A stretch of DNA of 64,000 nt from Thermoplasmata archaeon (GTDB taxonomy: Archaea; Thermoplasmatota; Thermoplasmata; Thermoplasmatales; Thermoplasmataceae). The stretch is taken from contig JAJZJR010000003.1 in the NCBI GenBank assembly GCA_021810045.1, forward strand, positions 62,001 through 126,000. Direction: 5' to 3'. The position numbers were made by a program, and so were the translations under genes. The notes beneath the pieces were generated by a model. The model did not search any database, was not told the DNA's origin, and saw only the letters and a program-made list of their open reading frames with translations. This document shows, piece by piece, positions 1 to 64,000 of this stretch (position 1 is its first letter; the number at the start of each line of letters is the position of its first letter).

Positions 1-441
1 ACCGAAAATAAAGATGAGGCCAACCAGTATGCTGATCATTATATTTCCCGTAAGTCCAAGTTTCTTTGTTCTGGTCTCGTAAAGTCCAAGGAAAATTTCG
101 GCAAGTACAACTACAGCGAGTGCGTAAAGTGAGATGAACAATCCGGAAATAACAATTGCCAATGCAAAAAACACTGCAAAAGCTATTTTTGCGGATCCAA
201 GGGTGATTTTTCCCGTCACGAGAGGCCTTTCTGGATGATTCTTTCTATCGGTTTCAACATCAACGAGATCATTGATGATATTTCCTCCGGATGTAACCAG
301 GAATACTGCTGCAGAAGCAGCAAGAACAGCATATAAATGTAAGGGTAGATTAAACCCGGCACCTATAAAACCTGAGATTACTGTGGCAACGATGCCCATA
401 ATGCCGTTCACAGGTCTTATAATCTTAAGCCAGGGATTCAT
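1..441 (-). CDS. UbiA-family prenyltransferase (likely digeranylgeranylglyceryl phosphate synthase), partial at window edge
   Basis: This membrane prenyltransferase probably adds the second geranylgeranyl chain to glycerol-1-phosphate ether lipid. Translation from the ATG at 441 begins MNPWLKIIRPVNG. It then contains the Asp-rich motif NDLVDVETD, followed by NHPERPLVTGK and the second-loop signature TKKLGLTGN. These are the Mg-prenyl-diphosphate signatures of UbiA proteins. The frame stays open to base 1, so the C-terminal part lies outside the window. Alternating hydrophobic stretches fit a multi-pass protein. The assignment to the archaeal lipid branch rather than a quinone branch is inferred from family knowledge and the archaeal context. 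Confidence 0.85.
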   Translation of the reverse strand, partial: MNPWLKIIRPVNGIMGIVATVISGFIGAGFNLPLHLYAVLAASAAVFLVTSGGNIINDLVDVETDRKNHPERPLVTGKITLGSAKIAFAVFFALAIVISGLFISLYALAVVVLAEIFLGLYETRTKKLGLTGNIMISILVGLIFIFG

Positions 442-495
442 TCCAAAGGGGAAAAATAAAAACAGTTATTATATTTGCGAAAACTGATCGACGAA

Positions 496-1557
496 TTACT
501 TAACCGCAATTTTCTGAAAAATTCTGTTAAACTCTTCGTGATTTATGTTGATCTTGAGGCCTGTGGGCGAGAAGTGTGTTCTGTGAACCTCTACATTAAG
601 TTCTTCCTTTATGGAATCTGACAGATTATCAAGCCTGGGGAGACTCTTTCCAGAAAATGATGCGTAATCTGATAATTCAAAGAAGAATGGCCTCACATCC
701 TCGTTAACAAGATTCCCAAGGAATTCCGTGGATTTCTTTTCAGGCCCGTCCGGCATATTGGAAACTGCACTTTTTACAGTTTCAGGTGATACGAGATTGC
801 CTGTCCAGAGGGGTCCTTCTTCAAACTTTTTGTAAAGTGGGCCTATTTCTATGCTCTTATCCATCATTCTTACTTTCAGGAGGTCCCCATCTGCACGGCC
901 TGCACCACTTGATACCTTTACAATGGTCCTGTAGTAATGCGATCTCCAGAATGATACAAGTGGAATCACATGTTTGTCCATTGCTGCAGCTCTGCGTATC
1001 ACATAGGAGAGAAGCAGTCTCACTCCAGTCTCATGCCTGAGCCTGTCATTGGAAACTGTTGCTCCATATCTTCTCGCGGTCTTCCCTGGTGCTGATCCAG
1101 TGAGTGCTGAAAGATCAGTTGATGTAAGCCCTATGTAGCCACCGTTTTTTACATGTGTGAGAGCAACATCAAGGAAAGGTACGATTGAACCATACGGATC
1201 AATGTCTATGAAATCAAACAGGGATCGCGAAACAACAGATTCGAATGGTTCATTGCGGACTTCAACGTCCACCTCATTTAATCCTCTGTTTTTCTCAATT
1301 ACTTCTATGGATTTCCGGTTTATCTCAGCTATTACTGAATGGGTGCCGGTCTCCCTTGTAACTCTGATGCCCCGTATCCCTGTTCCACCAAAGCCATCCA
1401 GGTAGTTGCGTGGTTTTAAAAGATTTACCAGTGCAATTGTGATATCTCTGTTCAGAACCTGTTCGGGATTATAAAAGCCGACTCTTTTTGTTCCCGGGCC
1501 TGAGGAAACTACCTCATCCGGGGTAAAAATCTGGGAAAGACCTTCCCGTATGATCAA
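496..1557 (-). CDS. trm1: tRNA (guanine(26)-N2)-dimethyltransferase Trm1
   Basis: This SAM-dependent enzyme makes N2,N2-dimethylguanosine at position 26 of tRNA. The 353-residue protein has the family layout: an N-terminal GPGTKRVGFYNPEQ segment, the SAM-binding DGFGGTGIRGIR motif, the catalytic DIDPYGS motif near residue 118, and the LTSTDLSAL strand typical of Trm1. Its length is normal for archaeal Trm1. The start is a TTG placed directly after the TAA of the upstream NTPase gene, with a GGAG-type ribosome site inside that gene's end, so the two are one operon. The identification is firm. Confidence 0.93.
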   Translation of the reverse strand: MIIREGLSQIFTPDEVVSSGPGTKRVGFYNPEQVLNRDITIALVNLLKPRNYLDGFGGTGIRGIRVTRETGTHSVIAEINRKSIEVIEKNRGLNEVDVEVRNEPFESVVSRSLFDFIDIDPYGSIVPFLDVALTHVKNGGYIGLTSTDLSALTGSAPGKTARRYGATVSNDRLRHETGVRLLLSYVIRRAAAMDKHVIPLVSFWRSHYYRTIVKVSSGAGRADGDLLKVRMMDKSIEIGPLYKKFEEGPLWTGNLVSPETVKSAVSNMPDGPEKKSTEFLGNLVNEDVRPFFFELSDYASFSGKSLPRLDNLSDSIKEELNVEVHRTHFSPTGLKININHEEFNRIFQKIAVK

Positions 1558-2100
1558 TTAAGCTCCTTCTTCCCCTCTGAGAACCATTAAAACCCTGAAC
1601 GGCAGGATACTCCTGTTAATTGGTGTAATATCGAATACTCTGATACCTTCAAGGCTCCTAATTTCCTGTAAGACCGGGTTCCTGGATTTTTTATGTAATG
1701 TTACAATAAGGGGTTTCTCTGATTTCAGGGTGGTTTCTATTTCTCCCTGGATATTTCTGGTTGTGTTTTCCAGTTTTCCCACTTCATCAATGACAATTAC
1801 ATCAGCAGTTTCCCTGGCTTTCTGCAAGCTTGGAATGAGTATCTCTTCAAGAAGTCTTGTGTCAACACCCAGCTTGTCTATTTTTACTCTGGACACAATA
1901 CCTGCCTGGGCAAAGGTGATTCTTTTCTTTGTGCTGATATCGAAGAGTGAGTATCCCGTAAGCTTACCATGCTCAGTGAGTTCCGAAACAAGAACTCCCT
2001 GTACTATAGTTCCGTCTTTCTCAAGCATTTCAATGATTTTTTTCAGGGCCTCAGCCTTGATAGAACCTACCGGACCTGTTATTCCTATTTTAACTGCCAT
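1558..2100 (-). CDS. THEP1/DUF265-like nucleoside-triphosphatase with altered Walker A
   Basis: The 180-residue protein resembles the THEP1 (DUF265) NTPases. The Walker B region VIVIDEVGKLE (about residues 99-109) is the family signature, and the C-terminal half has the usual IVTLHKKS segment. The N-terminal loop reads GPVGSIKAEAL, where the family normally has GxxGxGK[ST]. The glycine before the lysine is Ile and the Ser/Thr after it is Ala, so nucleotide binding or hydrolysis may be lost or altered. It sits immediately upstream of trm1 and just downstream of mptD on the same strand. Its role is unknown. Confidence 0.75.
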   Translation of the reverse strand: MAVKIGITGPVGSIKAEALKKIIEMLEKDGTIVQGVLVSELTEHGKLTGYSLFDISTKKRITFAQAGIVSRVKIDKLGVDTRLLEEILIPSLQKARETADVIVIDEVGKLENTTRNIQGEIETTLKSEKPLIVTLHKKSRNPVLQEIRSLEGIRVFDITPINRSILPFRVLMVLRGEEGA

Positions 2101-2109
2101 TTTAATTTC

Positions 2110-2484
2110 TTACTCCTCTATATACATAAGCGGATAGTCCATTTCGGGAACATACCGCAATTTTGCTGTGACTTCTTCTTCTTTGTATTTGATCTTTATT
2201 GTGACATTCAGCATATCGCCTGTCAATGTGATATATTTGTAAACACCCTGTTTTTTTGATATCTGATCCTTGTCTATCTTCACAATTGCGTCTTCAACAA
2301 AAGGCTGAACCTTGGCACTCTGGCTCATCGCCTTCTCAAGTGATTCAGCATTACTTAAATTCAGGGGGGCACCAACATACTGGTGGTAAACTGTACCAAG
2401 TTTTATACCTGCCTCAAAGATAGCTCGTTCGCGGTCTGTACAATTAAAGTATTTACTGGCTGGGTCATGCATCGGCTTTCCCAT
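2110..2484 (-). CDS. mptD: Archaeal dihydroneopterin aldolase MptD (DUF381)
   Basis: This enzyme is predicted to cleave 7,8-dihydroneopterin to 6-hydroxymethyl-dihydropterin in archaeal tetrahydropterin synthesis. The 124-residue length fits the family, as do the conserved TDRERAIFEAGIKLG segment, the HQYVGAP motif and the C-terminal YVPEMDYPLMYI. A TATA-like AATATTTATG lies about 27 bases upstream of the ATG, which suggests a leaderless transcript that probably continues into the NTPase and trm1. The function comes from family resemblance only. Confidence 0.82.
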   Translation of the reverse strand: MGKPMHDPASKYFNCTDRERAIFEAGIKLGTVYHQYVGAPLNLSNAESLEKAMSQSAKVQPFVEDAIVKIDKDQISKKQGVYKYITLTGDMLNVTIKIKYKEEEVTAKLRYVPEMDYPLMYIEE

Positions 2485-2547
2485 ATTGCACCGATAAACA
2501 TAAATATTTTCAAACCAGAAGTTCAGAAATTATGGAAATAGGTTCCT

Positions 2548-3321
2548 CTAAATTCCCATTTTAATGCTCTTGTAAAGTTGCCTTGCTATGGTAAAGAGTA
2601 TCGCGGTAATGACAATCACGATGCCAATCTCTTCCAATGTCCATATGGTGGGGGTAGAAATCAGTGCAGTTCTGACTATATCTGTCACATATGTGAGAGG
2701 ATTTCCAAGTGACATGTATCTTACGACACTTTCTGAAGAGGAATTGATGGGATAAAAAGCTGAACTTGCAAAATCAAGCACGAAAAACAGTACAATTGTA
2801 ATTGTGTTGTAAGCCTGCATTGTCTTCGCCAGTGATGATATGATGAGGAACAGAGATGAAAACAGTATAGTTCCAAGAACCAATGAGATGATTGTCAGTG
2901 AAACCGATACCAGGTTAAGAATAAAACCTCCTGATGCCAGTTCTGAAAGAATGAACATGATAAAGCTCCCACCCAGCGTGAATATAATTGCAACGAATAC
3001 TATTCCAAGCAGGTAGTCCGTTCTTTTAAATGGACCAACAAGGAGCTGTTCAAACATACCCCATCTACGGTCACTCCACAACATGCTTCCTCCTATGTTA
3101 CCTGCAGTCAGAGTCTGCATTGCAACAATACCTGGTCCAAGGAAGTGAGTGTAGCTTATACTGTGGTTGTTTACAGGAACACCAGGGATCAGCGACTGGA
3201 ACATTGTACCAAGGACAAGGAGGTACAAAGCAGGAAGACCAAGCATGAACATCATAGTTCCTGCATCCATGTTTACCATGATATTCCTGTATGTCAGTCT
3301 GATTGATGCTGGAATTTTCAT
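2548..3321 (-). CDS. ABC-2 type transporter permease
   Basis: This is the membrane half of an ABC exporter in the DrrB/ABC-2 class. The 257-residue protein has about six hydrophobic segments: near residues 22-45, 55-75, 100-125, 135-162, 170-192 and 232-250. It also carries the ABC-2 loop LGNPLTYVTDIVR near residue 205. Its ATG overlaps the stop of the ATPase gene as ATGA, so the two are translationally coupled and should form one complex. The substrate cannot be read from the sequence; relatives export drugs, lipids or polysaccharide. Confidence 0.88.
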   Translation of the reverse strand: MKIPASIRLTYRNIMVNMDAGTMMFMLGLPALYLLVLGTMFQSLIPGVPVNNHSISYTHFLGPGIVAMQTLTAGNIGGSMLWSDRRWGMFEQLLVGPFKRTDYLLGIVFVAIIFTLGGSFIMFILSELASGGFILNLVSVSLTIISLVLGTILFSSLFLIISSLAKTMQAYNTITIVLFFVLDFASSAFYPINSSSESVVRYMSLGNPLTYVTDIVRTALISTPTIWTLEEIGIVIVITAILFTIARQLYKSIKMGI

Positions 3322-4274
3322 TGGTTATTCACCACCTCTATGAAAACATCATCAAGGGTGGCATCCCTCAGGTTGATGCTGTCAATATTCTTTACATATT
3401 TTCTCGTGAGTCTGAGAATGTCCTCCAGCACTTTTGTGATATTCCTGCCGATTATTTTCACGGTTTTACCTTCAATGACAGTATCCTGGGCAAGCTGTGC
3501 GTCGATGAGTGCATTTTTCAGTTCACTGACCTGAGCTTCTCCTGGCTGTTCAGGAGCAGTTATTTCCAGCGTCCTCAGGCCGCCGTATTTTGATTTAAGT
3601 TCCGATGATGTTCCCTCGACCTTGATTCTTCCATTTGCCATGATTGCAATCCTGTCACAGATATAGTCGGCCTCTTCGAGGAAATGCGTTGTGAAGAGGA
3701 CTGTCATTCCGCCTGCTGCCCTTTTCCCGATGTTGTCCAAAATTCTTCTCCTCATTATAGGGTCCATGCCTACTGTTGGTTCATCAAGGAAAAGAATGTC
3801 CATGTCATGCATGAGTTCTCTCGCAACCTGCAGTTTTTTCTTCTGGCCTCCAGACAGCTCAAAAGCCCTGGTTTTCCTCACTTCAGTCAATTCAAAGAGT
3901 TCCAGAAGTTCCTCAGTCCTGGCTTTTGCCTCTTCTCGAGGCAACTCCCAAAGGGTGGCATAAACCTTCATGTTGTTTTCAACAGTTGTGAAATCAAATG
4001 ACTCCGCCTGTTGAACCACACCTATTCTTTTCTTTATCTGTAAGGCATGCTTCGAAGGACTGAAACCCAATACATCCACTTTTCCAGATGTAGGTTCGAT
4101 AAGTGTTGTAAGAATCTTTATTGTTGTACTTTTGCCGGCTCCATTTTTTCCAAGCAGACCGTATATCTCCCCTTCCTTTACGGTGAATGAGATATCGTCT
4201 ACGGCGTTCTTTTTCCCGTCGTATGATTTTACAAGATTCTGGACTTCTATAGCCTTTCGGGAACCGGAATTCAT
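3318..4274 (-). CDS. ABC transporter ATP-binding protein (DrrA/CcmA class)
   Basis: This ATPase energises the adjacent ABC-2 permease. It has Walker A GKNGAGKST, the signature LSGGQKKKLQVAREL, Walker B ILFLDEPTVGMD and the switch motif FTTHFLEEAD. A C-terminal extension of about 100 residues is typical of DrrA-like subunits. I place the start at the ATG at 4274 (MNSGSRKAIEVQ). An upstream in-frame ATG at 4355 would add an atypical hydrophobic leader, and a TTTATAT box lies about 26 bases before 4274, as expected for a leaderless mRNA. The gene order ATPase then permease matches the family. Confidence 0.92.
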   Translation of the reverse strand: MNSGSRKAIEVQNLVKSYDGKKNAVDDISFTVKEGEIYGLLGKNGAGKSTTIKILTTLIEPTSGKVDVLGFSPSKHALQIKKRIGVVQQAESFDFTTVENNMKVYATLWELPREEAKARTEELLELFELTEVRKTRAFELSGGQKKKLQVARELMHDMDILFLDEPTVGMDPIMRRRILDNIGKRAAGGMTVLFTTHFLEEADYICDRIAIMANGRIKVEGTSSELKSKYGGLRTLEITAPEQPGEAQVSELKNALIDAQLAQDTVIEGKTVKIIGRNITKVLEDILRLTRKYVKNIDSINLRDATLDDVFIEVVNNQ

Positions 4275-4475
4275 TAACCCTGATTTGTTGCAGATATAAA
4301 ACAGGTTCATTAGTTCGCACGTTGTATGAATGAAAAGCAGCTTCATAAAAACCATAAAAGGCAGGATAAATCAAGTGAATCGCTCCAATTCAATATCCAA
4401 TGGAAATTTTGATTTACTTTTGACAGCAACAGCGATATACTGAAATACATCCGGATAATTAGGCTCAATTATACT

Positions 4476-4718
4476 ATGGCAGCACTAGATGGAACAAAAG
4501 TTGACACTTCCCTTTGGAAGAGGCATTTCTGGAGAAGATTCATGGGATTTGGACTCCTTGTTATCGGGGTGGCTTTTTATGTCATCTGGTCAGTTCTATA
4601 CAGTACGTGGACGGATATAGGTCTGTACTCTTTCACAATTGTTCTTGTCGTCTTTGGTCTTCTGGAGCTATGGCTTGTTCAGGAAATGATAAAGAAAGAG
4701 GACGCGGCCTCAAACTGA
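4476..4718 (+). CDS. Small two-helix membrane protein, unknown function
   Basis: The 80-residue protein has two hydrophobic helices, around residues 24-43 and 50-70, and a basic stretch (WKRHFWRR) before the first. Its C-terminus is charged (MIKKEDAASN). I do not recognise a family. It reads divergently from the ABC exporter and ends tail-to-tail with the VirB4-like gene, overlapping it by nine bases. Coding is supported by the ATG start, sensible hydropathy and the lack of a competing gene on the opposite strand. Confidence 0.65.
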   Translation: MAALDGTKVDTSLWKRHFWRRFMGFGLLVIGVAFYVIWSVLYSTWTDIGLYSFTIVLVVFGLLELWLVQEMIKKEDAASN

Positions 4719-6830
4719 TTCTTTCAGTATTTTATCTTCGAAATTGCTCGTTATAACTCTGAGGGTATGGCAGTAAGTGCCATCTGAGACCACACATTCA
4801 GAATACTTGTGATGGCTGCCTCCTAGAAGGTTTTCCGGCCCAGGTATATCAAATCTGTCAATTTTTAGAACTTTCCTGTGCGAATCGCTTATGTTTCTCG
4901 TCCGGAAGATGAAGATTCTGTTGCTGTTATATGCTATATTTGAAGAGGTCCTACTCAGAAAATCGTCAGTATTCTGAGATATATTCATTATTGAGGTTTT
5001 GTAATGTCTCGAATGCCTTATCATTGTCCCGAGCAACTTGGCATTTGAAAGGTTCCTTAGGATTATGTGGCATTCATCTATGGCCAGAAGCAAGCTCTCA
5101 GATTGGTTTTCTATCATACTCCTGTTCAAAGCTGCAAGCATTTCGCCAAGAATCTCATCGTTTTCAAGTTCTTCTATTTCAGGCTTGATTATTCTTATGT
5201 CAGGATAAACAGATGTTTGCCATTCATCGTCAGTTTTCTTTATCCCCGAGAGCACGGATTCTACATATGAACCCACAGAATACTCTTTGCAATTTGATCC
5301 GAAAAGTTTGCAGCTGTATTCATTCAGGGGATCGAAAATGATCACTTTCCGGCAAATTCCTGATTGTAAGGATCTCATAAGAAATATTTTGGTGAAATAG
5401 GATTTACCTGATCCAGTTTCTCCGATGATAAGGGAATTGTAGGAATTCTGGGTAAATGGGTTGTATCTCACAACTTTTTCACTTAAGTCATCAATTCCAA
5501 GGACTATCCCCTCATCACTGCCACTTTCATCCCTGTAAATTGGTAGGATCCCAGCTATACTTTGTGTATCCATCAGGTATTTTTGTCTGTCCGGATAAAG
5601 GTAGAAATTTTTCAGTTTATGTAGAATTGCCCGTGAATTCTGTTCGGTATAAAACCCCAATAACTCAAGGGAAGTTCTTATTCTCTGTACCCTTGAATTA
5701 AGAATTGCAGGATGATCTGCATAGATCCTTATGGCCATTGTTATGTCAAATACTTTATTGCCTTGTTTTTCACAACTCAATTTCATACTCTCAAGGTCAG
5801 AAATCTGCCGTTGCAGATACTCAGTCTCTCTGGACATTCCCCTGGAAAACCTATACTCTGTTTTCCTCTCTGACAAAAGGCGGTTTACGTATTGCAGTGA
5901 GTTTCCGGAACTGGCTTTTCTAATAGAAAGGATAATGTCAAATGGTAAATTCATGCTTTCCAGCAGTGTCTGGTAAAAGGGGCCGGAAGAAGAAGACGAA
6001 TTCTTCACTACAAGGTTCGTTGTATACTTGTCTGTTTTTGCGTAATTTGCATACTGCCTCGCCTTGATCTTTTCTTTGATTTGATCCCCATCCATCTTAT
6101 TCTGGTTTTTTGGATTGACTTGGCCTGAAAGGCGATTGAGAATGTCCATGAGAACTTCCCTGGTTCCAATTTCTACTAACTGAAATCCGGATTTATTGAA
6201 ATATTGTGCCAGTTCAGATGACTCATTCAAAAGTTTATTGGCAGAGGAGGCAAAGTTGCTCTGATCAAGACTTGTAGTTATGCGGAAATATGAATGGTGG
6301 TTTTCCCCGAATCGCCTGGAGAACCCACCTATATCAGCAGGATGCAGGGAAAAGAAATCTGCATTGGACTTTAAACGGTTGAGTGCATCAGAAAGTCCAG
6401 TAAGTACATCTTCCTGACTTTCACGACGCATAGAGAGGATGTATAGGCCAGGAATATGGAAAATTATGGACAGAAATCTGCCGCTGTTTACAAACAAATG
6501 TCCGTTGTATTCAAGAAAGGAAGCCTCTATGGCCAAAGATTTCTCTCCTTTGGGAATAATCATTCCTGCAAGGGCCTTCCGGTTGTCCTTATTTCTCCAT
6601 ATGGTGAAAAAGATCAGAATAGAGACGGATGCCCACAAAACTGATACAATGAGACCTACCCGGGACAGTAGTAATGAAATGCACATCGATATAATCAGCA
6701 GAAGCAAATCCATTATGGGGAAACCTGAGATCGTGGCTTTGTACTGGTATACATTGGTTGGTAAATGGTGCTTTATCAATTCACTCCCTCTTTCCGGTAC
6801 TTCAACTCTTCGTCCAGAAGGGTTTTCCAT
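4710..6830 (-). CDS. VirB4/CedB-like DNA-transfer ATPase
   Basis: The 706-residue P-loop ATPase belongs to the VirB4/HerA group that powers conjugation pili and archaeal DNA import. Two hydrophobic helices lie at about residues 38-78, followed by a long N-terminal domain. The motor has Walker A GETGSGKS (470-477) and Walker B LLLAIDECHII with Asp585-Glu586. The later QNTDDFLS segment fits the family motor. It ends an operon with a VirB6-like protein and a small pilin-like protein. Two starts are possible: the ATG at 6830, which overlaps the upstream gene by 55 bases, or a TTG at 6779 that overlaps its stop as TTGA. The N-terminal membrane helices recall membrane-bound CedB. The assignment to the Ced/Ted system is inference. 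Confidence 0.82.
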   Translation of the reverse strand: MENPSGRRVEVPERGSELIKHHLPTNVYQYKATISGFPIMDLLLLIISMCISLLLSRVGLIVSVLWASVSILIFFTIWRNKDNRKALAGMIIPKGEKSLAIEASFLEYNGHLFVNSGRFLSIIFHIPGLYILSMRRESQEDVLTGLSDALNRLKSNADFFSLHPADIGGFSRRFGENHHSYFRITTSLDQSNFASSANKLLNESSELAQYFNKSGFQLVEIGTREVLMDILNRLSGQVNPKNQNKMDGDQIKEKIKARQYANYAKTDKYTTNLVVKNSSSSSGPFYQTLLESMNLPFDIILSIRKASSGNSLQYVNRLLSERKTEYRFSRGMSRETEYLQRQISDLESMKLSCEKQGNKVFDITMAIRIYADHPAILNSRVQRIRTSLELLGFYTEQNSRAILHKLKNFYLYPDRQKYLMDTQSIAGILPIYRDESGSDEGIVLGIDDLSEKVVRYNPFTQNSYNSLIIGETGSGKSYFTKIFLMRSLQSGICRKVIIFDPLNEYSCKLFGSNCKEYSVGSYVESVLSGIKKTDDEWQTSVYPDIRIIKPEIEELENDEILGEMLAALNRSMIENQSESLLLAIDECHIILRNLSNAKLLGTMIRHSRHYKTSIMNISQNTDDFLSRTSSNIAYNSNRIFIFRTRNISDSHRKVLKIDRFDIPGPENLLGGSHHKYSECVVSDGTYCHTLRVITSNFEDKILKESV

Positions 6831-7825
6831 GGCATTTCTTCCTTTGCAGCACCATTTTTCGACATTTGTTCTAACGAATTTTTCTCTTTCAATGGCAGTG
6901 TAAGCCCATTTTTCATTGTGTTTTGCAGGCTTTCTCCCATGAACGGTTTAGAGGCTAAACTGGTCATATCAATAGCTTTTCCTGCAACTCCTGAGAACGA
7001 TAAGCCTCCAAGAAAACCAAGTACTGGTGCACTTAGGAAACTGTTTCCCGTTGTGAACAAAAGACCGGGGATTATGGATGGAAGGAAGAGAAATGCAAGC
7101 TGCAGGGGAACATCAGGTCCAAATATGTGGGCAAGATAAAGGGATAATAATACCAGAAAAGGATAGAAGGACATCTCAATAATTATTTCCCACATCATAC
7201 CAGCCAGTCTTTTGCCTCTTCCCGTTGAGCCAAGTATGGTTGCAAATGGGAGGATAACTATGGAAAAGAGCATAAGTGCCTGCCTGAGCATTAGAAATGC
7301 GAAAAGACTGGTAACTGAGACAAAATATCCTGTCATGGCGAAAAATTCTACAATAATACCCAAAGTTCCGTTTTTTATGTTTGAAGAATGTGAAAACAAT
7401 GGATAAGATGAAAAATTGAGAAAATTATACCAGCTGAAACCTGTTGAACTGAATAGTGTTGAATATGCACTTCCAAATAAAGTCATCAACCATTCCACTA
7501 CAAAAATAGAAATTCCGCCCAGGAGAACAGCAACTATCCATTTCAGGAGAAAAGAATAACTGGATCCAGGTCTGGAAACAGCGTTCAGGATCAATGTTCC
7601 TATGGATGCAATCATAAGTACTATTACGCTGAATTGAAAGAATAAGCCATCAAAAACAGTCTGTGTCAGGTACTCATACCTGTTGTTGCTGATAAACGGC
7701 AGGAGAAATGTGTAATGTGGGTTTAACCCATAATATATGGTAGTGTACCAAAGCACCCCTATTAGGGATTTATAGATCTGATCTAAAAACTGAAAAACAC
7801 TCAGTATAATGGATGTGGCCAGCAT
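6776..7825 (-). CDS. VirB6/CedA-like polytopic membrane protein
   Basis: The 349-residue integral membrane protein has roughly seven to eight hydrophobic segments in its first 275 residues and a hydrophilic tail of about 70 residues. This architecture matches VirB6/TrbL and archaeal CedA channel components. A long stretch rich in Gly, Ser and Phe lies between about 110 and 160. It is followed by a helix pair around the RQALMLFSIVILPFA segment, as in TrbL-type proteins. The gene lies 12 bases after the pilin-like gene and overlaps the VirB4-like gene. No enzymatic motif is visible. The function rests on topology and operon partners and needs profile or structural confirmation. Confidence 0.68.
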   Translation of the reverse strand: MLATSIILSVFQFLDQIYKSLIGVLWYTTIYYGLNPHYTFLLPFISNNRYEYLTQTVFDGLFFQFSVIVLMIASIGTLILNAVSRPGSSYSFLLKWIVAVLLGGISIFVVEWLMTLFGSAYSTLFSSTGFSWYNFLNFSSYPLFSHSSNIKNGTLGIIVEFFAMTGYFVSVTSLFAFLMLRQALMLFSIVILPFATILGSTGRGKRLAGMMWEIIIEMSFYPFLVLLSLYLAHIFGPDVPLQLAFLFLPSIIPGLLFTTGNSFLSAPVLGFLGGLSFSGVAGKAIDMTSLASKPFMGESLQNTMKNGLTLPLKEKNSLEQMSKNGAAKEEMPWKTLLDEELKYRKEGVN

Positions 7826-7837
7826 GGCGATTCAGTT

Positions 7838-8125
7838 TTACCCAGTTATCAGGTAGTTTACTATTGTGTACAACAGGCCGCTTACAGCTACCACATAAAT
7901 GAAGGTACCAATCAGGGCATTTTTCAATCTTATCCGTGCTTCATATCGCCTGTTCTCATCGGCACCGAAAAAACCCAATGCGATAGGAATCCATAGCACT
8001 GCAATAATTATGGCAGATACAGATGCTACTACTGCATAAATTCGGTTCAATACACCCTGTATCTGACCCGAAACGGGCAATTGTGTATTTTGTATAATTA
8101 AGTAAATAAGTGTATTAAGTTCCAT
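7838..8125 (-). CDS. VirB2/CedA1-like two-helix pilin candidate
   Basis: The 95-residue protein is the first gene of the DNA-transfer operon. It has two hydrophobic helices, about residues 28-52 and 70-92, separated by a short, highly charged loop (GADENRRYEARIRLKNA). Two helices around a basic loop is the plan of conjugative pilins (VirB2/TraA) and of archaeal CedA1/TedC, whose filaments are known to be homologous to conjugation pili. The N-terminus lacks a class III prepilin signature. A TATA box at 8149-8156 places the transcription start at or next to the ATG. Other small two-TM proteins could look alike, so the call depends on its VirB6- and VirB4-like neighbours. Confidence 0.68.
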   Translation of the reverse strand: MELNTLIYLIIQNTQLPVSGQIQGVLNRIYAVVASVSAIIIAVLWIPIALGFFGADENRRYEARIRLKNALIGTFIYVVAVSGLLYTIVNYLITG

Positions 8126-8148
8126 TCATTAAAAGAATGTAATTGTGG

Positions 8149-8156
8149 TATAAATT
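8149..8156 (-). promoter_or_regulatory. TATA box of the VirB2/VirB6/VirB4-like operon
   Basis: Read on the minus strand the element is AATTTATA, centred about 26 bases upstream of the ATG at 8125. That spacing is typical of archaeal promoters with leaderless transcripts. It also overlaps the stop codon of the thioesterase gene, so the DNA-transfer operon has its own promoter inside the end of the upstream gene. Confidence 0.55.
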
Positions 8157-8649
8157 AGATGCTCTTCGGCTTTCTTGCCTTAATTTCACTGAGATTCTTC
8201 ATTCTGGTTTCCCGTCGGGCTTCGCCCTGCTTGAACCTTTCCCTGTCGTCATCGGTTTCAAGGATTAGTCCAGGGACCTCTGTCGGTCTTCCATCCTGGG
8301 TAATTGCTACATAAGTCAGCATGCATGTTGTGGTGAAGCTTTTCTCACCTGTAAGACCCTCTTCTGAATAAACATCTACCTGAATTTCCATGGTGGATTT
8401 GTGAATATAGTTGATTCTCCCTGTAAGATGCACTATGTCACCAAGGTTTATTGGTGAAAGGAAAAACAGACTGTCAATGCTACCTGTCACATTTCTTCTC
8501 CTGGAGTGCTTGGTTGCAACAATTGCGGCTACATTGTCTATCCATTCTACAAGTCTGCCTCCATAAAGATCATTGAATATGTTTGTGTCCGGCGGAAGAA
8601 CAAGTCTCTGAAGTTCTGTGAATGATTCTTTCCAAGATTTTTCGTTCAT
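8155..8649 (-). CDS. Hotdog-fold acyl-CoA thioesterase (YciA/ACOT7 class)
   Basis: This enzyme is predicted to hydrolyse acyl-CoA thioesters in the cytosol. The family core is clear: LPPDTNIFNDLYGGRLVEWID (split around residues 15-35), then the DSLFFLSPINLGDIV substrate-tunnel strand and the CMLTYVAI strand. A basic C-terminal tail follows. I set the start at the ATG at 8649 (MNEKSW). The longer frame from 8733 adds 28 residues with no family counterpart, and an AAATATG box lies about 26 bases before 8649. The length of 164 residues is normal for the family. Confidence 0.85.
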   Translation of the reverse strand: MNEKSWKESFTELQRLVLPPDTNIFNDLYGGRLVEWIDNVAAIVATKHSRRRNVTGSIDSLFFLSPINLGDIVHLTGRINYIHKSTMEIQVDVYSEEGLTGEKSFTTTCMLTYVAITQDGRPTEVPGLILETDDDRERFKQGEARRETRMKNLSEIKARKPKSI

Positions 8650-8750
8650 TGAAGTTCCATTGCTCAACGCATATTTACCTTTTCTAACAAAATTATTCCA
8701 GCACACCAGAAATTTGCCAATTCTCTTAAACACTCAATGCTTTATGGTCT

Positions 8751-9431
8751 ATGGGTTACGAAGGAAGCCAGTTGAAAAAGGCTGCAGCAGAAGAAGCATT
8801 GAAACTTGTTAAGGATGGCATGATTTTGGGCTTGGGGACAGGTTCAACAGTAAAATTCTTTCTCGAAGGGCTTTCAGGACTTGTCAGGAATGGGATTAAA
8901 GTAAAAGGTGTTCCAACTTCTAAGGAAACTGCACGTCTTGGGAGAGAACTTGGTATAGATATCGATGAAAACTATGCCGGCGAGATTGACCTGGATGTCG
9001 ACGGGGCTGATGAGGTAGATTCCAATGGCCACCTGATAAAGGGAGGTGGCGGTGCTCTTCTAAGGGAAAAACTGGTTGCATTCAATTCAAAAGAAGTATG
9101 CATAATAGTGGATCAATCAAAATTTAAGGATCAAATTGGCGGATTCGGACTCCCAATTGAGATATTTGACTACCTGCATTCCAGTACTCAAAGAAATATC
9201 GAGAAACTGGGTGCAAGATGCACCTTAAGGAAGCAGGGGGAATTCATTACAGACAATGGAAACATCATTCTTGACTGTGATTTCGGATTGATACAAAATC
9301 CGGAGGAACTTGAAATGTCGTTAAAGAAAATACCGGGGGTTGCTGAAGTTGGACTCTTCAATGGATTGTGCCACAAGATTATAATTGGTACTCCAGATGG
9401 AATAAAAAAGATGGATATTGAACCAGCTTAG
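8751..9431 (+). CDS. rpiA: Ribose-5-phosphate isomerase A
   Basis: This enzyme interconverts ribose-5-phosphate and ribulose-5-phosphate for nucleotide and pentose metabolism. The 226-residue protein shows all RpiA motifs: the GLGTGSTVKFF phosphate loop, the catalytic DVDGADEVD, and the LIKGGGGALLREK loop with its base. The length is normal. The gene is divergent from the thioesterase, and its 3' end overlaps that of the HTH gene by four bases on the opposite strand. No anomaly is seen. Confidence 0.95.
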   Translation: MGYEGSQLKKAAAEEALKLVKDGMILGLGTGSTVKFFLEGLSGLVRNGIKVKGVPTSKETARLGRELGIDIDENYAGEIDLDVDGADEVDSNGHLIKGGGGALLREKLVAFNSKEVCIIVDQSKFKDQIGGFGLPIEIFDYLHSSTQRNIEKLGARCTLRKQGEFITDNGNIILDCDFGLIQNPEELEMSLKKIPGVAEVGLFNGLCHKIIIGTPDGIKKMDIEPA

Positions 9432-9784
9432 TCCTGGAAGGACTTAAGCTGATCAATGTTGTCATTAATTTCGTTTATCTTATTTGTAAGATCCTGTATA
9501 ATTTCTTCCAATATTTCATTGAAGCTCTTGGAAAGCCTGTAACCATGAATGGGGCGTCCCTTCCCCTCCTTTTTCATATTCCGTTTATTAATCCATCCTT
9601 TTCTTCTGAGCCATTGCATGGCAATTGAAACCTCAGGTTGTCTGAGACCGGTTTCTCTCTCGATCTCGACACTGGTGATTTCTCCCTTGTCTCTAATGTA
9701 AACCAATGTGTAGGCTACGCTTCTTGGGATGTCCGAGATTATCAGATATTTAGCTAATTTGTCGTTTACTTCTGAAAGTACCAT
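9428..9784 (-). CDS. Winged-helix transcriptional regulator
   Basis: The 118-residue archaeal regulator has an HTH at about residues 33-65 (GEITSVEIERETGLRQ, then PEVSIAMQWLRRKG). A basic wing (KRNMKKEGKGRP) follows, then a C-terminal amphipathic helix likely used for dimerisation (EILEEIIQDLTNKINEIN). This resembles ArsR/TrmB-like single-domain archaeal regulators. No metal-binding cysteines are present, so a classical metal sensor is unlikely. The target is unknown; autoregulation through the AT-rich 9785-9929 gap is possible. Confidence 0.75.
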   Translation of the reverse strand: MVLSEVNDKLAKYLIISDIPRSVAYTLVYIRDKGEITSVEIERETGLRQPEVSIAMQWLRRKGWINKRNMKKEGKGRPIHGYRLSKSFNEILEEIIQDLTNKINEINDNIDQLKSFQD

Positions 9785-9929
9785 ACTATCTCACCGTAAT
9801 ATTATATCAATTTAAATATGTAATGGTATTTTATAAACTTTCCTGTATTCGCTTTACTTTGTAAATTTGGTTATTTCGTCGGAAACTCTATAATATTTTT
9901 GACTTAATCCTTAAATATAAGAAAAAAAG

Positions 9930-10196
9930 TTATGATTTTGCCAATGCTTCCAGCTTACTAATTATTGTATACAAAGCTGCTCTCCCATGGGCTGGAACAT
10001 TGGGATCGTTAGACATTTCATCAAGAAGAGAAACCGCTGTTGCGCACTTAATATCTAGACTTTCTTTCTCATTACCTAATCTAGAGATAGAATCAGTAGC
10101 ACTCTTTCTTACGTTCTTCGGTACAGTTGTGTCCTGGCCCAGTTCGTCCAACAGATATATAACTTCGTCGTATAATTTTTGATCCATATTTTTCAC
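9930..10196 (-). CDS. UPF0147 family protein
   Basis: This small, all-helical archaeal protein of about 85-88 residues is of unknown function. The family pattern is visible: LLDELGQDTTVPKNVRKSA, and a second repeat-like copy LLDEMSNDPNVPAHGRAAL. Two tandem helical motifs, each with D..VP..(V/G)R, make an internal duplication. Its start overlaps the stop of the Lrp-like gene by four bases, so the pair is co-transcribed. The ATG at 10196 or the one at 10187 could be used. Confidence 0.85.
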   Translation of the reverse strand: MKNMDQKLYDEVIYLLDELGQDTTVPKNVRKSATDSISRLGNEKESLDIKCATAVSLLDEMSNDPNVPAHGRAALYTIISKLEALAKS

Positions 10197-10519
10197 TCTC
10201 CTATTTTCTGTCCCATTTCCTTTTTGATGTTCAAAACCATCATTGTTTTCATTCTTCTTATTCCATCAATCTTTCCAAGGCCATCCACAAGGAATTCCTG
10301 GAATTCATCATAATGTGGAAATCTGACCTTGAGCACTATATCGTAATCTCCAGTGACCACGAAAGCGTCCTCTACATTCTGAAAAGCAGTCACTGCAGAA
10401 GCCACAATATCAACTTTGTTAACATCGCATTCTAATCCAACAAGTGCAGTTACAATTCTCTGATCGTAGTATTTGCCCATAGTTGCTGTAAGTTCTTCAA
10501 TTTCCATTTTAACCTCCAA
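10193..10519 (-). CDS. Stand-alone Lrp/AsnC ligand-binding (RAM) domain protein
   Basis: The 108-residue protein consists of the alpha-beta RAM domain of Lrp/AsnC regulators without the DNA-binding HTH. The segment ALVGLECDVNKVDIVASAV, then DAFVVTGDYDIVLKVRF and the GIRRMKTMMVLN strand, match the fold. Stand-alone RAM proteins in archaea may bind amino acids or modulate full-length Lrp partners. A second in-frame ATG (MEIEE) lies four codons downstream. It is the first gene of a two-gene unit with the UPF0147 protein. Confidence 0.8.
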   Translation of the reverse strand: MEVKMEIEELTATMGKYYDQRIVTALVGLECDVNKVDIVASAVTAFQNVEDAFVVTGDYDIVLKVRFPHYDEFQEFLVDGLGKIDGIRRMKTMMVLNIKKEMGQKIGE

Positions 10520-10661
10520 AAAAACACGGTTATAGCAGATTCAAGGTATGTCTCAAAAGTATTTCTATCTAATGACCGTTAATGTGAATAATTCAAATTT
10601 TTCTGTGTTGTCGGTTTTGCCACAGTGTACTGATTGAAAATCAAGCTCTTGACACCTAAGG

Positions 10662-10669
10662 TTTTTAAG
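10662..10669 (+). promoter_or_regulatory. TATA-like box of the tRNA-Tyr gene
   Basis: TTTTTAAG ends 22 bases before the first base of the tRNA, the usual distance for an archaeal tRNA promoter. No protein gene lies between them. Confidence 0.45.
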
Positions 10670-10691
10670 AACATTGATTATTAGGGTGATA

Positions 10692-10796
10692 CCCGGCTTA
10701 GCTCAGGCTGGTAGAGCGGCGGACTGTAGAGGGAAGTCCACGGCATGGAATACCGCCGTAATCCGCAGGTCTCTGGTTCGAATCCGGAAGCCGGGA
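10692..10796 (+). tRNA. tRNA-Tyr (GTA) with an intron
   Basis: The acceptor arms CCCGGCT and AGCCGGG pair, with discriminator A at 10796. The D stem is GCTC/GAGC, the anticodon stem GCGGA/TCCGC, and the T arm is TCTGG-TTCGAAT-CCGGA. The anticodon GTA lies at 10726-10728. A 31-base insertion at about 10730-10760 splits the anticodon loop after position 37, the canonical archaeal intron site. The intron can fold its own hairpin (ACGGC with GCCGT). Splicing restores the loop CTGTAGA. CCA is not encoded. T-rich DNA at about 10829-10846 may end transcription. Confidence 0.93.
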
Positions 10797-10910
10797 TACA
10801 TAAACTGGTGTAGATATAACCTATCACCATTTTTTCCTTTTTCAAAAGCAACAATAATGTTGATGAAATCAAATCACAAATGCTTATACAGCTGATGGTT
10901 TTTTCTGGTA

Positions 10911-11258
10911 ATGAGTTTCCTTGATTATTTTCGCCAGCCTGAAGGGCTGGAAAATCTTTCACCCAGAGCGGTTCAACTTGCAATTTCAGATGAAAATACG
11001 TCCATTATTGATGTCAGGTCGGATCGTGAATTCTCTCATGGACATATAAGGGGGGCCAAACCCTGCCCTCTTGGCAGACTTGACGAATATATCCCAGAAA
11101 TCCAGAAGAACAAACAGGTTGTTCTCATATGCGCAACAGGACACAGGAGCAGAGCTGCTGCGGCAAAACTCCTGAAAAGTGGTTTTACCAAAGTCTCACA
11201 TCTCGAAGGCGGCATGAGGTCCTGGGTCAAAGCCGGCAACGAAACAACCAATGAATAA
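10911..11258 (+). CDS. Single-domain rhodanese (sulfurtransferase)
   Basis: The 115-residue rhodanese domain has the CH2A-like motif SIIDVRSDREFSHGHIRGA, and the active loop CATGHRS with Cys74 as the persulfide-carrying residue. It ends with the LEGGMRSWVKAG helix. The length is typical for single-domain cytosolic rhodaneses. A sulfur donor or acceptor cannot be read from the context, although a second rhodanese and ThiI are in the same window. A TATA-like TTATACAG lies upstream. Confidence 0.88.
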   Translation: MSFLDYFRQPEGLENLSPRAVQLAISDENTSIIDVRSDREFSHGHIRGAKPCPLGRLDEYIPEIQKNKQVVLICATGHRSRAAAAKLLKSGFTKVSHLEGGMRSWVKAGNETTNE

Positions 11259-11302
11259 TGGGTTCAGGTCCGCAACTCAATTTGTCGGTGTTTATGCTGA
11301 AA

Positions 11303-11455
11303 TTATCTCCAGATCAGTCCCAAAATGAAGAATACGGCCCCTATTCCAGTGAGAATGAAAGCTGCATGTCCGATTCCTCTAATAAAGTGAAGATAAAGAG
11401 ACAGTGCAATCAGAATAATACCCATGGAAAGAAAACGCAATTTCATGCCCTTCAT
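11303..11455 (-). CDS. 50-residue two-helix membrane protein
   Basis: A short reading frame begins MKGMKLRFLSMG and contains two hydrophobic helices (about residues 10-25 and 31-49) split by the loop FIRGIGH. The ATG at 11455, the basic N-terminus and clean hydropathy make it more convincing than the overlapping plus-strand frame at 11258-11494, which is low-complexity polar sequence. An inner ATG at residue 4 is also possible. I do not recognise a family. It lies between two convergent or tandem genes with no other occupant. Confidence 0.55.
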   Translation of the reverse strand: MKGMKLRFLSMGIILIALSLYLHFIRGIGHAAFILTGIGAVFFILGLIWR

Positions 11456-11555
11456 CTTTTTTACTCCGTGGAAGAGAATACAGAGGAAAGGTAATAATCA
11501 ACCTTTGGTTGGCAAAGCTGATGAGGACAATGCAGATAAGAGCCTATTATGGCAG

Positions 11556-11888
11556 TCAATTGTCGTGCATGGCCCTGTACATGATGTATAGAACAAGAAA
11601 GGTTATGGCTACAAGATGTCCTGCCAGAAGAACAGCAAGCGTTATCATCGGCCCAAGGGAATACCTTATGAGTGTGTACAGGAAAACTGCATAAAAAATC
11701 CCTAAACCCCCCATGGTGCCAATCAGTGCATGCTTCAACTTCAGTTTGCTTGAACTCAAGGGTCCAGGCCTGTATATGCCTCTTACATAGCCAAGTCCAT
11801 AACAGCCTGTGCAGATATCTGCTCTTCCATCCTGATCGATGACCTTTCCAAGTCCGTTACATTCCTGGCAGACCAAATCTTCTTCCAA
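11556..11888 (-). CDS. DnaJ-type zinc-finger membrane protein
   Basis: The 110-residue protein has two CxxCxGxG-like modules: CQECNGLG at residues 7-14 and CTGCYGLG at about 27-34. These resemble half of a DnaJ cysteine-rich zinc finger. Two transmembrane helices follow (about residues 55-75 and 79-103). The zinc finger probably sits on the cytosolic face. No J domain is present, so it is not a co-chaperone as such. Function unknown; a role in membrane protein quality control would be speculation. Confidence 0.78.
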   Translation of the reverse strand: MEEDLVCQECNGLGKVIDQDGRADICTGCYGLGYVRGIYRPGPLSSSKLKLKHALIGTMGGLGIFYAVFLYTLIRYSLGPMITLAVLLAGHLVAITFLVLYIMYRAMHDN

Positions 11889-11933
11889 GGCAATTAAAAC
11901 AATGTGGTTTTCTTATTTAGTATTGATGTAACT

Positions 11934-12692
11934 CTAAGCCTTAATGGTACTCCCGCTGAGTTTTATTCCAAAACTCATGAACGCAGTATGGCCTATGATA
12001 TTATTGTCAGGTCTTGTGGCATTATCTCTCACAAGGATATCTCTCTTGATGATCTCGATGTTGGCAAAAACGAAAAACCCATTATGTCTCATCGATGAGC
12101 AATTTTTCTCCAACTGGTTATATGTGGGAGAATATGTGCAGATCTTTCCACCATTTTTGAGGAGCGATGACACGTAGGGAACTGCAGCCCACGGTTCCGG
12201 GACGTCAAGAACCACTGCATCAAACCTGTCATCTGTCCGGAAGTTCTCTATTGACCCTTCAACAATATTCCAGTTATCAGTACTCGTTGAAATCTTAACG
12301 TTCAGCAGTGCTTTTTCAAGGTATCCCTTATTTATCTCTACAGTGGTAAGCTTGCCAGTGTCTCCCAATGCCTTCAGTATTGAGAGAGACAGTGCTCCGG
12401 ATCCAATACCTGATTCCAGGATGTTTTTTCCGGGTGTGATAGAGCAGTATTGAACGATCACTGCCGAATCCCATGGCTGTATAATCTGGGCGGTTCTCGA
12501 GGCATAATCAGGAAAAAAAACCGGATCTGCCTCCAATACGGTGTATTCCTCTCCTTTTATTCTCACTCTGTCCCCAACACCCAGAACAAGATTTGGTTCA
12601 AGCTGGATCTCTTTACCTTTTAATCTGATTAAATTTCTGGAAGCATCAAACAAACCGGTATCATTCTTTGATTTCACAATAAAAGTAGGCAT
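11934..12692 (-). CDS. trmI: tRNA (adenine-N1)-methyltransferase TrmI
   Basis: This enzyme methylates N1 of adenine 58 (and 57 in some archaea) in the tRNA T-loop. The 252-residue protein has a small N-terminal beta domain, the SAM loop ILESGIGSGALSLSI, the TTVEINKG acidic strand and the family signature VLDVPEPW. It differs from most relatives in having YASRTAQII before the SAM domain. Its start lies six bases after the glycerate kinase stop, so the two are probably co-transcribed. Confidence 0.92.
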   Translation of the reverse strand: MPTFIVKSKNDTGLFDASRNLIRLKGKEIQLEPNLVLGVGDRVRIKGEEYTVLEADPVFFPDYASRTAQIIQPWDSAVIVQYCSITPGKNILESGIGSGALSLSILKALGDTGKLTTVEINKGYLEKALLNVKISTSTDNWNIVEGSIENFRTDDRFDAVVLDVPEPWAAVPYVSSLLKNGGKICTYSPTYNQLEKNCSSMRHNGFFVFANIEIIKRDILVRDNATRPDNNIIGHTAFMSFGIKLSGSTIKA

Positions 12693-12697
12693 TTTAT

Positions 12698-14023
12698 CTA
12701 TCCCTCATTTTTGCCACCGTAATAGGCAACAAATATGTCTGAAACGTTTGTACCCGTGTATCCTGTAATGATTGCAGAGTTGTATTTATTTAGCAGGTTG
12801 TAAGAGTCACTGAAGTTTAATGAATTCTGTATCTCCTCTCTTGTTACAGTGTTAACCAGTGAAGTGTCAGAGATACCCCCCATTGCCGGACTTACGCCGT
12901 CAATACCGTCTGTGCCAAGACTGGCAAATAGATAATTCTCCTCCTTTTCCATGTTTAAGGCAACCCGAAGAGCCAATTCACAGTTTCTTCCCCCTTTCCC
13001 CTTCCCAACAACTTTTGCGGTTGTTTCACCACCGCCGATTATCCAGATTGGGTTTCCGGATTTCCTGTACTCTTTTCGCATTCTATCCGCAAACCATTCT
13101 GCAGTCTCCACAACATCCCCAGTTATAGGTTCAGGTAAAGTCACAACCTTTTCCCCGGGATCGCCAATATGTGTGCCAATCATGTCAACAAAATCTCTGT
13201 TTTTCAGAATAAGCCTGGTTGTAACCTTTTGAAAGAATCTTGCTTCTACAATATTGCTCCTGTCAGGAATTTTCGCAACTCCATCAAGGTCGCATGAATC
13301 GCTGTATTTCTCAAGGACTTTCTTAAAAAAATCCGGGGAATATGAGGGCTTGGTGAGGGGTCCAGATGCAATTACTGAAGGGTCATCCCCCGGTACATCT
13401 GAAATTATAAAACCATGCACTTCAGCAGGATAGAGACGCTTTGCAAGCTTCCCACCCTTTACGGAAGACATGGCCTCCCGGACTGCATTGAGTTCGTGTA
13501 TATCAGCTCCTGAATTCATGAGGCATTTTGCAGTCTCTGCAATTGAATCTATTGAGAAAATTTCCTCAGGTATTTCAAATAATGCCGATCCTCCGCCTGA
13601 AACAAGAACCAGGACGAGATCATCCTCGTTAAGGATACTGAGCCCATTCATCATTTTCCTTGATGAGGTCAACGTATCCTGAGCAGGTATGGGATGATTT
13701 CCCCTAAGAAGCTCAAGTTCCGGATATTTTGTTGCAGCCTCCTGTCCCTCAGGAATAATGATGGCAGAATAGCTGGAAATTCCTGAAGTTATATTTCTGA
13801 TGCCTTCGTACATCTTTAGCGAGGCTTTGCCAAATCCTATGACATAAACATGTCCGTATTTTGATTTTCCTGAGAGGAGTTTCTCGGTGCATTCAGCAAC
13901 CAGATGTTCGGGATCAAGTGCAGTAAAGGCCTGCTTCAGAACTGTGAGTAGTCTGTCCCTGTAGATGCTGGTATTTACCTGTTTTTCATTGTCAATTGTG
14001 ATTACTTCTCCCTGATCACTCAT
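12698..14023 (-). CDS. Glycerate 2-kinase (MOFRL/GckA family)
   Basis: This kinase phosphorylates D-glycerate to 2-phosphoglycerate, the last committed step of the non-phosphorylative Entner-Doudoroff route known in Thermoplasma and Picrophilus. The 441 residues have the DUF4147 N-terminal domain with VLVSGGGSALFE, the SDVPGDDPSVIASGP loop and a C-terminal MOFRL domain with GGGETTAKVVG and GKGGRNCELAL. The length is normal. It overlaps the rhodanese gene by eight bases and precedes trmI, so three genes form one minus-strand unit. Confidence 0.92.
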   Translation of the reverse strand: MSDQGEVITIDNEKQVNTSIYRDRLLTVLKQAFTALDPEHLVAECTEKLLSGKSKYGHVYVIGFGKASLKMYEGIRNITSGISSYSAIIIPEGQEAATKYPELELLRGNHPIPAQDTLTSSRKMMNGLSILNEDDLVLVLVSGGGSALFEIPEEIFSIDSIAETAKCLMNSGADIHELNAVREAMSSVKGGKLAKRLYPAEVHGFIISDVPGDDPSVIASGPLTKPSYSPDFFKKVLEKYSDSCDLDGVAKIPDRSNIVEARFFQKVTTRLILKNRDFVDMIGTHIGDPGEKVVTLPEPITGDVVETAEWFADRMRKEYRKSGNPIWIIGGGETTAKVVGKGKGGRNCELALRVALNMEKEENYLFASLGTDGIDGVSPAMGGISDTSLVNTVTREEIQNSLNFSDSYNLLNKYNSAIITGYTGTNVSDIFVAYYGGKNEG

Positions 14024-14360
14024 ACTCTACTTCCAGGCCAGAAAGATGCCACTGTATCATCCCTCCTCTCAGATTGATGACGTTTTCTATGCCTTGATCT
14101 TTAAGGAATGAACAGGCATAATAGCTTCTCTCACCACTGTTACATACAAAAACAAGCTTTCTTTCATTATTTCGTAATTTGTCAAGGCTGTCTTTAAGTT
14201 CCATGAGGGGTATGTGTATTGAATCTTTGATATGCCCCATATCTCCATAATATTCTGCAGGTTCTCTGACATCGATGATTGTGTATGATTTTTCACCATC
14301 GTCCTCAATCAATTGTGACAGTTCACCCGGATTAACCTCTTCCACTTTTCTTGAAAACAT
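14016..14360 (-). CDS. Single-domain rhodanese (second copy)
   Basis: The 114-residue rhodanese carries TIIDVREPAEYYGDMGHI, a catalytic loop CNSGERS with Cys73, and a terminal LRGGMIQWHLSG helix. It differs clearly from the copy at 10911-11258, so they are not a recent duplication. It is the first gene of the operon with glycerate kinase and trmI; their coding regions overlap by eight bases. It probably handles persulfide sulfur in the cytosol, but its acceptor is unknown. Confidence 0.88.
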   Translation of the reverse strand: MFSRKVEEVNPGELSQLIEDDGEKSYTIIDVREPAEYYGDMGHIKDSIHIPLMELKDSLDKLRNNERKLVFVCNSGERSYYACSFLKDQGIENVINLRGGMIQWHLSGLEVEYE

Positions 14361-14483
14361 TATATCTCTCCATTATCAAAACAAAATAATTACTTTTGCT
14401 ACGAATTGATACTGATTAAATTTATGTCATTCTTTTTATACAATATTTGTATTTAGTGTGAGTAGTATTTTTATAGTTATTCA

Positions 14484-14503
14484 ATATGTCGAAATCGACA
14501 TAT
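14484..14503. promoter_or_regulatory. Palindromic operator over the padR start codon
   Basis: A perfect inverted repeat with 9-base arms, ATATGTCGA and TCGACATAT, is separated by two bases. It overlaps the ATG of the PadR gene. A TATA-like TTTTTATAG at about 14468-14476 sits 26-30 bases before the start, so the repeat would cover the transcription start. A PadR dimer bound here would block initiation, which suggests autorepression. Confidence 0.6.
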
Positions 14504-15002
14504 GATAAACAGAGATTATGCCACAAGAGTCCTATTCGCATTAAGCTTTGAGGATCTATGTGGATATCAGATCTCAAAATACATTTCAACCAAAGATGAG
14601 CGTATTTCAAATGGTACCATCGCTCCTGTTCTTAAACACCTGCGGGATAAGGATATGATTACTTTCTCCATTGAAGGGCGTAAGAAGGTTTACACTATAA
14701 AGGAGAAAGGTCTGAAGTATGTTAATGAAGTCAGATCGCTTAGAAACACCCTTAAGAAGAGAATATTTGTAGAATCTTTAAACGAGAATGCAATTTACCT
14801 GGATTTTCTGTCAAATCTCGACGATGCTGCAATTTTCAGGGAACTCCTGGAATTCATAGGTGATGATGCAATGTCAATTGTCATTGCCGGATTCCAGATG
14901 AAGAAAAGAAATAACGAAAAATCTCTGCAGAATCTCAAGGATCGCCTGCATGAATTGAATAAGGAGGTGAATTCCTGGCTTTTACAAGAAGTGCAAAACT
15001 GA
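14502..15002 (+). CDS. PadR-family transcriptional regulator
   Basis: The 166-residue protein has a PadR winged helix at residues 5-75: ALSFEDLCGYQISKYI, then the recognition helix SNGTIAPVLKHLRDK and the wing MITFSIEGRKKVYTIKEKG. A C-terminal helical dimerisation region follows, ending in a basic coiled stretch. It directly precedes an MFS drug-type exporter and overlaps the likely true start of that gene. The arrangement and the start-codon palindrome point to a repressor of the exporter that is released by a toxic ligand. Confidence 0.86.
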   Translation: MINRDYATRVLFALSFEDLCGYQISKYISTKDERISNGTIAPVLKHLRDKDMITFSIEGRKKVYTIKEKGLKYVNEVRSLRNTLKKRIFVESLNENAIYLDFLSNLDDAAIFRELLEFIGDDAMSIVIAGFQMKKRNNEKSLQNLKDRLHELNKEVNSWLLQEVQN

Positions 15003-15013
15003 CCATTGGAATC

Positions 15014-16426
15014 ATGGCCATGATGGGAATCCTCATCACCTATGTGGAGACTATGGTCACCCCTGCTCTGCCAATTCTGGAAAAGGATTTTCATACAAAT
15101 TATGACAGTCTCTCCTGGGTAATAACTGCATATATACTCTCGGGAACAGTATCTGCGGCAATATTCGGAAGACTTGCTGATATTTTCGGTAAGAAGAAGA
15201 TCTTCATCATCCTTGCCGGTGTTTATACAATAGCAGTTGCCTTTGGGGGATTTGCAACAGATCTTAACCAGTTCATACTGGTAAGGACAGTTCAGGGCCT
15301 CGGGATGGGTATGTTTCCAGTGGCATATGCCTTACTCAACGATGAGGTGCCAAAAGAAAATCTTGCACTCGCTCAGGGAATAATAAGTTCAACATTCACT
15401 GGCGGAGCTGCTGTTGGCCTTGTATTGGGTGCATATATTACCCAGTATTATGGGTGGCAGTGGTCTTACCATTCCGCAATACCTGTATCACTGGCATTGC
15501 TTATTTCTGCTATTGTAGTTGTAAAGGAAAGCCCATACACAAGAAAAGAGTCCATAGACTTCGGAGGTATAGCGGCCCTTTCCCTATCAGTTGTATTCCT
15601 TATACTCGGCCTATCTGAAGGTCAGTACTGGGGATGGACCTCCATTGCCACTTTAAGCTCATTCATTCTTTCCCTGTTCAGCCTCATCGCCTTTGTGTTC
15701 ATAGAGAGGAAGGTGAATATGCCATTCATAAGCCTGAAGCTCCTGAAAATAAGGAATATCTTTCTGGCTAACGTTGCAGGACTATTTGCAATGTCCGGTA
15801 TGTTTTTCCTCTTTTACACTGTGCCGGTGCTTCTACAGGATCCAAGTCCGGCAGGCTTCGGAATGTCCATATTCAATTCAGGACTCGTGATGCTTCCAGC
15901 AGCAATTGCATCAATGATTTTTGCCCCTCTGTCTGCAAGGGTTACAAACACAAGAGGACCGAAAGTTACCATTCTGATCGGCGGAATAGTCCTCTTCATG
16001 TCCTATATTGCGCTGCTTTTTAACAGGCAGACAACCATTTCCATTCTTGAGGACACAACACTTCTCGGGATTAGCCTTTCATTCGTTTTCGTAGGGGTGA
16101 TCAACATTTTGCTGGTTTCCACTCCTGCAAAGGATGCGGGAGTATCCACAGGAATGAATGTTGTTTTCAGGAATATTGGATCAGCCATTGCTCCGGCAAT
16201 AGGCGGAGTAATGGAAACCACATATGTAATGCCGGTACTTCTGGGAACTTATGACTATCCTGTTGCAGGATTGCCATTTTTCCCTATTTTCAAGACTTTT
16301 CCCTCAAGTCAGGCATTTGATTACATCTACATCATAGGCCTGGGTTTCCTGGCCGTCATGGTGATTTTGACATTTTTCATGAAAAATGAAATTTTGGGAA
16401 AGAAAAAAGGTGATACAGTTGAATAA
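15014..16426 (+). CDS. MFS multidrug-type exporter (DHA2, about 14 TM)
   Basis: The 470-residue protein is a proton-driven efflux transporter of the EmrB/QacA class. Motif A is visible as GRLADIFGKKK (about residues 50-60), and motif C-like glycines occur in the fifth helix. About 14 hydrophobic segments are present. The ATG at 15014 is probably not the true start: a strong GGAGGTGA ribosome site at 14963-14970 is followed four bases later by an in-frame CTG at 14975. The extra residues (LAFTRSAKLTIGI) look like a natural MFS N-terminus. The substrate is unknown. Confidence 0.9.
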   Translation: MAMMGILITYVETMVTPALPILEKDFHTNYDSLSWVITAYILSGTVSAAIFGRLADIFGKKKIFIILAGVYTIAVAFGGFATDLNQFILVRTVQGLGMGMFPVAYALLNDEVPKENLALAQGIISSTFTGGAAVGLVLGAYITQYYGWQWSYHSAIPVSLALLISAIVVVKESPYTRKESIDFGGIAALSLSVVFLILGLSEGQYWGWTSIATLSSFILSLFSLIAFVFIERKVNMPFISLKLLKIRNIFLANVAGLFAMSGMFFLFYTVPVLLQDPSPAGFGMSIFNSGLVMLPAAIASMIFAPLSARVTNTRGPKVTILIGGIVLFMSYIALLFNRQTTISILEDTTLLGISLSFVFVGVINILLVSTPAKDAGVSTGMNVVFRNIGSAIAPAIGGVMETTYVMPVLLGTYDYPVAGLPFFPIFKTFPSSQAFDYIYIIGLGFLAVMVILTFFMKNEILGKKKGDTVE

Positions 16427-17777
16427 AAACAGACTACTTGCATCAACACTTGTACTGCTAGCCATATTGGGGACGCTGGGGCTTGCCTCCAATGTCCATG
16501 CACAGAGTATACCGCCAGCTGCTGTAACCGGCAGTTACTGGTACAGCGAGAACAGTACACAACTTGCTTCTCCCGGGTCTAACTATGTCCCCCTGATAGT
16601 GCCATTGGAGATAACGGATAATACTGCTCTTTCCGGATATACTGCCTCAGTGAATCTGACATACCATAATGGATTGCCATTCAACTACAGCTATGTCAAG
16701 GGACTGAACAAAGCACAGACTGATTATTACAGTCTTACCGGTTTGTCCAATGGTACAGTGATACCCGTCACACAGCTTGTAAATATTTCATCCAACGCAA
16801 CAGAAGGAATTTACCAGATAGCAATAACAATTAACTCAACCACGCCAGGATCTGCTGTTAATATACCTGTAAACGTCGCAGTACTTGGAACTCCAAAGCT
16901 GACTCTGGTTAATTATTTTACAAACCCGCCTGAGATCTATCAGAATGAGAAATTTGTACAGTTCACTGCAGTGGTCTCGAATACAGGTGCAGGCCCTGCC
17001 AAGAACACACAGTTCTCACTGTCTTCTAGTGCATTCAACATTACGACGGGAGCATACAACGTCTCATACCTGCCATCAGGTTCAGTGACAAACTATACAT
17101 TCCTCATGAACGCACACAACATTACCGGCCAGAATACCATTGATTTCCACATGGGTGCCCAGACATTTACTATCCCGGTTTATCTGCATAATTACGGCTC
17201 ACTGAAGATCAGAAGCAGCCTCCCTACTCTTACTTCAGGTGCAAGCAAACTGCTTGAAACCTTCAATATAACCAACACTGGCAGCAACACTCTTCTGGAT
17301 GTAAATGTGCACCTTCTTTCGCCAAGTGTAGTTTCCATCCACGTATCTTCTTCCAACCCTCTGGGAGCACTGACGGCCAATAATTTTACAATTGCTCAGC
17401 TCAACCCAGGACAGAAGATTACAGTGACCTATATTGTTGACGTCAGTTCAGCTGCACAGTCAGTCTCATATCCAGCTCAGCTGGTTGTTCAGTGGCACCT
17501 CAACAATACTGCCAAGCAGTTCTATCAGACATACAACTTCAATGAGAGCGTTTCCCCTACAGCAATTCAGCAGTTTAAATCAAGTCTCACATTCACGCCG
17601 TTGAATATGGTTGTCCTGGCAGTAATTGTTATCCTTATTGTAGCACTGGTTGCAGTATCCGCAAGATCAAGGAGAATCAGGAAAAAACTGCAGTCCAACC
17701 AGCCACAAAGAGAAACGCCTCCATCACTGGAACACAAGGAAATACCAGAAAAGAATAGGGAGGAAAGGAAAAATTAA
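16419..17777 (+). CDS. Secreted, C-terminally anchored beta-sandwich protein
   Basis: I place the start at the TTG at 16419, which has a GGTGAT ribosome site just upstream and overlaps the MFS stop. A signal peptide (LLASTLVLLAILGTLGLASNVHA) ends near residue 28. The exterior domain is rich in Asn-X-Ser/Thr sites and contains two CARDB/NEW3-like beta-sandwich stretches, for example NTGAGPAKNTQFSL and ITNTGSNTLLDVNV. A TM helix near residues 390-415 and a basic cytoplasmic tail follow. Coupling to the MFS gene suggests an extracellular partner of the exporter. This pairing is inference. Confidence 0.78.
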   Translation: MNKNRLLASTLVLLAILGTLGLASNVHAQSIPPAAVTGSYWYSENSTQLASPGSNYVPLIVPLEITDNTALSGYTASVNLTYHNGLPFNYSYVKGLNKAQTDYYSLTGLSNGTVIPVTQLVNISSNATEGIYQIAITINSTTPGSAVNIPVNVAVLGTPKLTLVNYFTNPPEIYQNEKFVQFTAVVSNTGAGPAKNTQFSLSSSAFNITTGAYNVSYLPSGSVTNYTFLMNAHNITGQNTIDFHMGAQTFTIPVYLHNYGSLKIRSSLPTLTSGASKLLETFNITNTGSNTLLDVNVHLLSPSVVSIHVSSSNPLGALTANNFTIAQLNPGQKITVTYIVDVSSAAQSVSYPAQLVVQWHLNNTAKQFYQTYNFNESVSPTAIQQFKSSLTFTPLNMVVLAVIVILIVALVAVSARSRRIRKKLQSNQPQRETPPSLEHKEIPEKNREERKN

Positions 17778-17801
17778 TCACCCTCCTCTCTCTTTTTTAC
17801 T

Positions 17802-18593
17802 GTGACATTCTCCGTAGTAGCATTTGATCCAAAAGACAGGAAATGGGGCGTAGGGGTAGCAAGCAGATTCCTGTCTGTGGGTTCTGTTGTCCCATGGGCC
17901 AGGGCAGGTATAGGTTGTATTGCCACACAGTCCTACGCAAATTATTCATACGGCCCTGAAGGGCTTGAATTGCTGAAACAATACAGCTCAAAGGATACAA
18001 TTGAGGCACTGACATCAAAGGATTCAGATGCTGCCAGAAGACAGGTTGCAGCTGTTGACTCATCCGGAACACCGTTTGCCTATACTGGTTCGAAATGCAT
18101 GGATTATGCAGGCCATATAGTAGGAAAGAATTTCTCAGTTCAGGGGAATATCCTGGCGGGTCCTTCCGTACTTGAAGGAATGTATGAGGAAATGGCAAAG
18201 GAAGGCAAGCTGGAACAAAGGATTCTTTCAGCAATGTATTCTGCAGAAAAGCAGGGTGGAGACAGAAGAGGAAGGCAAAGTGCCTGCATATTCATAGTGT
18301 CGGAAAACGAACACTTTGAAGAAGGTTCTGATGTTTACATGGACATAAGAGTAGAAGATGCCAAAGAACCAATTCCAGAGCTCAACAGGATTATGGAAGT
18401 ATGGATGGCCACATTTTTTGAAAGAGAATTCGTTAACATCAGTGATCATCAGAAAGAAATAGATGACGCAATAAAACTCGCCGGCTTTGAAAGTCTGGAA
18501 AAACTTGCAGAATCCAGAAGAGTGGAATTCAACATAAATGATGGAAAAATCGGAAAGTATTCACTCAAAGTGATCACGTCCGATCTATGGTAA
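17802..18593 (+). CDS. DUF1028 family protein (Ntn-hydrolase-like fold)
   Basis: The 263-residue protein begins with GTG and then TFSVVAFDP, and carries the DUF1028 features GVGVASRFLSVGSVVPWARAG (split in the N-terminal 40 residues), ATQSYANYSYGP and QGNILAGPSVLEGM. The middle has DRRGRQSACIFIV. The last 80 residues form an unassigned extension. The fold is related to Ntn-hydrolases and the protein may be a peptidase or amidase, but the substrate is unknown. It follows the anchored secreted protein gene by 24 bases. Confidence 0.82.
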   Translation: MTFSVVAFDPKDRKWGVGVASRFLSVGSVVPWARAGIGCIATQSYANYSYGPEGLELLKQYSSKDTIEALTSKDSDAARRQVAAVDSSGTPFAYTGSKCMDYAGHIVGKNFSVQGNILAGPSVLEGMYEEMAKEGKLEQRILSAMYSAEKQGGDRRGRQSACIFIVSENEHFEEGSDVYMDIRVEDAKEPIPELNRIMEVWMATFFEREFVNISDHQKEIDDAIKLAGFESLEKLAESRRVEFNINDGKIGKYSLKVITSDLW

Positions 18594-18608
18594 GCGGAAA
18601 TAGCTTAA

Positions 18609-19121
18609 ATGTATAACATAGGGGTTATAGGCGGAGGAAATGCGGATGAAAAATACCGCGAAACGTCGATAGAACTGGGAAGATTACTTGCTGAAAAGAA
18701 GGCTACAGTATTCTGTGGCGGAACAACCGGTGTAATGGAATGGGTTGCCGAAGGGGTCAAAGAGTCTGGCGGTGTCTCCGTTGGAATTCTGCCTGCCATG
18801 GATATGTCAACAGGAAATGGTTTCCTTACAGTGAAGATGCCTACGGGATTGGGATTTGCCAGAAATGTCCTCATAGTAAGGGCATCTGAGGCCCTCATAT
18901 CTGTCGATGGCTCCACCGGCACCATCTCAGAAGCTACTTTCGCACTTTCAGAAGGCAAATCAGTTATTGTCCTGGGCGAGCTTCCTCTTGAAAGGAGAAA
19001 GAAAGAGGATGGGTTTGTATTCAGAGCCAATAGTCCATCAGAGGCTGTAGAAATTGCGATGAAAGAAGCAGCAAAGCTGAGGGAAAAAGTTTCATCAGGC
19101 TGGAGACTCCCCGGCACCTGA
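18609..19121 (+). CDS. TIGR00725/LOG-like Rossmann nucleotide-binding protein
   Basis: The 170-residue protein has the GVIGGGNADEKYRE N-terminus, a phosphate loop FCGGTTGVMEWVAEG, and SVDGSTGTISEATFAL, where LOG proteins have PGGxGTxxE. The conserved Arg-Asn in GFARNVLIV is also present. Family members act on nucleoside monophosphates or bind nucleotides. The specific role is unknown. It follows the DUF1028 gene by 15 bases and ends one base before the convergent APC permease. Confidence 0.82.
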   Translation: MYNIGVIGGGNADEKYRETSIELGRLLAEKKATVFCGGTTGVMEWVAEGVKESGGVSVGILPAMDMSTGNGFLTVKMPTGLGFARNVLIVRASEALISVDGSTGTISEATFALSEGKSVIVLGELPLERRKKEDGFVFRANSPSEAVEIAMKEAAKLREKVSSGWRLPGT

Positions 19122-20969
19122 TTATGCAGTTTTCTTTTTGTAATCGGTTCGTTCAATTACAAAGACATCCATCATTATGTTTATGAAGATGGTGAAAGCA
19201 CCAATCAACAGCAGGAACCTGAGATCGTAATCCGGAAATATTGTGTTCCCTGTTATTGGATGAAGAAATGAAGGAAGAACCAGGACAAGTTCTGTTGGAA
19301 AAGCGGTAACCATGAGGAAACCCACAAGATCCAGGAACATGACAAACGTCTGAAGTCCGATTGTTCCTGTGGAAATTATGTCATACATCATGAAACTCAG
19401 GACTATGGCTACCACTCCTAAGAGGACAACATTGGGATTTTCAGGGAACAGAAGAAGATCCACGAGGAATGAGATTGAGGCGGCAGCGATGGATACAATT
19501 ACTGTCTGTCTGGGTATCCTGCCGCTTATTTTCCTCAGCCATATTGGTGTAAGGGAAATGAGGCCTAGGGCGATAAGAACCATGAAATCTGTTATATTGA
19601 CAAGAAAACCTGGTTGAGTAAGGGAAAGAACCAGGATAAGCAATACAGTAAAGATCCACGAGGAGTTCTTCACCATTCTTGGGAAAAAACCTTCCTCAGC
19701 CAGAGACCTCAGATGCCGGGATGCTGCAATGAATGCAGGCACAAATGTGGTGATCGTGGAGAGGAGGAAGGCAATTATGGTAACGATCTGGAATCGGGAA
19801 CCGAGAAATGTGGAAACAACGTAGATTGCTGGAATTGTGGCTCCACTTAATTTCGAAAGATTTGGATGGACAGCATATATTGTCAGTCCGTTAAATATCA
19901 TTATGGCCAATGCAACAAGGACAGTTGACTGCATCGACAGTGAAAGGTACTTTTCTTTGGACATAGGTTTAAGTTTGAACCATCTGGAAATCAAAGGAAT
20001 CTCTGAATAATCCATGGATTCCCTGACCATGGCCTGTATTTCCTGGAATCCGAAAAACAGAATGAATAGAAATCCGGTATTCTCAAGTATATCAACGAGG
20101 ATGTTTCCTGTACCAAAAGAAAAGTATCCGGAAAAATTCCAGTGTCCGGCTATTCCAAGTGAAAGACCCTGATAAATAATGAGAAGAACGATAACTACGA
20201 TCATCACAATCTGTGCGTATCCTATCACCTTGAGATATTTTCTTTCATAGAACGCATTGACTATAAACCAAGTGCCAAAAAAGCCCATGATAATGGTTTC
20301 AGTCACATAAATCATGAAATTTGACATGCCAATGGATGCAAGTATTGACGGAAGTGTAGAGAATGTGAAGGTAAAGAAGAAGATTGCAGAGAATGCAGCA
20401 AGGGCAGTATTTGCCAGCCACATGGAAAATCTGGAAATGAAGTATCTTAAAGATTTCTCACGGGTTACCATCTTAACGAACCCCGGACCACCGATCACCT
20501 CAACATTATTCTCCACAGAATACCGGTACATTCCTGAATATATACGGGATATCACGTAGGACAGTAATCCTGCAATAATGAGGGAAATGGTTGAAACAAA
20601 AGCATACTGAACTATGTTCACCGGCAAAATGATGAAAAGCGGTGATCCAATGGTCGCTCCAATGCCTATGGCCAAAAGGGTTGTGAATCCATATGTGGGC
20701 TTCATCTGTGGCCGGAAAGGAGGTCTCCGGAATTTTACCCTGAAAGATTCCGGCACTATGGATATAAGTGTGATACCTGTAACCATTGAAGCTATGGATG
20801 CTATAATTTCAGTATTACCCGGGAATCTTGCTATGGAAGGGCTGCCGTAATGGGTCAGCAATGCGTAAAGCATTGCTGCTGAGATAAATATAAACAGGGC
20901 TCCAACAATGGCAGCAAACAGCTTGAAGACCTTGACAATAGAATTAACTGTTCTCTGTGTAACTTTCAA
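19122..20969 (-). CDS. APC-superfamily amino-acid permease
   Basis: The 615-residue membrane protein has about 14 hydrophobic segments. The helix-1 signature region GFTTLLAIGIGATIGSPLF is present, which is the unwound GxG substrate site of APC transporters. A GFQEIQAM segment matches helix 6 (normally GFE). Two extra N-terminal helices occur before the core (residues 8-65), so the protein is longer than common APC members. It is coupled by a four-base overlap to a small membrane protein gene. Likely substrate: an amino acid; identity unknown. Confidence 0.86.
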   Translation of the reverse strand: MKVTQRTVNSIVKVFKLFAAIVGALFIFISAAMLYALLTHYGSPSIARFPGNTEIIASIASMVTGITLISIVPESFRVKFRRPPFRPQMKPTYGFTTLLAIGIGATIGSPLFIILPVNIVQYAFVSTISLIIAGLLSYVISRIYSGMYRYSVENNVEVIGGPGFVKMVTREKSLRYFISRFSMWLANTALAAFSAIFFFTFTFSTLPSILASIGMSNFMIYVTETIIMGFFGTWFIVNAFYERKYLKVIGYAQIVMIVVIVLLIIYQGLSLGIAGHWNFSGYFSFGTGNILVDILENTGFLFILFFGFQEIQAMVRESMDYSEIPLISRWFKLKPMSKEKYLSLSMQSTVLVALAIMIFNGLTIYAVHPNLSKLSGATIPAIYVVSTFLGSRFQIVTIIAFLLSTITTFVPAFIAASRHLRSLAEEGFFPRMVKNSSWIFTVLLILVLSLTQPGFLVNITDFMVLIALGLISLTPIWLRKISGRIPRQTVIVSIAAASISFLVDLLLFPENPNVVLLGVVAIVLSFMMYDIISTGTIGLQTFVMFLDLVGFLMVTAFPTELVLVLPSFLHPITGNTIFPDYDLRFLLLIGAFTIFINIMMDVFVIERTDYKKKTA

Positions 20970-21457
20970 TTTACATCCGTCACTATTAGTCCTGCTTCCT
21001 TCATGTTGTTGGATGCATACCTTATGATCTGGAAAGCTGAGAGAAGCATTATTACGGCAATGATAAAATCAACTGCAAGAATTATGGTGGCTTCAATGGA
21101 ATCCGGGGGGACGGAGACCAGGTAGGAACCGAAGTAGTTCAGTATTACTTCTGGATTTGCATAGTAGAAGAACGTTGGCAATATCAGCACAAGTCCCATG
21201 AAAAGCAGGATTGCAGAAAAAGCCATTTCTCCGGCCGCCACGATAAACAGCCTCCTTGGATTTCTCTTCCTTCCAGATGAAATAAGTTCAACAAAATTCC
21301 GTATCTCCATATCTGGCGTCTCCAGTATCTCGCTCTTCAGTGCTGCCATGTAGGTCTCACTATCCCTGGCAAGAGACATGGTGGTTTTGAGATCAAGTTT
21401 CAGCTTCTCAAGAAGCAGTTTGTAGTTTTCACTTACACCTTTGTTGCTATCTTCCAT
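20966..21457 (-). CDS. Two-helix membrane protein, partner of APC permease
   Basis: The 163-residue protein has a helical, charged N-terminal region of about 75 residues and two transmembrane helices (about 77-103 and 120-143) flanked by basic residues. It precedes and overlaps the permease gene, so it may help fold or regulate it. No named family is recognised. The ATG at 21457 is preceded by an AT-rich divergent promoter region shared with the next gene. Confidence 0.65.
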   Translation of the reverse strand: MEDSNKGVSENYKLLLEKLKLDLKTTMSLARDSETYMAALKSEILETPDMEIRNFVELISSGRKRNPRRLFIVAAGEMAFSAILLFMGLVLILPTFFYYANPEVILNYFGSYLVSVPPDSIEATIILAVDFIIAVIMLLSAFQIIRYASNNMKEAGLIVTDVN

Positions 21458-21555
21458 GTTTCTCAGGTGTCAGAGACTGGATCAACATATATATTTGGTG
21501 TAAAAAAATTCAGGAAATAGTTTTTAACGGTGAAGAATTAAGGGAGTTTATCTCC

Positions 21556-22716
21556 ATGCAAGACAATTCAAATTCAGACTCACGCAGATTGTTAAAGCAG
21601 ATTTTCACAGAACTTGAGGAATCTGTACTTAATGCTGATCGTGCATCAGACTGCAAAGTTGAACTTCAGGACCTGCTGTCGAGGAAAGAAGGTCACATCA
21701 AAAGAGAAAGAAGGATTTTAGATGATGTGAAGGGCGTACTCGACGAGTATGTAAAGGAAGAGAATTTTGACGAGTTCAAGACTTATCATGAGGCAATTCT
21801 GTCCTATGTTGGTTCCTCACTGGACACGTACGAGGTTGCATTATCTGAATTCCTTTCAAAAGACCTGTCTGCAAAGGAGGAGGAAATCAAATCATACCAG
21901 ACTAAGAGTGTACGCTCCCTGGAAACTTTTCTTTCAAGAGACCCCATTGAATCCATTGAAACCGAAGTCAATATCAAATACCTTGAAGGTGGATATGAAG
22001 CGAGATATCGTTCAGTATGCCAGAAGGAAGTAGAATACGAATTCATCCTGAATGCATCGGAGGTGGAATTCTTCAGGACAAGACTGGAGGGCAACACTCT
22101 GATGAAAGGCCTTAAGCTTCCTGTGAGGTATGCCAAGGCCTGGGTAAGCAAGGATCCCGTATTGGATTATGAAAAACTTGACGACTATTACATGTCCCAG
22201 GCATCTATTTCCGATAACCAGCTCTTTGTGACATTTGTTAATGAGGAAACCGGATCTGAATTCAAATTTCATTCGTCAGTATCTGATGGGGCCGTGTTTC
22301 TTGAGGTAGACTACAAGGACTCGCTACAGTCTGTTTCATTAACAACCCAGCCTGCGCTGAACAGCAATCTCAACCGGGATGCGGTCAATGATCTTATGAA
22401 CCAGATACGTACTGCACTATGGTATCTCAAGGATCATAAACTCAGGCTGGTAAAGATATTACTCAGGAATGTGGACGTTGTTTCCAATCTAAAGGTATCC
22501 GATCTTTTTTACACAATCCTTGAGATTCTCTCTCCAAGGTTATCCACTGAATTGACAAAGGTTATTGCAGAGGATGCCCCAGTATCTGACGATGAGGACA
22601 AGACATTGAACAGGGAATTTATAGCATCCAGGCTGGACCTTCTTGGTGAAAGAGCCCAGACGGTGAGTGCAATACTTGGTATTTCCGGCTTTACAGACTC
22701 TTTTCCCAAAACCTAA
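21556..22716 (+). CDS. Hypothetical cytosolic protein with coiled-coil N-terminus
   Basis: The 386-residue protein is hydrophilic, without signal or TM segments. Residues 1-120 are helical and coil-forming (LLSRKEGHIKRERRILDDVKG). A central alpha-beta region follows (EVNIKYLEGGYEARYRSV), and another helical region lies near the C-terminus. I do not recognise a fold. The gene has its own divergent promoter opposite the APC operon and overlaps the tail of the next convergent gene. Coding is supported by the long open frame. Confidence 0.72.
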   Translation: MQDNSNSDSRRLLKQIFTELEESVLNADRASDCKVELQDLLSRKEGHIKRERRILDDVKGVLDEYVKEENFDEFKTYHEAILSYVGSSLDTYEVALSEFLSKDLSAKEEEIKSYQTKSVRSLETFLSRDPIESIETEVNIKYLEGGYEARYRSVCQKEVEYEFILNASEVEFFRTRLEGNTLMKGLKLPVRYAKAWVSKDPVLDYEKLDDYYMSQASISDNQLFVTFVNEETGSEFKFHSSVSDGAVFLEVDYKDSLQSVSLTTQPALNSNLNRDAVNDLMNQIRTALWYLKDHKLRLVKILLRNVDVVSNLKVSDLFYTILEILSPRLSTELTKVIAEDAPVSDDEDKTLNREFIASRLDLLGERAQTVSAILGISGFTDSFPKT

Positions 22717-23096
22717 TTTTTCCCAAGTATTTTCCTGAACTCAACTAGATAAAAGATGATATAAGCGGCAGGGAGGAGAAAGAACCCGAGTATTTCACTG
22801 GCAACAAGTACCATGAATTCATAATTCATGTGTGGGTGAAGAATTGCATTAATATGGCTTGGCTGTGAGAGGTTAAACAGTATGGACACTATTCCTAGGA
22901 TAAGCCCCAGATGAATTGCCCAGGCCTTTCCAAGATTAACAAAATGAGCCACAACCAGTATGATAATTATGGTTCCTATTGTGGAGAATGTAAGCAAAAC
23001 GGGTACAAGATTTTCGGTTCTCAAAATAAGGCCCCCTATTGCAAGAAACATAGCGGAAAGAACCATTATTATAGACATTGTTCTTGGAACATTCAC
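22713..23096 (-). CDS. Four-helix membrane protein, unknown
   Basis: The 127-residue protein has four hydrophobic segments (about residues 5-27, 33-52, 57-77 and 87-115). It starts MNVPRTMSIIMV and ends with EFRKILGKN. No motif is recognised. It lies 30 bases downstream of the DCC-domain gene on the same strand, so it may be co-transcribed. Four-helix DoxX or DUF-type quinone-interacting proteins often accompany DCC-domain proteins, but the resemblance here is only topological. Confidence 0.6.
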   Translation of the reverse strand: MNVPRTMSIIMVLSAMFLAIGGLILRTENLVPVLLTFSTIGTIIIILVVAHFVNLGKAWAIHLGLILGIVSILFNLSQPSHINAILHPHMNYEFMVLVASEILGFFLLPAAYIIFYLVEFRKILGKN

Positions 23097-23126
23097 ATTC
23101 GGAATATGGGAAGGTGGAATTAAATG

Positions 23127-23540
23127 TCATTGGTCAAGAAATTGCCTGGACAGAACATATCTTGATACAGATATCCATTTATACAGGGGATCTGCAATGG
23201 TCAGGAGACGTAGAAGCATTATGAGCAGATATATTGGGAATGACGGAGGCGAATGAAGCATGAGTCTCGAGATTCCCTTCATTCCCGGATATATTCCAGA
23301 ATTTTTGCTGTCAATTACATGTATGCTTTCCAGAAGAAACTCAACGGGAATTTTCGACCCGGGTTTCCCGTTATATTCCTGCAGGGTCAGATACGAATAT
23401 TCGCGAAGAAAATCCATCTTCTTAAGGAATTTGACAGAGGCCCGGCAGATGGGACATGAACCATCATAAATTACAAGAAATCTCCTGCAATTGTCTGTTT
23501 GAACTGATATTGGGCCATATTTCTGTGATTTCTCTGTCAT
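23127..23540 (-). CDS. DCC-family (DUF393) thiol-disulfide protein
   Basis: The 137-residue protein has the family motif YDGSCPICRASVKFLK with the redox pair Cys29 and Cys32. A GISRLMLHSPP helix and a terminal SVSRYVLSRQ segment follow. The protein is probably a thioredoxin-fold oxidoreductase or electron-carrier-linked protein; no specific partner is known. The following minus-strand gene encodes a four-helix membrane protein, consistent with a membrane redox pair, but that is inference. Confidence 0.82.
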   Translation of the reverse strand: MTEKSQKYGPISVQTDNCRRFLVIYDGSCPICRASVKFLKKMDFLREYSYLTLQEYNGKPGSKIPVEFLLESIHVIDSKNSGIYPGMKGISRLMLHSPPSFPIYLLIMLLRLLTIADPLYKWISVSRYVLSRQFLDQ

Positions 23541-23592
23541 TAAGATAATTTAACATGGGGAATAGATACTAAACAATTATCAATTGACAGAT

Positions 23593-25044
23593 TCATTTCA
23601 TTTTACGGATTTTTTCAGATGAAGTATAATATGATCTGACTCCAAGGTTTCTTGCCTCACTTGCTGCATAGGCACTCTGAAGCCCTTTCTGGCAGTAGAA
23701 GACATATATCTTGTCATTTCCATTTTCCTCTATTACTTTCTTAACTCCACCAAGTCCGGAACTGATTGCATTCTCATAGTGCCAGTCGTTGTAGTTGGTT
23801 TTGCTTCTGAGGTCTACAACTATTGAGTTTTCCGGGAGTTCAGTGATTTCATAATCCTCGTCCGAAATACTTTTCATGTAAGGTTCCACTTCAGCTCCCC
23901 TAAGGACAGTCCTGTTATCAAGAAGTTTTTCCTGGATGTCATAACTCAGAATGTCTCTGTCTACGTCTTCCGGAGAGGCATTCAGAACAACAGTCTGAGA
24001 AAACAGGGCACAGAATTCTCCCTTGTTTGAGACAGGAAATGTCCCGATTTTCCTTGCAATGTCTGCAATTTCATCCTTATCCATGCCAATCAGTGGACGG
24101 TAGACGGGGAAATCAATCCCATGGTTTATTGCAAATAGATTCTGAGGTGTCTGTGAAGATACCTGGCCAAGTGATTCACCGGTAATTATCCCATATGCAT
24201 TTCTCTCTCTGGCTATAGCTATGGCAAGGCTGTAGAGGATGCGTTTGTACGTTACCCCCGGTATCTTGATCTTATGTGACAGAACAAGGAGATCAATGAG
24301 TGGTCTGCCGTCTATTATATGGACTGTTGGCTCGTAGCCCAGTGCCCAGTCCCCGATGAGTGTATTTGCAGATCTCAAGAATTCCACAGTATCTATTGGG
24401 TGGGACAATGACACAAATATAAAATCCACTGGTGAACCACGTTTCATAATCATCCATGCAGCCACCGGGGAATCTATTCCTCCAGACATAAGTGAAACCA
24501 TGGGTGCTTCTGATCCAAGAGGCAGGCCACCAGGCCCCATGTAGTTTTCAACATAGAAATATGCACGGTTGTTCCTCACTTCTATGCTGACTTCGATATC
24601 CGGTTCATCAAGGTCGACTCCGGCCGAGTAATCGTAAAGGGCGTCCCCAACTATGACATTTAGTTCCTTGGAAGTGAATGGCTGGCCTCCAGCTCTCCTT
24701 GACCTTACTGCAAACTTCTTCCCATTTAGCATGCGGGAGTATAATTCAACTGCTTTCTGAGCGATCTCCTCAGGTTTGGTATATGTAATGGAAACAACTG
24801 GAGAGAAGCTCTTGATTCCCATTGTTCTGCCCAGAACATCGAGAACATTTCCCTGGACCGAATAATCACTCAGGTATATTCTACCCCTTTCAGTGGTAAT
24901 TTTCGCATTCTCGCCGAGGCGTCTAAGCCCTTCATTGATGTTGGTCTTGAGCTTGTTGATCATCATGCTCCTCGCACGGCTTCCCTTTAGCCCTACTTCT
25001 GAATAACGTGCAATGATCATGTTGGGTTCTCCAGTGCCATTCAT
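23593..25044 (-). CDS. thiI: tRNA 4-thiouridine synthase ThiI with rhodanese domain
   Basis: This enzyme makes 4-thiouridine at tRNA position 8 and may supply thiamine sulfur. The 483-residue protein has a ferredoxin-like plus THUMP N-terminus (about 1-175), the PP-loop SGGIDSP at residues 187-193 and a C-terminal rhodanese domain. Cys451 (YCQKGLQS) should carry the persulfide. The AANH middle contains GITGESLGQVSSQTPQNL, a signature. It starts 12 bases after the HemQ-like gene, so the two share a transcript. Confidence 0.95.
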   Translation of the reverse strand: MNGTGEPNMIIARYSEVGLKGSRARSMMINKLKTNINEGLRRLGENAKITTERGRIYLSDYSVQGNVLDVLGRTMGIKSFSPVVSITYTKPEEIAQKAVELYSRMLNGKKFAVRSRRAGGQPFTSKELNVIVGDALYDYSAGVDLDEPDIEVSIEVRNNRAYFYVENYMGPGGLPLGSEAPMVSLMSGGIDSPVAAWMIMKRGSPVDFIFVSLSHPIDTVEFLRSANTLIGDWALGYEPTVHIIDGRPLIDLLVLSHKIKIPGVTYKRILYSLAIAIARERNAYGIITGESLGQVSSQTPQNLFAINHGIDFPVYRPLIGMDKDEIADIARKIGTFPVSNKGEFCALFSQTVVLNASPEDVDRDILSYDIQEKLLDNRTVLRGAEVEPYMKSISDEDYEITELPENSIVVDLRSKTNYNDWHYENAISSGLGGVKKVIEENGNDKIYVFYCQKGLQSAYAASEARNLGVRSYYTSSEKIRKMK

Positions 25045-25056
25045 TTACTCAATCAC

Positions 25057-25716
25057 CTAGAAGTGAAATGGCTCAGAAAGCATGCCAACGTATATTGGGT
25101 ACTCCTTTGTGATCCATTTCCTCTGTCTTGCTTCTCTTAGTCTCCGGGTAACATGAGACCACGCAGCAAGGGAATCTGTTTCGTACATGACAACAAATTC
25201 CTGATCTGAAATGCCGTATGAAAATGTTGTATAAGACCGGATATCCTCGTTTTCCGGATCTGATGTGGCCATGGCAATGTGTTCTGACATGATGGTTTTC
25301 CTCTCCTTCTGATCAACAAGATACCACTCAGGATCCTTGTTCATAGGATAACATATGAAATATTTCAGCGGAGGGAAATTCAGTGACCTGGACAACTCTT
25401 CCCCGGCTTTCAGATACGGGGAGTGCTCATAAAGGGAAAGCATGCTGTAATTTTCATTGCCGAATCCACCAATAACACGATTCAGGTTTTCCTTAAATGA
25501 AATCAGTTTCTCCGGGTCAAAAGAAGAAAGCCAGAGCAGGAGATCTGTGTCATGCCTTATTGATCTGTATGACCTCAGGTGAACCAGTTCATTTCTGGAT
25601 CTTACAAAGAAATCATCTAGCCCTTTCATTATATTTTTTTGAGTTTCCTCGTCGGATTTCCAAAAATTTTTGTTGAACTGACATGCAATAACCGATATGT
25701 AAATTTCCTGACTCAA
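25057..25716 (-). CDS. Chlorite-dismutase/HemQ-family heme protein
   Basis: The 219-residue protein resembles coproheme decarboxylases and chlorite-dismutase-like proteins. The second domain contains YPMNKDPEWYLVDQKERK and SEHIAM, where His146 aligns with the proximal heme ligand. YTTFSYGISDQEFVVMYE follows, a hallmark of the family. Whether it decarboxylates coproheme or has another heme role cannot be settled; the Arg of true chlorite dismutases is not obvious. It is upstream of thiI and divergent from the tyrosine catabolism operon. Confidence 0.83.
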   Translation of the reverse strand: MSQEIYISVIACQFNKNFWKSDEETQKNIMKGLDDFFVRSRNELVHLRSYRSIRHDTDLLLWLSSFDPEKLISFKENLNRVIGGFGNENYSMLSLYEHSPYLKAGEELSRSLNFPPLKYFICYPMNKDPEWYLVDQKERKTIMSEHIAMATSDPENEDIRSYTTFSYGISDQEFVVMYETDSLAAWSHVTRRLREARQRKWITKEYPIYVGMLSEPFHF

Positions 25717-25833
25717 TTTGCTCCTGCAAGCATTTCAACAAGGTAATTATGCGTTTCCATTCATTCCAAAAATCATGCCAGGGGGACCATACTGTTAATC
25801 ACTAACACGGTAAAATAGAGGTTTTGCAGAAAC

Positions 25834-25842
25834 TTTTTATAA
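25834..25842 (+). promoter_or_regulatory. TATA box of the tyrosine catabolism operon
   Basis: TTTTTATAA is centred about 25 bases before the ATG of hpd at 25863, predicting a leaderless transcript. The 25717-25862 gap serves divergent promoters for the HemQ-like/thiI unit and for this operon. Confidence 0.6.
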
Positions 25843-25862
25843 CTATTATTTCATGATAACAT

Positions 25863-26948
25863 ATGGATAACGAGAATCTTTTCGACTCACTCAATGCAGT
25901 CGAATATTATGTTGGATCGGCTAAGCAGTGGGCATATTATCATCAACACGCACTTGGTTTTGATCTTAAGGCTTATGCCGGACCGGAAACAGGAGTCAGA
26001 GATCGCGTATCCTACCTGCTCCAGCAGAATAATGTCAGACTCATTTTCACAAGCTTTCTTACACATGAATCCCCAATAGCAGATCATGTCAGACTTCATG
26101 GCGACGGGGTGAAGGATGTCTCCATGAAAGTTGAAAACATTGGCGATACCCTGGATTTCGTGAAGAAGAAGGGGATTGTCAAGGTAAGGAATGAGAATAA
26201 GGTCAAGGGGGATTATGGAACTTATAAGACCGCTGAACTTACCACCTACGGTGAGACTGTTCACACTCTGGCAGATTATTCTGAGGCAGATTCAGACATT
26301 CCAAACGGCTATGAGGAACTCAATGTCAAGGCCAATCCTGTAGGACTCAAGAAAATAGATCATGTGGTCGGCAACGTTGAGGACAGGATGATGGATAATT
26401 GGGTAAATTACTACATAAAAGGACTGGGCTTTGAACAGCTTCTGAGCTTTGATGATAAAGATATCAGTACTGATTTTTCCTCTCTCAGATCAAAAGTAGT
26501 GCAATACGGAAACAGGAAGATCATTTTCCCAATAAATGAACCTGCCCTCGGCCTGAAGAAATCTCAGATTCAGGAATATCTAGATTATTACAATTCTCCG
26601 GGAGTTCAGCACATTGCCATAGAAACTGACAACATAATAAAAACAGTCTCTGAAATGAAGAACAGGGGAGTGGAATTCCTTTATACTCCCTCAGTGTATT
26701 ATGAAACACTCCCTGATCGGGTAGGAAAGATCGATGAGAAGATTGAGGAACTCCAGAAGCTCAATATCCTTGTTGACAGGGATGATGACGGATATCTCCT
26801 GCAGATATTCACCAAGCCAACTGGCGACAGACCTACCTTCTTCTATGAGATAATACAGAGGAAGGGAGCAACTTCCTTCGGCAAGGTAAATTTCAGGGAA
26901 CTGTTCAAATCAATTGAACTTGAACAGGAAAAACGGGGCAATCTTTAG
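25863..26948 (+). CDS. hpd: 4-hydroxyphenylpyruvate dioxygenase
   Basis: This non-heme Fe(II) enzyme converts 4-hydroxyphenylpyruvate to homogentisate. The 361-residue vicinal-oxygen-chelate protein has the expected metal triad: His167 (IDHVVG), His250 (GVQHIAI) and Glu329 (FFYEIIQR). The FTKPTGDRPTFF segment before Glu is diagnostic. The length is normal. It heads a four-gene plus-strand operon (hpd, fahA, hmgA, Fe-ADH) with 2-9 base gaps or overlaps. Confidence 0.95.
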   Translation: MDNENLFDSLNAVEYYVGSAKQWAYYHQHALGFDLKAYAGPETGVRDRVSYLLQQNNVRLIFTSFLTHESPIADHVRLHGDGVKDVSMKVENIGDTLDFVKKKGIVKVRNENKVKGDYGTYKTAELTTYGETVHTLADYSEADSDIPNGYEELNVKANPVGLKKIDHVVGNVEDRMMDNWVNYYIKGLGFEQLLSFDDKDISTDFSSLRSKVVQYGNRKIIFPINEPALGLKKSQIQEYLDYYNSPGVQHIAIETDNIIKTVSEMKNRGVEFLYTPSVYYETLPDRVGKIDEKIEELQKLNILVDRDDDGYLLQIFTKPTGDRPTFFYEIIQRKGATSFGKVNFRELFKSIELEQEKRGNL

Positions 26949-26950
26949 AC

Positions 26951-27862
26951 ATGAAAATAGGAAGGGCAATCACAGATGACGGTCCAAAAACCGTTATTCT
27001 CCATGAGTCACTGTTTTACGATCTGAGTGAAATAACTGGAGTGGATCTGGAGAGTGCAGGCCCATCATTCTATTATCTTATTCAGAAAAATATAGATAAA
27101 ATAAGAGATTTTTTTGCACAGGGAAAACAGGAATCACTTCAGGACATTATTCCCAAATCATACCTTATACCAACTCCCCTTGTAAACCAGATAAGGGATT
27201 TTTATGCTTTTGAGGAGCATGTAAGAAATGCAAGAGCAAGGAGGGGGTCCGAAGTACCAAAAGAGTGGTACGAATTCCCTGTTTACTATTATTCCGGCAA
27301 TTCTTCACTATATCCCAGTGATTATAACATACAGAAACCGGAATTTACTTCAGAGCTGGATTTTGAAATTGAACTGGCCGCCATCATAGGCAAAGAAGGC
27401 AGAAACATTTCCAAGAGCGAGGCATGGGATCACATATTTGGTTTCGTTCTCATGAATGACTGGAGTGCAAGGGATCAGCAGAGGAAAGAAATGACAATTG
27501 GCCTTGGGCCGTCCAAGAGTAAGGACTTTGCCACATCATTCGGCAGATACCTTGTTACGGCTGATGAGGTTGCTACAGTACTTGACGGTAATGGGAAATT
27601 GAAATCAGAAGTATGGGTAAATATCAATGGCAGTGAATTCATGAGAAACAATCTTTCTACAATGCACTGGTCGTTTTCCGATCTTATTTCATGGGCTTCT
27701 ATGGATGTTACACTTAGACCAGGCGATATCATAATGAGCGGCACTGTTGGAAATGGGTGTATCCTTGAACATGGTCCGGATAAAACAGGCTGGCTCAAAC
27801 CGGGAGATTCGGTCAGGTTTGGTTCCGACTTCTTTGGCGAGCTCTTATCCAACATAGTATAG
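26951..27862 (+). CDS. Fumarylacetoacetate hydrolase family protein
   Basis: The 303-residue protein is predicted to hydrolyse the C-C bond of fumarylacetoacetate, or a maleyl/succinyl analogue, giving acetoacetate. The FAH catalytic core is visible: LDFEIELAAIIGKEG with the metal-binding Glu pair, MNDWSARDQQRKEM, and the GDIIMSGTVGNGC loop. The N-terminal domain is short, as in bacterial two-domain FAHs. It begins two bases after hpd. The operon context makes homogentisate breakdown the best call, although FAH-family substrate specificity is broad. Confidence 0.88.
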   Translation: MKIGRAITDDGPKTVILHESLFYDLSEITGVDLESAGPSFYYLIQKNIDKIRDFFAQGKQESLQDIIPKSYLIPTPLVNQIRDFYAFEEHVRNARARRGSEVPKEWYEFPVYYYSGNSSLYPSDYNIQKPEFTSELDFEIELAAIIGKEGRNISKSEAWDHIFGFVLMNDWSARDQQRKEMTIGLGPSKSKDFATSFGRYLVTADEVATVLDGNGKLKSEVWVNINGSEFMRNNLSTMHWSFSDLISWASMDVTLRPGDIIMSGTVGNGCILEHGPDKTGWLKPGDSVRFGSDFFGELLSNIV

Positions 27863-27871
27863 GGTGTAAAA

Positions 27872-29017
27872 ATGGTATTTTACGTAAAACAGGGGAAAAT
27901 CACAGAGAGCAGGCATACGTTTGATGATTCAAAGCACATCTTGAGAGAGGAACTCTTCGGTGAAGAAAGCTTCGACGGCCCATATTCTCTGCTGTATCAT
28001 GAAAGAGAACCAACAAGAGTAAAGTCTATAAGAAGAATCGAAAAGAAACCCATAAGGGATGGATCCCAGGAGGAACTGAGGCATCGCCACCTGAAAGGTT
28101 TCCAGGTATCTCCACATGGGGATTTCATAAATGGTCGAACCTATCTTATGTTCAATGAAGACATGTCGATGGGTCTCATAAAACCAGGCGAGGAGACAAA
28201 TCAGTTCTTCAGGAGTGCCTTGAATGAACAGCTTTTCTATGTCCAGAAGGGGGAAGGAGTACTCAATTCTCCACTTGGGGCCCTTCGTTTCAGCAGGGGC
28301 GATTATGTTTATGTTCCAAAAGGCACAACATACGAAATAAAGTATGAGCAAGGCTCGGAATTTTTCTTTGTTGAGTCAAAAGACAGGTTGAGTGTTCCTC
28401 CAAGGTATCTGAATATATATGGTCAGATCAAGGAAGGTTCCCCATATTATACCAGGGATATCCGATACCCAGTGCTTGGAGAACCAAACCTCAGTAATGG
28501 TGACTTTAAGGTACTGGTTGATTTCGGTGACTACTATCTGGAGGAAACGAGAGATCAGCATCCATTCGACGTTGCTGGCTGGGATGGATATCTCTTCCCA
28601 TGGGCTGTTAATATCTCACTGATGGCACCCATAGTGGGGAGACTGCACCAGCCTCCTCCTGTTCATGAAACCTTCAGTTCTAGGGGCTTCATGGTGGGCA
28701 CTTTCCTTCCCAGGAAGTATGATTTCCATCCCAGGGCCATACCTATTTCATATTATCACAGCAATATAGACACAGACGAGGTTCTATTTTATTCCTCTGG
28801 CAATTTCATGAGCAGAAAGGGCATATCTGAAGGTTCTCTCACTCTCCACGTACGCGGCCTTATACATGGGCCTCAACCTGGTGCTGTCGAGGGTGCCATA
28901 GGAAAGGAAGGTACAGATGAAATTGCCGTTATGGTGGAAGCGTATAAACCACTCAAACTCACCAGAGAAGCTCTTGGCATCGAAGATACAGAATACATGT
29001 CATCGTGGTACTCGTGA
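27872..29017 (+). CDS. hmgA: Homogentisate 1,2-dioxygenase
   Basis: This Fe(II) dioxygenase opens the homogentisate ring to maleylacetoacetate. The 381-residue bicupin has the catalytic stretch DFHPRAIPISYYHSNID followed by DEVLFY and LHVRGLIHGPQPG. The likely iron ligands are His296, Glu303 and His332, with His286 in the position of the active-site base. It is shorter than human HGD, as usual for prokaryotic versions. A ribosome site AGGGTG precedes the ATG. Its stop overlaps the GTG of the next gene. Confidence 0.93.
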   Translation: MVFYVKQGKITESRHTFDDSKHILREELFGEESFDGPYSLLYHEREPTRVKSIRRIEKKPIRDGSQEELRHRHLKGFQVSPHGDFINGRTYLMFNEDMSMGLIKPGEETNQFFRSALNEQLFYVQKGEGVLNSPLGALRFSRGDYVYVPKGTTYEIKYEQGSEFFFVESKDRLSVPPRYLNIYGQIKEGSPYYTRDIRYPVLGEPNLSNGDFKVLVDFGDYYLEETRDQHPFDVAGWDGYLFPWAVNISLMAPIVGRLHQPPPVHETFSSRGFMVGTFLPRKYDFHPRAIPISYYHSNIDTDEVLFYSSGNFMSRKGISEGSLTLHVRGLIHGPQPGAVEGAIGKEGTDEIAVMVEAYKPLKLTREALGIEDTEYMSSWYS

Positions 29018-30042
29018 AATACAATTTTCTTCCAATGGATCGTGTTTATCACGGAATAGACTGTACAAGGGATATCCCCGACCTGATCAAGGAACTGGAA
29101 TGCAATAAGGCACTGATAATCACCAATAATTCGGTTTCAAAAGGCTCCTTTTACAGGGAATTCATAAATGAATTGCCCGTCCCTTTTGTGGAATTCAAAG
29201 AGATTACACAACATTCACCCATGGAGGAAATTGAACATGCCACTGAAACCTTGAGGAATTATGACTGTGACCTCATAATTTCCATTGGTGGGGGGAGTGT
29301 TATTGATGCAGCCAAGATCGTGAGATATTATTATGATCTGGCACTAAAACAGATTGCAATTCCAACCACACTTTCGGCTGCAGAATTTTCACACATTGCA
29401 GGTTACACCATAGGTGGAGAAAAGTCTGGTATTCGGGACAAAAGGATAACTCCAAATTATGTTTTCCTTGATCCGCGTGCAGTTATGGAGACTCCATTGA
29501 CACTTTGGAGATCAACAGGTGTCCGCTCCCTTGATCACGCAATTGAAACCCTGTATTCAAATCCCAATAGTGAGGTAGCGAGAACAATGGCAGTTTCAGC
29601 CCTGAAAAAACTCTTCAGCCATTTAAGATACGACAATCTCGAATCAAGATATGAATGCCTTCTAGCTGCGTGGTATTCTTATTTTGAGGTTTATGATGCA
29701 CCCATGGGTCTCAGCCACAACATAGGAAGAGTCATCGGTTCCAAATATGAGGTTCCACACGGAATAACCAGTTGCATAACACTACCTCAGGTAGTTATGA
29801 TGTATGCACATGAAAACCCAGGATTAATTGCCTCGATTTCAAGGGATCTTGGCTTCACTGAAACTACTGAGAAAGAATGTGCTGAAGGTTTTGCACGATA
29901 TGTTGAGAATTTCATTGATTCCCTAGGCCTGACAACAAGGCTAACTGACTACGGAATAACAGAAGGAGACCTGGATTTTATAATTGGCAAATTGAAAGGA
30001 GATCCTGAAAAATTAAGGAAGCTCCTTTCAGGAATGTTTTAG
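29014..30042 (+). CDS. Iron-type alcohol dehydrogenase, maleylacetate-reductase-like
   Basis: This group III dehydrogenase has an NAD(P)-binding loop SIGGGSVIDAAKIV, the IAIPTTLSAAEFSHIAGYT segment and the STGVRSLDHAIETLYS helix. Both latter segments resemble maleylacetate reductases more than ethanol dehydrogenases. Metal-ligand positions include Asp/His in the C-terminal half (SHNIGRVIG, VPHGITS). I choose the GTG at 29014, which overlaps the hmgA stop as GTGA; an earlier GTG lies at 29005. Its position at the end of the homogentisate operon suggests reduction of a maleyl double bond in place of cis-trans isomerisation. That role is inference. Confidence 0.82.
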   Translation: MKYNFLPMDRVYHGIDCTRDIPDLIKELECNKALIITNNSVSKGSFYREFINELPVPFVEFKEITQHSPMEEIEHATETLRNYDCDLIISIGGGSVIDAAKIVRYYYDLALKQIAIPTTLSAAEFSHIAGYTIGGEKSGIRDKRITPNYVFLDPRAVMETPLTLWRSTGVRSLDHAIETLYSNPNSEVARTMAVSALKKLFSHLRYDNLESRYECLLAAWYSYFEVYDAPMGLSHNIGRVIGSKYEVPHGITSCITLPQVVMMYAHENPGLIASISRDLGFTETTEKECAEGFARYVENFIDSLGLTTRLTDYGITEGDLDFIIGKLKGDPEKLRKLLSGMF

Positions 30043-30043
30043 T

Positions 30044-30460
30044 TCAGTGAATAGATATTTCCTTTAATCCACTGGCCGGATTTACCTTTCTTTCAGCCCT
30101 TATGCTTTCAAAAACTGAGATACTTACCTCGAGCAAAGGATCAGCAACTCCTCCAAAGAGGTGTCCGCCTACCACAGCATGTGTTTTCCCGGCACATGAA
30201 CTGTGAATATGGAATATGGGCTCATTCTCGGCTATGCTTCCGTGGAACGAAACAACTTCCAGGTTATCATTGAAGGTCTCTTTCTCGTATTCCTTTCCGT
30301 TGAAATAACCCACAGTGAGGCCTTTAATCATTCCAACACCCCAGAGAATCTCGCCGCTTTTTACCTCATTCTCTTTTACAATTTTTTCCAGTGAGCCCAG
30401 GACATCGTCACCTTTTTCAAGTTTCACAAAAATTCTGTTTCCTTCTCTTTTTACCTGCAT
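30044..30460 (-). CDS. PPC/DUF296 domain protein
   Basis: The 138-residue protein is a stand-alone PPC (DUF296) domain, the fold of plant AHL and archaeal PD1-like proteins. The conserved metal-type cluster is visible as FHIHSSCAGKTHAVVGGHLF, with three or four histidines. The N-terminal part has the typical KLEKGDDVLGSLEKIV. It may bind a metal, a nucleotide or DNA; the prokaryotic role is unknown. It lies two bases from the end of the convergent Fe-ADH gene. Confidence 0.85.
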   Translation of the reverse strand: MQVKREGNRIFVKLEKGDDVLGSLEKIVKENEVKSGEILWGVGMIKGLTVGYFNGKEYEKETFNDNLEVVSFHGSIAENEPIFHIHSSCAGKTHAVVGGHLFGGVADPLLEVSISVFESIRAERKVNPASGLKEISIH

Positions 30461-30492
30461 GAAAAAGGAATCGCTACAGTCAACATTAATTT

Positions 30493-31095
30493 TCAGATTT
30501 GCGATGTATTGTATTTGTCAACAATGCTCCATTTATTCCTGTCCTTTGTAGTGGCAATAATGGAGCAGTTTTGAAACACTACACCCATCGGTACTGGCTC
30601 TATCTGTTCATTATAAAATGTTCTCATTACACCACCATGGCAAACGGCCAGTATCTTCGTGCTTCCATATTTTTCGTACAGGCTGTTGAAAGTATTTACC
30701 ACTCTTTCGGCAAAATGGCTGTATAATTCGGCCCCAGGAACATTGTCAAGAGAAGTGCTGGTCATTTCCATTTTGAACCCGTAGTTATTGAGTATTTCCG
30801 CTGCTGTAAGTCCTTCAGCCTTCCCGCAGGTTCTTTCGCGTATCCCCGGTTCAATCCTCATCTCAACATCCCCAAGTTTGGAAGCTACTATGGCTGCAGT
30901 TTCTCTTGCACGTTTCAAATCGCTGCTCACGATTATTTCGGGCTTAATTGTGTTAACAAATTCTGCAGCTTCCCTTGCCTGTGCCCTGCCATTGTCGTTG
31001 AGAGGCTCATCCATGGAACACTGCCAGATATGTTTCCTGTTGGTATCGGTTTCCCCATGTCGCATTATAAAGAATCTTGATGTGTTGTATTGCAC
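30493..31095 (-). CDS. Histidine phosphatase (phosphoglycerate-mutase-like)
   Basis: The 200-residue protein has the RHG catalytic motif IMRHGETDTNR near residue 12, the second arginine region SSDLKRARETAAIV, an acidic residue in RERTCGKAEG and the late catalytic histidine in VCHGGVMRTF. It could be an alpha-ribazole-5'-phosphate, sugar-phosphate or cofactor-dependent phosphoglycerate phosphatase/mutase; the sequence alone does not decide. It has its own promoter region, with an AT-rich stretch near 31100-31130. Confidence 0.85.
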   Translation of the reverse strand: MQYNTSRFFIMRHGETDTNRKHIWQCSMDEPLNDNGRAQAREAAEFVNTIKPEIIVSSDLKRARETAAIVASKLGDVEMRIEPGIRERTCGKAEGLTAAEILNNYGFKMEMTSTSLDNVPGAELYSHFAERVVNTFNSLYEKYGSTKILAVCHGGVMRTFYNEQIEPVPMGVVFQNCSIIATTKDRNKWSIVDKYNTSQI

Positions 31096-31131
31096 AAAGT
31101 AAAATATTGGAGGTATTAAAAGTGTTTTAGA

Positions 31132-31815
31132 TCAGTTATCGGATAGGCCAAGCCAGAATTTCTCTTCAAGGTTCAGGATTCCATTGGCTCCTTTCATGAA
31201 CTTCTCTCTGGCATCCGGATCGTTTGCGTGAGTACCAAGAACATTCTCCATAGCTTCCTCATGGTGTTCCTCAAGTTCCCTGTGGAACGTGAAATACTTG
31301 ATGTTCATATCTTTGTATTCAGGATGCTTATTTTTCCAGATGTCCATCCCTGCGAGGATTTTATCCCACATGGGTATTGCCATGTTCTCAAGTCCAAATT
31401 CCGCTCCAAGTGCCTCAAAATGGTCTCCTGAAAAGTAATTTCTCATTCCGTCGAGCCATGCTTTAGTGCTCTTCAGCTGTTCCCTCTTCACAAGTTCTGA
31501 AGGTTCAACGCCTATGCTTCTAAGATATGATCTGTACAGAAGCTCGTGTCTGTGACGCGGGTTTTCGTCGCCAAGTTCTGATACAAGTATTGTTGTAAGA
31601 TTCTCGGCATCGTTTTCATCCGGAGTATTAACGAGAAGCAATGACAGGATTGAAACCCATTCCCTGGTAAAATGGTAAAACTCCACGGAGAATCTTTTGA
31701 ACTCATCCTCCGTGATGTTGCCCTTTGCAAACCTGTTGATAAAATCATTGTCAATGGCTTTATGCCCCTTCACAAAATCATAAGTCTCCTTGTAAAAGCC
31801 GCTTTCTTGAAACAT
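31132..31815 (-). CDS. Heme-oxygenase-like (TenA/PqqC/CADD-type) protein
   Basis: The 227-residue all-helical protein belongs to the heme-oxygenase-fold group that includes TenA, PqqC and the diiron CADD-like enzymes. Glu and His residues in VEFYHFTREW, SELGDENPRHRHELL and FHRELEEHHEEAM are spaced like diiron ligands (E..H..E...H). The lack of the TenA active Cys makes thiaminase activity unlikely. An oxygenase or oxidase role is plausible. It is monocistronic, with the IS605 element inserted just upstream of its promoter. Confidence 0.75.
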   Translation of the reverse strand: MFQESGFYKETYDFVKGHKAIDNDFINRFAKGNITEDEFKRFSVEFYHFTREWVSILSLLLVNTPDENDAENLTTILVSELGDENPRHRHELLYRSYLRSIGVEPSELVKREQLKSTKAWLDGMRNYFSGDHFEALGAEFGLENMAIPMWDKILAGMDIWKNKHPEYKDMNIKYFTFHRELEEHHEEAMENVLGTHANDPDAREKFMKGANGILNLEEKFWLGLSDN

Positions 31816-31981
31816 ATTTTTTCCTCAGTAATTACAAGGGAAAGATGATATTTAAGCCTATCTGATAAAATATATTAATTAAGATTTTTAAAAAATTTAA
31901 CAAAATTGAGCGAGAAATCTCCTTCCGAAAGGAAGGGGATGAAAGCTAAATCTTTTTGGTTCAGAAGAATATACTACAACC

Positions 31982-32404
31982 ATGTCCCATGACCTCGATA
32001 AAGGGGCTCATTCCGTTTACTCTCTCTATTATCATTTTATCCAGGTGGTGAAGTACCGCAGGAAGGTCTTCACCAATGATGAACTGGTGGACTTCCTCAA
32101 GACAAAGGTAAGGGAAATAGCGGAGAGATTCGATGTCGAGGTGGTATCAATAGAATGTGACGTGGATCATTTCCACATGCTGTTCAGGGGAACTCCGGTA
32201 CTGAGGATCACCGAATTTGTGAATGCGGTGAAGACCATTACATCCAGGGAAATCCAGAGAAATTTTCCAGATGTGAAGAAAGTTCTGTGGAAGGGCAAGA
32301 TGTGGTCACCATCATACTTCCTTGCAACATCCGGACAGGTAACATTGCCCATACTTATGAAGTATGTTGAATCGCAGGAGATCAAAGGAGATCAAGCGAA
32401 TTGA
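31982..32404 (+). CDS. tnpA: IS200/IS605 Y1 transposase TnpA
   Basis: The 140-residue HUH endonuclease cuts and joins the single-stranded element ends. The metal-binding HUH motif is His63-Phe-His65 in VDHFHMLF. The nucleophilic tyrosine is Tyr128 in LPILMKYVES. The Y..FIQVVKYRRKVF N-terminal strand is typical. The length is close to other TnpA proteins. Its stop overlaps the TTG start of tnpB, so the genes are coupled. Confidence 0.93.
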   Translation: MSHDLDKGAHSVYSLYYHFIQVVKYRRKVFTNDELVDFLKTKVREIAERFDVEVVSIECDVDHFHMLFRGTPVLRITEFVNAVKTITSREIQRNFPDVKKVLWKGKMWSPSYFLATSGQVTLPILMKYVESQEIKGDQAN

Positions 32405-33603
32405 AGACATACCGGTTCAGGCTGTACCCGTCTGCGGATCAGGAAAGAAAGCTCAACGAACAGCTGGAGTCGTGCAGACAGCTGTACAATTCATTCCTGC
32501 TTGAAAGAAGATATGCATACAGGGGACAGAAGAAGTCCCTCACATACAATCACCAGCAGAACCAGATACCTGAACTCAAGCAGGAATTTGAGGAATACAG
32601 GAACATTCATTCCCAGGTCCTTCAGGACGTTGCACGGAGAGCGGAACGTGCATACCAGAACTTCTATCGCCGAATAAGGGAGAAGAAGCAGGGTGTCAGG
32701 CAGAAAGCAGGATTCCCACGTCTGAAGGGAAAAGGACAGTACAGGTCACTGACCTACACTCAGTCGGGATTCCACCTCATGGAAAACGGACACCTGAAGC
32801 TATCAAAGATCGGAAGACTAAGAATGTTCCAGCACCGTGACATAAAAGGCGAAATAAAGACACTGAATATATCACGGGACGGATCAGGAAAATGGCATGC
32901 ATCATTCTCAGTAAAGCAGGACAACTTAGTATTTCGGCCTGAACATACGGGTAACACCATCGGAATAGATGCAGGACTGCTGCATCTCACCACGATGAGT
33001 GACGGAACTGTGATCGATCCCCCTCACTTTCTCATGAAAAGCGAGAGGAGGATCACGAAGGCACAGAGGAACCTTTCACGCAGGAAGAAAGGATCAAGCA
33101 ACAGGAAGAAAGCAAGAATCACTCTCTCGAAACAGCATAAGAAGGTAAAGGATCAGAGAGAGGACTTTGCTCACAAGCTCTCAAATGAGATAGTGAGGAA
33201 CAATGATCTCATTGTCTTCGAGGACCTGAACATAAGAAACATGGTGAAGAATCACCATCTGGCGAAGAGCATTGCGGATGCTTCATGGAACACCCTGATA
33301 CAATACACAACCTACAAGGTTGAAAGTGCCGGTAAGCTTGTGGTATCAGTGGATCCGGGAAACACATCACGTACATGCTCAAGGTGTGGATGGAAGAAGG
33401 AATCACTTGGATTGTCCGAAAGGACATTCCTCTGTGAGTCCTGCGGTCTTGATATCGATCGGGATCTCAATGCCGCAATCAACATCCACAATAAAGGAAT
33501 GGAAAAGGTAGGGAGGGGCACTCCCGAAGTTACGCCTGTGGAGATCGGGGCACTACCCGCAAGGGCATCCCTGATCGGCGAAGCAGGAAGCCCCGTCCGA
33601 TAG
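32401..33603 (+). CDS. tnpB: TnpB RNA-guided nuclease (OrfB)
   Basis: The 400-residue TnpB is an ancestor-type Cas12-like nuclease guided by an omegaRNA transcribed from the element's right end. It starts with TTG, then KTYRFRLYPS. The RuvC residues are all present: Asp190 (GIDAG), Glu274 (FEDLNI) and Asp355 (DRDLNAAI). The zinc finger uses Cys326, Cys329, Cys345 and Cys348. The 3' coding end overlaps the predicted omegaRNA. Only some segments match the second copy closely; others diverge strongly. Confidence 0.94.
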   Translation: MKTYRFRLYPSADQERKLNEQLESCRQLYNSFLLERRYAYRGQKKSLTYNHQQNQIPELKQEFEEYRNIHSQVLQDVARRAERAYQNFYRRIREKKQGVRQKAGFPRLKGKGQYRSLTYTQSGFHLMENGHLKLSKIGRLRMFQHRDIKGEIKTLNISRDGSGKWHASFSVKQDNLVFRPEHTGNTIGIDAGLLHLTTMSDGTVIDPPHFLMKSERRITKAQRNLSRRKKGSSNRKKARITLSKQHKKVKDQREDFAHKLSNEIVRNNDLIVFEDLNIRNMVKNHHLAKSIADASWNTLIQYTTYKVESAGKLVVSVDPGNTSRTCSRCGWKKESLGLSERTFLCESCGLDIDRDLNAAINIHNKGMEKVGRGTPEVTPVEIGALPARASLIGEAGSPVR

Positions 33604-33620
33604 GGCGGGGAGGATGTCAC
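33508..33620 (+). ncRNA. Predicted TnpB omegaRNA scaffold, copy 1
   Basis: The last 113 bases of the element are almost identical to those of the second copy, including codons that could vary freely. They contain a GGGAGGGGCACTCCC hairpin and a terminal CCCCGTCC/GGGCGGGG hairpin with loop differences only. TnpB systems make their guide RNA from exactly this 3' end. The guide would be the bases just right of 33620 (beginning ACCCGATAAT). The 5' boundary is uncertain. Confidence 0.6.
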
Positions 33621-33632
33621 ACCCGATAATGT

Positions 33633-34079
33633 TCAGGTAAAAATGCTTGCACCACCGTGTAGACCTGGGGGAGAGAAAACTAATGTAGTACCAAGGATGA
33701 GTGCAATCACCAGTGAAATTACGTAGGTAATTATGGTTCCCAGAAGGGCTATGGCAAATCCTCCTAGAAGGCCAGTGTCAAATATTGATGCATATACATA
33801 GCTTAGGACTACGATTGCAATGAGGAAACCGACAAGTATTGAAAATGGACCGATAAACAAAGTCAGCCCAATACTTACTATGAGGAAAACTATAATCGTG
33901 ATTATTGGTGCTGCCAATGCGGCAAGCATGGCCTTTCCAAAAGTTGTGTGTCTTCTGGAAATTATCTTTGCGGCCAGGTAAATAGGTATTGAGATTACTA
34001 TCCAGGCTATAATAAAAGCTATTATCAAGGCTATTACGGAGCCTGTTGCTGAAGGTATCATGGCGCCCATGAAATTCAA
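33633..34079 (-). CDS. Four-helix membrane protein, unknown
   Basis: The 148-residue protein is almost entirely hydrophobic with four to five helices (about residues 12-38, 48-72, 76-95 and 100-130). It contains the basic loop ISRRHTTFGK. Its C-terminus (SPPGLHGGASIFT) ends 12 bases from the IS605 right end, so the element may have altered its native 3' end or terminator. No family is recognised. Confidence 0.6.
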   Translation of the reverse strand: MNFMGAMIPSATGSVIALIIAFIIAWIVISIPIYLAAKIISRRHTTFGKAMLAALAAPIITIIVFLIVSIGLTLFIGPFSILVGFLIAIVVLSYVYASIFDTGLLGGFAIALLGTIITYVISLVIALILGTTLVFSPPGLHGGASIFT

Positions 34080-34127
34080 TGACGTATTTAGATATTTATC
34101 GTTCTCATCATGGGTTAGGGAAAACCT

Positions 34128-34811
34128 TTGATTTCAAATTCTCAAGATTGGAAAACTTTGAATACGGAAGTTGAAAAGTGCAGTAAATGTCAGAGACTGG
34201 TAAAATTCAGGGAAGAAGTGCTTTCCGGTTCAAGGAAATATGCAGATGAAACTTTCTGGAGAAAACCGGTAACAGGATTTGGAGACCACAATGGAAGGCT
34301 TGTTGTAGTAGGACTTGCCCCTGCAGCATCTGGGGCAAACCGCACAGGCAGGGTCTTCACGGGTGATAAAAGTTCAGAAGTACTTGTTTCAGCTTTTCAC
34401 AGGGTCGGCTTATCCAATCTTTCCAATTCAGTTTCAAAGGATGACGGTCTCGTTTATACCGATTTATACCTAACCCTCGCAGTCAGGTGCGTACCTCCTG
34501 ATAACAGGCCAGCAAAAGCTGAGGTGAATAGCTGCAAAGGTTACCTGGTAAAGGAATTAAATTTGCTTTCTAATGCAAAAGCAATAGTTGCACTGGGATC
34601 AATTGCTTTGGACACCCTGAAGCTAAGTCTTTCCGATCTGGGTTACAAAGTGAATGGAATGAAATTTCAACACGGGAAATACTACGATCTGGAAAAGTTG
34701 AGAGTATATTGCTGCTATCATCCAAGTCCAAGGAACATAAATACAGGAAGGACTTCGGTAGAGGACATAACTGACGTGATCGGTGAGGCTTACAGGTTCG
34801 CATCAGCTTGA
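34128..34811 (+). CDS. Family 5 uracil-DNA glycosylase (UDGb)
   Basis: This enzyme excises uracil and some deaminated purines from DNA in heat- or acid-stressed archaea. The signature GLAPAASGANRTGRVFTGD is exactly of family 5. The HPSPRNINTGR motif near residue 195 is the second active-site loop. Cys18 and Cys21 (KCSKCQRL) with later cysteines fit the iron-sulfur cluster of this family. The start is TTG at 34128. Its end overlaps the end of the next minus-strand gene by 22 bases. Confidence 0.92.
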   Translation: MISNSQDWKTLNTEVEKCSKCQRLVKFREEVLSGSRKYADETFWRKPVTGFGDHNGRLVVVGLAPAASGANRTGRVFTGDKSSEVLVSAFHRVGLSNLSNSVSKDDGLVYTDLYLTLAVRCVPPDNRPAKAEVNSCKGYLVKELNLLSNAKAIVALGSIALDTLKLSLSDLGYKVNGMKFQHGKYYDLEKLRVYCCYHPSPRNINTGRTSVEDITDVIGEAYRFASA

Positions 34812-35743
34812 CGCACTGTGTCATTGATGTTTTTAAGGAGATCGAGAATATCACTGATCCTTGAGATGAAAGCGGAGACCTCTTCCAGTATAGTGCCTGG
34901 GGAAAAACCTGCTGTTACCACAAATGAATCTACGATCATTTTTACCACGGCGGGTCCAATTGGTTTCCTGAAAATGAGTGTCCCCGAATTATCAGCAAGT
35001 TTTATTTCCGAGTCGAACAGCCCTTCTCCCTTCCTCACATCATAAACAGCATGATCAAGACTGATATCATTGGAGGTAACTTCTATCCACAAGCCTCTGT
35101 GATAGTTATTTTCCTGGAAAATAAAAATTTCATGAATTTTGTCAGCAACCCGGAGGTATCCAAGCCCATCTGAAATTAGCTTCCTACCATTCAAATCAAT
35201 GGAATAGCGGTCTGTCCGCCTCCAAGAAAGCCTTGCAATTCTGTTGTCCTCGTACCATTGACTTTCATAGCCTTTGGAAAAATGGGATCTGTCAGGAAAC
35301 TGGAATTTGCTCAGGACAGAAGGATCTGGAGAATCTGAAATGAGGTCAAGTGCAATCCTTTCATATTCATCGTCAGAAACAACCGACGAAGAATCCATTT
35401 CAATCATTGTACCATGGATCCAGATCGTGGCAGAATCATGATTTCTATAATTCCTGCCAAGAAACAGGACATAATCTTTCACTTCCCTGGAGCGTATCAT
35501 TGAATAACCACTGGAGAAATCCTTAAGCATTGATTTTGGAAAACCTGGAAAAAACCAGTCTAGAAAAAACTGTTTAATCCTTACTTCCTTGCCGCCAATC
35601 CTGAGGCAGTACCTGATGCTTGGCCATTTAAGATCATGGATCCTTACAGATATGTCATAAGGTTCCCGTGCCTTCGGTTTATAAACAAGAAAGGGAAGTC
35701 TGTATTTTCCTGCCTCTTCCAAAGAGCCAAGTATTTTTATCAT
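34790..35743 (-). CDS. Unknown protein paired with HerA/VirD4-like ATPase
   Basis: The 317-residue soluble protein has no recognised domain. It is rich in beta-type segments (YDISVRIHDLKW, GLWIEVTSND, GTLIFRKPIG) and ends with an amphipathic helix (IDLLKNINDTVRQ-like). It starts directly after the stop of the ATPase gene, so they are one transcript and probably one complex. A structural or DNA-binding partner is conceivable. No catalytic motif is visible. Confidence 0.7.
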   Translation of the reverse strand: MIKILGSLEEAGKYRLPFLVYKPKAREPYDISVRIHDLKWPSIRYCLRIGGKEVRIKQFFLDWFFPGFPKSMLKDFSSGYSMIRSREVKDYVLFLGRNYRNHDSATIWIHGTMIEMDSSSVVSDDEYERIALDLISDSPDPSVLSKFQFPDRSHFSKGYESQWYEDNRIARLSWRRTDRYSIDLNGRKLISDGLGYLRVADKIHEIFIFQENNYHRGLWIEVTSNDISLDHAVYDVRKGEGLFDSEIKLADNSGTLIFRKPIGPAVVKMIVDSFVVTAGFSPGTILEEVSAFISRISDILDLLKNINDTVRQADANL

Positions 35744-37696
35744 CTAGTTAACTCCGAAGATGTCTGAAATTGAGGCAACTGACGAGTCACCACATATCTT
35801 TTTCAATGCTTTTTGGGAGTTTGATGTACCAAAAATTTTTCCAATTTTTTCCCCTGGAAACTCCAATCTGGTCACTCCTTCTTTTATCATTTGAGCATAG
35901 ATGAAGGAACGGATTTCACTAAAAGGCATCTCCGTGAGAGATTTAGTGAATGTACCTTGAAATAGGTGTTCCATCCTGAATTTTCTTAATTTTTCAAAAG
36001 TATAGAAATTAAAACCGTTGTCATACTCAAGAATACTTATCTTAGAGAGCAGATCTCTTTGGTTCTTCTCCAGTGATTCCATTATTTTGAAACCGTTATT
36101 CTCAATGTATTGCAGAATCTTTACGTACAATTGTGAAGAGGATCCGGGTGGTGTTATGAAAATCAGCGTTTTTCCGGAATAATTGATGATCTTCTCAGTG
36201 ACCCTTCCAATATTTACAAGATCAGACACCTCTACTTCAACAAAAATTGTGCTGTTGTTGAATTCAAAGTAAAGGTCCGGATAAATCCCATTGAAAGACT
36301 TGTGCCTGTCACTTTCTATTCCTTTCCTGAAAAGATATTCCTGAAATTTCAATATGAGGAATTCATGCAAATCCGTTTCATTATCCTCATTCGACTGCTC
36401 TTCCATGGTTGTACCCAGGTCTAAAAGTGATCTTTCCCTGATTTCCTGAAATAAGGGCGGGTCTTCATGGATAGCAACCACCATAGGTGTATAGGAAAGT
36501 GGGCCGGAAATTCCCTGTTCATCCTGTGACCAGATTACGGCATGGTGCACAGGCTGGGCTTTGAGTACACGTCTCAGTTTATGATCCAGTTCTCCTGTAA
36601 AGAAATTTGACGATATCTCCATTGCATCATCTTCAAAAACATTGAAAGATACAACATTCCCAACGTTTCCCCTTATTGTTTCGGAAAGGCTGTTAAGCCC
36701 CCTGCCGAGAAACTGTGTTGCCATAATTACTCTGAAACCGAATTTTCTTCCCTCCCTGAGAAGACGGTCAAGAATATTTCCAGGAACAAGTTGTGCCTCA
36801 TCAAAAATCATGTAGATCGGTTTGTCCGTATCCGGATTATAGGATCGCATTCTCTGCAGCCAGAGTTTCAGAAGCAGGAGCATCCCTATTATCTTGAAGG
36901 AATCATCGGGTACAACATCTCTCCATATTTCAGGTATTATTACTGAACTCCTGCCAGTGAAAAGATCAAGAAGCCTGAAGGAATCCTGGCTCCCGGAAAT
37001 CAGGTTCTTGATTCCCGGGTCTGTAAGGAGTGGCAGGAGCTTATTTATGGAGCTTGTGACGTACTGGTTCCATCCTCTCCAGTCTGCAATCTGCATTTTC
37101 AGGAAAGATTTCAGTTCCAGGTTTTCTGTGCCGGAAATGAATTTTCTTATGCTGCTTCCGTCAAGAAGAAGGTTCAGGAGATCACCAAGTGTTGACTGAG
37201 GATTCTTCCTCATAAGTTCTCCTAGAATGGAAGTAAATATCACTTCCAGTCTTGGACCCCATGTTCCATGTGAAAAAACTCCCTCATTTGCAAATGCATC
37301 CTTTATCCACCCAGCAGCAATATTGCTGGATTCCAGTGTACTGTCAACGCTTATTGAATTGAGTTTTATGGCTACTTTACAGTTTTCCTTATTCAATCCA
37401 ACGGGAGATATTATTGCACTTTTATCCGGGAACATTGAGACAACTTCCTTCCCCAGGTTTCCATGAGGGTCAAACAGAAAGACCGAACCTTCATTTCTCG
37501 TTATTATTCCCTTTATCAGTACTTTCAGAAAATTTGATTTTCCTGATCCCGTTTTCCCCATTACAATAAGGTGGCGATGCAACCTGTCCGCTTTGAGGAA
37601 AATATCTCTCCCTGTTGTTGATTTTCCCAGCTCAATACCGTCGTCCAGAGCAAAATTAATGGGTGAATTGGAAATAATGTTGCTGTGCCGGTACAT
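35744..37696 (-). CDS. HerA/VirD4-like ATPase with possible nuclease-like C-terminus
   Basis: The 650-residue motor ATPase belongs to the FtsK-HerA group. It has Walker A GKTGSGKS (47-54), SVFLFDPHGN typical of VirD4/HerA, and Walker B IYMIFDEAQLV with Asp299-Glu300. The sensor segment MATQFLGRGLN follows. After the motor (about 420) comes a 230-residue extension with PDLYFEF (473-479) and VEVEV (486-490), a layout similar to PD-(D/E)xK nucleases but with the Lys replaced. It lacks N-terminal TM helices. Its start overlaps the FAA hydrolase stop (TAATG). It may be a coupling protein, a HerA-type repair motor or a defence protein. Confidence 0.78.
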   Translation of the reverse strand: MYRHSNIISNSPINFALDDGIELGKSTTGRDIFLKADRLHRHLIVMGKTGSGKSNFLKVLIKGIITRNEGSVFLFDPHGNLGKEVVSMFPDKSAIISPVGLNKENCKVAIKLNSISVDSTLESSNIAAGWIKDAFANEGVFSHGTWGPRLEVIFTSILGELMRKNPQSTLGDLLNLLLDGSSIRKFISGTENLELKSFLKMQIADWRGWNQYVTSSINKLLPLLTDPGIKNLISGSQDSFRLLDLFTGRSSVIIPEIWRDVVPDDSFKIIGMLLLLKLWLQRMRSYNPDTDKPIYMIFDEAQLVPGNILDRLLREGRKFGFRVIMATQFLGRGLNSLSETIRGNVGNVVSFNVFEDDAMEISSNFFTGELDHKLRRVLKAQPVHHAVIWSQDEQGISGPLSYTPMVVAIHEDPPLFQEIRERSLLDLGTTMEEQSNEDNETDLHEFLILKFQEYLFRKGIESDRHKSFNGIYPDLYFEFNNSTIFVEVEVSDLVNIGRVTEKIINYSGKTLIFITPPGSSSQLYVKILQYIENNGFKIMESLEKNQRDLLSKISILEYDNGFNFYTFEKLRKFRMEHLFQGTFTKSLTEMPFSEIRSFIYAQMIKEGVTRLEFPGEKIGKIFGTSNSQKALKKICGDSSVASISDIFGVN

Positions 37697-38547
37697 TACT
37701 GTTCAGTTCCGGCAGGGTCCTCCACGATTCCGTGTTTAAGAGTACCAATACCACCGATTGAAATTTCAACTTCATCCCCGGGCTTCAGATATTTTTTGGT
37801 GGTATATTCTGCAACACCTGAAGGAGTTCCTGTTGTGATAAGATCTCCGGGTGTCAGAGTTATCACCTGTGACAGTCTTGCAATGAGTTTCTGGATTGAG
37901 AATATCATGTCTTCAGTGCTTCCATGCTGGACAACTTCGCCATTTACTTTTGTTTCAATTGTGGTTGGAAATCCTGAGAATTCTTCTTTTGGTGTTATCC
38001 ATGGCCCCATCGGTAGAGCAGTATCAGCATTTTTTCCAAGAACCCAGTCTTTTCCATATGGTGCCTGTCCTGCATTCTGGTAGTCTCTAAGGCTTATGTC
38101 ATCAACTATTGTGTATCCGAAAATATGTTCTTCAGCATTCTTTTCTTCAATGTATTTTCCTTTCTTTCCTATTATGATACCCATCTCTCCCTCGTAATCC
38201 AGTCTTTGAACGCCTCTGGGATACACAACATTCTCCTTGTGCGGTAAATATGCATGTGGAAATTTGCAGAAGAAATATGGCTCATTGAGTTTTGGCATGG
38301 AAGTCTCTGTCGAATGACTTTTGAAATTGACAGCTGGGAGAAAAGCTTTTTCAGGTCTTATGGGCAACGAATATTGTGTTGGTTTCTTCGTCTCAGCTAC
38401 ATCAAGAGATTCTATTTTTTCCCAGTTCAAAATCGCCTCGAGAGAGTTTCTTGGAGACCCGTTTCTGTCAATAAAATTATAGTATCTTCCATTCTTTTCC
38501 AGCATAAGGGTTTCCTTACTTCCAGCAAAAGCCGTGAGAATACTCAT
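37696..38547 (-). CDS. FAA hydrolase family protein (acylpyruvase-like)
   Basis: The 283-residue protein has the FAH-family core: RLDYEGEMGIIIGKKG with the metal-binding Glu residues, YTIVDDISLRDYQ, and GDLITTGTPSGVAEY. The shorter N-terminus resembles the 2-keto acid hydratase/acylpyruvase group rather than true fumarylacetoacetase. Likely substrates are 2,4-diketo or 2-oxo-enoic acids. It is not linked to the tyrosine operon but is co-transcribed with the HerA/VirD4-like gene, an unexpected partner. Confidence 0.86.
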   Translation of the reverse strand: MSILTAFAGSKETLMLEKNGRYYNFIDRNGSPRNSLEAILNWEKIESLDVAETKKPTQYSLPIRPEKAFLPAVNFKSHSTETSMPKLNEPYFFCKFPHAYLPHKENVVYPRGVQRLDYEGEMGIIIGKKGKYIEEKNAEEHIFGYTIVDDISLRDYQNAGQAPYGKDWVLGKNADTALPMGPWITPKEEFSGFPTTIETKVNGEVVQHGSTEDMIFSIQKLIARLSQVITLTPGDLITTGTPSGVAEYTTKKYLKPGDEVEISIGGIGTLKHGIVEDPAGTEQ

Positions 38548-38562
38548 AGAATGGTATAACTA

Positions 38563-38919
38563 TCAGAAATATCTGAATGTCGATCGATCAAGAACATCAA
38601 CAAAGTCCGTTGCAATTTTCATGTCAACATCTGGATCAATTTCAATGGAATCCCAGTTAATCCGAACTACGGTTTTTGTTTGAGGATGCAGTCCGGAAAC
38701 CTCAAAAACCACATATTTGATTCGATCCCTTTCGTCGTTCTCAGGAAAACGCTCTGCAAGTTCTCCTTCGCTAGAATCGGGGCCTTCCAGGATGAAACAT
38801 GAAACATACTTGATCCTGAACCGGTCTACAAGTATCTCTGAAATTTTCTTGATGCTGAACAGACCGGTCAGATAGGTCACAAGGTCCGAGTAATCTTCAC
38901 CTGTTAGACGCATTTTCAT
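38563..38919 (-). CDS. Hypothetical 118-residue protein
   Basis: The acidic, soluble protein has sequence patterns of alternating strands and helices (KYVVFEVSGLHPQTKTVVRINWD). No motif is recognised. It lies 15 bases upstream of the FAA hydrolase on the same strand, so it may be the first gene of the four-gene operon ending with the ATPase partner. Coding support is modest: an ATG start and no competing frame. Confidence 0.55.
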   Translation of the reverse strand: MKMRLTGEDYSDLVTYLTGLFSIKKISEILVDRFRIKYVSCFILEGPDSSEGELAERFPENDERDRIKYVVFEVSGLHPQTKTVVRINWDSIEIDPDVDMKIATDFVDVLDRSTFRYF

Positions 38920-39017
38920 GCCATTATGACCTACTATTATGTAGTATTTTTGAAAAACTGTCTATTTTGCCCGGCAATTTTTTAGTGATAAATATTCCAA
39001 TTTACCCATTGGATATT

Positions 39018-39587
39018 GTGGCATTAGAAATCATCTGCCAACATATGAATGAGAAAATTTCTAAAGAATCAATCGATTTACCGTCGGAGATCTTGATGTA
39101 CGACTGCAACAAAATCAAGCGTTTAACTGTTCTTTACAAATCAAAGGGCCCAGGTACTTATGCTGGGGATCAAAGGAAGATTCTTACCGGGGACGAAGTC
39201 CTTTCCATCTGTCAGGAAGCCAACAGAAGGGGCATATCAATAGAAATGCTGATAAAAGAGAGAGAACCGGTTGAAGCAGTAGTTATCAACACAGTAATTC
39301 CCTTTGAACATCACGTTTCGACAGAGATACAGGACTCAGCCAAAAAGGCAAGGGAGGAGGAATCAGCAAAGGAAAAAGCTACAGCTCCGCCAAACACTGG
39401 TGAGCAGAATGTTCCTGAAAAATCAAATCCTGAACCGGAAAATAAACCAGATCAGGCTAAGCAAAACGAAACTACATCGGAAGAAACAAAAACCACTAAT
39501 CAAAATGATAAAGAACCTGCCAAAAACGCTCCGTCTGAAATGAAGATGGAAAACTCCGGCGAATCAAAACCTGAGAATTTCAAGTAA
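39018..39587 (+). CDS. Hypothetical protein with low-complexity charged tail
   Basis: The N-terminal 110 residues are structured (LPSEILMYDCNKIKRLTVLYK and ISIEMLIKERE). The remainder is a repetitive Glu/Lys/Pro/Asn-rich tail that is probably disordered. I suggest the GTG at 39018, placed 26 bases after a GATAAATATT box; the ATG at 39045 is an alternative. The function is unknown. The tail resembles flexible linkers of nucleic-acid-associated proteins, but that is speculation. Confidence 0.55.
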   Translation: MALEIICQHMNEKISKESIDLPSEILMYDCNKIKRLTVLYKSKGPGTYAGDQRKILTGDEVLSICQEANRRGISIEMLIKEREPVEAVVINTVIPFEHHVSTEIQDSAKKAREEESAKEKATAPPNTGEQNVPEKSNPEPENKPDQAKQNETTSEETKTTNQNDKEPAKNAPSEMKMENSGESKPENFK

Positions 39588-39707
39588 GATTCACAGGGGA
39601 CAAATCCAATTCATTTTCTGTTTTCAGTACAAGTTAAATTTTTCATTTGTCTAAAATGTAAAGCTTTCCTTTGCCAATAGTTAAATAAAATTCAGGATTC
39701 GGAAATT

Positions 39708-40745
39708 ATGACCGACGATTTACCCGAGGTTCGGAAGAACCATCCGTACCTCATGTATGAAATGTTGAAAAAAACCCCTGCAGGTATCAGGAGAACGCTT
39801 GAAATCATGAAGGGAGTTGATTACTCTTTTCTTACAGATACCCTTTATTTTACTGGAAATGGAACTGCTTACCATTCATCCACACTTGGTGCTCAAATCC
39901 TTTGGGAATCCAGGAAGGACTGGAAAAGTATCCAGGCATACGAACTGGAACATTACCACCATGTGAAGGGAACTCTTGTGAGTTTTTCCCATACAGGGAA
40001 AACAAAATCAACCGTAGATGCGGTTAACAGTGTGGGAAGTGATGTTAAAACTGTTGGCGTATCTCATTATCCCGACACGCCAATCATAAAGGCTTCCAGC
40101 TACGGCATTGTTATTGGAGATTCACCAGATGTGTCTCTCTGCAATACAAAGGCATTTTTTGATAATGCGTTTGCAGCGCTTGAAATATCGAGGGTATTTG
40201 GGGAAATAGAACTTGACACTGACGCTTTTGCAGATCTCATTGAAAAGGAAATAGAGGAACAGGAAACCAAAGTATCCGCAGCAGTTGAAGCATTGCCGGT
40301 ACCAAAGGATATTTTTGTCCTAGGGGCTGGCCCATCTTATATCGCTGCAAGAGAGGCTGCACAAAAACTGAAGGAATCAACCCATCTGCATGCGGAAGGC
40401 ATAGAGCTGGAAGAGTTCAACCATGGCTGCACTTCAGTTATCGATGACAGATCACTGGTTATAATTATCAATTCACCGGAAGTGAACAAGAGAACTTCCG
40501 ATATTGTAAGGGCATGTACAACGGTGGGCACAAAGACGCTCGTTATCAACGGCACTGGAGACCAGTCCCTGAAAGTTCGTGTACCGGAAAACCAGTACCT
40601 ATACCCCATAGCTGCTATGGTTGCGTTGTATTATACAGCATATTTCCTCGCCCTGAAAACTGGAATTAATCCTGATTATCTGAGGTTTGAAGATAAGAGA
40701 TATCTTGATTATGACAATATAGTGTTCCCGCCAGGGGCACACTGA
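39708..40745 (+). CDS. SIS-domain sugar-phosphate isomerase-like protein
   Basis: The 345-residue protein has two SIS domains resembling the isomerase half of GlmS or the AgaS/FrlB group. Phosphate-binding segments include FTGNGTAYHSS, SFSHTGKTKSTV and VLGAGPSYIAAREAAQKLKE, followed by the GIELEEFNHG segment with its catalytic Glu and His. No glutaminase domain is attached, so it probably works as a deaminase/isomerase. The specific sugar is unknown. It is monocistronic. Confidence 0.85.
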   Translation: MTDDLPEVRKNHPYLMYEMLKKTPAGIRRTLEIMKGVDYSFLTDTLYFTGNGTAYHSSTLGAQILWESRKDWKSIQAYELEHYHHVKGTLVSFSHTGKTKSTVDAVNSVGSDVKTVGVSHYPDTPIIKASSYGIVIGDSPDVSLCNTKAFFDNAFAALEISRVFGEIELDTDAFADLIEKEIEEQETKVSAAVEALPVPKDIFVLGAGPSYIAAREAAQKLKESTHLHAEGIELEEFNHGCTSVIDDRSLVIIINSPEVNKRTSDIVRACTTVGTKTLVINGTGDQSLKVRVPENQYLYPIAAMVALYYTAYFLALKTGINPDYLRFEDKRYLDYDNIVFPPGAH

Positions 40746-41513
40746 TCATTTTCCAACAAAGTCCCTATAATTCTCTTTTATTTCTTTTACTACAGCGGAA
40801 ACTGTTTCCCTGGCTCTTGACAATTTTTCATTCCATGAGGACACTTCTACATTCAAGGAGGGGTTATCAATTTCAGATCTTTGCGGATGGCTCTTTATGT
40901 AGACTTTTCCGCTCCATTTTTTCATTATTTTCTCCACTAATGGTGCAAGTGAACTCTCCATTATCCCCTCAAGAGGGAAAGTCTCTTCATAATATTCTCT
41001 TTCTCCCGTTCTCAGTTCAGGAAGAACAACATCCAGGAGAGCTTTCATTTCTGCAGGGACGCCAGGAAGGATTACTATGATCTTCCCATCATACTTCAGG
41101 TAAACTCCTGGTGCTGCACCCACAGGGTTATGCAGTGCCCTTGATCCGACCGGTAAACGAACCATCTTCAGCCTCTCTTCAGTGAGTTCTATGCCTCTGG
41201 TATGGTATCTTTCCTCAAGGTATTTTAATTCAGTCTTGTCCAACTGGGTTTCAATGCATAGGGACTTAGATATACATTCAACAGTCATGTCATCAAAGGT
41301 AGGTCCCAGTCCACCTGTTGTTATTATGAGATCACCACTTTCAAGTGCCCTTTGTATCCCCCAGGATATCTCATCAGGATTGTCGCTTACGGTGAGTTCC
41401 CGAAAAACGTCGTGCCCAGCATAGGTGAGAACCTGGCCTATGTGGGACAGGTTAGTGTTTACTGTCTTTCCCTTCAGTATTTCATTTCCTATTGTAAGGA
41501 CGACAGCTTTCAT
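40746..41513 (-). CDS. CinA-like/molybdopterin-binding (MoCF) domain protein
   Basis: The 255-residue protein has the MoCF fold of CinA N-termini: LTIGNEILKGKTVNTN, LIITTGGLGPTFDDMTVE and NPVGAAPGVYLKYDGK, then ILPGVPAEMKALL. The C-terminal PncC deamidase domain of bacterial CinA is absent. Archaeal stand-alone forms may act on ADP-ribose or pterin nucleotides, but their role is uncertain. The gene abuts the SIS gene tail-to-tail. Confidence 0.86.
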   Translation of the reverse strand: MKAVVLTIGNEILKGKTVNTNLSHIGQVLTYAGHDVFRELTVSDNPDEISWGIQRALESGDLIITTGGLGPTFDDMTVECISKSLCIETQLDKTELKYLEERYHTRGIELTEERLKMVRLPVGSRALHNPVGAAPGVYLKYDGKIIVILPGVPAEMKALLDVVLPELRTGEREYYEETFPLEGIMESSLAPLVEKIMKKWSGKVYIKSHPQRSEIDNPSLNVEVSSWNEKLSRARETVSAVVKEIKENYRDFVGK

Positions 41514-41523
41514 CGGGATTCAT

Positions 41524-41718
41524 CTACTGTGATGATTTTTCAGTCTTTCTGGCGTGCTTATAGATTTTGTCCTTTAGCTTCTTCAGGTCGTATAAGTCCA
41601 GTGGTTCTTTGTGTTTCTGTACCCAGATGGAGAGCTTCTCCTTGAACTCCGGGTCTTTGCATATTTCCAGCGCATTCTTTTCAAACTTCTCTAGATTTCT
41701 TAACTGAGCCATATTCAA
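41524..41718 (-). CDS. Small charged helical protein
   Basis: The 64-residue protein is predicted all-helical and basic (KKLKDKIYKHARKTEKSSQ). It reads in the same direction as the CinA-like gene and ends ten bases upstream of its start, so they are likely co-transcribed. No family is known to me. The IS605 remnant ends about 40 bases upstream of its start. Confidence 0.55.
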   Translation of the reverse strand: MNMAQLRNLEKFEKNALEICKDPEFKEKLSIWVQKHKEPLDLYDLKKLKDKIYKHARKTEKSSQ

Positions 41719-41759
41719 TCACCAATATGAACGGTTACTGATCCTTGTAATTGGTGTTT

Positions 41760-42133
41760 GCGTCAACTACCCGCCCCTAAAGAGGTGGGCTTGTTGCTGT
41801 CCTCTTCCATGCCCGTGAGCATGGTTTCACTGGAACGCAACGATTGGCTGGTTGACTTCCCTTGCGAGGGTCAGAGGGCTATTGACTATTTTACGCCTCG
41901 GCAGCCTGACATGGACGGAGGACTTGACGCATTCGTTCCTTTCCCCCACGGGAAACAAGCCATCCATGCCGATATGTTCTTGCGAACAGTCCATCTTAAC
42001 CGTCTTTCTCCTCATGGGAGTGCCTTCCCGTTTCAGGGGATGGACACTGCTATATTCTTTCGGCTGTTATATATTTTTCATTGTCTCGCTCTCATCCCAC
42101 CCATGAATGGGATGGGTTTTCTCGCTCGAAATG
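41760..42133 (-). mobile_element. IS605-type remnant: ends plus tnpB 3' portion
   Basis: The left end (read on the minus strand) follows TTTAT and begins CATTTCGAGCGAG with a CCCATCCCA...TGGGTGGG hairpin. The right end has GCCC...GGGGCGGG and TTGAC. In between is a reading frame of about 60 codons (MRRKTVKMDCSQEHI) resembling the variable C-terminal tail of a TnpB different from the other two copies. tnpA and the RuvC part are gone. It keeps the region expected to make an omegaRNA and could be moved by TnpA in trans. Confidence 0.65.
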
Positions 42134-42166
42134 ATAAAAAAATTCCCTTTGTGGAGGCTATAACAA

Positions 42167-42265
42167 TTATATTGTAATATTCAGGAAGGCGATGATCAGA
42201 AGGAAAAGTGTGTTGATGGCCGCAATAATGAATACAATTGCCAATGCCTTATGCCTTGTGTCCAC
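42167..42265 (-). CDS. 32-residue single-helix membrane microprotein
   Basis: A GTG-started frame gives a short basic N-terminus (VDTRHKA) and then one hydrophobic helix (LAIVFIIAAINTLFLLIIAF). It is the second frame downstream of the promoter at 42421-42430. The clean charge-then-helix pattern supports translation, but the small size leaves doubt. No homologue is recognised. The IS605 remnant ends 33 bases beyond its stop. Confidence 0.4.
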   Translation of the reverse strand: MDTRHKALAIVFIIAAINTLFLLIIAFLNITI

Positions 42266-42296
42266 TATCTAGGTCATCACTTTCTGTTTATTAATA

Positions 42297-42398
42297 CTAG
42301 TTATTATCCTCTTTCTTTGGGGTAGAGGTCTCCCTCATAATGGCACGAATTCTAGCAATCTCATCCCAAAAGGTTCGGGCTATGCCATGATCCTTCAT
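42297..42398 (-). CDS. 33-residue soluble microprotein
   Basis: The frame MKDHGIARTFWDEIARI plus a charged tail (TSTPKKEDNN) is preceded by a TATA box (AATTTATATC, 42421-42430) about 28 bases before its ATG, fitting a leaderless transcript. The helical N-terminus is amphipathic. It is followed by the small membrane frame at 42167-42265. An operator-like TGTCAGACAGTG sits directly upstream of the TATA box. Function unknown. Confidence 0.45.
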   Translation of the reverse strand: MKDHGIARTFWDEIARIRAIMRETSTPKKEDNN

Positions 42399-42431
42399 GA
42401 TATAGACATTAATATAGTGGGATATAAATTT

Positions 42432-42443
42432 TGTCAGACAGTG
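42432..42443. promoter_or_regulatory. Operator-like site TGTCAGACAGTG
   Basis: This near-palindrome (TGTCxGACA) lies directly upstream of the TATA box for the minus-strand microprotein gene. The same 12 bases, with one change, occur at 42540-42551 before the divergent wHTH gene, suggesting one regulator for both promoters. Confidence 0.45.
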
Positions 42444-42539
42444 ACATACAGATTTTTTAAATTATTCACAATCGATATATGCGTGAATAGAGTGCACGTA
42501 TGACAGGGTGACAAAATTTCTGTGATGTTATGTATTTTT

Positions 42540-42551
42540 TGTCTGACAGTG
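42540..42551. promoter_or_regulatory. Operator-like site TGTCTGACAGTG
   Basis: This is the partner of the site at 42432-42443, located 55 bases before the ATG of the wHTH regulator gene. An eight-base match, GTCTGACA, also occurs at 51730-51737 before the membrane protein gene paired with the second wHTH regulator. Confidence 0.45.
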
Positions 42552-42605
42552 CATTTTATTGATATATAACAAAATACATATATTATATATGTATCAATTT
42601 TAGGT

Positions 42606-43397
42606 ATGGTTTCATTTTCGGAAGAAACTGAGATATCAGTTACGGAAATGGGTTATTCAAAGAATCCACAGGCAGTCATAGGGCCTGACGAAGTAGTATT
42701 CAACCTCAAGGACTGGAACCTGAAAAATGACTACACACTGCGCAGCGATGATAAAAATATCCACAAATTTGACTATGCACTGGTATCTAGGACAAACGAA
42801 AAAGATGTTATCCCAATAAATGTTCTAAATGGAAACAAAACTGAAAGAATGGATCAGATTGTTATTCTATATCTAAGGACAAAAAACCTGTCGCTACAGA
42901 AAAGGTATGCATTATCAACAATCAATGTAACACCATACGAGAACTTCCTTTCTGGAATTTTTTCAGTACCAATCGTGAAATCCATTGTATTAAAGGATTC
43001 AGAAGGTTTTCTCAGAATAACTCCAGATGGCATTAACGAGGTTGAAAAGGCAAATTCGTCCGGTTCAAGGATGATCCGCCAGGATCATTATGAGCAGGAA
43101 GTTATTGCTGCACCTGATGAAAAAAGAGATAACACAAACCGCAGAAGGAGAGATCACACAAAAATTATACATGATATTCTTGCACTTGCCAAAAGCAGTG
43201 GAGAAATCGGCATAACTAAAATCATCTACAAATGTAATCTGAATTACAGGTCAGCACTTAGGGCTGTGAACGAACTTCTCGAGGGAAAACTTCTTGCCAT
43301 TGGGGAATCCCATGGTGCCAAGCAGAAATACCTTATTACATCAGAGGGTTTGCTTCTTCTCGACGATTTGAAGAAGTTTAATTTCATAAAGAGTTAA
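42606..43397 (+). CDS. Two-domain wHTH regulator (paralogue of 50935-51702)
   Basis: The 263-residue protein has an N-terminal alpha-beta domain with HKFDYALVSRTNEKDVIPINVLN, a charged linker (KRDNTNRRRRDHTK) and a C-terminal winged helix. The helix includes GITKIIYKCNLNYRSALRAV and a wing before EGLLLLDDLKK. The same layout and matching words (H.FDY, .IP.NV, KCNLNY) occur in the protein at 50935. It is probably a DNA-binding regulator; the N-terminal domain may sense a ligand. The following gene encodes a membrane protein. Confidence 0.78.
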   Translation: MVSFSEETEISVTEMGYSKNPQAVIGPDEVVFNLKDWNLKNDYTLRSDDKNIHKFDYALVSRTNEKDVIPINVLNGNKTERMDQIVILYLRTKNLSLQKRYALSTINVTPYENFLSGIFSVPIVKSIVLKDSEGFLRITPDGINEVEKANSSGSRMIRQDHYEQEVIAAPDEKRDNTNRRRRDHTKIIHDILALAKSSGEIGITKIIYKCNLNYRSALRAVNELLEGKLLAIGESHGAKQKYLITSEGLLLLDDLKKFNFIKS

Positions 43398-43464
43398 TAT
43401 TTCGCATTTTTTTCTACCCTCAATGTAAACATTTTTTAACTAGCAAGTGAGTTATGTAGAGTCC

Positions 43465-44067
43465 ATGGAACTGATCCTCTATCTCATCCCAACTGCCATC
43501 GTAATACTGACCGTGATTATCTCGAGATTGTCAAAAGGTAGTTTTACAGGTTATATCCAGGATTTAGAGAGTAAAGTATCTGAAATTGAAAACGTCCTGA
43601 ACCTTTCATTCATGAAAGAACTTCTTGATTTCTTTGTTAGCAGCCAGGCCAGCAAAGCTGCTGAAAGACTGGTTAATAGTGCTAATGACAGCCCAAACAG
43701 TGTTTCACAGGCTGTAAGCGGTGCTGCAAGGTCATCAGGATCTGAGATAGAGAAACTCTACGGTTCCATGAAGCGAACACTTCAGCCCTCAGTTGATCTT
43801 GAGCGGGTTAAATTTGTTTCCAGAATGATAAACCAGCTCATATATCTGTATGGGTTTTCAATTGCAGCGATTGAATATGGCCTCATTACAACTTTCCTGT
43901 TCCTGCTGCAGTATGCAACAATAGCCAATACATTGGATGGGGTTTTCTTTGGAGTCACTGTGATATTTGGAATATTTGTCATAGTTATTGTGGTCGATCT
44001 GGTAAGATATTCAGGAAAAATAAACAGTGCCATGAAGAAGCTTACTGGTGAGTATTCGCCCCTGTAA
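43465..44067 (+). CDS. Membrane protein with coiled-coil region
   Basis: The protein of about 200 residues starts at ATG 43465 (MELILYL). A TTTTTTAACTA box 26 bases before supports this over the GTG at 43447. It has one N-terminal TM helix, a soluble helical part (residues 22-120) rich in Ser/Ala, and two C-terminal TM helices (about 130-155 and 160-185). No motif is recognised. It follows the wHTH gene at 68 bases, an arrangement repeated at 50935-52105. Confidence 0.65.
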   Translation: MELILYLIPTAIVILTVIISRLSKGSFTGYIQDLESKVSEIENVLNLSFMKELLDFFVSSQASKAAERLVNSANDSPNSVSQAVSGAARSSGSEIEKLYGSMKRTLQPSVDLERVKFVSRMINQLIYLYGFSIAAIEYGLITTFLFLLQYATIANTLDGVFFGVTVIFGIFVIVIVVDLVRYSGKINSAMKKLTGEYSPL

Positions 44068-44190
44068 GTCTCATTTTACATCTTAATCTGGAATGTGATG
44101 GCATGATGCTCTTCAACGTAGGACAGAGAGCATGTCACCGGTAGTAAGGCTTAAGAATCAAAACTCAATTTAGATTTATAAGAGGCTGAA

Positions 44191-44337
44191 TTGTCAAAGG
44201 AAACAGTAAGCGACAAGGACGAACCTGGTAGTAGACCAGACAAATTTTCTTTACCAATAGCATATGCATTGTCCTTGCGTTTTTCCTCAAATACAGGCCA
44301 ATATTATTTTCCGGTTAAACCAGTGATATTGAAATGA
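44191..44337 (+). CDS. 48-residue protein coupled to DUF211
   Basis: A TTG-started frame translates as SKETVSDKDEPGSRPDKF followed by SLPIAYALSLRFSS and ends PVKPVILK. Its stop overlaps the ATG of the DUF211 gene (ATGA), a strong sign of translational coupling. A weak GAGG ribosome site precedes the TTG. No family is recognised. It would be the first gene of a three-gene operon with DUF211 and the VIT/CCC1-like protein. Confidence 0.5.
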   Translation: MSKETVSDKDEPGSRPDKFSLPIAYALSLRFSSNTGQYYFPVKPVILK

Positions 44338-44618
44338 ATGTACGAAGAGTAGTATTAGATGTTGATAAAGGATTGAACAGGCCCACATTACTTGAACTTG
44401 CCCTTGCCATAGAGCGGGTTCCCGGTGTGGACGCAGTAAATGTCAGTGTAACAGAAATGGATATGGAAACCATGGGTACCATAATAACAGTAGAGGGCAC
44501 TGCAATAGATTTCAATATACTCATTGAGAACATCGAAGATACTGGATCGGTTATTCATTCAGTTGACGAAATTGCCGTTGGAAAGAAGTTAATAGAAAGT
44601 ATAAGAAGGAATGAATAA
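44334..44618 (+). CDS. DUF211 family protein
   Basis: The 94-residue archaeal protein has a ferredoxin-like alpha-beta pattern: RRVVLDVDKGLNRPTLLELA, then VDAVNVSVTEMDMETMGT. It matches DUF211, known to form ring-like oligomers with unknown function. It overlaps the following VIT/CCC1-like gene by eight bases. The pairing suggests that the protein may act as a metal-responsive or oligomeric partner of the transporter, which is inference. Confidence 0.88.
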   Translation: MNVRRVVLDVDKGLNRPTLLELALAIERVPGVDAVNVSVTEMDMETMGTIITVEGTAIDFNILIENIEDTGSVIHSVDEIAVGKKLIESIRRNE

Positions 44619-45135
44619 ACTAAACATACTTTTCCCTTTTACACTGGGATTGTCAGATGGAGTTATTACAACTCTTATGCTTATATCAAGGGCCCTGCTC
44701 TCAGGTGACAGCATAGGTACCGGACTGGCGCTCAGGGTTGCATTCGGGGCAGCATTCGTGGGTGCTTTCAGCTTCTTCATAGCTGAATATTCCAGATTAA
44801 GGGAAGAAATATCCAGAACATCAAGACAGCTTGTTCTCCGTTCACCGTCATACCTCATCAAGGGAAAAATAGGGCGGGATATCCTGATTGAATCCATTAT
44901 TGGCACTTCTGTTTCTGCTGTAAGCGGTTTTACGGGGTCCATGATACCTCTTTCCTTCTCTGTTCTTCTGCCTCAGGACGGTTTGCTTTCTATAGCAGTG
45001 GCAGTTGTGGCTCTTGCGGGTCTCGGGGCCGGAATAGGAAGATCTGTCAGAGGAAACTACCTATTCTGGGTTCTGACCATGGTAATCCTGGGATTAATGG
45101 TCTCAGTCATAGGTTTCTACCTCCATCTTGTGTGA
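44611..45135 (+). CDS. VIT1/CCC1-like membrane protein
   Basis: The 174-residue protein has five hydrophobic helices. The N-terminal PFTLGLSDGVITTLMLI segment resembles the vacuolar iron transporter (VIT/CCC1) start with its conserved Asp-Gly. A soluble acidic loop with Glu residues (AEYSRLREEISRTSRQ) resembles their cytosolic metal-binding part, but shorter. It probably moves a divalent metal such as Fe or Mn. It is translationally coupled to the DUF211 gene. Confidence 0.7.
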   Translation: MNKLNILFPFTLGLSDGVITTLMLISRALLSGDSIGTGLALRVAFGAAFVGAFSFFIAEYSRLREEISRTSRQLVLRSPSYLIKGKIGRDILIESIIGTSVSAVSGFTGSMIPLSFSVLLPQDGLLSIAVAVVALAGLGAGIGRSVRGNYLFWVLTMVILGLMVSVIGFYLHLV

Positions 45136-45234
45136 TGGCAAACATTTTTTCGTTTTTAATCCTGATGGCAAAATTGGCTGGTCTGCAGGGGACTCATAAT
45201 CAAACCTAAAGAACCATGAGGAAATGGAGGTTAA

Positions 45235-45819
45235 ATGGATTCCCAGACTGAAACAGCCTTTACTGTGCTTGAGAGACTTGAGCGGGAACATGGAAGGAAA
45301 CTCAAGGACATTGCCACAACCTCCATGCGTTCGCACACTTCCGGCATGAAGTACAGACCAAGAGTAAAAGATCCCCTGCTCAAGGAAAAGTCTGGCGTAT
45401 ACATAACACTAAGGAATGGAACTGAGCTAAGGGGAAACGCAGGCTTTATTTATCCTACCTATGAGCTGTGGAATGCAACGAGAATGTCTGCGGTCAATGC
45501 GGCTTTCATTGATCCAAGGTTCAAGCCTGTGGAACGAAATGAAATAGATTTGCTGGACATCGAAATTTCAGTAATAGGTCAGGTTGAAAAATTAAGGGGA
45601 AATACCGATAAGGACTTCGCTTCGATCAAGATTGGAACAGATGGAATAATGGTGGTGGGCCTCAATACATCATCTGTTATGCTTCCGCAGGTAGCTATGG
45701 AGATGGACCTGGAACCAGTAGGATTTATTGAGGCTGCATGTGAAAGTGCCGGACTTCCTGAAAACGCCTGGACAAAGAAAGGTGTATCACTCTACAGGTT
45801 TTCAACCAGAATTTTCTAA
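45235..45819 (+). CDS. AMMECR1 family protein with altered signature
   Basis: The 194-residue protein fits AMMECR1: GVYITLRNGTELRGNAGFIY, then SAVNAAFIDPRFKPV and EIDLLDIEISVIG. The family motif LRGCIG is LRGNAG here, so the conserved Cys is missing. The C-terminal GFIEAACESAGLPENAW is normal. The family may bind radical-SAM or redox partners, and the role is unknown. A strong GGAGG ribosome site precedes the ATG. Confidence 0.86.
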   Translation: MDSQTETAFTVLERLEREHGRKLKDIATTSMRSHTSGMKYRPRVKDPLLKEKSGVYITLRNGTELRGNAGFIYPTYELWNATRMSAVNAAFIDPRFKPVERNEIDLLDIEISVIGQVEKLRGNTDKDFASIKIGTDGIMVVGLNTSSVMLPQVAMEMDLEPVGFIEAACESAGLPENAWTKKGVSLYRFSTRIF

Positions 45820-45826
45820 TGAAAAA

Positions 45827-46459
45827 TTAGAGATTGAACTCTTTTTTTCTTTCAACTACATGTTTGGAAAAGTCATTTTTCATGTCGGTGCCATGTCCAA
45901 AGAACGCTGTGTTAACACCTAGTGGCAGAACCTTTGACAGTGCACTCACCGATGCCTTAACCTGTTCTGTGGTATGTCCCGGTATAACCCCCTCCGGAGC
46001 AAAATCCAGTTTTCCGGCCTGCTGGCTATAACATACATCTGAAATGAATAATCGGTTTTTGGAATCAAGAAGGGCCATCTCATGAATTGGATGTTCTCCG
46101 AAAACACCTATATCGGTCTTAATTTCTATTGCCTGAAGATCTCCTGCAATCCTGTCTCCATTGCCGTAAGACTTAACATTCTGACCCTGTATCTGCTGTG
46201 CAGCGAATTCAGGAACATAAAGTGGGGCTCCAAGGACACCGGATGCCATTACACTTCCTCTTTTGTGTGAACCGCTCAGAATGATTACGCCGTTGCATTT
46301 TCCAAAGACTCCAAGGCTTTGCAGGATTTCGGGGGCAAGTGGGGGGTCAATGAGGACATAGCCATCATTCTTGATGTAAAGATGTCCATTCATAAGTTCT
46401 CCGAATTCAGCATCAGGTACAGTCCATGCGTATACATCTCTTTCTACTGGCTTGAACAT
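45827..46459 (-). CDS. Metallo-beta-lactamase-fold protein lacking the metal motif
   Basis: The 210-residue protein has MBL-like strands (YVLIDPPLAP, GVIILSGSHKRGS, FGEHPIHEMALLD, RLFISDVCYS, VIPGHTTEQV, AFFGHGTDM). In place of HxHxDH is SGSHKRGS, so most metal ligands are missing, although two later histidines (EHPIH) and an Asp persist. It may be a binding protein or an enzyme with a changed centre. It is convergent with the AMMECR1 gene. Confidence 0.7.
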   Translation of the reverse strand: MFKPVERDVYAWTVPDAEFGELMNGHLYIKNDGYVLIDPPLAPEILQSLGVFGKCNGVIILSGSHKRGSVMASGVLGAPLYVPEFAAQQIQGQNVKSYGNGDRIAGDLQAIEIKTDIGVFGEHPIHEMALLDSKNRLFISDVCYSQQAGKLDFAPEGVIPGHTTEQVKASVSALSKVLPLGVNTAFFGHGTDMKNDFSKHVVERKKEFNL

Positions 46460-46579
46460 ATAATATCTGTTTGGGATTGCATTTTTTGTATTATAACATA
46501 TTTAAGTTTGGGAAGCTTCAATATTAGGGCTTTTGCAAATTGAAGAAATTTATAATCTACTGTACATTAGGTGTTCAGG

Positions 46580-47491
46580 ATGAAAGATAAGAGAATTATC
46601 GTTACAGGCGGAGCAGGTTTCATAGGTACAAATCTTGTTGAAAAGCTTGTTTCCGAGAACGAAGTTCTTGTGATTGATAATCTTCACACAGGAACCAATG
46701 ACAATCTGAGAGAATTTGAATCTGAAAACTTAAAGGTCCTTAACAGTGATGTAAAGGATATCAGCAAAGTGGACTTTGACGCCGATTATATATTCCATCT
46801 GGGTTTCTATTCAGCATCCCCAATGTACAGGGATAACCCCCTTCTAACATCAGAAGTACTTGGCGGAATGATAAGTGTACTTGAATTTGCCAGGGAAAGG
46901 GGCTCAAATGTTGTATTTTCTTCAACGTCTTCAATATACAACGGCGTAACGCCACCCCATAAGGAAGACATAATCCCCGGTGTTACTGATTTCTACACCG
47001 AGGGAAGAATAGCCTCTGAGAGGGCAAGTGAGCTTTACAACAAGCTTTTCGATGTCAACGTATCTGCAATGAGGTTCTTTTCAGTTTACGGATATCACGA
47101 GAAGGCCAAGGGAGGATATGCAAACCTTGCAACCCAGTTCCTTTGGGACATGAAGAATGGCAAGGCACCAGTCATCTATGGAGACGGTGAGCAGAGAAGA
47201 GATTTCGTTTTCGTTACTGACGTTGTAGACTGTCTCATAAAGGCATCACAACATAAGGGATTCGATGTCTTTAACGTGGGATTTGGCAAGAATTACAGCC
47301 TGAATGAGCTTGTTGAGAAACTTAACAGACTCCTTGGTACCAGTATTGAGCCCGAATATATTGAGATGCCCGTAAAGAATTACGTCATGGAAACACTGGC
47401 GGATACATCAAAGGCCCAGAGACTCCTCGGATTCAAGGCTGGTATTGATCTGGACAGCGGATTGAATCTCATAAACAAATATTACAGGTGA
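46580..47491 (+). CDS. NDP-sugar epimerase/dehydratase (extended SDR)
   Basis: The protein has the nucleotide loop TGGAGFIGTNL, the acidic DNLHTG and the FSSTSSIYNG segment. The catalytic tyrosine segment is FYTEGRIASER, so the usual YxxxK appears as YxxxR. C-terminal PVIYGDGEQRRDFVFVTDVV is typical of UDP-glucose-4-epimerase-like enzymes. I chose the ATG at 46580 because a TTTATAAT box lies 26 bases before it; a GTG at 46571 is possible. It is followed two bases later by the heptose-kinase-like gene, so it probably makes a surface glycan sugar. Confidence 0.83.
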   Translation: MKDKRIIVTGGAGFIGTNLVEKLVSENEVLVIDNLHTGTNDNLREFESENLKVLNSDVKDISKVDFDADYIFHLGFYSASPMYRDNPLLTSEVLGGMISVLEFARERGSNVVFSSTSSIYNGVTPPHKEDIIPGVTDFYTEGRIASERASELYNKLFDVNVSAMRFFSVYGYHEKAKGGYANLATQFLWDMKNGKAPVIYGDGEQRRDFVFVTDVVDCLIKASQHKGFDVFNVGFGKNYSLNELVEKLNRLLGTSIEPEYIEMPVKNYVMETLADTSKAQRLLGFKAGIDLDSGLNLINKYYR

Positions 47492-47492
47492 T

Positions 47493-48485
47493 ATGACGAA
47501 AACAAGAATGATAATGTCCAGAACCCCACTGCGCATTACATTCGTTGGTGGTGGCACAGACATTCCCTCATATTACAGGGAATATGGGCCAGGAGCCGTT
47601 GTTTCAGCTTCCATCGACAAATACATTTATGTTGCAGTCAACAAAAAGTTTGACTCCAAAATAAGGGTAAGTTATTCAGTAACTGAAATTGTGGACAGTG
47701 TAGATGATATCAAGCATCCCACTGTCAGAGAAGCAATGAAACTTCTCGATATCGACGGAGGAGTTGAAATTGTAAGCATTTCCGATATCCCATCCAGGGG
47801 AACAGGACTGGGATCGAGCAGTACGTTTCTGGTGGGATTGCTCAACGCCCTTCACGCTTACAAAGGCGAACATGCATCTTCACTTCAGTTGGCTGAGGAA
47901 GCTGTGAAGATTGAACGGGAAATACTTGGAGAACCCGGTGGAAAACAGGACCAGTACATGGCAGCATACGGAGGTATCCAGTTCATGGAATTTCACCAGG
48001 ATGAACGGGTTTCCGTTAAACCTGTAATCATGAATGAGGAAATGAGGGCAAATCTCCAATCAAACCTGCTTCTTCTTTACACGGGAAGGGAGAGAAGTTC
48101 CACGGATATTCATAGGGTTCAGGCAGCCAGTGTCGCAAACAAGCTCGAAAGTTATCATTTAATGAAAGGTATGGCTTTCGAGATGTTTGATGCCATGTGC
48201 AACGGAAGCAATGATGAGATAGGAAAACTTCTCCACAGGAACTGGGAACAGAAGAGACAGCTGGCCAATGGCATAACAGACAGTAACATAGACAGATGGT
48301 ATGAGACTGCCTTATCCAACGGTGCACGGGGCGGAAAGATGATAGGTGCAGGAGGAGGAGGTTTTCTGCTTCTTTATGCACCTCATGATAAACACCAGGA
48401 TATTTCTGATGCTCTCCCGGAACTTAAACCGGAACCTTTCAGCATTGAATATGACGGAAGCAGGATAATTTTCGTGGGAGATTAA
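47493..48485 (+). CDS. GHMP kinase, heptose-7-phosphate kinase-like
   Basis: The 330-residue protein has SRTPLRITFVGGGTDIPSYY at the N-terminus, the ATP loop SRGTGLGSSSTFLVGLLNA and GARGGKMIGAGGGGFLLLY, which are the HddA/FkbP-type GHMP motifs. The most likely reaction is 1-phosphorylation of a heptose-7-phosphate or a similar sugar for surface glycans. It starts directly after the epimerase stop with an AGGTGAT ribosome site, so it forms one operon. Confidence 0.87.
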   Translation: MTKTRMIMSRTPLRITFVGGGTDIPSYYREYGPGAVVSASIDKYIYVAVNKKFDSKIRVSYSVTEIVDSVDDIKHPTVREAMKLLDIDGGVEIVSISDIPSRGTGLGSSSTFLVGLLNALHAYKGEHASSLQLAEEAVKIEREILGEPGGKQDQYMAAYGGIQFMEFHQDERVSVKPVIMNEEMRANLQSNLLLLYTGRERSSTDIHRVQAASVANKLESYHLMKGMAFEMFDAMCNGSNDEIGKLLHRNWEQKRQLANGITDSNIDRWYETALSNGARGGKMIGAGGGGFLLLYAPHDKHQDISDALPELKPEPFSIEYDGSRIIFVGD

Positions 48486-48528
48486 AAATCCCACGTTTTT
48501 AAAAAATTTCAGTAAATGTATATGATAT

Positions 48529-48870
48529 TCATTGGATATTTGCCCTGGCGCTCATTTTAACAATCAGGAATATGACAAAGGCAACTATTATGAATGTCAG
48601 GACAGCTCCTGCAAAGGCACCTACCTGGAACGGGCCAATTGAAATATTCTGCCAGCTTGTATTTGGCATAGCATATTGAATTATGGGCATGATTATGTCA
48701 TTAACAAGGGCCTGAACCAGTGCTCCAAGGTACAAACCAAGAATAAACGCTACCGCCATTCCCATAACCTTGTATTTTGAAAGAAAATCCCTGAATTCAG
48801 CTCTCAGACCCTTAGGGGGAGGCGGTGGAGGCGGTGTTGGCTTTGGCTCCAGCAATGTCCTTATTTTCAC
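48529..48870 (-). CDS. MscL-like mechanosensitive channel
   Basis: The protein has about 113 residues from GTG at 48870. A proline run (PTPPPPPPPKG) precedes a typical MscL helix pair: FRDFLSKYKVMGMAVAFILGLYLGALVQALVNDIIMP (about residues 26-62) and VGAFAGAVLTFIIVAFVIFLIVK. The Asn-Asp-Ile-Ile-Met-Pro signature of MscL is present. The short C-terminal end lacks the cytoplasmic helix bundle. In-frame codons continue upstream (EEQIIDELVK), so the N-terminus is uncertain. It likely releases ions and osmolytes on membrane tension. Confidence 0.8.
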   Translation of the reverse strand: MKIRTLLEPKPTPPPPPPPKGLRAEFRDFLSKYKVMGMAVAFILGLYLGALVQALVNDIIMPIIQYAMPNTSWQNISIGPFQVGAFAGAVLTFIIVAFVIFLIVKMSARANIQ

Positions 48871-48976
48871 CAGCTCATCTATGATTTGCTCCTCTTTGTC
48901 CAGAATATCACCAAATAAATAGGATGAGTGGTATATTTAACCCTTGATCCTTATATTATCCGGATTTCGGACTTAT

Positions 48977-49525
48977 TCATTGAACATAGGAAGAGATGTA
49001 ATGTTCCTGTAAAAGTTCCCGTTTGTACAGATGGTATCCATGACTCTGGAATATTCTGTCCAGTTCATCCTGTCCAATCTTTATGGATTCGGGTGGACCA
49101 AATGAGGCATTCTTCTTGAATTCAATGAGTACGAAAGTCAAAGGTTTTCCTGCAGCTTCAGTAAGCCTGTCTATCAATTCCTCTCTGCACTCTATATCAT
49201 GGAAACTGTTGGAAAAGAAAATCTTGTTCATGTCACCAGGCAGATTTGTTGAACATATGTTTTCATGCATTATCTCTATATTTCCGGGGGTTTCCTGGAT
49301 TTTTTCCTTGACAAGTTCTATTGCAGGGCTGGACGCATCCACATAATAGACTTTGGCACATCTCTCGCTGAACAGTTTTGAATAAAACCCGTCTCCACCA
49401 CCAATGTCCATGATAACGTCTGTTTTGTTTAGATCAACAATCGAAAGGACTTTTTCGAATGGAATATATTTTTTCCGCATTTCAGCAGATTTCCCGTAGT
49501 TGTGATGATGCCACATTTGAAACAA
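48977..49525 (-). CDS. Class I SAM-dependent methyltransferase
   Basis: The 182-residue protein has motif I VIMDIGGGDGFYSK, the acidic VYYVDASSPAIE and IFFSNSFHDIE. The core is complete but short, and the C-terminal part resembles small UbiE-like methyltransferases. The substrate is unknown. It starts with MFQMWHHHNYG, where the histidine-rich segment is odd. The gene is monocistronic and divergent from the dipeptidase. Confidence 0.82.
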   Translation of the reverse strand: MFQMWHHHNYGKSAEMRKKYIPFEKVLSIVDLNKTDVIMDIGGGDGFYSKLFSERCAKVYYVDASSPAIELVKEKIQETPGNIEIMHENICSTNLPGDMNKIFFSNSFHDIECREELIDRLTEAAGKPLTFVLIEFKKNASFGPPESIKIGQDELDRIFQSHGYHLYKRELLQEHYISSYVQ

Positions 49526-49598
49526 TATCTTATGAAAATAGTAAAATGTTGAGTTTTCTGAAGGAAGGTTTCTTTACATAGGCTTACCATTACTTATA

Positions 49599-50537
49599 AT
49601 GGTGACCCGTTTTATTGATCTTCATGAAGATTTTGGAATAACATCAGGAAAAGAGGATGTATTCAATGGAACTACACAGTCAAGCCTTGATGCATTATCA
49701 AAATTTGATGAAACAGTGATTTATTCTGTTGTATTCCCTCTTACCAGAAGATGGGCTGTGCAATCTCACGAGAAAGGGTACAAATTCGATCCTTCTGAAT
49801 ATTTCCCTGATCACAACAGTCTCTTCAGGCAGGTACGATTTTACCAGTCTCTGGAAAGAGAGGGACTAGTAAAACTGGTGAGGAACAAATCTGATTTAAG
49901 GGCCCCAGGAACCAAATTCCTTATGGCCATGGAAGGCACGGACACAATATCCGGTGAAGAGGATGTACGTTTCCTTAAAGAAAATGGCCTCAGGTCCATA
50001 GGCCTGACATGGAACACTGAAACAAGATTTGCCGCTTCCTGTGCATCAAGGAAAGACTATGGGTTAACTGGATCGGGGGAAGATCTGGTAAAACTCTGCA
50101 ATGAACTCCACATAGGGATAGATCTGGGACATGCAAGTGACCAGACAATCATCGATACGGCAAACATGTCTAAATATCCGGTAGTTGTGTCGCACACAAA
50201 CCCGAAATCCTATTTCAAAGTCTTCAGGAATATGAGCGACGAGGCTATTGAAGCAGTGGTGAAAAACAAAGGCATAATTGGTCTTACTTCCATAATTTCC
50301 ACCCTGGGGGATAGCCCTGACATTAACAACCTTGTGGAATCAATAAAATATGTAGGTGAGAGTTATGGCTGGGAATTTCCGGCACTTGGATCCGATTTCC
50401 TTGGAATCGGTTCAACCTTAAAGGGATTCGACAGTGTAAGTGATATCCATGTTCTGGGAGAAAAACTTGGGGAGCATGCGGAGGATGTCCTGTGGAATAA
50501 TTCTTTAAGGGCCATCAGTGCCATACTGGAACAGTAG
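49599..50537 (+). CDS. Membrane-dipeptidase-like (M19) amidohydrolase
   Basis: The 312-residue protein resembles renal dipeptidases. The metal motif DLHED near residue 7 replaces the common HxD, with later IDLGHASD, VVSHTNPK and GSDFLGIG providing ligands. The Glu in AMEGTD should bridge the metals. It is somewhat shorter than the usual 340-400 residues. It likely cleaves dipeptides in the cytosol because no signal peptide is present. Confidence 0.85.
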   Translation: MVTRFIDLHEDFGITSGKEDVFNGTTQSSLDALSKFDETVIYSVVFPLTRRWAVQSHEKGYKFDPSEYFPDHNSLFRQVRFYQSLEREGLVKLVRNKSDLRAPGTKFLMAMEGTDTISGEEDVRFLKENGLRSIGLTWNTETRFAASCASRKDYGLTGSGEDLVKLCNELHIGIDLGHASDQTIIDTANMSKYPVVVSHTNPKSYFKVFRNMSDEAIEAVVKNKGIIGLTSIISTLGDSPDINNLVESIKYVGESYGWEFPALGSDFLGIGSTLKGFDSVSDIHVLGEKLGEHAEDVLWNNSLRAISAILEQ

Positions 50538-50934
50538 CAGACATAAAATCAGATTCAATTTTGGACAATGGATGAATTCGTGCAAAAACCGTTAAATACG
50601 TATTTCGTATGAATAACTCCTCTCTAAACGCCCCTCCATTTTTCTAGATGTTAGATACATTTTTTATTTCTACATAATTGGTATCTGAACCTTTCAGAAT
50701 AAGGCTGAGGAGAATTTATTAACTTTAACCAGAAGATAAGGAGAAAAAATCAGGAGAGAGTTTATATTCCACATCTGACATTTTTAACAAATCCCTGAAA
50801 TAGCTAACTGATTATCATTTTTAAGTAATTTCAGTTCCTTACATATTAAACATTAATTCCGTCATTGTCTGGAAGAAAATTACTGAGTTCTTAGTTAGAT
50901 GAAAGGTTTATATCCAGTTCACGGGTTTTTTTAA
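50538..50934. other. Intergenic AT-rich stretch, no gene seen
   Basis: I find no convincing coding frame in these 397 bases. They contain an inverted pair around TACGTATTTCGTA (near 50599), short polypurine runs and a TTTATAT box at about 50907-50913 that serves the following wHTH gene. Confidence 0.5.
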
Positions 50935-51702
50935 TTGCCTCAATGGTCAGAGGCAGGGAATGAGAGTGGGTATAATATGGCAAGCACATGGCTAGAAAGG
51001 GCTGAACAGAACAGTAGTGATGAGGATCTGTTAAAGACTATTTCCAATACTATGGACATAGATCTCATAGAATGGAGGTTCATCAGAAATTTCAGCATGA
51101 AGGGGACATCTGATACGGTTCATACTTTCGATTATGTGCTGCAATCCATCAAGACCAACAACATAGTTCCGGTTCTCAACATGAGAGATTTCACCGGAAA
51201 CAGGTACGAGAAGATCCTCTTGCACAGGGTAAAGACCGCAGATATAGGAGCAACCTCCGGTGTGATACTTGTAGCAAGCGATCTTGATCCGAAGGAAAGA
51301 AGTCTGTGCAATATATGTAACTTTAATGTGGTAAAGGCACCGCACAACAATTCTTCTAATGCAAGCTACAACATTGGCAAGAGTCTGGCAAACAGATTGC
51401 TGGGGATGGATAGGGAGTCAAAATACTCCCAGGCAGCCAACAAATCGAAAAGACACAACCGTGACAGGACAAAAATTACTCAGGAAATACTGGAAACAGT
51501 GTTTTCAATGGAAGGAGCAAGCATAACACAACTGATCTATAGATGTAATCTGAACTATAAATCTGCAAAAGAGATAATGGGAGACCTCATAAAACGTGAA
51601 CTGATCAAAACAGCCAGAAATGGTGACAGCAACATGAAATATGAAATAACCGACAGGGGGAAAAGGATACTTGAACGTCTCAGGGTCTACGAATCTGTAT
51701 GA
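50935..51702 (+). CDS. Two-domain wHTH regulator (paralogue of 42606-43397)
   Basis: The 255-residue protein starts at TTG 50935, 25 bases after a TTTATAT box; an ATG at 50977 is the alternative. It has the N-terminal HTFDYVLQS...IVPVLN segment, a basic linker KRHNRDRTK and the winged helix ASITQLIYRCNLNYKSAKEI with a wing before DRGKRILERL. The layout matches the protein at 42606. It is probably a DNA-binding regulator. A membrane protein gene follows it, as in the other copy. Confidence 0.78.
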   Translation: MPQWSEAGNESGYNMASTWLERAEQNSSDEDLLKTISNTMDIDLIEWRFIRNFSMKGTSDTVHTFDYVLQSIKTNNIVPVLNMRDFTGNRYEKILLHRVKTADIGATSGVILVASDLDPKERSLCNICNFNVVKAPHNNSSNASYNIGKSLANRLLGMDRESKYSQAANKSKRHNRDRTKITQEILETVFSMEGASITQLIYRCNLNYKSAKEIMGDLIKRELIKTARNGDSNMKYEITDRGKRILERLRVYESV

Positions 51703-51799
51703 CTCCTCCTCTTTTGATTAATATTGTTAGTCTGACAAATGGTTTATTACCACAACTATTTTAAATTAATACAATATAGAAGTTGAAGAAGGAATAAAT

Positions 51800-52105
51800 A
51801 TGGACTACTCGGGCTTTATAATACCACTACTTGCATTTGTGGATGGTTTACTTTTCGGGTTGGCGATTAAAAAAGGAATTGTATCATTTGTGCTCCTTTT
51901 AGTAGCATTTGTCGTTTCAAGTTATTTGGGATTCACAGTTATTTCCAATCACACAATAACGACTGCGTTCAATTTCATAACCACGTTTGTATCGTCCCAC
52001 ATACAATCTGTTACATCCCTGATACCTATTGGCAGTGCAGGAGCCATATCTCTAGTCGCTGTCCTTTTTATAATAGGATTGGGCATTGGAATATGGAAAG
52101 GATGA
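51800..52105 (+). CDS. Three-helix small membrane protein
   Basis: The 101-residue protein has three to four hydrophobic helices (about 5-22, 27-50 and 75-98). It starts MDYSGFIIPLLAF. There is no recognised family. It follows the second wHTH gene by 97 bases. The GTCTGACA motif at 51730-51737 lies in this gap, so this gene may be a direct target of the regulator. Confidence 0.6.
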   Translation: MDYSGFIIPLLAFVDGLLFGLAIKKGIVSFVLLLVAFVVSSYLGFTVISNHTITTAFNFITTFVSSHIQSVTSLIPIGSAGAISLVAVLFIIGLGIGIWKG

Positions 52106-52120
52106 CAATCCTCATCCAAC

Positions 52121-53824
52121 CTATTTTCCGAATTTTTTGCTAAATTGTAAATCTGCGTTCAAAACATCTTTGCTTTCCAGCCAGCCTCTTCTTGCTATTG
52201 CCGTTGCAAATCTTAGATACTTCAGTTGCTCTGTACCATGGGCATCACTGCCAAGTGTAAAATTCACCTTGTATGATTTTGCTTTCTTTACCAGGTCGTA
52301 TGGTAGATCAGATCTTGTAGGAAATCCATTGATCTCCACTGCGACATTATTATCTTTACAGGCCTGAAAAACTGTGTCAAAGTCAATATGATATGGTTCG
52401 CGTGTGCCCAGTAATCTTCCAGTGGGATGAGCAATCGTGGTTAAAAGACCACTTTCAATAGCTCTGACAAACCTTGTTGTGTTGTTTCTTATGTCATCAT
52501 TCACACTCTGGTGTATTGCCCCGATTACCACATCCATTTCCTGAAGCAGACCCTTCGATAAGTCCAGACTTCCATCCTTCAATATTTCAAGTTCAACTCC
52601 CTTAAGGACCCTCAGTGAACTCTTCTTTTCATTGAATTTTTCTATTTCCCTGTTTCGAGCCATGAATTTCTTTTCATCCAGGCCATGGGCGATTTTCAAA
52701 CTCTTGCTGTGCTCTGTTATGGCGATAAATTTGTAATCTAGTTTGATAGCTGCATCTACCATCTGCCTAAAGGTTGAGTGACCATCAGTGGCATCAGTAT
52801 GTGTATGGAAGTCCCCTCTGATAAGGTCATAATCCACTAGCTCAGGAAGACTGTTTTCAAGGGCCGCCTCCACTTCACCCATATTCTCCCTTAGCTCTGG
52901 AGGAACCCACTGCAATCCAAGTTCTTTATAAATGCCGTGTTCGGTCTCCGATGCTATTACCTTTTCACCCTTGAAAAGACCGTACTCATTCAGCTTCATT
53001 CCTTTGCTTATTGCGATATCCCTGAGCCTGATGTTGTGTTCTTTACTTCCAGTAAAATATTGAAGGCCGGCTCCAAAGGATTTGTGATCAATAATCCTAA
53101 GATCACAATTAAGGCCCAGTGAGAGGATAACTGATATTTTTGTGTCTCCACTGGCAATAACATGCTTAATTTCCTCCAAACCAAGAAAATATTTTGCTGC
53201 TTCTTCAGGGATTGTACTTGAGGAAAGTATGTCAATATCGCCAACAGTGTCTTTCATTCTCCTTGCCGAACCTGCAATCTGTAGTTCTGTAAATTTTCCA
53301 CCAGAGTTGATTTTATCAAAAAATTTCTGAATATCATCATAACATGTTGCAAGGGGAATTCTTCCGGCTCCGGTTGATTTATAGAATTCAATGGCTTTTT
53401 TTAAGGCTTCCTGTGATTTTGTCCCAAAACCTGGAACCTTAGAAATTCTGTCGGAGTCTATGGCTGCACCAAGATCATCAAGATTCTTAATACCTAATGT
53501 CAAATGGAGAAGGGCTATTCTTTTTGGTCCCAATCCCTGGATTTTTCTCAGTGACTGAAAATCAATGTTGTACTTTTCTTTTAAAATCTCATATTTTGAT
53601 ATCTTTCCCGTTTCTATATATTCAATTATTTTCTTCTCGATGGCGGATCCAACACCTTCTATGTTCCTCAATTTCTTTTCATGGTAAAGATCCAAAACAT
53701 CTCCAGTCAACATGGAAATACTCTTTGCGACTTTCCGGTAGGCAATTGATTCCCAGTGATTTTCCTCAATATCTTCCATGTCCGCAAGGTCTTCAAAGAT
53801 ACTGGAAAGCTCACTGTTGATCAT
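52121..53824 (-). CDS. polX: Family X DNA polymerase with PHP domain (PolX)
   Basis: This repair polymerase has, in order, an 8-kDa-like HhH region (EGVGSAIEKKIIEYI and GLGPKRIALL), the palm with GDIDIL as catalytic Asp pair, and a C-terminal PHP nuclease (DFHTHTDATDG, ITEHSK, HPTGR, GSDAH). I use the ATG at 53824 (MINSELSS), which has a TTTATAATG box about 27 bases upstream; the longer frame from 53848 is unlikely. Expected activity is gap filling with 3'-end cleaning in base excision repair. Confidence 0.93.
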   Translation of the reverse strand: MINSELSSIFEDLADMEDIEENHWESIAYRKVAKSISMLTGDVLDLYHEKKLRNIEGVGSAIEKKIIEYIETGKISKYEILKEKYNIDFQSLRKIQGLGPKRIALLHLTLGIKNLDDLGAAIDSDRISKVPGFGTKSQEALKKAIEFYKSTGAGRIPLATCYDDIQKFFDKINSGGKFTELQIAGSARRMKDTVGDIDILSSSTIPEEAAKYFLGLEEIKHVIASGDTKISVILSLGLNCDLRIIDHKSFGAGLQYFTGSKEHNIRLRDIAISKGMKLNEYGLFKGEKVIASETEHGIYKELGLQWVPPELRENMGEVEAALENSLPELVDYDLIRGDFHTHTDATDGHSTFRQMVDAAIKLDYKFIAITEHSKSLKIAHGLDEKKFMARNREIEKFNEKKSSLRVLKGVELEILKDGSLDLSKGLLQEMDVVIGAIHQSVNDDIRNNTTRFVRAIESGLLTTIAHPTGRLLGTREPYHIDFDTVFQACKDNNVAVEINGFPTRSDLPYDLVKKAKSYKVNFTLGSDAHGTEQLKYLRFATAIARRGWLESKDVLNADLQFSKKFGK

Positions 53825-54082
53825 GAAAATAATAGTAAGAAACCACATTATAAACTCATTGTTTTATAAATAAAGGCAAATGGAGAATAATGAGTTTAGG
53901 GAGCCATAAACAAAAGTTTTTAGTTTTAAAAAATGAATAATCGCATGAGAATACAATACTGATACACAGATCTCGAAAACGTCATTCAAAATGAAAATCT
54001 CCACCAGAAATCTGATGAATATGTCAGATTATCCACGAAAAATGTCGGGTTGTTGAAAATGCTATCCTGAAAAGAGAAATGG

Positions 54083-55333
54083 TTACCTGGTGCCCCATTT
54101 AGGTTCTTTCCAGAATGTAAATGCACCATATACCGTTGTAACAAATAATATACCCATTGCCAAAGCACCATAGGCCATAGTTTTCAACCTTTCCTTAGTT
54201 ATCTTTCCTGCTACGGTAAGAACAAAGATTCCAGATCCTGTGAAGTTGATGCCCATTAGTGACAGGTCGTATAATACACCAGCTGGATGCCCCCTGTGGG
54301 CATTGTCAAAGAAAGCTACAGATTCGATCAGATTCAATAATGTAGGATTGGGGTGGTGCAATTGAACAATCATGATTGGTATTGTTCTGAGAAGAAATGC
54401 TGCAATACCGATAAATGGCAACATATAAGTATAGACCAGTTCAAATGTATAGAATTTACCTTTTCTAAAAGTATTGCCAGTCTTGAATTCCATGCCGAAT
54501 CTTACCCACTCAGACCTTGACCACCTCAGGCTCTGCTTGTAGAATTTTTTCAAGGTTTTCTGAGGATATGTTTCAACTCTCACGTTGTAATCCTTAACAA
54601 GCTTGAACCCTGATGTAAGGGCATGAAGGGCCATGAGCCAGTCTTCGCCAAGTTGTGTGGTCTTGCCAAATATTTTGAAATTGAGAAAATCATCTGACAG
54701 AATGAATGGCTTTATCAAATCAGTACGGTACATAACACACGGACCATCAAGGTGCATTACACTTCCATGGGCAGACATTGCACGATACACAATTTCTCTG
54801 GTTCTTTCCACGAATTCAGCTCCATATGCAACAGGGCTTCCTGTATTTTTTATTCCTATATATGGGCCTACTCCACCAACGCCGTCGACAAAATGTGAAA
54901 CCATGCTAGAAACTGCACCCTCAGGAAGGATGGTGTCGCTGTCCATAATGAGGACATACGGTGTTTCAACAAAGTCCATGGATCTTGCAATAGCCTTCTT
55001 TTGTCCTTCGCGAAGTGGCTTATGGACGAAAAGCCCTCCATGTGATTCCACAATGGTCTTGTATGGTTCGTAGCTTGAGTCGCCAACAACAACGAATTTA
55101 CTTCCCTGGGAAGAAACAGCTGTTATGCATTCTGTAAAAATCGCGGGGTCTTCTTTGTAAACAGGTATGCATATTGTTACATCACTGGGATCCAGGTCAT
55201 CTCTTGTATGCTCCCTTGAGAATCTTTTGGATCCGGTTATGTTGATAATGTAATAAATAAAGGTCGTAAGGGTAAAAATTCCAATACCCAGAAATATGAT
55301 TACATATAATGTGTGCATGCCTAAAAGTGACAT
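54083..55333 (-). CDS. Processive family 2 glycosyltransferase (hyaluronan/cellulose synthase-like)
   Basis: The 416-residue membrane glycosyltransferase has an N-terminal TM helix, a GT-A domain with MDSDT (the DxD motif), the LGEDW acceptor motif and the QSLRW motif (QxxRW) near residue 270. Three to four C-terminal helices follow, as in processive polymer-extruding enzymes. It is expected to build and export a surface polysaccharide. The polymer is unknown. The gene is isolated and has its own promoter. Confidence 0.86.
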   Translation of the reverse strand: MSLLGMHTLYVIIFLGIGIFTLTTFIYYIINITGSKRFSREHTRDDLDPSDVTICIPVYKEDPAIFTECITAVSSQGSKFVVVGDSSYEPYKTIVESHGGLFVHKPLREGQKKAIARSMDFVETPYVLIMDSDTILPEGAVSSMVSHFVDGVGGVGPYIGIKNTGSPVAYGAEFVERTREIVYRAMSAHGSVMHLDGPCVMYRTDLIKPFILSDDFLNFKIFGKTTQLGEDWLMALHALTSGFKLVKDYNVRVETYPQKTLKKFYKQSLRWSRSEWVRFGMEFKTGNTFRKGKFYTFELVYTYMLPFIGIAAFLLRTIPIMIVQLHHPNPTLLNLIESVAFFDNAHRGHPAGVLYDLSLMGINFTGSGIFVLTVAGKITKERLKTMAYGALAMGILFVTTVYGAFTFWKEPKWGTR

Positions 55334-55548
55334 TTAAGTTGCATAATTAAAACTTATCTATGTGGATTATAATTCTTTTAAAAATCCCATAAATTTCCAG
55401 CATTTTCCCAGTATACTTCGGTAATTTATAGTAAATATTTGGATGAAAATTTCTAAGACGACAATTTGAGATTTCAGAATTTCTATTGGGGAGAGAATTG
55501 ACATAACACTTAACTAGTTGAATTTATGTGGTGTTATGAGGATTAAAG

Positions 55549-55908
55549 ATGCGAAATAGAAATAAGGACTACAGTGGTTCCAGGCGGTTCGTATCATTTG
55601 TTTCCTATGCCTTTACATCGATCTTATTTGATGTGGTTGCGTACACTCTGAGTTCAAAGGTCGCCGGCGTAGTTTCTACGCAATACAATATCATGTTTTA
55701 TTTCCCGTCGCTTGGCTACAATCTCCTCAGAAAATATGCACTCGGCAATGTATCAGTCAATTACGGAATAATTAATACATATGGCCTGCTCTTGGTCCTG
55801 CCTGTTGTAACGTTTTTTGCAGGTATTATCCTGGAAAAGATTATTGCTCACAAATTCCAAGATTCAGGAAATTACAGGAAACAATGGCCAGCCAACTCTG
55901 AAAATTAG
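55549..55908 (+). CDS. Two-helix membrane protein, unknown
   Basis: The 119-residue protein starts with basic MRNRNKDYSGSRR, has hydrophobic segments at about residues 15-35 and 75-97, and ends with a charged tail. No family is recognised. A six-codon leader frame (ATG at 55537, stop TAG at 55555) overlaps the start, with a GAGGATTAAAG ribosome site between them. That may modulate translation, but there is no direct evidence. Confidence 0.55.
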   Translation: MRNRNKDYSGSRRFVSFVSYAFTSILFDVVAYTLSSKVAGVVSTQYNIMFYFPSLGYNLLRKYALGNVSVNYGIINTYGLLLVLPVVTFFAGIILEKIIAHKFQDSGNYRKQWPANSEN

Positions 55909-56049
55909 ATCATATATATCAAAAATTTATTTTTCCAAACAATTCAACAAATTTAGATTCACAGAACCATTATTATACGGGATATTTACACAAAGCCGTC
56001 ATTTTTGTACCTGAACACTATTATATTGAAATAATTCTAAACCACAGGT

Positions 56050-56571
56050 ATGAAATCAGCCCAAATAGCTGTAGCAGTCGTTATTATCATAGCAGGAGCT
56101 CTTGGAGGCTACTATTATTTCAACGACGTCTACGCTAAGAATACACAGGAGACAGGTAACATGGCTATTTCTGTAGCCGATGCACCTATACTCTCTGCAG
56201 TAGCTGCAGTAAACATAACCTTCAGTAATGTTGCACTGCACAGTAACAGCACAGGATGGACAAACTACACAGTTTCTAAGCAGACAGTAGATATCCTAGG
56301 CCTGACTACCACTAACGCGTCATTGTTGTCCAATATTTCCTTAAAAACTGGAACATACACAATGATTAGACTCTATATCACAAATGTCTCAGTTGTTATT
56401 GCAGGAATAAGTTACAACTTTTCCCTACAGGCACCATTCGCATTTGTAAATCATCCATTCACTGTAAGTAACAATCAGACTACGAACATTGTGATAGATT
56501 TTAATCTAAGTCAGGACCTAAACCTGAACGCTAAAGTATTCACACCCAGTGTAGGATATACTCAGAGCTAA
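56050..56571 (+). CDS. DUF4382-like secreted or anchored protein
   Basis: The 173-residue protein has an N-terminal helix (IAVAVVIIIAGALGGYYYF), which is a signal or anchor, then a beta-rich domain with ISVADAPILSAVAAVNITFSNV and KTGTYTMIRLYI. This pattern is close to DUF4382 domains, which bind no known ligand. Many Asn-X-Thr/Ser sites suggest surface glycosylation. It is monocistronic. Confidence 0.72.
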   Translation: MKSAQIAVAVVIIIAGALGGYYYFNDVYAKNTQETGNMAISVADAPILSAVAAVNITFSNVALHSNSTGWTNYTVSKQTVDILGLTTTNASLLSNISLKTGTYTMIRLYITNVSVVIAGISYNFSLQAPFAFVNHPFTVSNNQTTNIVIDFNLSQDLNLNAKVFTPSVGYTQS

Positions 56572-56607
56572 AAATTTTACTCTTTATAAAATTATGGTTC
56601 TTCCTAG

Positions 56608-56770
56608 TTTTGTGTGGGTTGAAAGTAGAGAAATATATCTGCGAACATTTGTTATGGCCAATCCACTTCCAAGTTTAAGATCAAGGCACTTCGGGAATAA
56701 CCAAATTCTATCTTTACAACCTAATTTGCAGGTTGCTTGGAAAATTCATGGTTAAGTAACCCACACAAAA
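56608..56770. repeat. MITE-like element bounded by 13-base inverted repeats
   Basis: TTTTGTGTGGGTT at 56608-56620 is matched by its exact complement AACCCACACAAAA at 56758-56770. The 137 bases between them encode nothing convincing. The overall size of 163 bases is typical of miniature inverted-repeat elements. No target-site duplication is obvious. It lies in a 362-base gap between membrane protein genes; the rest of that gap is featureless AT-rich DNA. Confidence 0.5.
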
Positions 56771-56933
56771 GTCCGATGAACCAAAATTATTTCTCAATTT
56801 CTTAATTGAGTCCATTTTTCATACCAATAAATAAGGCAACACTTGTTCAATTGGTATTGAGAGTATCCCGATCACTTTGAATAGACTAAAAACGAAAATT
56901 TTTATAAATTAAATTATTATTAATAAAACACGT

Positions 56934-57689
56934 ATGACAAGAAAAACATCCATGGGTATAATTGTCGTATGTTCCATCCTCATTTTGGTTCCCAGACTGG
57001 TAGGGTATATAATAACAGTCTTTGAGACTAGGTCTTTTGGGTCACGTATCTTACTAAATGCCTCAAGTCTTCAAGTTGCGATTGACTACAGCACAATTTC
57101 CACATTAATTGAAATAGTACTAGGAATGACACTGTTTGTTCTTCTTACGTTACATTACAAAAACCTTGCATATAGAACTCGCGTGATCACTTCTGTTCCC
57201 TGGATATTTCTCGTATTATCTATTATTACTATTATCATCTTCTACTTTCCGGAAATGGTATACTCATTTGTACAAGGGGCAGAAACATTTGTTGCATTCG
57301 AGTTCTACGACATCTTTAGTACCTTTTCTCAGATAATTCTCCCGACTGGCATTCTGTTAATGGGATATTATTTTCTGGGGAGATCCAGAGCTCTTTTCAT
57401 AATTTCCTATGGAATTTATGCGGTAAGCTATATCTCTGCAATAATTTTTGAAATCCTGTTATTGCCACTGTTATCTGGAAATGCGGTTTCAATAATTTCC
57501 TTCAACAATTCCCAATTAGTTTTTGTTTTAAGGGATATAGAATTATTTTTTGCTATCCTTTCTTATCTATTATTCGTAGTAGCTTTACTGAACAGTAGAA
57601 AGGCTGGTTTTTCTGTTAGACACAATGATTATGTCAAAGTCCAAACAAGCCCCGAAGAACAGACCATAGTAGTGTTCGAAGATAAGTGA
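56934..57689 (+). CDS. Seven-helix membrane protein, unknown
   Basis: The 251-residue protein has seven hydrophobic segments (about 8-28, 52-75, 84-103, 117-140, 142-160, 166-190 and 197-220). It has a short charged tail (VKVQTSPEEQTIVVFEDK). The topology resembles many archaeal sensory or DUF proteins, but there is no rhodopsin lysine motif that I can identify. The base composition is AT-rich like its surroundings. The ATG follows an AAATTATTATTAAT promoter region. Confidence 0.6.
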   Translation: MTRKTSMGIIVVCSILILVPRLVGYIITVFETRSFGSRILLNASSLQVAIDYSTISTLIEIVLGMTLFVLLTLHYKNLAYRTRVITSVPWIFLVLSIITIIIFYFPEMVYSFVQGAETFVAFEFYDIFSTFSQIILPTGILLMGYYFLGRSRALFIISYGIYAVSYISAIIFEILLLPLLSGNAVSIISFNNSQLVFVLRDIELFFAILSYLLFVVALLNSRKAGFSVRHNDYVKVQTSPEEQTIVVFEDK

Positions 57690-57830
57690 GTTGATTTCAT
57701 AACATCCATAAAATTCCTACAATCGTTCCGTAAAACCTGATTACTCCTTTATCCCCTTATAATGAAATATAAGGCTTAAAAATCAGATTATCAATTGTTA
57801 ACTGAATAGGGAGAAAATCTGGAATGTATG

Positions 57831-57898
57831 GAATACTCATTATATAGTAACAGTTTTACCACAATACTATTGACAACGTAACTGTTTAATGAGTATTC
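57831..57898. repeat. 68-base inverted-repeat unit
   Basis: GAATACTCATTA at 57831-57842 and TAATGAGTATTC at 57887-57898 are exact complements. Further inside, ACAGTT and AACTGT also pair with a shift, so the transcript could fold as an imperfect hairpin. It could be a small insertion, a bidirectional terminator or a protein-binding site. Confidence 0.45.
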
Positions 57899-58680
57899 TT
57901 GTTGTCCACCAATCATTTTTTGAAAAACTCCATCCTTACTTTTATCATTATTGTCTACCATGTATTCAGCAATAAGAAACTCTTACGATTTCATCACAGT
58001 CTCAAAGATATACCTCATGATTAACAATACTGTCAAATCAAGAATAAAATGTGCGTAATGAAAGATTCAATTTCAATAAATAATTATTAACCAGATATAA
58101 AATATATTGACTATCGTTATAATAGAGATAAGATAACTGTTAAAGGAATACATTCGGCCTTACCTTACAATTTTCATGATTATAACATCAACTTTGAGTT
58201 ATATACATGTGTCAATCAAATTTTAAAACTTCAATAACAATAACGAGGATAGAAATATCTGTCTTCTGGGCATAGTTCACTGAAAATTGCATGAGTAAAT
58301 TAATCAACAACATTATTTTGATGGTCTTAAATCGTTTGTAAACAAACGCACTATATATTACACTAAAGAATGATTATAGGCATTGAATCTGGACAGTCTC
58401 ACCAAATTTAATAAATGTAGTCTAAATATGCTAATATTATAACTATACAAACGATACTACATATATTACAACAACACATAGTGTGATATATAAAATTTCA
58501 AGGCATGTATCACGTAAGGGTTGTAATAGGTCAATGTATTGTTTCACCTGGTTGTTCTCATAACCATTGGGAAATGAAATTGCTTTCAATTATGTTGAAG
58601 ATAGGCTGAAATTAAGGGTTCACAGAGAAAAACAGTAAACAGTTTGAATGCTGTATAACCATAGTTATACGGTATTATGT

Positions 58681-59001
58681 CAGCCTGTTCCAATTAATGA
58701 AACAAAGGTCTCTATATTGGTGTTCTTCAGAAATTCCATAAGATAGGATTGGAACGTCATTTCATTTGTGACCCGAGCCATCACAGAACTGGAACACCAT
58801 GGCAATAATATTATAGAGAGGAACAGATACATAAAGAACATAAGTTTCGCCCTCTCGCCATAGAAAGTATATAATGTCAAAGAGTATTGTGTGATGTTAA
58901 TAATGGAATCTGACAAAAAGAACCTTAAGAGGAATATTAGATTTTTCACAAAAGAGGATCCTATTGGTAAAATAGTCTATGAGAGACTTGAAAAACTTTA
59001 A
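58681..59001 (+). pseudogene. Decayed coding remnant with two in-frame stops
   Basis: One frame reads as plausible protein across two TAG stops (58744-58746 and 58861-58863). It includes VSILVFFRNSI, then SFVTRAITELEHHGNNIIERN, then MESDKKNLKRNIRFFTKEDP with KIVYERLEKL. A 35-codon part (58894-59001) could still be translated. It may be the remains of a gene disrupted near the TnpB insertion. I cannot name the parent family. Confidence 0.35.
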
Positions 59002-59120
59002 TTTTTTATCAAAAGCCGAGCGAAAGACCCCTTCCGAAAGGGAGGGGATGAAAGCGAGGCACAATTTTGTTGCAAGGGATATGTTAAAATAACGATAGCG
59101 AATGCATATCTCATAGATAT

Positions 59121-59285
59121 ATGAAAGAGAAAAAGGCATACATGTTGCCAATCAGGTGGTCTTATGAAGAAAAGGCCCTGATTGAAAAGCAGGCAGAGAA
59201 GGAGGGGTTAAGTGTAACCGCCTTCGTAAGGTCTACAGTGATAAAACATTGCAGGGGCGAACAAGGAGAGAATGAAAGCCTATAA
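59121..59285 (+). CDS. 54-residue ribbon-helix-helix protein of the TnpB element
   Basis: The protein begins MKEKKAYMLPIRWSYEE and continues KALIEKQAEKEGLSVTAFVRSTVIKHC. The strand-helix-helix spacing, with GLSVTAFVRS in the second helix, is that of Arc/CopG/MobC-like DNA-binding domains. It overlaps the tnpB start by 14 bases and sits where tnpA would be. It may repress tnpB or the omegaRNA, or bind the element end. It is too small for most gene callers. Confidence 0.62.
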   Translation: MKEKKAYMLPIRWSYEEKALIEKQAEKEGLSVTAFVRSTVIKHCRGEQGENESL

Positions 59286-60471
59286 GTTCAGGTTATACCC
59301 ATCTGCGGAGCAGGAAAGGAAGCTCAACGAACAGCTGGAGTTGTGCAGGCATCTGTACAACGGATTGCTTGAGCAGAGAATTACTGCCCATAAGATGGGA
59401 AAGAAGATTGGCTATGTGAAACAGGCCAATGAACTACCTGAACTGAGAAGGGAAATGGAAGATTACAGAGAGATTCATTCCCAGGTCCTGCAGGATGTTG
59501 CCAAGAGAGTTGACAGGGCATACCAGAACTTTTACAGAAGGGTGAAAGAGAAGAAAACCGGCAAAATGCAGAAAGCAGGTTTTCCAAGATTCAAACCCAT
59601 GACGAGGTACAGGTCACTGACCTACACTCAGTCGGGATTCCATCTGCTGGAAAACGGACACCTGAAGCTCTCAAAGATCGGAGAACTGAGAATGTTCATG
59701 CACCGTGAGATAGAGGGTGAATTCAAGACACTCAACATCTCACATGACAGCACGGGAAAATGGTATGCATCATTTTCAGTGATGCCGGGGAAAGTAGCCA
59801 ACGTCTCAGAAGAGACAGGAAAAAGTGTTGGCATTGATGCAGGACTGCTGCATCTCACCACGATGAGTGACGGCACAGTGATCGAACCCCCTCACTTTCT
59901 CATGAAAAGCGAGAGGAGGATCACGAAGGCACAGAGGAACCTTTCGCGCAAGGTTAGGGGTTCAAGGAACCGGAGAAAATATCGGGTTAGAGTCGCCAGA
60001 GCTTATGAGAAAGTGAAAAACCAGAGAGAGGACTTTGCACACAAACTCTCGAATGAGATCGTGCAAAACAATGATCTCATTGTATTCGAGAACCTGAACA
60101 TAAGAAGCATGGTGAAGAATCACCATTTGGCAAAGAGCATTGCGGATGCTTCATGGAACACACTTGTACAATACACAATCTACAAGGCTGAAAGTGCCGG
60201 TAAGCTTGTGGTATCAGTGGATCCGGGATACACATCACGTACATGCTCAAACTGTGGATATGAGAAGGAATCCCTGAAACTGTCTGAAAGGACATTTCAT
60301 TGTGATTCCTGCGGATATGAGATCGACAGGGATCTCAATGCCGCAATCAACATCCACAATCTTGGACTGATAAAAGTAGGGAGGGGCACTCCCGAAGTTA
60401 CGCCTGTGGAGATCAGTGCACTACCCGCAAGGGCAACCCTGATCGGCGAAGCAGGAAGCCCCGTCCCTTAG
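59272..60471 (+). CDS. tnpB: TnpB RNA-guided nuclease, second copy
   Basis: The 399-residue protein keeps the full RuvC triad, Asp189 (GIDAG), Glu273 (FENLNI) and Asp354 (DRDLNAAI). Its zinc finger is CSNCGYEKE and CDSCGYE. It resembles copy 1 closely in the segments 70-180 and 195-225 and after 260. It is diverged at residues 30-60 and in the stretch corresponding to bases 59955-60015. The start ATG lies inside the RHH gene. All catalytic residues are present, so it should be active if expressed. Confidence 0.93.
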   Translation: MKAYKFRLYPSAEQERKLNEQLELCRHLYNGLLEQRITAHKMGKKIGYVKQANELPELRREMEDYREIHSQVLQDVAKRVDRAYQNFYRRVKEKKTGKMQKAGFPRFKPMTRYRSLTYTQSGFHLLENGHLKLSKIGELRMFMHREIEGEFKTLNISHDSTGKWYASFSVMPGKVANVSEETGKSVGIDAGLLHLTTMSDGTVIEPPHFLMKSERRITKAQRNLSRKVRGSRNRRKYRVRVARAYEKVKNQREDFAHKLSNEIVQNNDLIVFENLNIRSMVKNHHLAKSIADASWNTLVQYTIYKAESAGKLVVSVDPGYTSRTCSNCGYEKESLKLSERTFHCDSCGYEIDRDLNAAINIHNLGLIKVGRGTPEVTPVEISALPARATLIGEAGSPVP

Positions 60472-60488
60472 GGCGGGGAGGATGTCAC
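60376..60488 (+). ncRNA. Predicted TnpB omegaRNA scaffold, copy 2
   Basis: The same 113-base 3' region as in copy 1 is conserved with only a few substitutions, including in the coding part, and it keeps both hairpins. The guide would begin at 60489 (TTCCCTAAATAG). The 5' end is not determined from the sequence. Confidence 0.6.
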
Positions 60489-60546
60489 TTCCCTAAATAG
60501 TCCTGATGAAATATTTCGTTAAAATATTCATTTAGAAACAGAGTCA

Positions 60547-61044
60547 TTACTTCTTTTTGACCACATCTCTTATCTCAGTGTTCTTCTTAATATCATCAAG
60601 AATCTCTATGATCAAAGTGTCATCACTTATATTCTGGGCCTGAAACATTGACACAAGCATAAACGGTGAAAAAGCAAATCCAAGGCCTGTGTGATGATGG
60701 CTTTTTGTCTGTATTTCCTTGAGATATTTCTCACTTATCTCATCAAATTCCACATCTTTCATGAAATCCTTCATGGTTTTGTCGACATTCTTGTTGTCTT
60801 CTTCATCCACGAGTATAAGAGCCTTGTAGGAAGGTTTGAAATCAACATCATTATCTGTGATTGTAAACCACTTTACGGCATCAGTTTCAAAAAATACCTG
60901 GGCAAAGACCTCTGCGGTTTTTCTGGGATGCTGAAAATCAACACCGTTAGTGAGATCGTAAGTAACCAATGTATTATCTTCTGACATTTTTCTTGCAGAT
61001 AGGATCTGTTCTTTCAAGTTATCTGACAATAGTTCACCTGTCAA
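60547..61044 (-). CDS. Hypothetical 165-residue protein
   Basis: The soluble, acidic-to-neutral protein has strand-type segments (YKALILVDEED, KWFTITDNDV) and a His-rich turn (KSHHHTGLGF) near residue 113. No family is recognised. It ends about 58 bases from the TnpB element's right end. Promoter DNA upstream (61045-61252) holds AT-rich blocks but no clear operator. Confidence 0.6.
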   Translation of the reverse strand: MTGELLSDNLKEQILSARKMSEDNTLVTYDLTNGVDFQHPRKTAEVFAQVFFETDAVKWFTITDNDVDFKPSYKALILVDEEDNKNVDKTMKDFMKDVEFDEISEKYLKEIQTKSHHHTGLGFAFSPFMLVSMFQAQNISDDTLIIEILDDIKKNTEIRDVVKKK

Positions 61045-61252
61045 TTAATAATAGAACGATGCTAAAAAAAGTTGGTTCTTTCAATGCATACCACTTAATA
61101 AGTATTAAGTAGCTGTTAAATCGAAACTATTATTATCTTGTAAACATAAAGTCGAACATTTGTGCTAAGAGATAATCGTTTTTTAAAAAACCCAAAGCGA
61201 AATTATTCCCACAAATGGTCATCTTTTATACCAAGCTGATGATTACTCAAAA

Positions 61253-62269
61253 TTGGGTCTAATTGGGCATCAGGAATTATTGAGGAAAAATTGGGTGTTG
61301 GGGACCATACCCGTAATTGTTGCTCTCCTTGCCATATCGATTCTTCATTTTGATCCAGAGATTGTGTTCGGAATTACGTCGGTGTTCTCCAAACTGATAG
61401 GTGTTAGAGTACCGGACATCTGGACATATATCCAACCAGTTATGCCAGCCCTCAATGTTATTTTCTATCTGCTAGGTGCAATCGCGGTGTATCTCATCTC
61501 AAAGGAATATATTACTACAGATCGATACATCTATTTTGCCGTCGCCGCATATATGATTTATTTTCCTCTTGCAGGCATAGATTGGTCCATTTTCACTACG
61601 ATAAGCATATTCCCGTCACTGTATCTTCTCGGTTTCTATTTTTACAAGACCAAATCACGTTTAATTTCAGCCTTATTGTTTATACTATCCGGGGCAACAT
61701 TTCTGATATTTTTCGTTATCGTGATGATATCTGGGTTGGGAATCCTCCTGGGTGACAGGAAACGGAATATCAGTGAAGGACGCAATTATTACGCTATTTC
61801 TGTTATGCTCGTATCATTCATGTTATTCTTCCTCAGCTTAACCCAAGGATATCGTGTTGGATATTACGGCTCGGTAAACGTTGTCGGTTACAGTTATTTG
61901 CTTACGTCTGTTTCAACTATCACATTTGCAAAACCACTTTTCTTTATCATTCTGTTAATTCCAGTCATAACATTCGGTTTCTTCGGACCAAGACTTCTTC
62001 CTGTGACAATACCCTACTATATATTTGGAATAATTATCGCAGCTGCCGGAAGAACCCCTGAAACGCTGTTGGTTATTCTTGATCTTGCCTTGCCGCTGTT
62101 ATTCATCCTTTCAATCAGATGGATAGGGAAAAAAGTGAAAAATCCAATTGTGTCTCCGGAAACCCGTATCCTGAAATTCGTTCTTTTTTCACTTGTTCTT
62201 ATGAATATCCTGGTTTTTATCTCCTACATTCCCTTTATGGGTATTCTATCCAAATTTCTTGGATTATAA
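61253..62269 (+). CDS. Polytopic membrane protein, about ten helices
   Basis: The 338-residue protein is mostly hydrophobic with about ten helices. The start is TTG at 61253, which lies 26 bases after a TTTTATA box, implying a leaderless TTG-initiated mRNA. The next in-frame ATG occurs far inside the helices. No conserved catalytic motif is visible. It could be a glycan-precursor transporter or a permease, but the family is unknown. Confidence 0.62.
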   Translation: MGLIGHQELLRKNWVLGTIPVIVALLAISILHFDPEIVFGITSVFSKLIGVRVPDIWTYIQPVMPALNVIFYLLGAIAVYLISKEYITTDRYIYFAVAAYMIYFPLAGIDWSIFTTISIFPSLYLLGFYFYKTKSRLISALLFILSGATFLIFFVIVMISGLGILLGDRKRNISEGRNYYAISVMLVSFMLFFLSLTQGYRVGYYGSVNVVGYSYLLTSVSTITFAKPLFFIILLIPVITFGFFGPRLLPVTIPYYIFGIIIAAAGRTPETLLVILDLALPLLFILSIRWIGKKVKNPIVSPETRILKFVLFSLVLMNILVFISYIPFMGILSKFLGL

Positions 62270-62447
62270 ATCCACGAGGATGCTTGAAAGAAAAACAACC
62301 CACCCATGCTTTAAAAGATTAGTTGCAACGAACATTCTCATTGTAATGTTTTATTTATGGATAGGTTTAATTGAAATATAGATTAGTTAATTAATTATTA
62401 ATCCATAGATTGTTTTATAAAGTAATCATTCTTTCCTTATATAAATT

Positions 62448-64000
62448 ATGAAGAAAACAATTGCATTTTCTATTGTAATATTGATGATTTTCAGTATTTT
62501 TGTTGTATTTGCGAGTTCAGTTCCAAGTGATTCCGGAAATGGAACAGTAGCAAATCCAATGGTTACTGGTTCATATTCTGGCCATATAATCATTGAACCT
62601 AATGGTGTAATTATGGAATCCACGGGAGGTGCTCCAATCAAGCAATCCGGTAGTGTTTATACCCTTACAGGGAATATAACGGGAACCATAACAATAGAAA
62701 TGAATTCCTCTGTTCTTGATGGAGCAGGTTTTGTGTTATCCAGTTCCGATAGCTTTTACGCGATAGGATATTTGAACATCTCAGCCAGCCATGATGTCAC
62801 TGTTTCAAATCTTACTGTAAACGCCACTCAATCTCTGCTTCCATCAACAGGTGTTTTTCTCTACAACACATCTCACGATAAATTGACCGGACTGAAAGTG
62901 GTTGCATCAGGGGCAGGAATCATGGTATCAAACAATACTTCTTTCGTTAACATCACAAATAGCCGCATTACCGGGCCTCAATTTATTGGAAGTGGGTTCT
63001 TATTAGGTGGCGTGGCAACAGGCTCTTATCTGAACATGAAACTCGCATCTACTTCAGGACCAATTTCTACAAACACTACTTCCAATATTACATTGTATGG
63101 TGATAATGTCAGCTCATACAATTATGCACCACCCATAATATCTAATTCTGTCAATACCACAATAAAGGATACAAAAATAATTGCGAGTGGTCTTAACGCC
63201 CCTGCAGCCGTCATGATGATTAGAAATGGATCTTCTGTGATCGATACTTCATTTAATCTCAATTCAACAAAGGCTGTAAACATGTCAAATCCATTCAATT
63301 CTACCATTTCCGGATTAGAAGTTGCTGGAAATGTAATATATGCAAATTTCTCTTCAGCGTCACATTTCAATTTAAGTGGATTGATTGCCACCAATGGTAC
63401 TTCATACATTTCAAACAATACAATAAAGGCCTCTGTAGAAATTCCCCAAGAGATTTTTGCCATAACGGCTATTGGTGTCAAGACCATAATTAAGGGTAAT
63501 GTTATTGATTTTTATGATGGACAAAGCTCTAACCTAACAGGAATCGCAGTTAATACACTCACCACTATAGTTAACAATAACCAAATTACAGGCCTCGATC
63601 CTGCATCATCTTATCAGGGTATTATTGGTTTGGCGAATTATGGCTATGTTTCCAATTCGACCATATCAGGAAACACTATGCTGTTCAACAACATTCCCAA
63701 GGGATTTTCCTATGGCGCGGCATTGGTTGGGTTTAATGATACAATTACAGGGAATCGCGTAACCATAGATAATGGCCTAAATAGCATTGGTTTAGGTCTT
63801 GAACCAGATTATAACGGCCCAACAGTCAAAAGTCACACAAATTTTACTGACAATTTTGTAAATTTGGTGAATGCAACATATGGAACTGGCTTGTATTTTG
63901 TGTCCAGTAATAGGATTTATAATGGCGGCGTTTTATCTCAAAATGAGATAATGCTAAACGGAACCGGGCCAAATACCGGAATAGTGTCAGATAACGTTAA
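62448..64000 (+). CDS. Secreted beta-helix surface protein, partial
   Basis: The protein starts MKKTIAFSIVILMIFSIFVVFASS, a classic signal peptide. The exterior part consists of repeated right-handed beta-helix (PbH1/NosD-like) rungs, such as GDNVSSYN, SNSTISGNTM and NTTIKDTK. More than 20 Asn-X-Ser/Thr sites imply heavy N-glycosylation. The frame stays open to the last base, so the C-terminus and any anchor lie outside. It is likely a cell-surface or extracellular glycan-binding protein. Confidence 0.78.
   Translation, partial: MKKTIAFSIVILMIFSIFVVFASSVPSDSGNGTVANPMVTGSYSGHIIIEPNGVIMESTGGAPIKQSGSVYTLTGNITGTITIEMNSSVLDGAGFVLSSSDSFYAIGYLNISASHDVTVSNLTVNATQSLLPSTGVFLYNTSHDKLTGLKVVASGAGIMVSNNTSFVNITNSRITGPQFIGSGFLLGGVATGSYLNMKLASTSGPISTNTTSNITLYGDNVSSYNYAPPIISNSVNTTIKDTKIIASGLNAPAAVMMIRNGSSVIDTSFNLNSTKAVNMSNPFNSTISGLEVAGNVIYANFSSASHFNLSGLIATNGTSYISNNTIKASVEIPQEIFAITAIGVKTIIKGNVIDFYDGQSSNLTGIAVNTLTTIVNNNQITGLDPASSYQGIIGLANYGYVSNSTISGNTMLFNNIPKGFSYGAALVGFNDTITGNRVTIDNGLNSIGLGLEPDYNGPTVKSHTNFTDNFVNLVNATYGTGLYFVSSNRIYNGGVLSQNEIMLNGTGPNTGIVSDNV

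Follow-up and report, generated by a model that had tools for sequence, protein, structure and literature searches.

To date, the DNA-exchange systems Ced (Sulfolobales) and Ted (Thermoproteales) have been described only from Crenarchaeota (PMC9905601, PMC11868833). A late-2025 review presents a Thermococcus plasmid as the first case of euryarchaeal conjugation and mentions no chromosomal system (PMC12857230). Among the Thermoplasmata, the 2016 Cuniculiplasma paper already assigns a cluster of genes to type IV secretion, namely a VirB4 (arCOG04034), a multipass protein (arCOG05369), a membrane protein (arCOG05340), a membrane protein confined to Thermoplasmatales, and, separately, a VirD4-like protein (arCOG04816) (PMC5155288). 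For E-plasma, VirB4 is listed and no pilin or Ced/Ted-like role is named (PMC10354927). The operon described here lies in a window of 64,000 nucleotides, the whole stretch of DNA that was analyzed. Its features, and those of a second locus 28 kb away, are as follows.

8149-8154, minus strand: TATA element TTTATA, 29 nt ahead of the pilin ATG, a leaderless-type spacing
7838-8125, minus strand: pilin gene, ORF of 95 aa
6776-7825, minus strand: gene of the polytopic protein, ORF of 349 aa
4710-6830, minus strand: VirB4-type ATPase gene, 706 aa counted from ATG
6779, minus strand: alternative ATPase start (TTG), giving a product of 689 aa
6060-6779, minus strand: N-terminal part of the ATPase (approximately residues 18-257), a separate gene elsewhere
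4710-5432, minus strand: RecA-like ATPase part, from motif scan and alignment, with Walker A GETGSGKS (470-477) and Walker B LLAIDE (581-586)
35744-37696, minus strand: gene of a soluble 650-aa protein, a candidate VirD4/TrwB-like coupling ATPase with TrwB_AAD_bind (PF10412)
34790-35743, minus strand: gene of a 317-aa protein immediately downstream of the coupling-like ATPase gene, putatively the partner of that ATPase

Layout and conservation of the operon

The initial annotation described a single operon with a TATA box, and the three minus-strand ORFs and the element ahead of the first ATG are indeed present. The TATA element is real, since its motif and spacing recur at an equal distance from the start in roughly half of the 22 loci, divergent ones included. 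The true start of the ATPase is probably the TTG at 6779, because it and the VirB6 stop share 4 nt (TTGA) and the N-termini of relatives align there; the ATG starts of those relatives overlap the VirB6 stop likewise, as ATGA. As the annotation had also stated, the operon contains no class III prepilin gene, and three T2SSE-type (type IV pilus) ATPases are encoded elsewhere in the genome.

The order pilin, VirB6-like protein, VirB4 is kept in all 22 loci checked, which represent 17 genera of the window's family. Because this order persists although some of the loci have rather different flanking genes, the three-gene set is not a product of chance. In many genera, the same housekeeping genes flank the cassette, and the pilin gene is found in single copy in 34 of the 35 high-quality genomes of the family. 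Four further families of Thermoplasmata (f3, f4, f5, and f7) have expanded versions with the same order. The synteny that had been proposed as a check is observed within the family and beyond it. The cassette is chromosomal, non-mobile, and vertically inherited. Recombination or repair genes are neither fused to the operon nor consistently beside it.

A convergent 80-aa gene with two TM segments (4476-4718, plus strand), which adjoins the operon in 19 of the 22 loci, was considered as a fourth component and rejected. Each of the order's 51 high-quality genomes has it, even those without a detected pilin, and it also occurs at unlinked sites; therefore, it is not a specific part of the system.

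Identity of the encoded proteins

The ATPase has the Walker motifs and the two N-terminal TM helices (residues 37-55 and 59-77) that had been noted for it. The VirB4-type AAA_10 model matches all members of the ATPase family and, on the window protein, outscores DUF87, the HerA central domain (E = 2.9e-12 versus 2.4e-9). The best PDB profile match is VirB4 (4ag5, E = 7.8e-13), above every HerA-like chain. Its closest plasmid matches are conjugative VirB4/TraC proteins, with alignments reaching into the VirB4 N-terminal region, and an HMM of the ATPase family matches plasmid VirB4s with E values down to 1e-44. In the tree, the Thermoplasmata ATPases and the haloarchaeal conjugative-plasmid VirB4 proteins form a clade (97/98) that falls inside VirB4 (96/97), and the VirB4 proteins of each family form one clade. 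The ATPase is set apart from the genome's own HerA-like protein, a single HerA on a long branch; among relatives at E ≤ 1e-30, no further HerA outgroups were found. Profile ranking and phylogeny, the latter a check suggested at the outset, thus identify the ATPase as a VirB4 that groups with those of conjugative plasmids, apart from HerA and coupling proteins.

In eight other loci of the window's family and in f3, f4, f5, and f7, the N-terminal part of the ATPase is a gene of its own. Members of the alignment of these homologous separate proteins (A7) give weak matches to Pfam models of the VirB3 family (PrgI, 0.0026; TcpE, 0.048; VirB3, 0.098), which suggests that this part is a VirB3/PrgI-like anchor. 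PDB profile searches with alignments of the N-terminal part brought no informative match. VirB4 has been repeatedly split or fused across the class Thermoplasmata, an observation that is new here.

The 95-aa protein contains two TM segments (residues 32-50 and 71-89) linked by the charged loop FGADENRRYEARIR, and the AlphaFold model is a hairpin (pLDDT 82). The lone window protein scores under the curated cut-offs of both Pfam T4SS_pilin (PF18895, E = 7.7e-5) and the NCBIfam Mbov_0395 pilin-like conjugal transfer protein family (NF045849, E = 3.3e-4). T4SS_pilin, however, matches all 22 pilins of the window's family (best E = 6.8e-7) and none of 19 control two-helix TM proteins, and NF045849 matches 22 of 25 pilin family members (best E = 9e-8). 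The earlier description of a pilin-like protein is thereby strengthened, and by its family matches the gene is shown to encode a VirB2-like T4SS pilin. Profile searches of the PDB and Foldseek (best 50 of 123 matches) yielded neither a significant fold match nor a CedA1, TedC, or VirB2 chain, two-helix hairpins being low in information. No cleavable signal peptide is apparent on the window pilin. In the alignment, nearly all pilins of its family have no third hydrophobic segment, and some begin only ~10-15 residues ahead of the pilin core. The pilins of f3, f4, f5, and f7 have, by eye, signal-peptide-like N-termini.

The 349-aa protein has five TM segments by hydropathy, and the polytopic proteins that take its place in the four other families are its homologues (hhalign probability 99.6%, E = 6.9e-25). 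Its AlphaFold model (pLDDT 75, pTM 0.62) was compared by Foldseek with 350,542 PDB chains, and R388 TrwI/VirB6 took ranks 1, 2, 3, 5, and 6, with values below usual significance (probability 0.66-0.82, E 0.2-0.8, TM ~0.3). A Pfam scan of the protein gave no match, and the VirB6/TrbL models matched neither it nor its relatives; profile searches of the PDB with its alignment were likewise uninformative. The fold ranking, on which the assignment depends, suggests a VirB6-like channel; the VirB6-like polytopic protein of the initial annotation is thus retained as to topology and fold rank, and receives no backing from Pfam. Internal homology between pilin and VirB6, as reported for CedA1 and CedA, was considered and rejected (hhalign probability 0.4%).

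A relaxase had been said to be absent, and a search of the whole genome for the PF03432 family found none. The 650-aa protein matches TrwB_AAD_bind with E = 1e-9 and 38.2 bits (cut-off 20.5) and is encoded in most genomes of the window's family, f3, and f4. It is a candidate coupling protein of this system, to which it may not belong, because three genera with the cassette (g10, g18, and g19) lack it; f5 lacks it as well. The 317-aa gene adjoins that of the coupling-like ATPase in eight related loci and is nearby in a ninth. Its product has no Pfam match and may belong with the system.

Proposed function and alternative explanations

Derivation of the cassette from a T4SS (conjugation) machine, as initially proposed, is supported, since two independent pilin families match, the ATPase groups with VirB4, the polytopic protein finds its best folds in VirB6, and the relaxase-less set is conserved on the chromosome. 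We consider it rather probable that the cassette is a domesticated minimal relaxase-less T4SS, chromosomally fixed in Thermoplasmata, that moves DNA between sister cells. The VirB4-type ATPase would be held beneath the VirB6-like channel by its own N-terminal (VirB3-like) helices and would extract the two-helix pilin from the membrane, the subunits building a hollow conjugation-type pilus. Through pilus and channel, single strands of chromosomal DNA would then pass from one sister cell to another and be recombined there, an exchange as in Ced/Ted. The type IV pilus ATPases may serve cell aggregation, as Ups does for Ced. For the cassette itself, we infer that it forms a pilus and that its cargo is DNA; the analogy with Ced favors import over export as the direction.

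The same T4SS-derived machine might instead deliver proteins, such as toxins to competitors, or be an adhesive pilus; this is unlikely, yet deserves serious consideration. It would accord with the lack of a PF03432 relaxase and with the large secreted surface proteins that precede the f5 and f7 operons (744 aa with Ig-like repeats; 570-2293 aa), as in contact-dependent systems. Relaxase-less T4SS of Patescibacteria with the same pilin family have apparently been co-opted to other functions (PMC12102498). However, the cassette of the window's family has no linked genes for effectors or surface proteins, and archaeal relatives of known role, Ced and the Thermococcus pT33-3 VirB4/VirD4 (cited in PMC12857230), move DNA and also lack relaxases.

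It is very improbable that the operon is a remnant or active integrative conjugative element rather than a host system. The nearest relatives of the ATPase outside the class are indeed on conjugative plasmids, but the mobile-element reading was rejected on the conserved position between housekeeping genes and the single copy, and the one clade formed by the VirB4 of each family and the missing PF03432 relaxase also oppose it. Equally remote is a HerA-type repair motor beside an unrelated transporter-like pair of membrane proteins. The DUF87 match would fit such a motor, but the profile ranking and the tree led to its rejection, and the two pilin families matching the 95-aa protein speak against an unrelated pair.

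If the preferred reading, a DNA-moving T4SS, is true, a chromosomal family-wide system would carry domesticated conjugation into a second archaeal phylum and might explain the high level of recombination recorded in populations of Ferroplasma (Tyson 2004; Eppley 2007; reviewed in PMC2704941). The putative DNA transfer could be a route of gene trade among acid-loving archaea, and the small set of three genes might allow tests of what a conjugation pilus minimally needs. On a wider view, for which we see even chances, this would be the third DNA-exchange machine to have been streamlined independently in archaea, class-wide in these Euryarchaeota, acting as a sexual apparatus for acidophilic archaea, and cut to three genes in the window's family, with the pilin signal peptide dropped and the VirB3-VirB4 motor repeatedly fused or split.

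Comparison with known systems

Like Ced (CedA1/CedA/CedB, with CedD/CedE), the window system is chromosomal and combines a two-helix pilin apparently without signal peptide, a polytopic VirB6-like protein, and a VirB4/HerA-type ATPase, with no relaxase. In many relatives, the ATPase parts are on two polypeptides; in Ced, similarly, the N-terminal domain of VirB4 is represented partly by CedB and partly by CedD (PMC11868833). Unlike Ced, it belongs to another phylum, has no recognized CedA2 counterpart, and forms one contiguous three-gene operon, and most genomes carry a VirD4-like protein. Ted (TedC/TedA/TedB) has the same three components, and the pilins of f3, f4, f5, and f7 resemble TedC in their signal-peptide-like N-termini, whereas the window pilin does not, and its family has no linked HerA, Rad50, or ParA genes. 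Beyond T4SS derivation, the proposed kinship to Ced/Ted is conjectural; for the pilin, no CedA1/TedC match emerged from PDB profile searches or among the best 50 of 123 fold matches.

The T4SS of haloarchaeal conjugative plasmids (for example Halobacterium plasmids, loci L069, L070, and L076) provides the closest VirB4 group in the tree, and L069 and L076 have VirB2-like pilin-family genes upstream; yet these systems are plasmid-borne and their VirB4 is larger. Thermoplasmata pilin and VirB6 profiles reach at best E = 1.4e-4 against the haloarchaeal plasmid proteins. The MPF-FATA-type T4SS of Gram-positive bacteria and Patescibacteria, together with the Mycoplasma ICE pilin-like Mbov_0395, shares the pilin families (PF18895) and the set of VirB3/PrgI-like, VirB6-like, and VirB4 proteins, and the Patescibacteria system is mostly without relaxase; it differs in being bacterial and in having parts, such as VirB1 and VirB8, that are not seen in the window system.

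The Cuniculiplasma cluster (CSP5_1185-1189/CPM_1190-93) very probably comprises the same genes, equated by annotation rather than by sequence, although a pilin is not identified in that paper, which also offers no mechanism, distribution, or Ced/Ted comparison (PMC5155288). The initial view of a probably undescribed machine thus needs narrowing: the cluster and the E-plasma VirB4 had been listed (PMC5155288, PMC10354927), whereas the pilin and a Ced/Ted-like role are unnamed there. New here are the class-wide distribution, the pilin assignment, and the VirD4-like protein at a distance from the operon.

Operon organization and conservation

The three open reading frames recognized in the initial annotation are real. 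All lie on the minus strand, with the gene for the pilin-like protein first, followed by those for the polytopic protein and the ATPase:

7838–8125, minus, pilin-like small protein
6776–7825, minus, polytopic protein
4710–6830, minus, ATPase from the first ATG (TTG at 6779 is the likelier start)

The first two genes are 12 nt apart. Read from its first ATG, the ATPase gene shares 55 nt with the polytopic gene; from the TTG at 6779, the overlap with the polytopic stop is 4 nt (TTGA), and the same residue forms the N-terminus of the relatives' ATPases. Since these relatives show ATGA overlaps with the preceding stop, the start at 6779 is favored. The TATA box proposed previously is TTTATA at 8149–8154. 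This motif lies exactly at −29 from the first ATG in about half of 22 loci, including the divergent L044 and L046, the spacing expected of leaderless transcription in archaea. Convergent with the operon is a gene for an 80-aa two-TM protein (4476–4718, plus strand) with near-invariant Y..W......W.D.G..S and FG motifs, present in 51 of 51 high-quality genomes of the order; it adjoins the operon in most of the window's family and is unlinked elsewhere.

The source genome (2.26 Mb, 81 contigs) is 99.9% complete. With a single-sequence search, ATPase homologues turned up in nearly all genomes of the family and rarely elsewhere in the order; a profile search across 117 genomes of the order detected the small protein in 88. 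Among the family's genomes with completeness ≥90% and contamination ≤5%, 34 of 35 carry the small protein, in single copy except in one genome. The 22 loci compared (the window, 20 regions from relatives and one from a second collection; 17 genera) all keep the order small two-TM protein, 4–7-TM protein and ATPase, despite completely different flanks in L043, L047, L048 and L049; the polytopic ORF of L046 is short (246 aa). Identity to the window is 43–84% for the small protein, the best conserved of the three, 19–62% for the polytopic protein and 21–55% for the ATPase.

Relationship of the proteins to type IV secretion components

The small protein has two TM segments, as annotated, and matches Pfam T4SS_pilin at 7.7e-5, under the curated cut-off. 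Scanned individually, 22 of 22 family members match this model (best 6.8e-7), compared with 0 of 19 unrelated two-TM controls, similar in size and drawn from the same genomes. In a second library, NF045849 (Mbov_0395 family pilin-like conjugal transfer protein) matches 22 of 25 members (best 9e-8). The AlphaFold model (pLDDT 82) consists of a long helix (3–52), a short turn and a kinked helix (57–94), a fold too simple for an informative Foldseek search of the PDB; profile searches of the PDB with the pilin did not find CedA1 or TedC, the pilins of Ced and Ted.

The polytopic protein, confirmed to have five TM segments, has no Pfam match and no PDB sequence match. Its AlphaFold model (pLDDT 75, pTM 0.62) was compared with 350,542 PDB chains, and VirB6/TrwI chains of the R388 system occupy ranks 1, 2, 3, 5 and 6, with probability 0.66–0.82, E 0.2–0.8 and TM about 0.3. 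The ranking is striking, but because the fold similarity itself is weak, a VirB6 identity is only suggested by this model.

The ATPase has Walker A (470), Walker B (581) and two N-terminal TM segments, as first described. AAA_10 matches all 14 of the members scanned, and HerA's DUF87 scores weaker in the window protein. The best PDB profile match is VirB4 (4ag5, 7.8e-13), ahead of all HerA-like chains. On plasmids, it matches genes of the VirB4/TraC type from haloarchaea, Firmicutes and Sulfolobus (E 1e-44 to 1e-24 with the family profile), and some of these matches begin well upstream of the ATPase domain. In the tree, all ATPases of Thermoplasmata join the VirB4s of haloarchaeal plasmids in a single clade (97/98). 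This clade is nested within a larger VirB4 clade that also holds the Firmicutes and Sulfolobus plasmid sequences (96/97). Outside it lie the HerA-like protein of the source genome (the one HerA included, on a long branch), the coupling-like proteins and a second ATPase from family f3. Each family forms one clade, as would be expected from vertical inheritance.

Architecture across the class Thermoplasmata

Longer forms of the system occur in four other families of the class: f3 (L059–L061, L068), f4 (L066, L132), f5 (L062, L063, L067) and f7 (L126–L129, L133; in L130 the pilin lies within a larger ORF). These families carry a true homologue of the polytopic protein at the corresponding position (hhalign 99.6%, E=6.9e-25), and their pilins have a signal-peptide-like N-terminal start by eye. 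VirB4 is usually divided between two genes, the first for a 190–290 aa N-terminal protein with TM helices and the second for a 520–730 aa ATPase; in f4 and f5 a 99–139 aa TM protein is encoded between them. Large secreted proteins are encoded upstream in f5 and f7. In f5, several pilin-domain proteins of 120–594 aa are encoded in tandem (L062:7826–12685, L063:6926–10678, L067:5262–8035), and a number of them have a large ectodomain at the N-terminus and the pilin domain at the C-terminus; these arrays resemble the VirB2 arrays reported in Patescibacteria. In f3 (L059:12332–15009, L068:1779–4446), the gene after VirB4 encodes a second HerA/FtsK-like ATPase (677 aa) and the next a protein that weakly matches GINS/Sld5; on the opposite side are genes that by eye look like topoisomerase VI subunits. 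One f4 genome carries a pilin gene without a VirB6 or VirB4 neighbor (L131:8686–9042), either an orphan or part of a system that has moved.

Within the window's family, eight sampled loci (L034, L037, L039, L040, L041, L044, L045, L051) have VirB4 as two ORFs that overlap or abut, always divided at one position near residue 240; in the others it is fused. Fusion or fission recurred inside the family and distinguishes even members of one genus, L034 being split and the window's gene fused. The tree requires five or more changes, and a single origin of the fusion was rejected (p 0.001). Since the N-terminal pieces weakly match three VirB3-family models (PrgI 0.0026, TcpE 0.048, VirB3 0.098), the window protein may be a VirB3–VirB4 fusion, which we regard as a lead.

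Candidate coupling protein, likely function and known systems

A relaxase of family PF03432 was not found anywhere in the genome. A soluble VirD4/TrwB-like ATPase is encoded elsewhere in the window:

35744–37696, minus, 650-aa ATPase whose match to the TrwB/VirD4 DNA-binding domain exceeds the curated cut-off

This protein is a coupling-protein candidate. It occurs in most f1 (the window's family), f3 and f4 genomes and was not found in f1 genera g10, g18 and g19 or in f5; in each of these groups, at least some genomes retain the cassette. A conserved 317-aa partner with no Pfam family match lies directly downstream (pair, 34790–37696, minus). About 2 kb from the VirD4-like gene, adjacent ORFs resemble IS200/IS605 TnpA and TnpB by eye (31982–33603, plus). 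The genome also encodes three T2SSE-type ATPases, which indicate type IV pili; these could bring cells into contact, as Ups does for Ced.

The initial annotation considered the operon probably undescribed. In Cuniculiplasma, one cluster with VirB4, a multipass protein and two membrane proteins, together with a separate VirD4-like ATPase, was already listed in 2016 as type IV secretion components (PMC5155288), and VirB4 was noted in E-plasma (PMC10354927). What stands of the claim is that, in literature that took in few subscription journals, no paper was found that names a pilin or proposes DNA exchange for the cluster.

The operon is real and T4SS-derived; its function is read by comparison with known systems. 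Exchange of DNA between related cells is our best guess and somewhat probable, with import, by analogy alone, more likely than export. The main rival, protein delivery or adhesion, appears considerably less probable, although relaxase-less T4SSs with the same pilin family have apparently been co-opted for other functions in Patescibacteria (PMC12102498). The reading as DNA exchange follows the two domesticated systems known from archaea, Ced of Sulfolobales and Ted of Thermoproteales, which the operon matches in its parts (pilin, putative pore and motor), its missing relaxase, its fixed chromosomal place and its wide vertical conservation (PMC9905601, PMC11868833).
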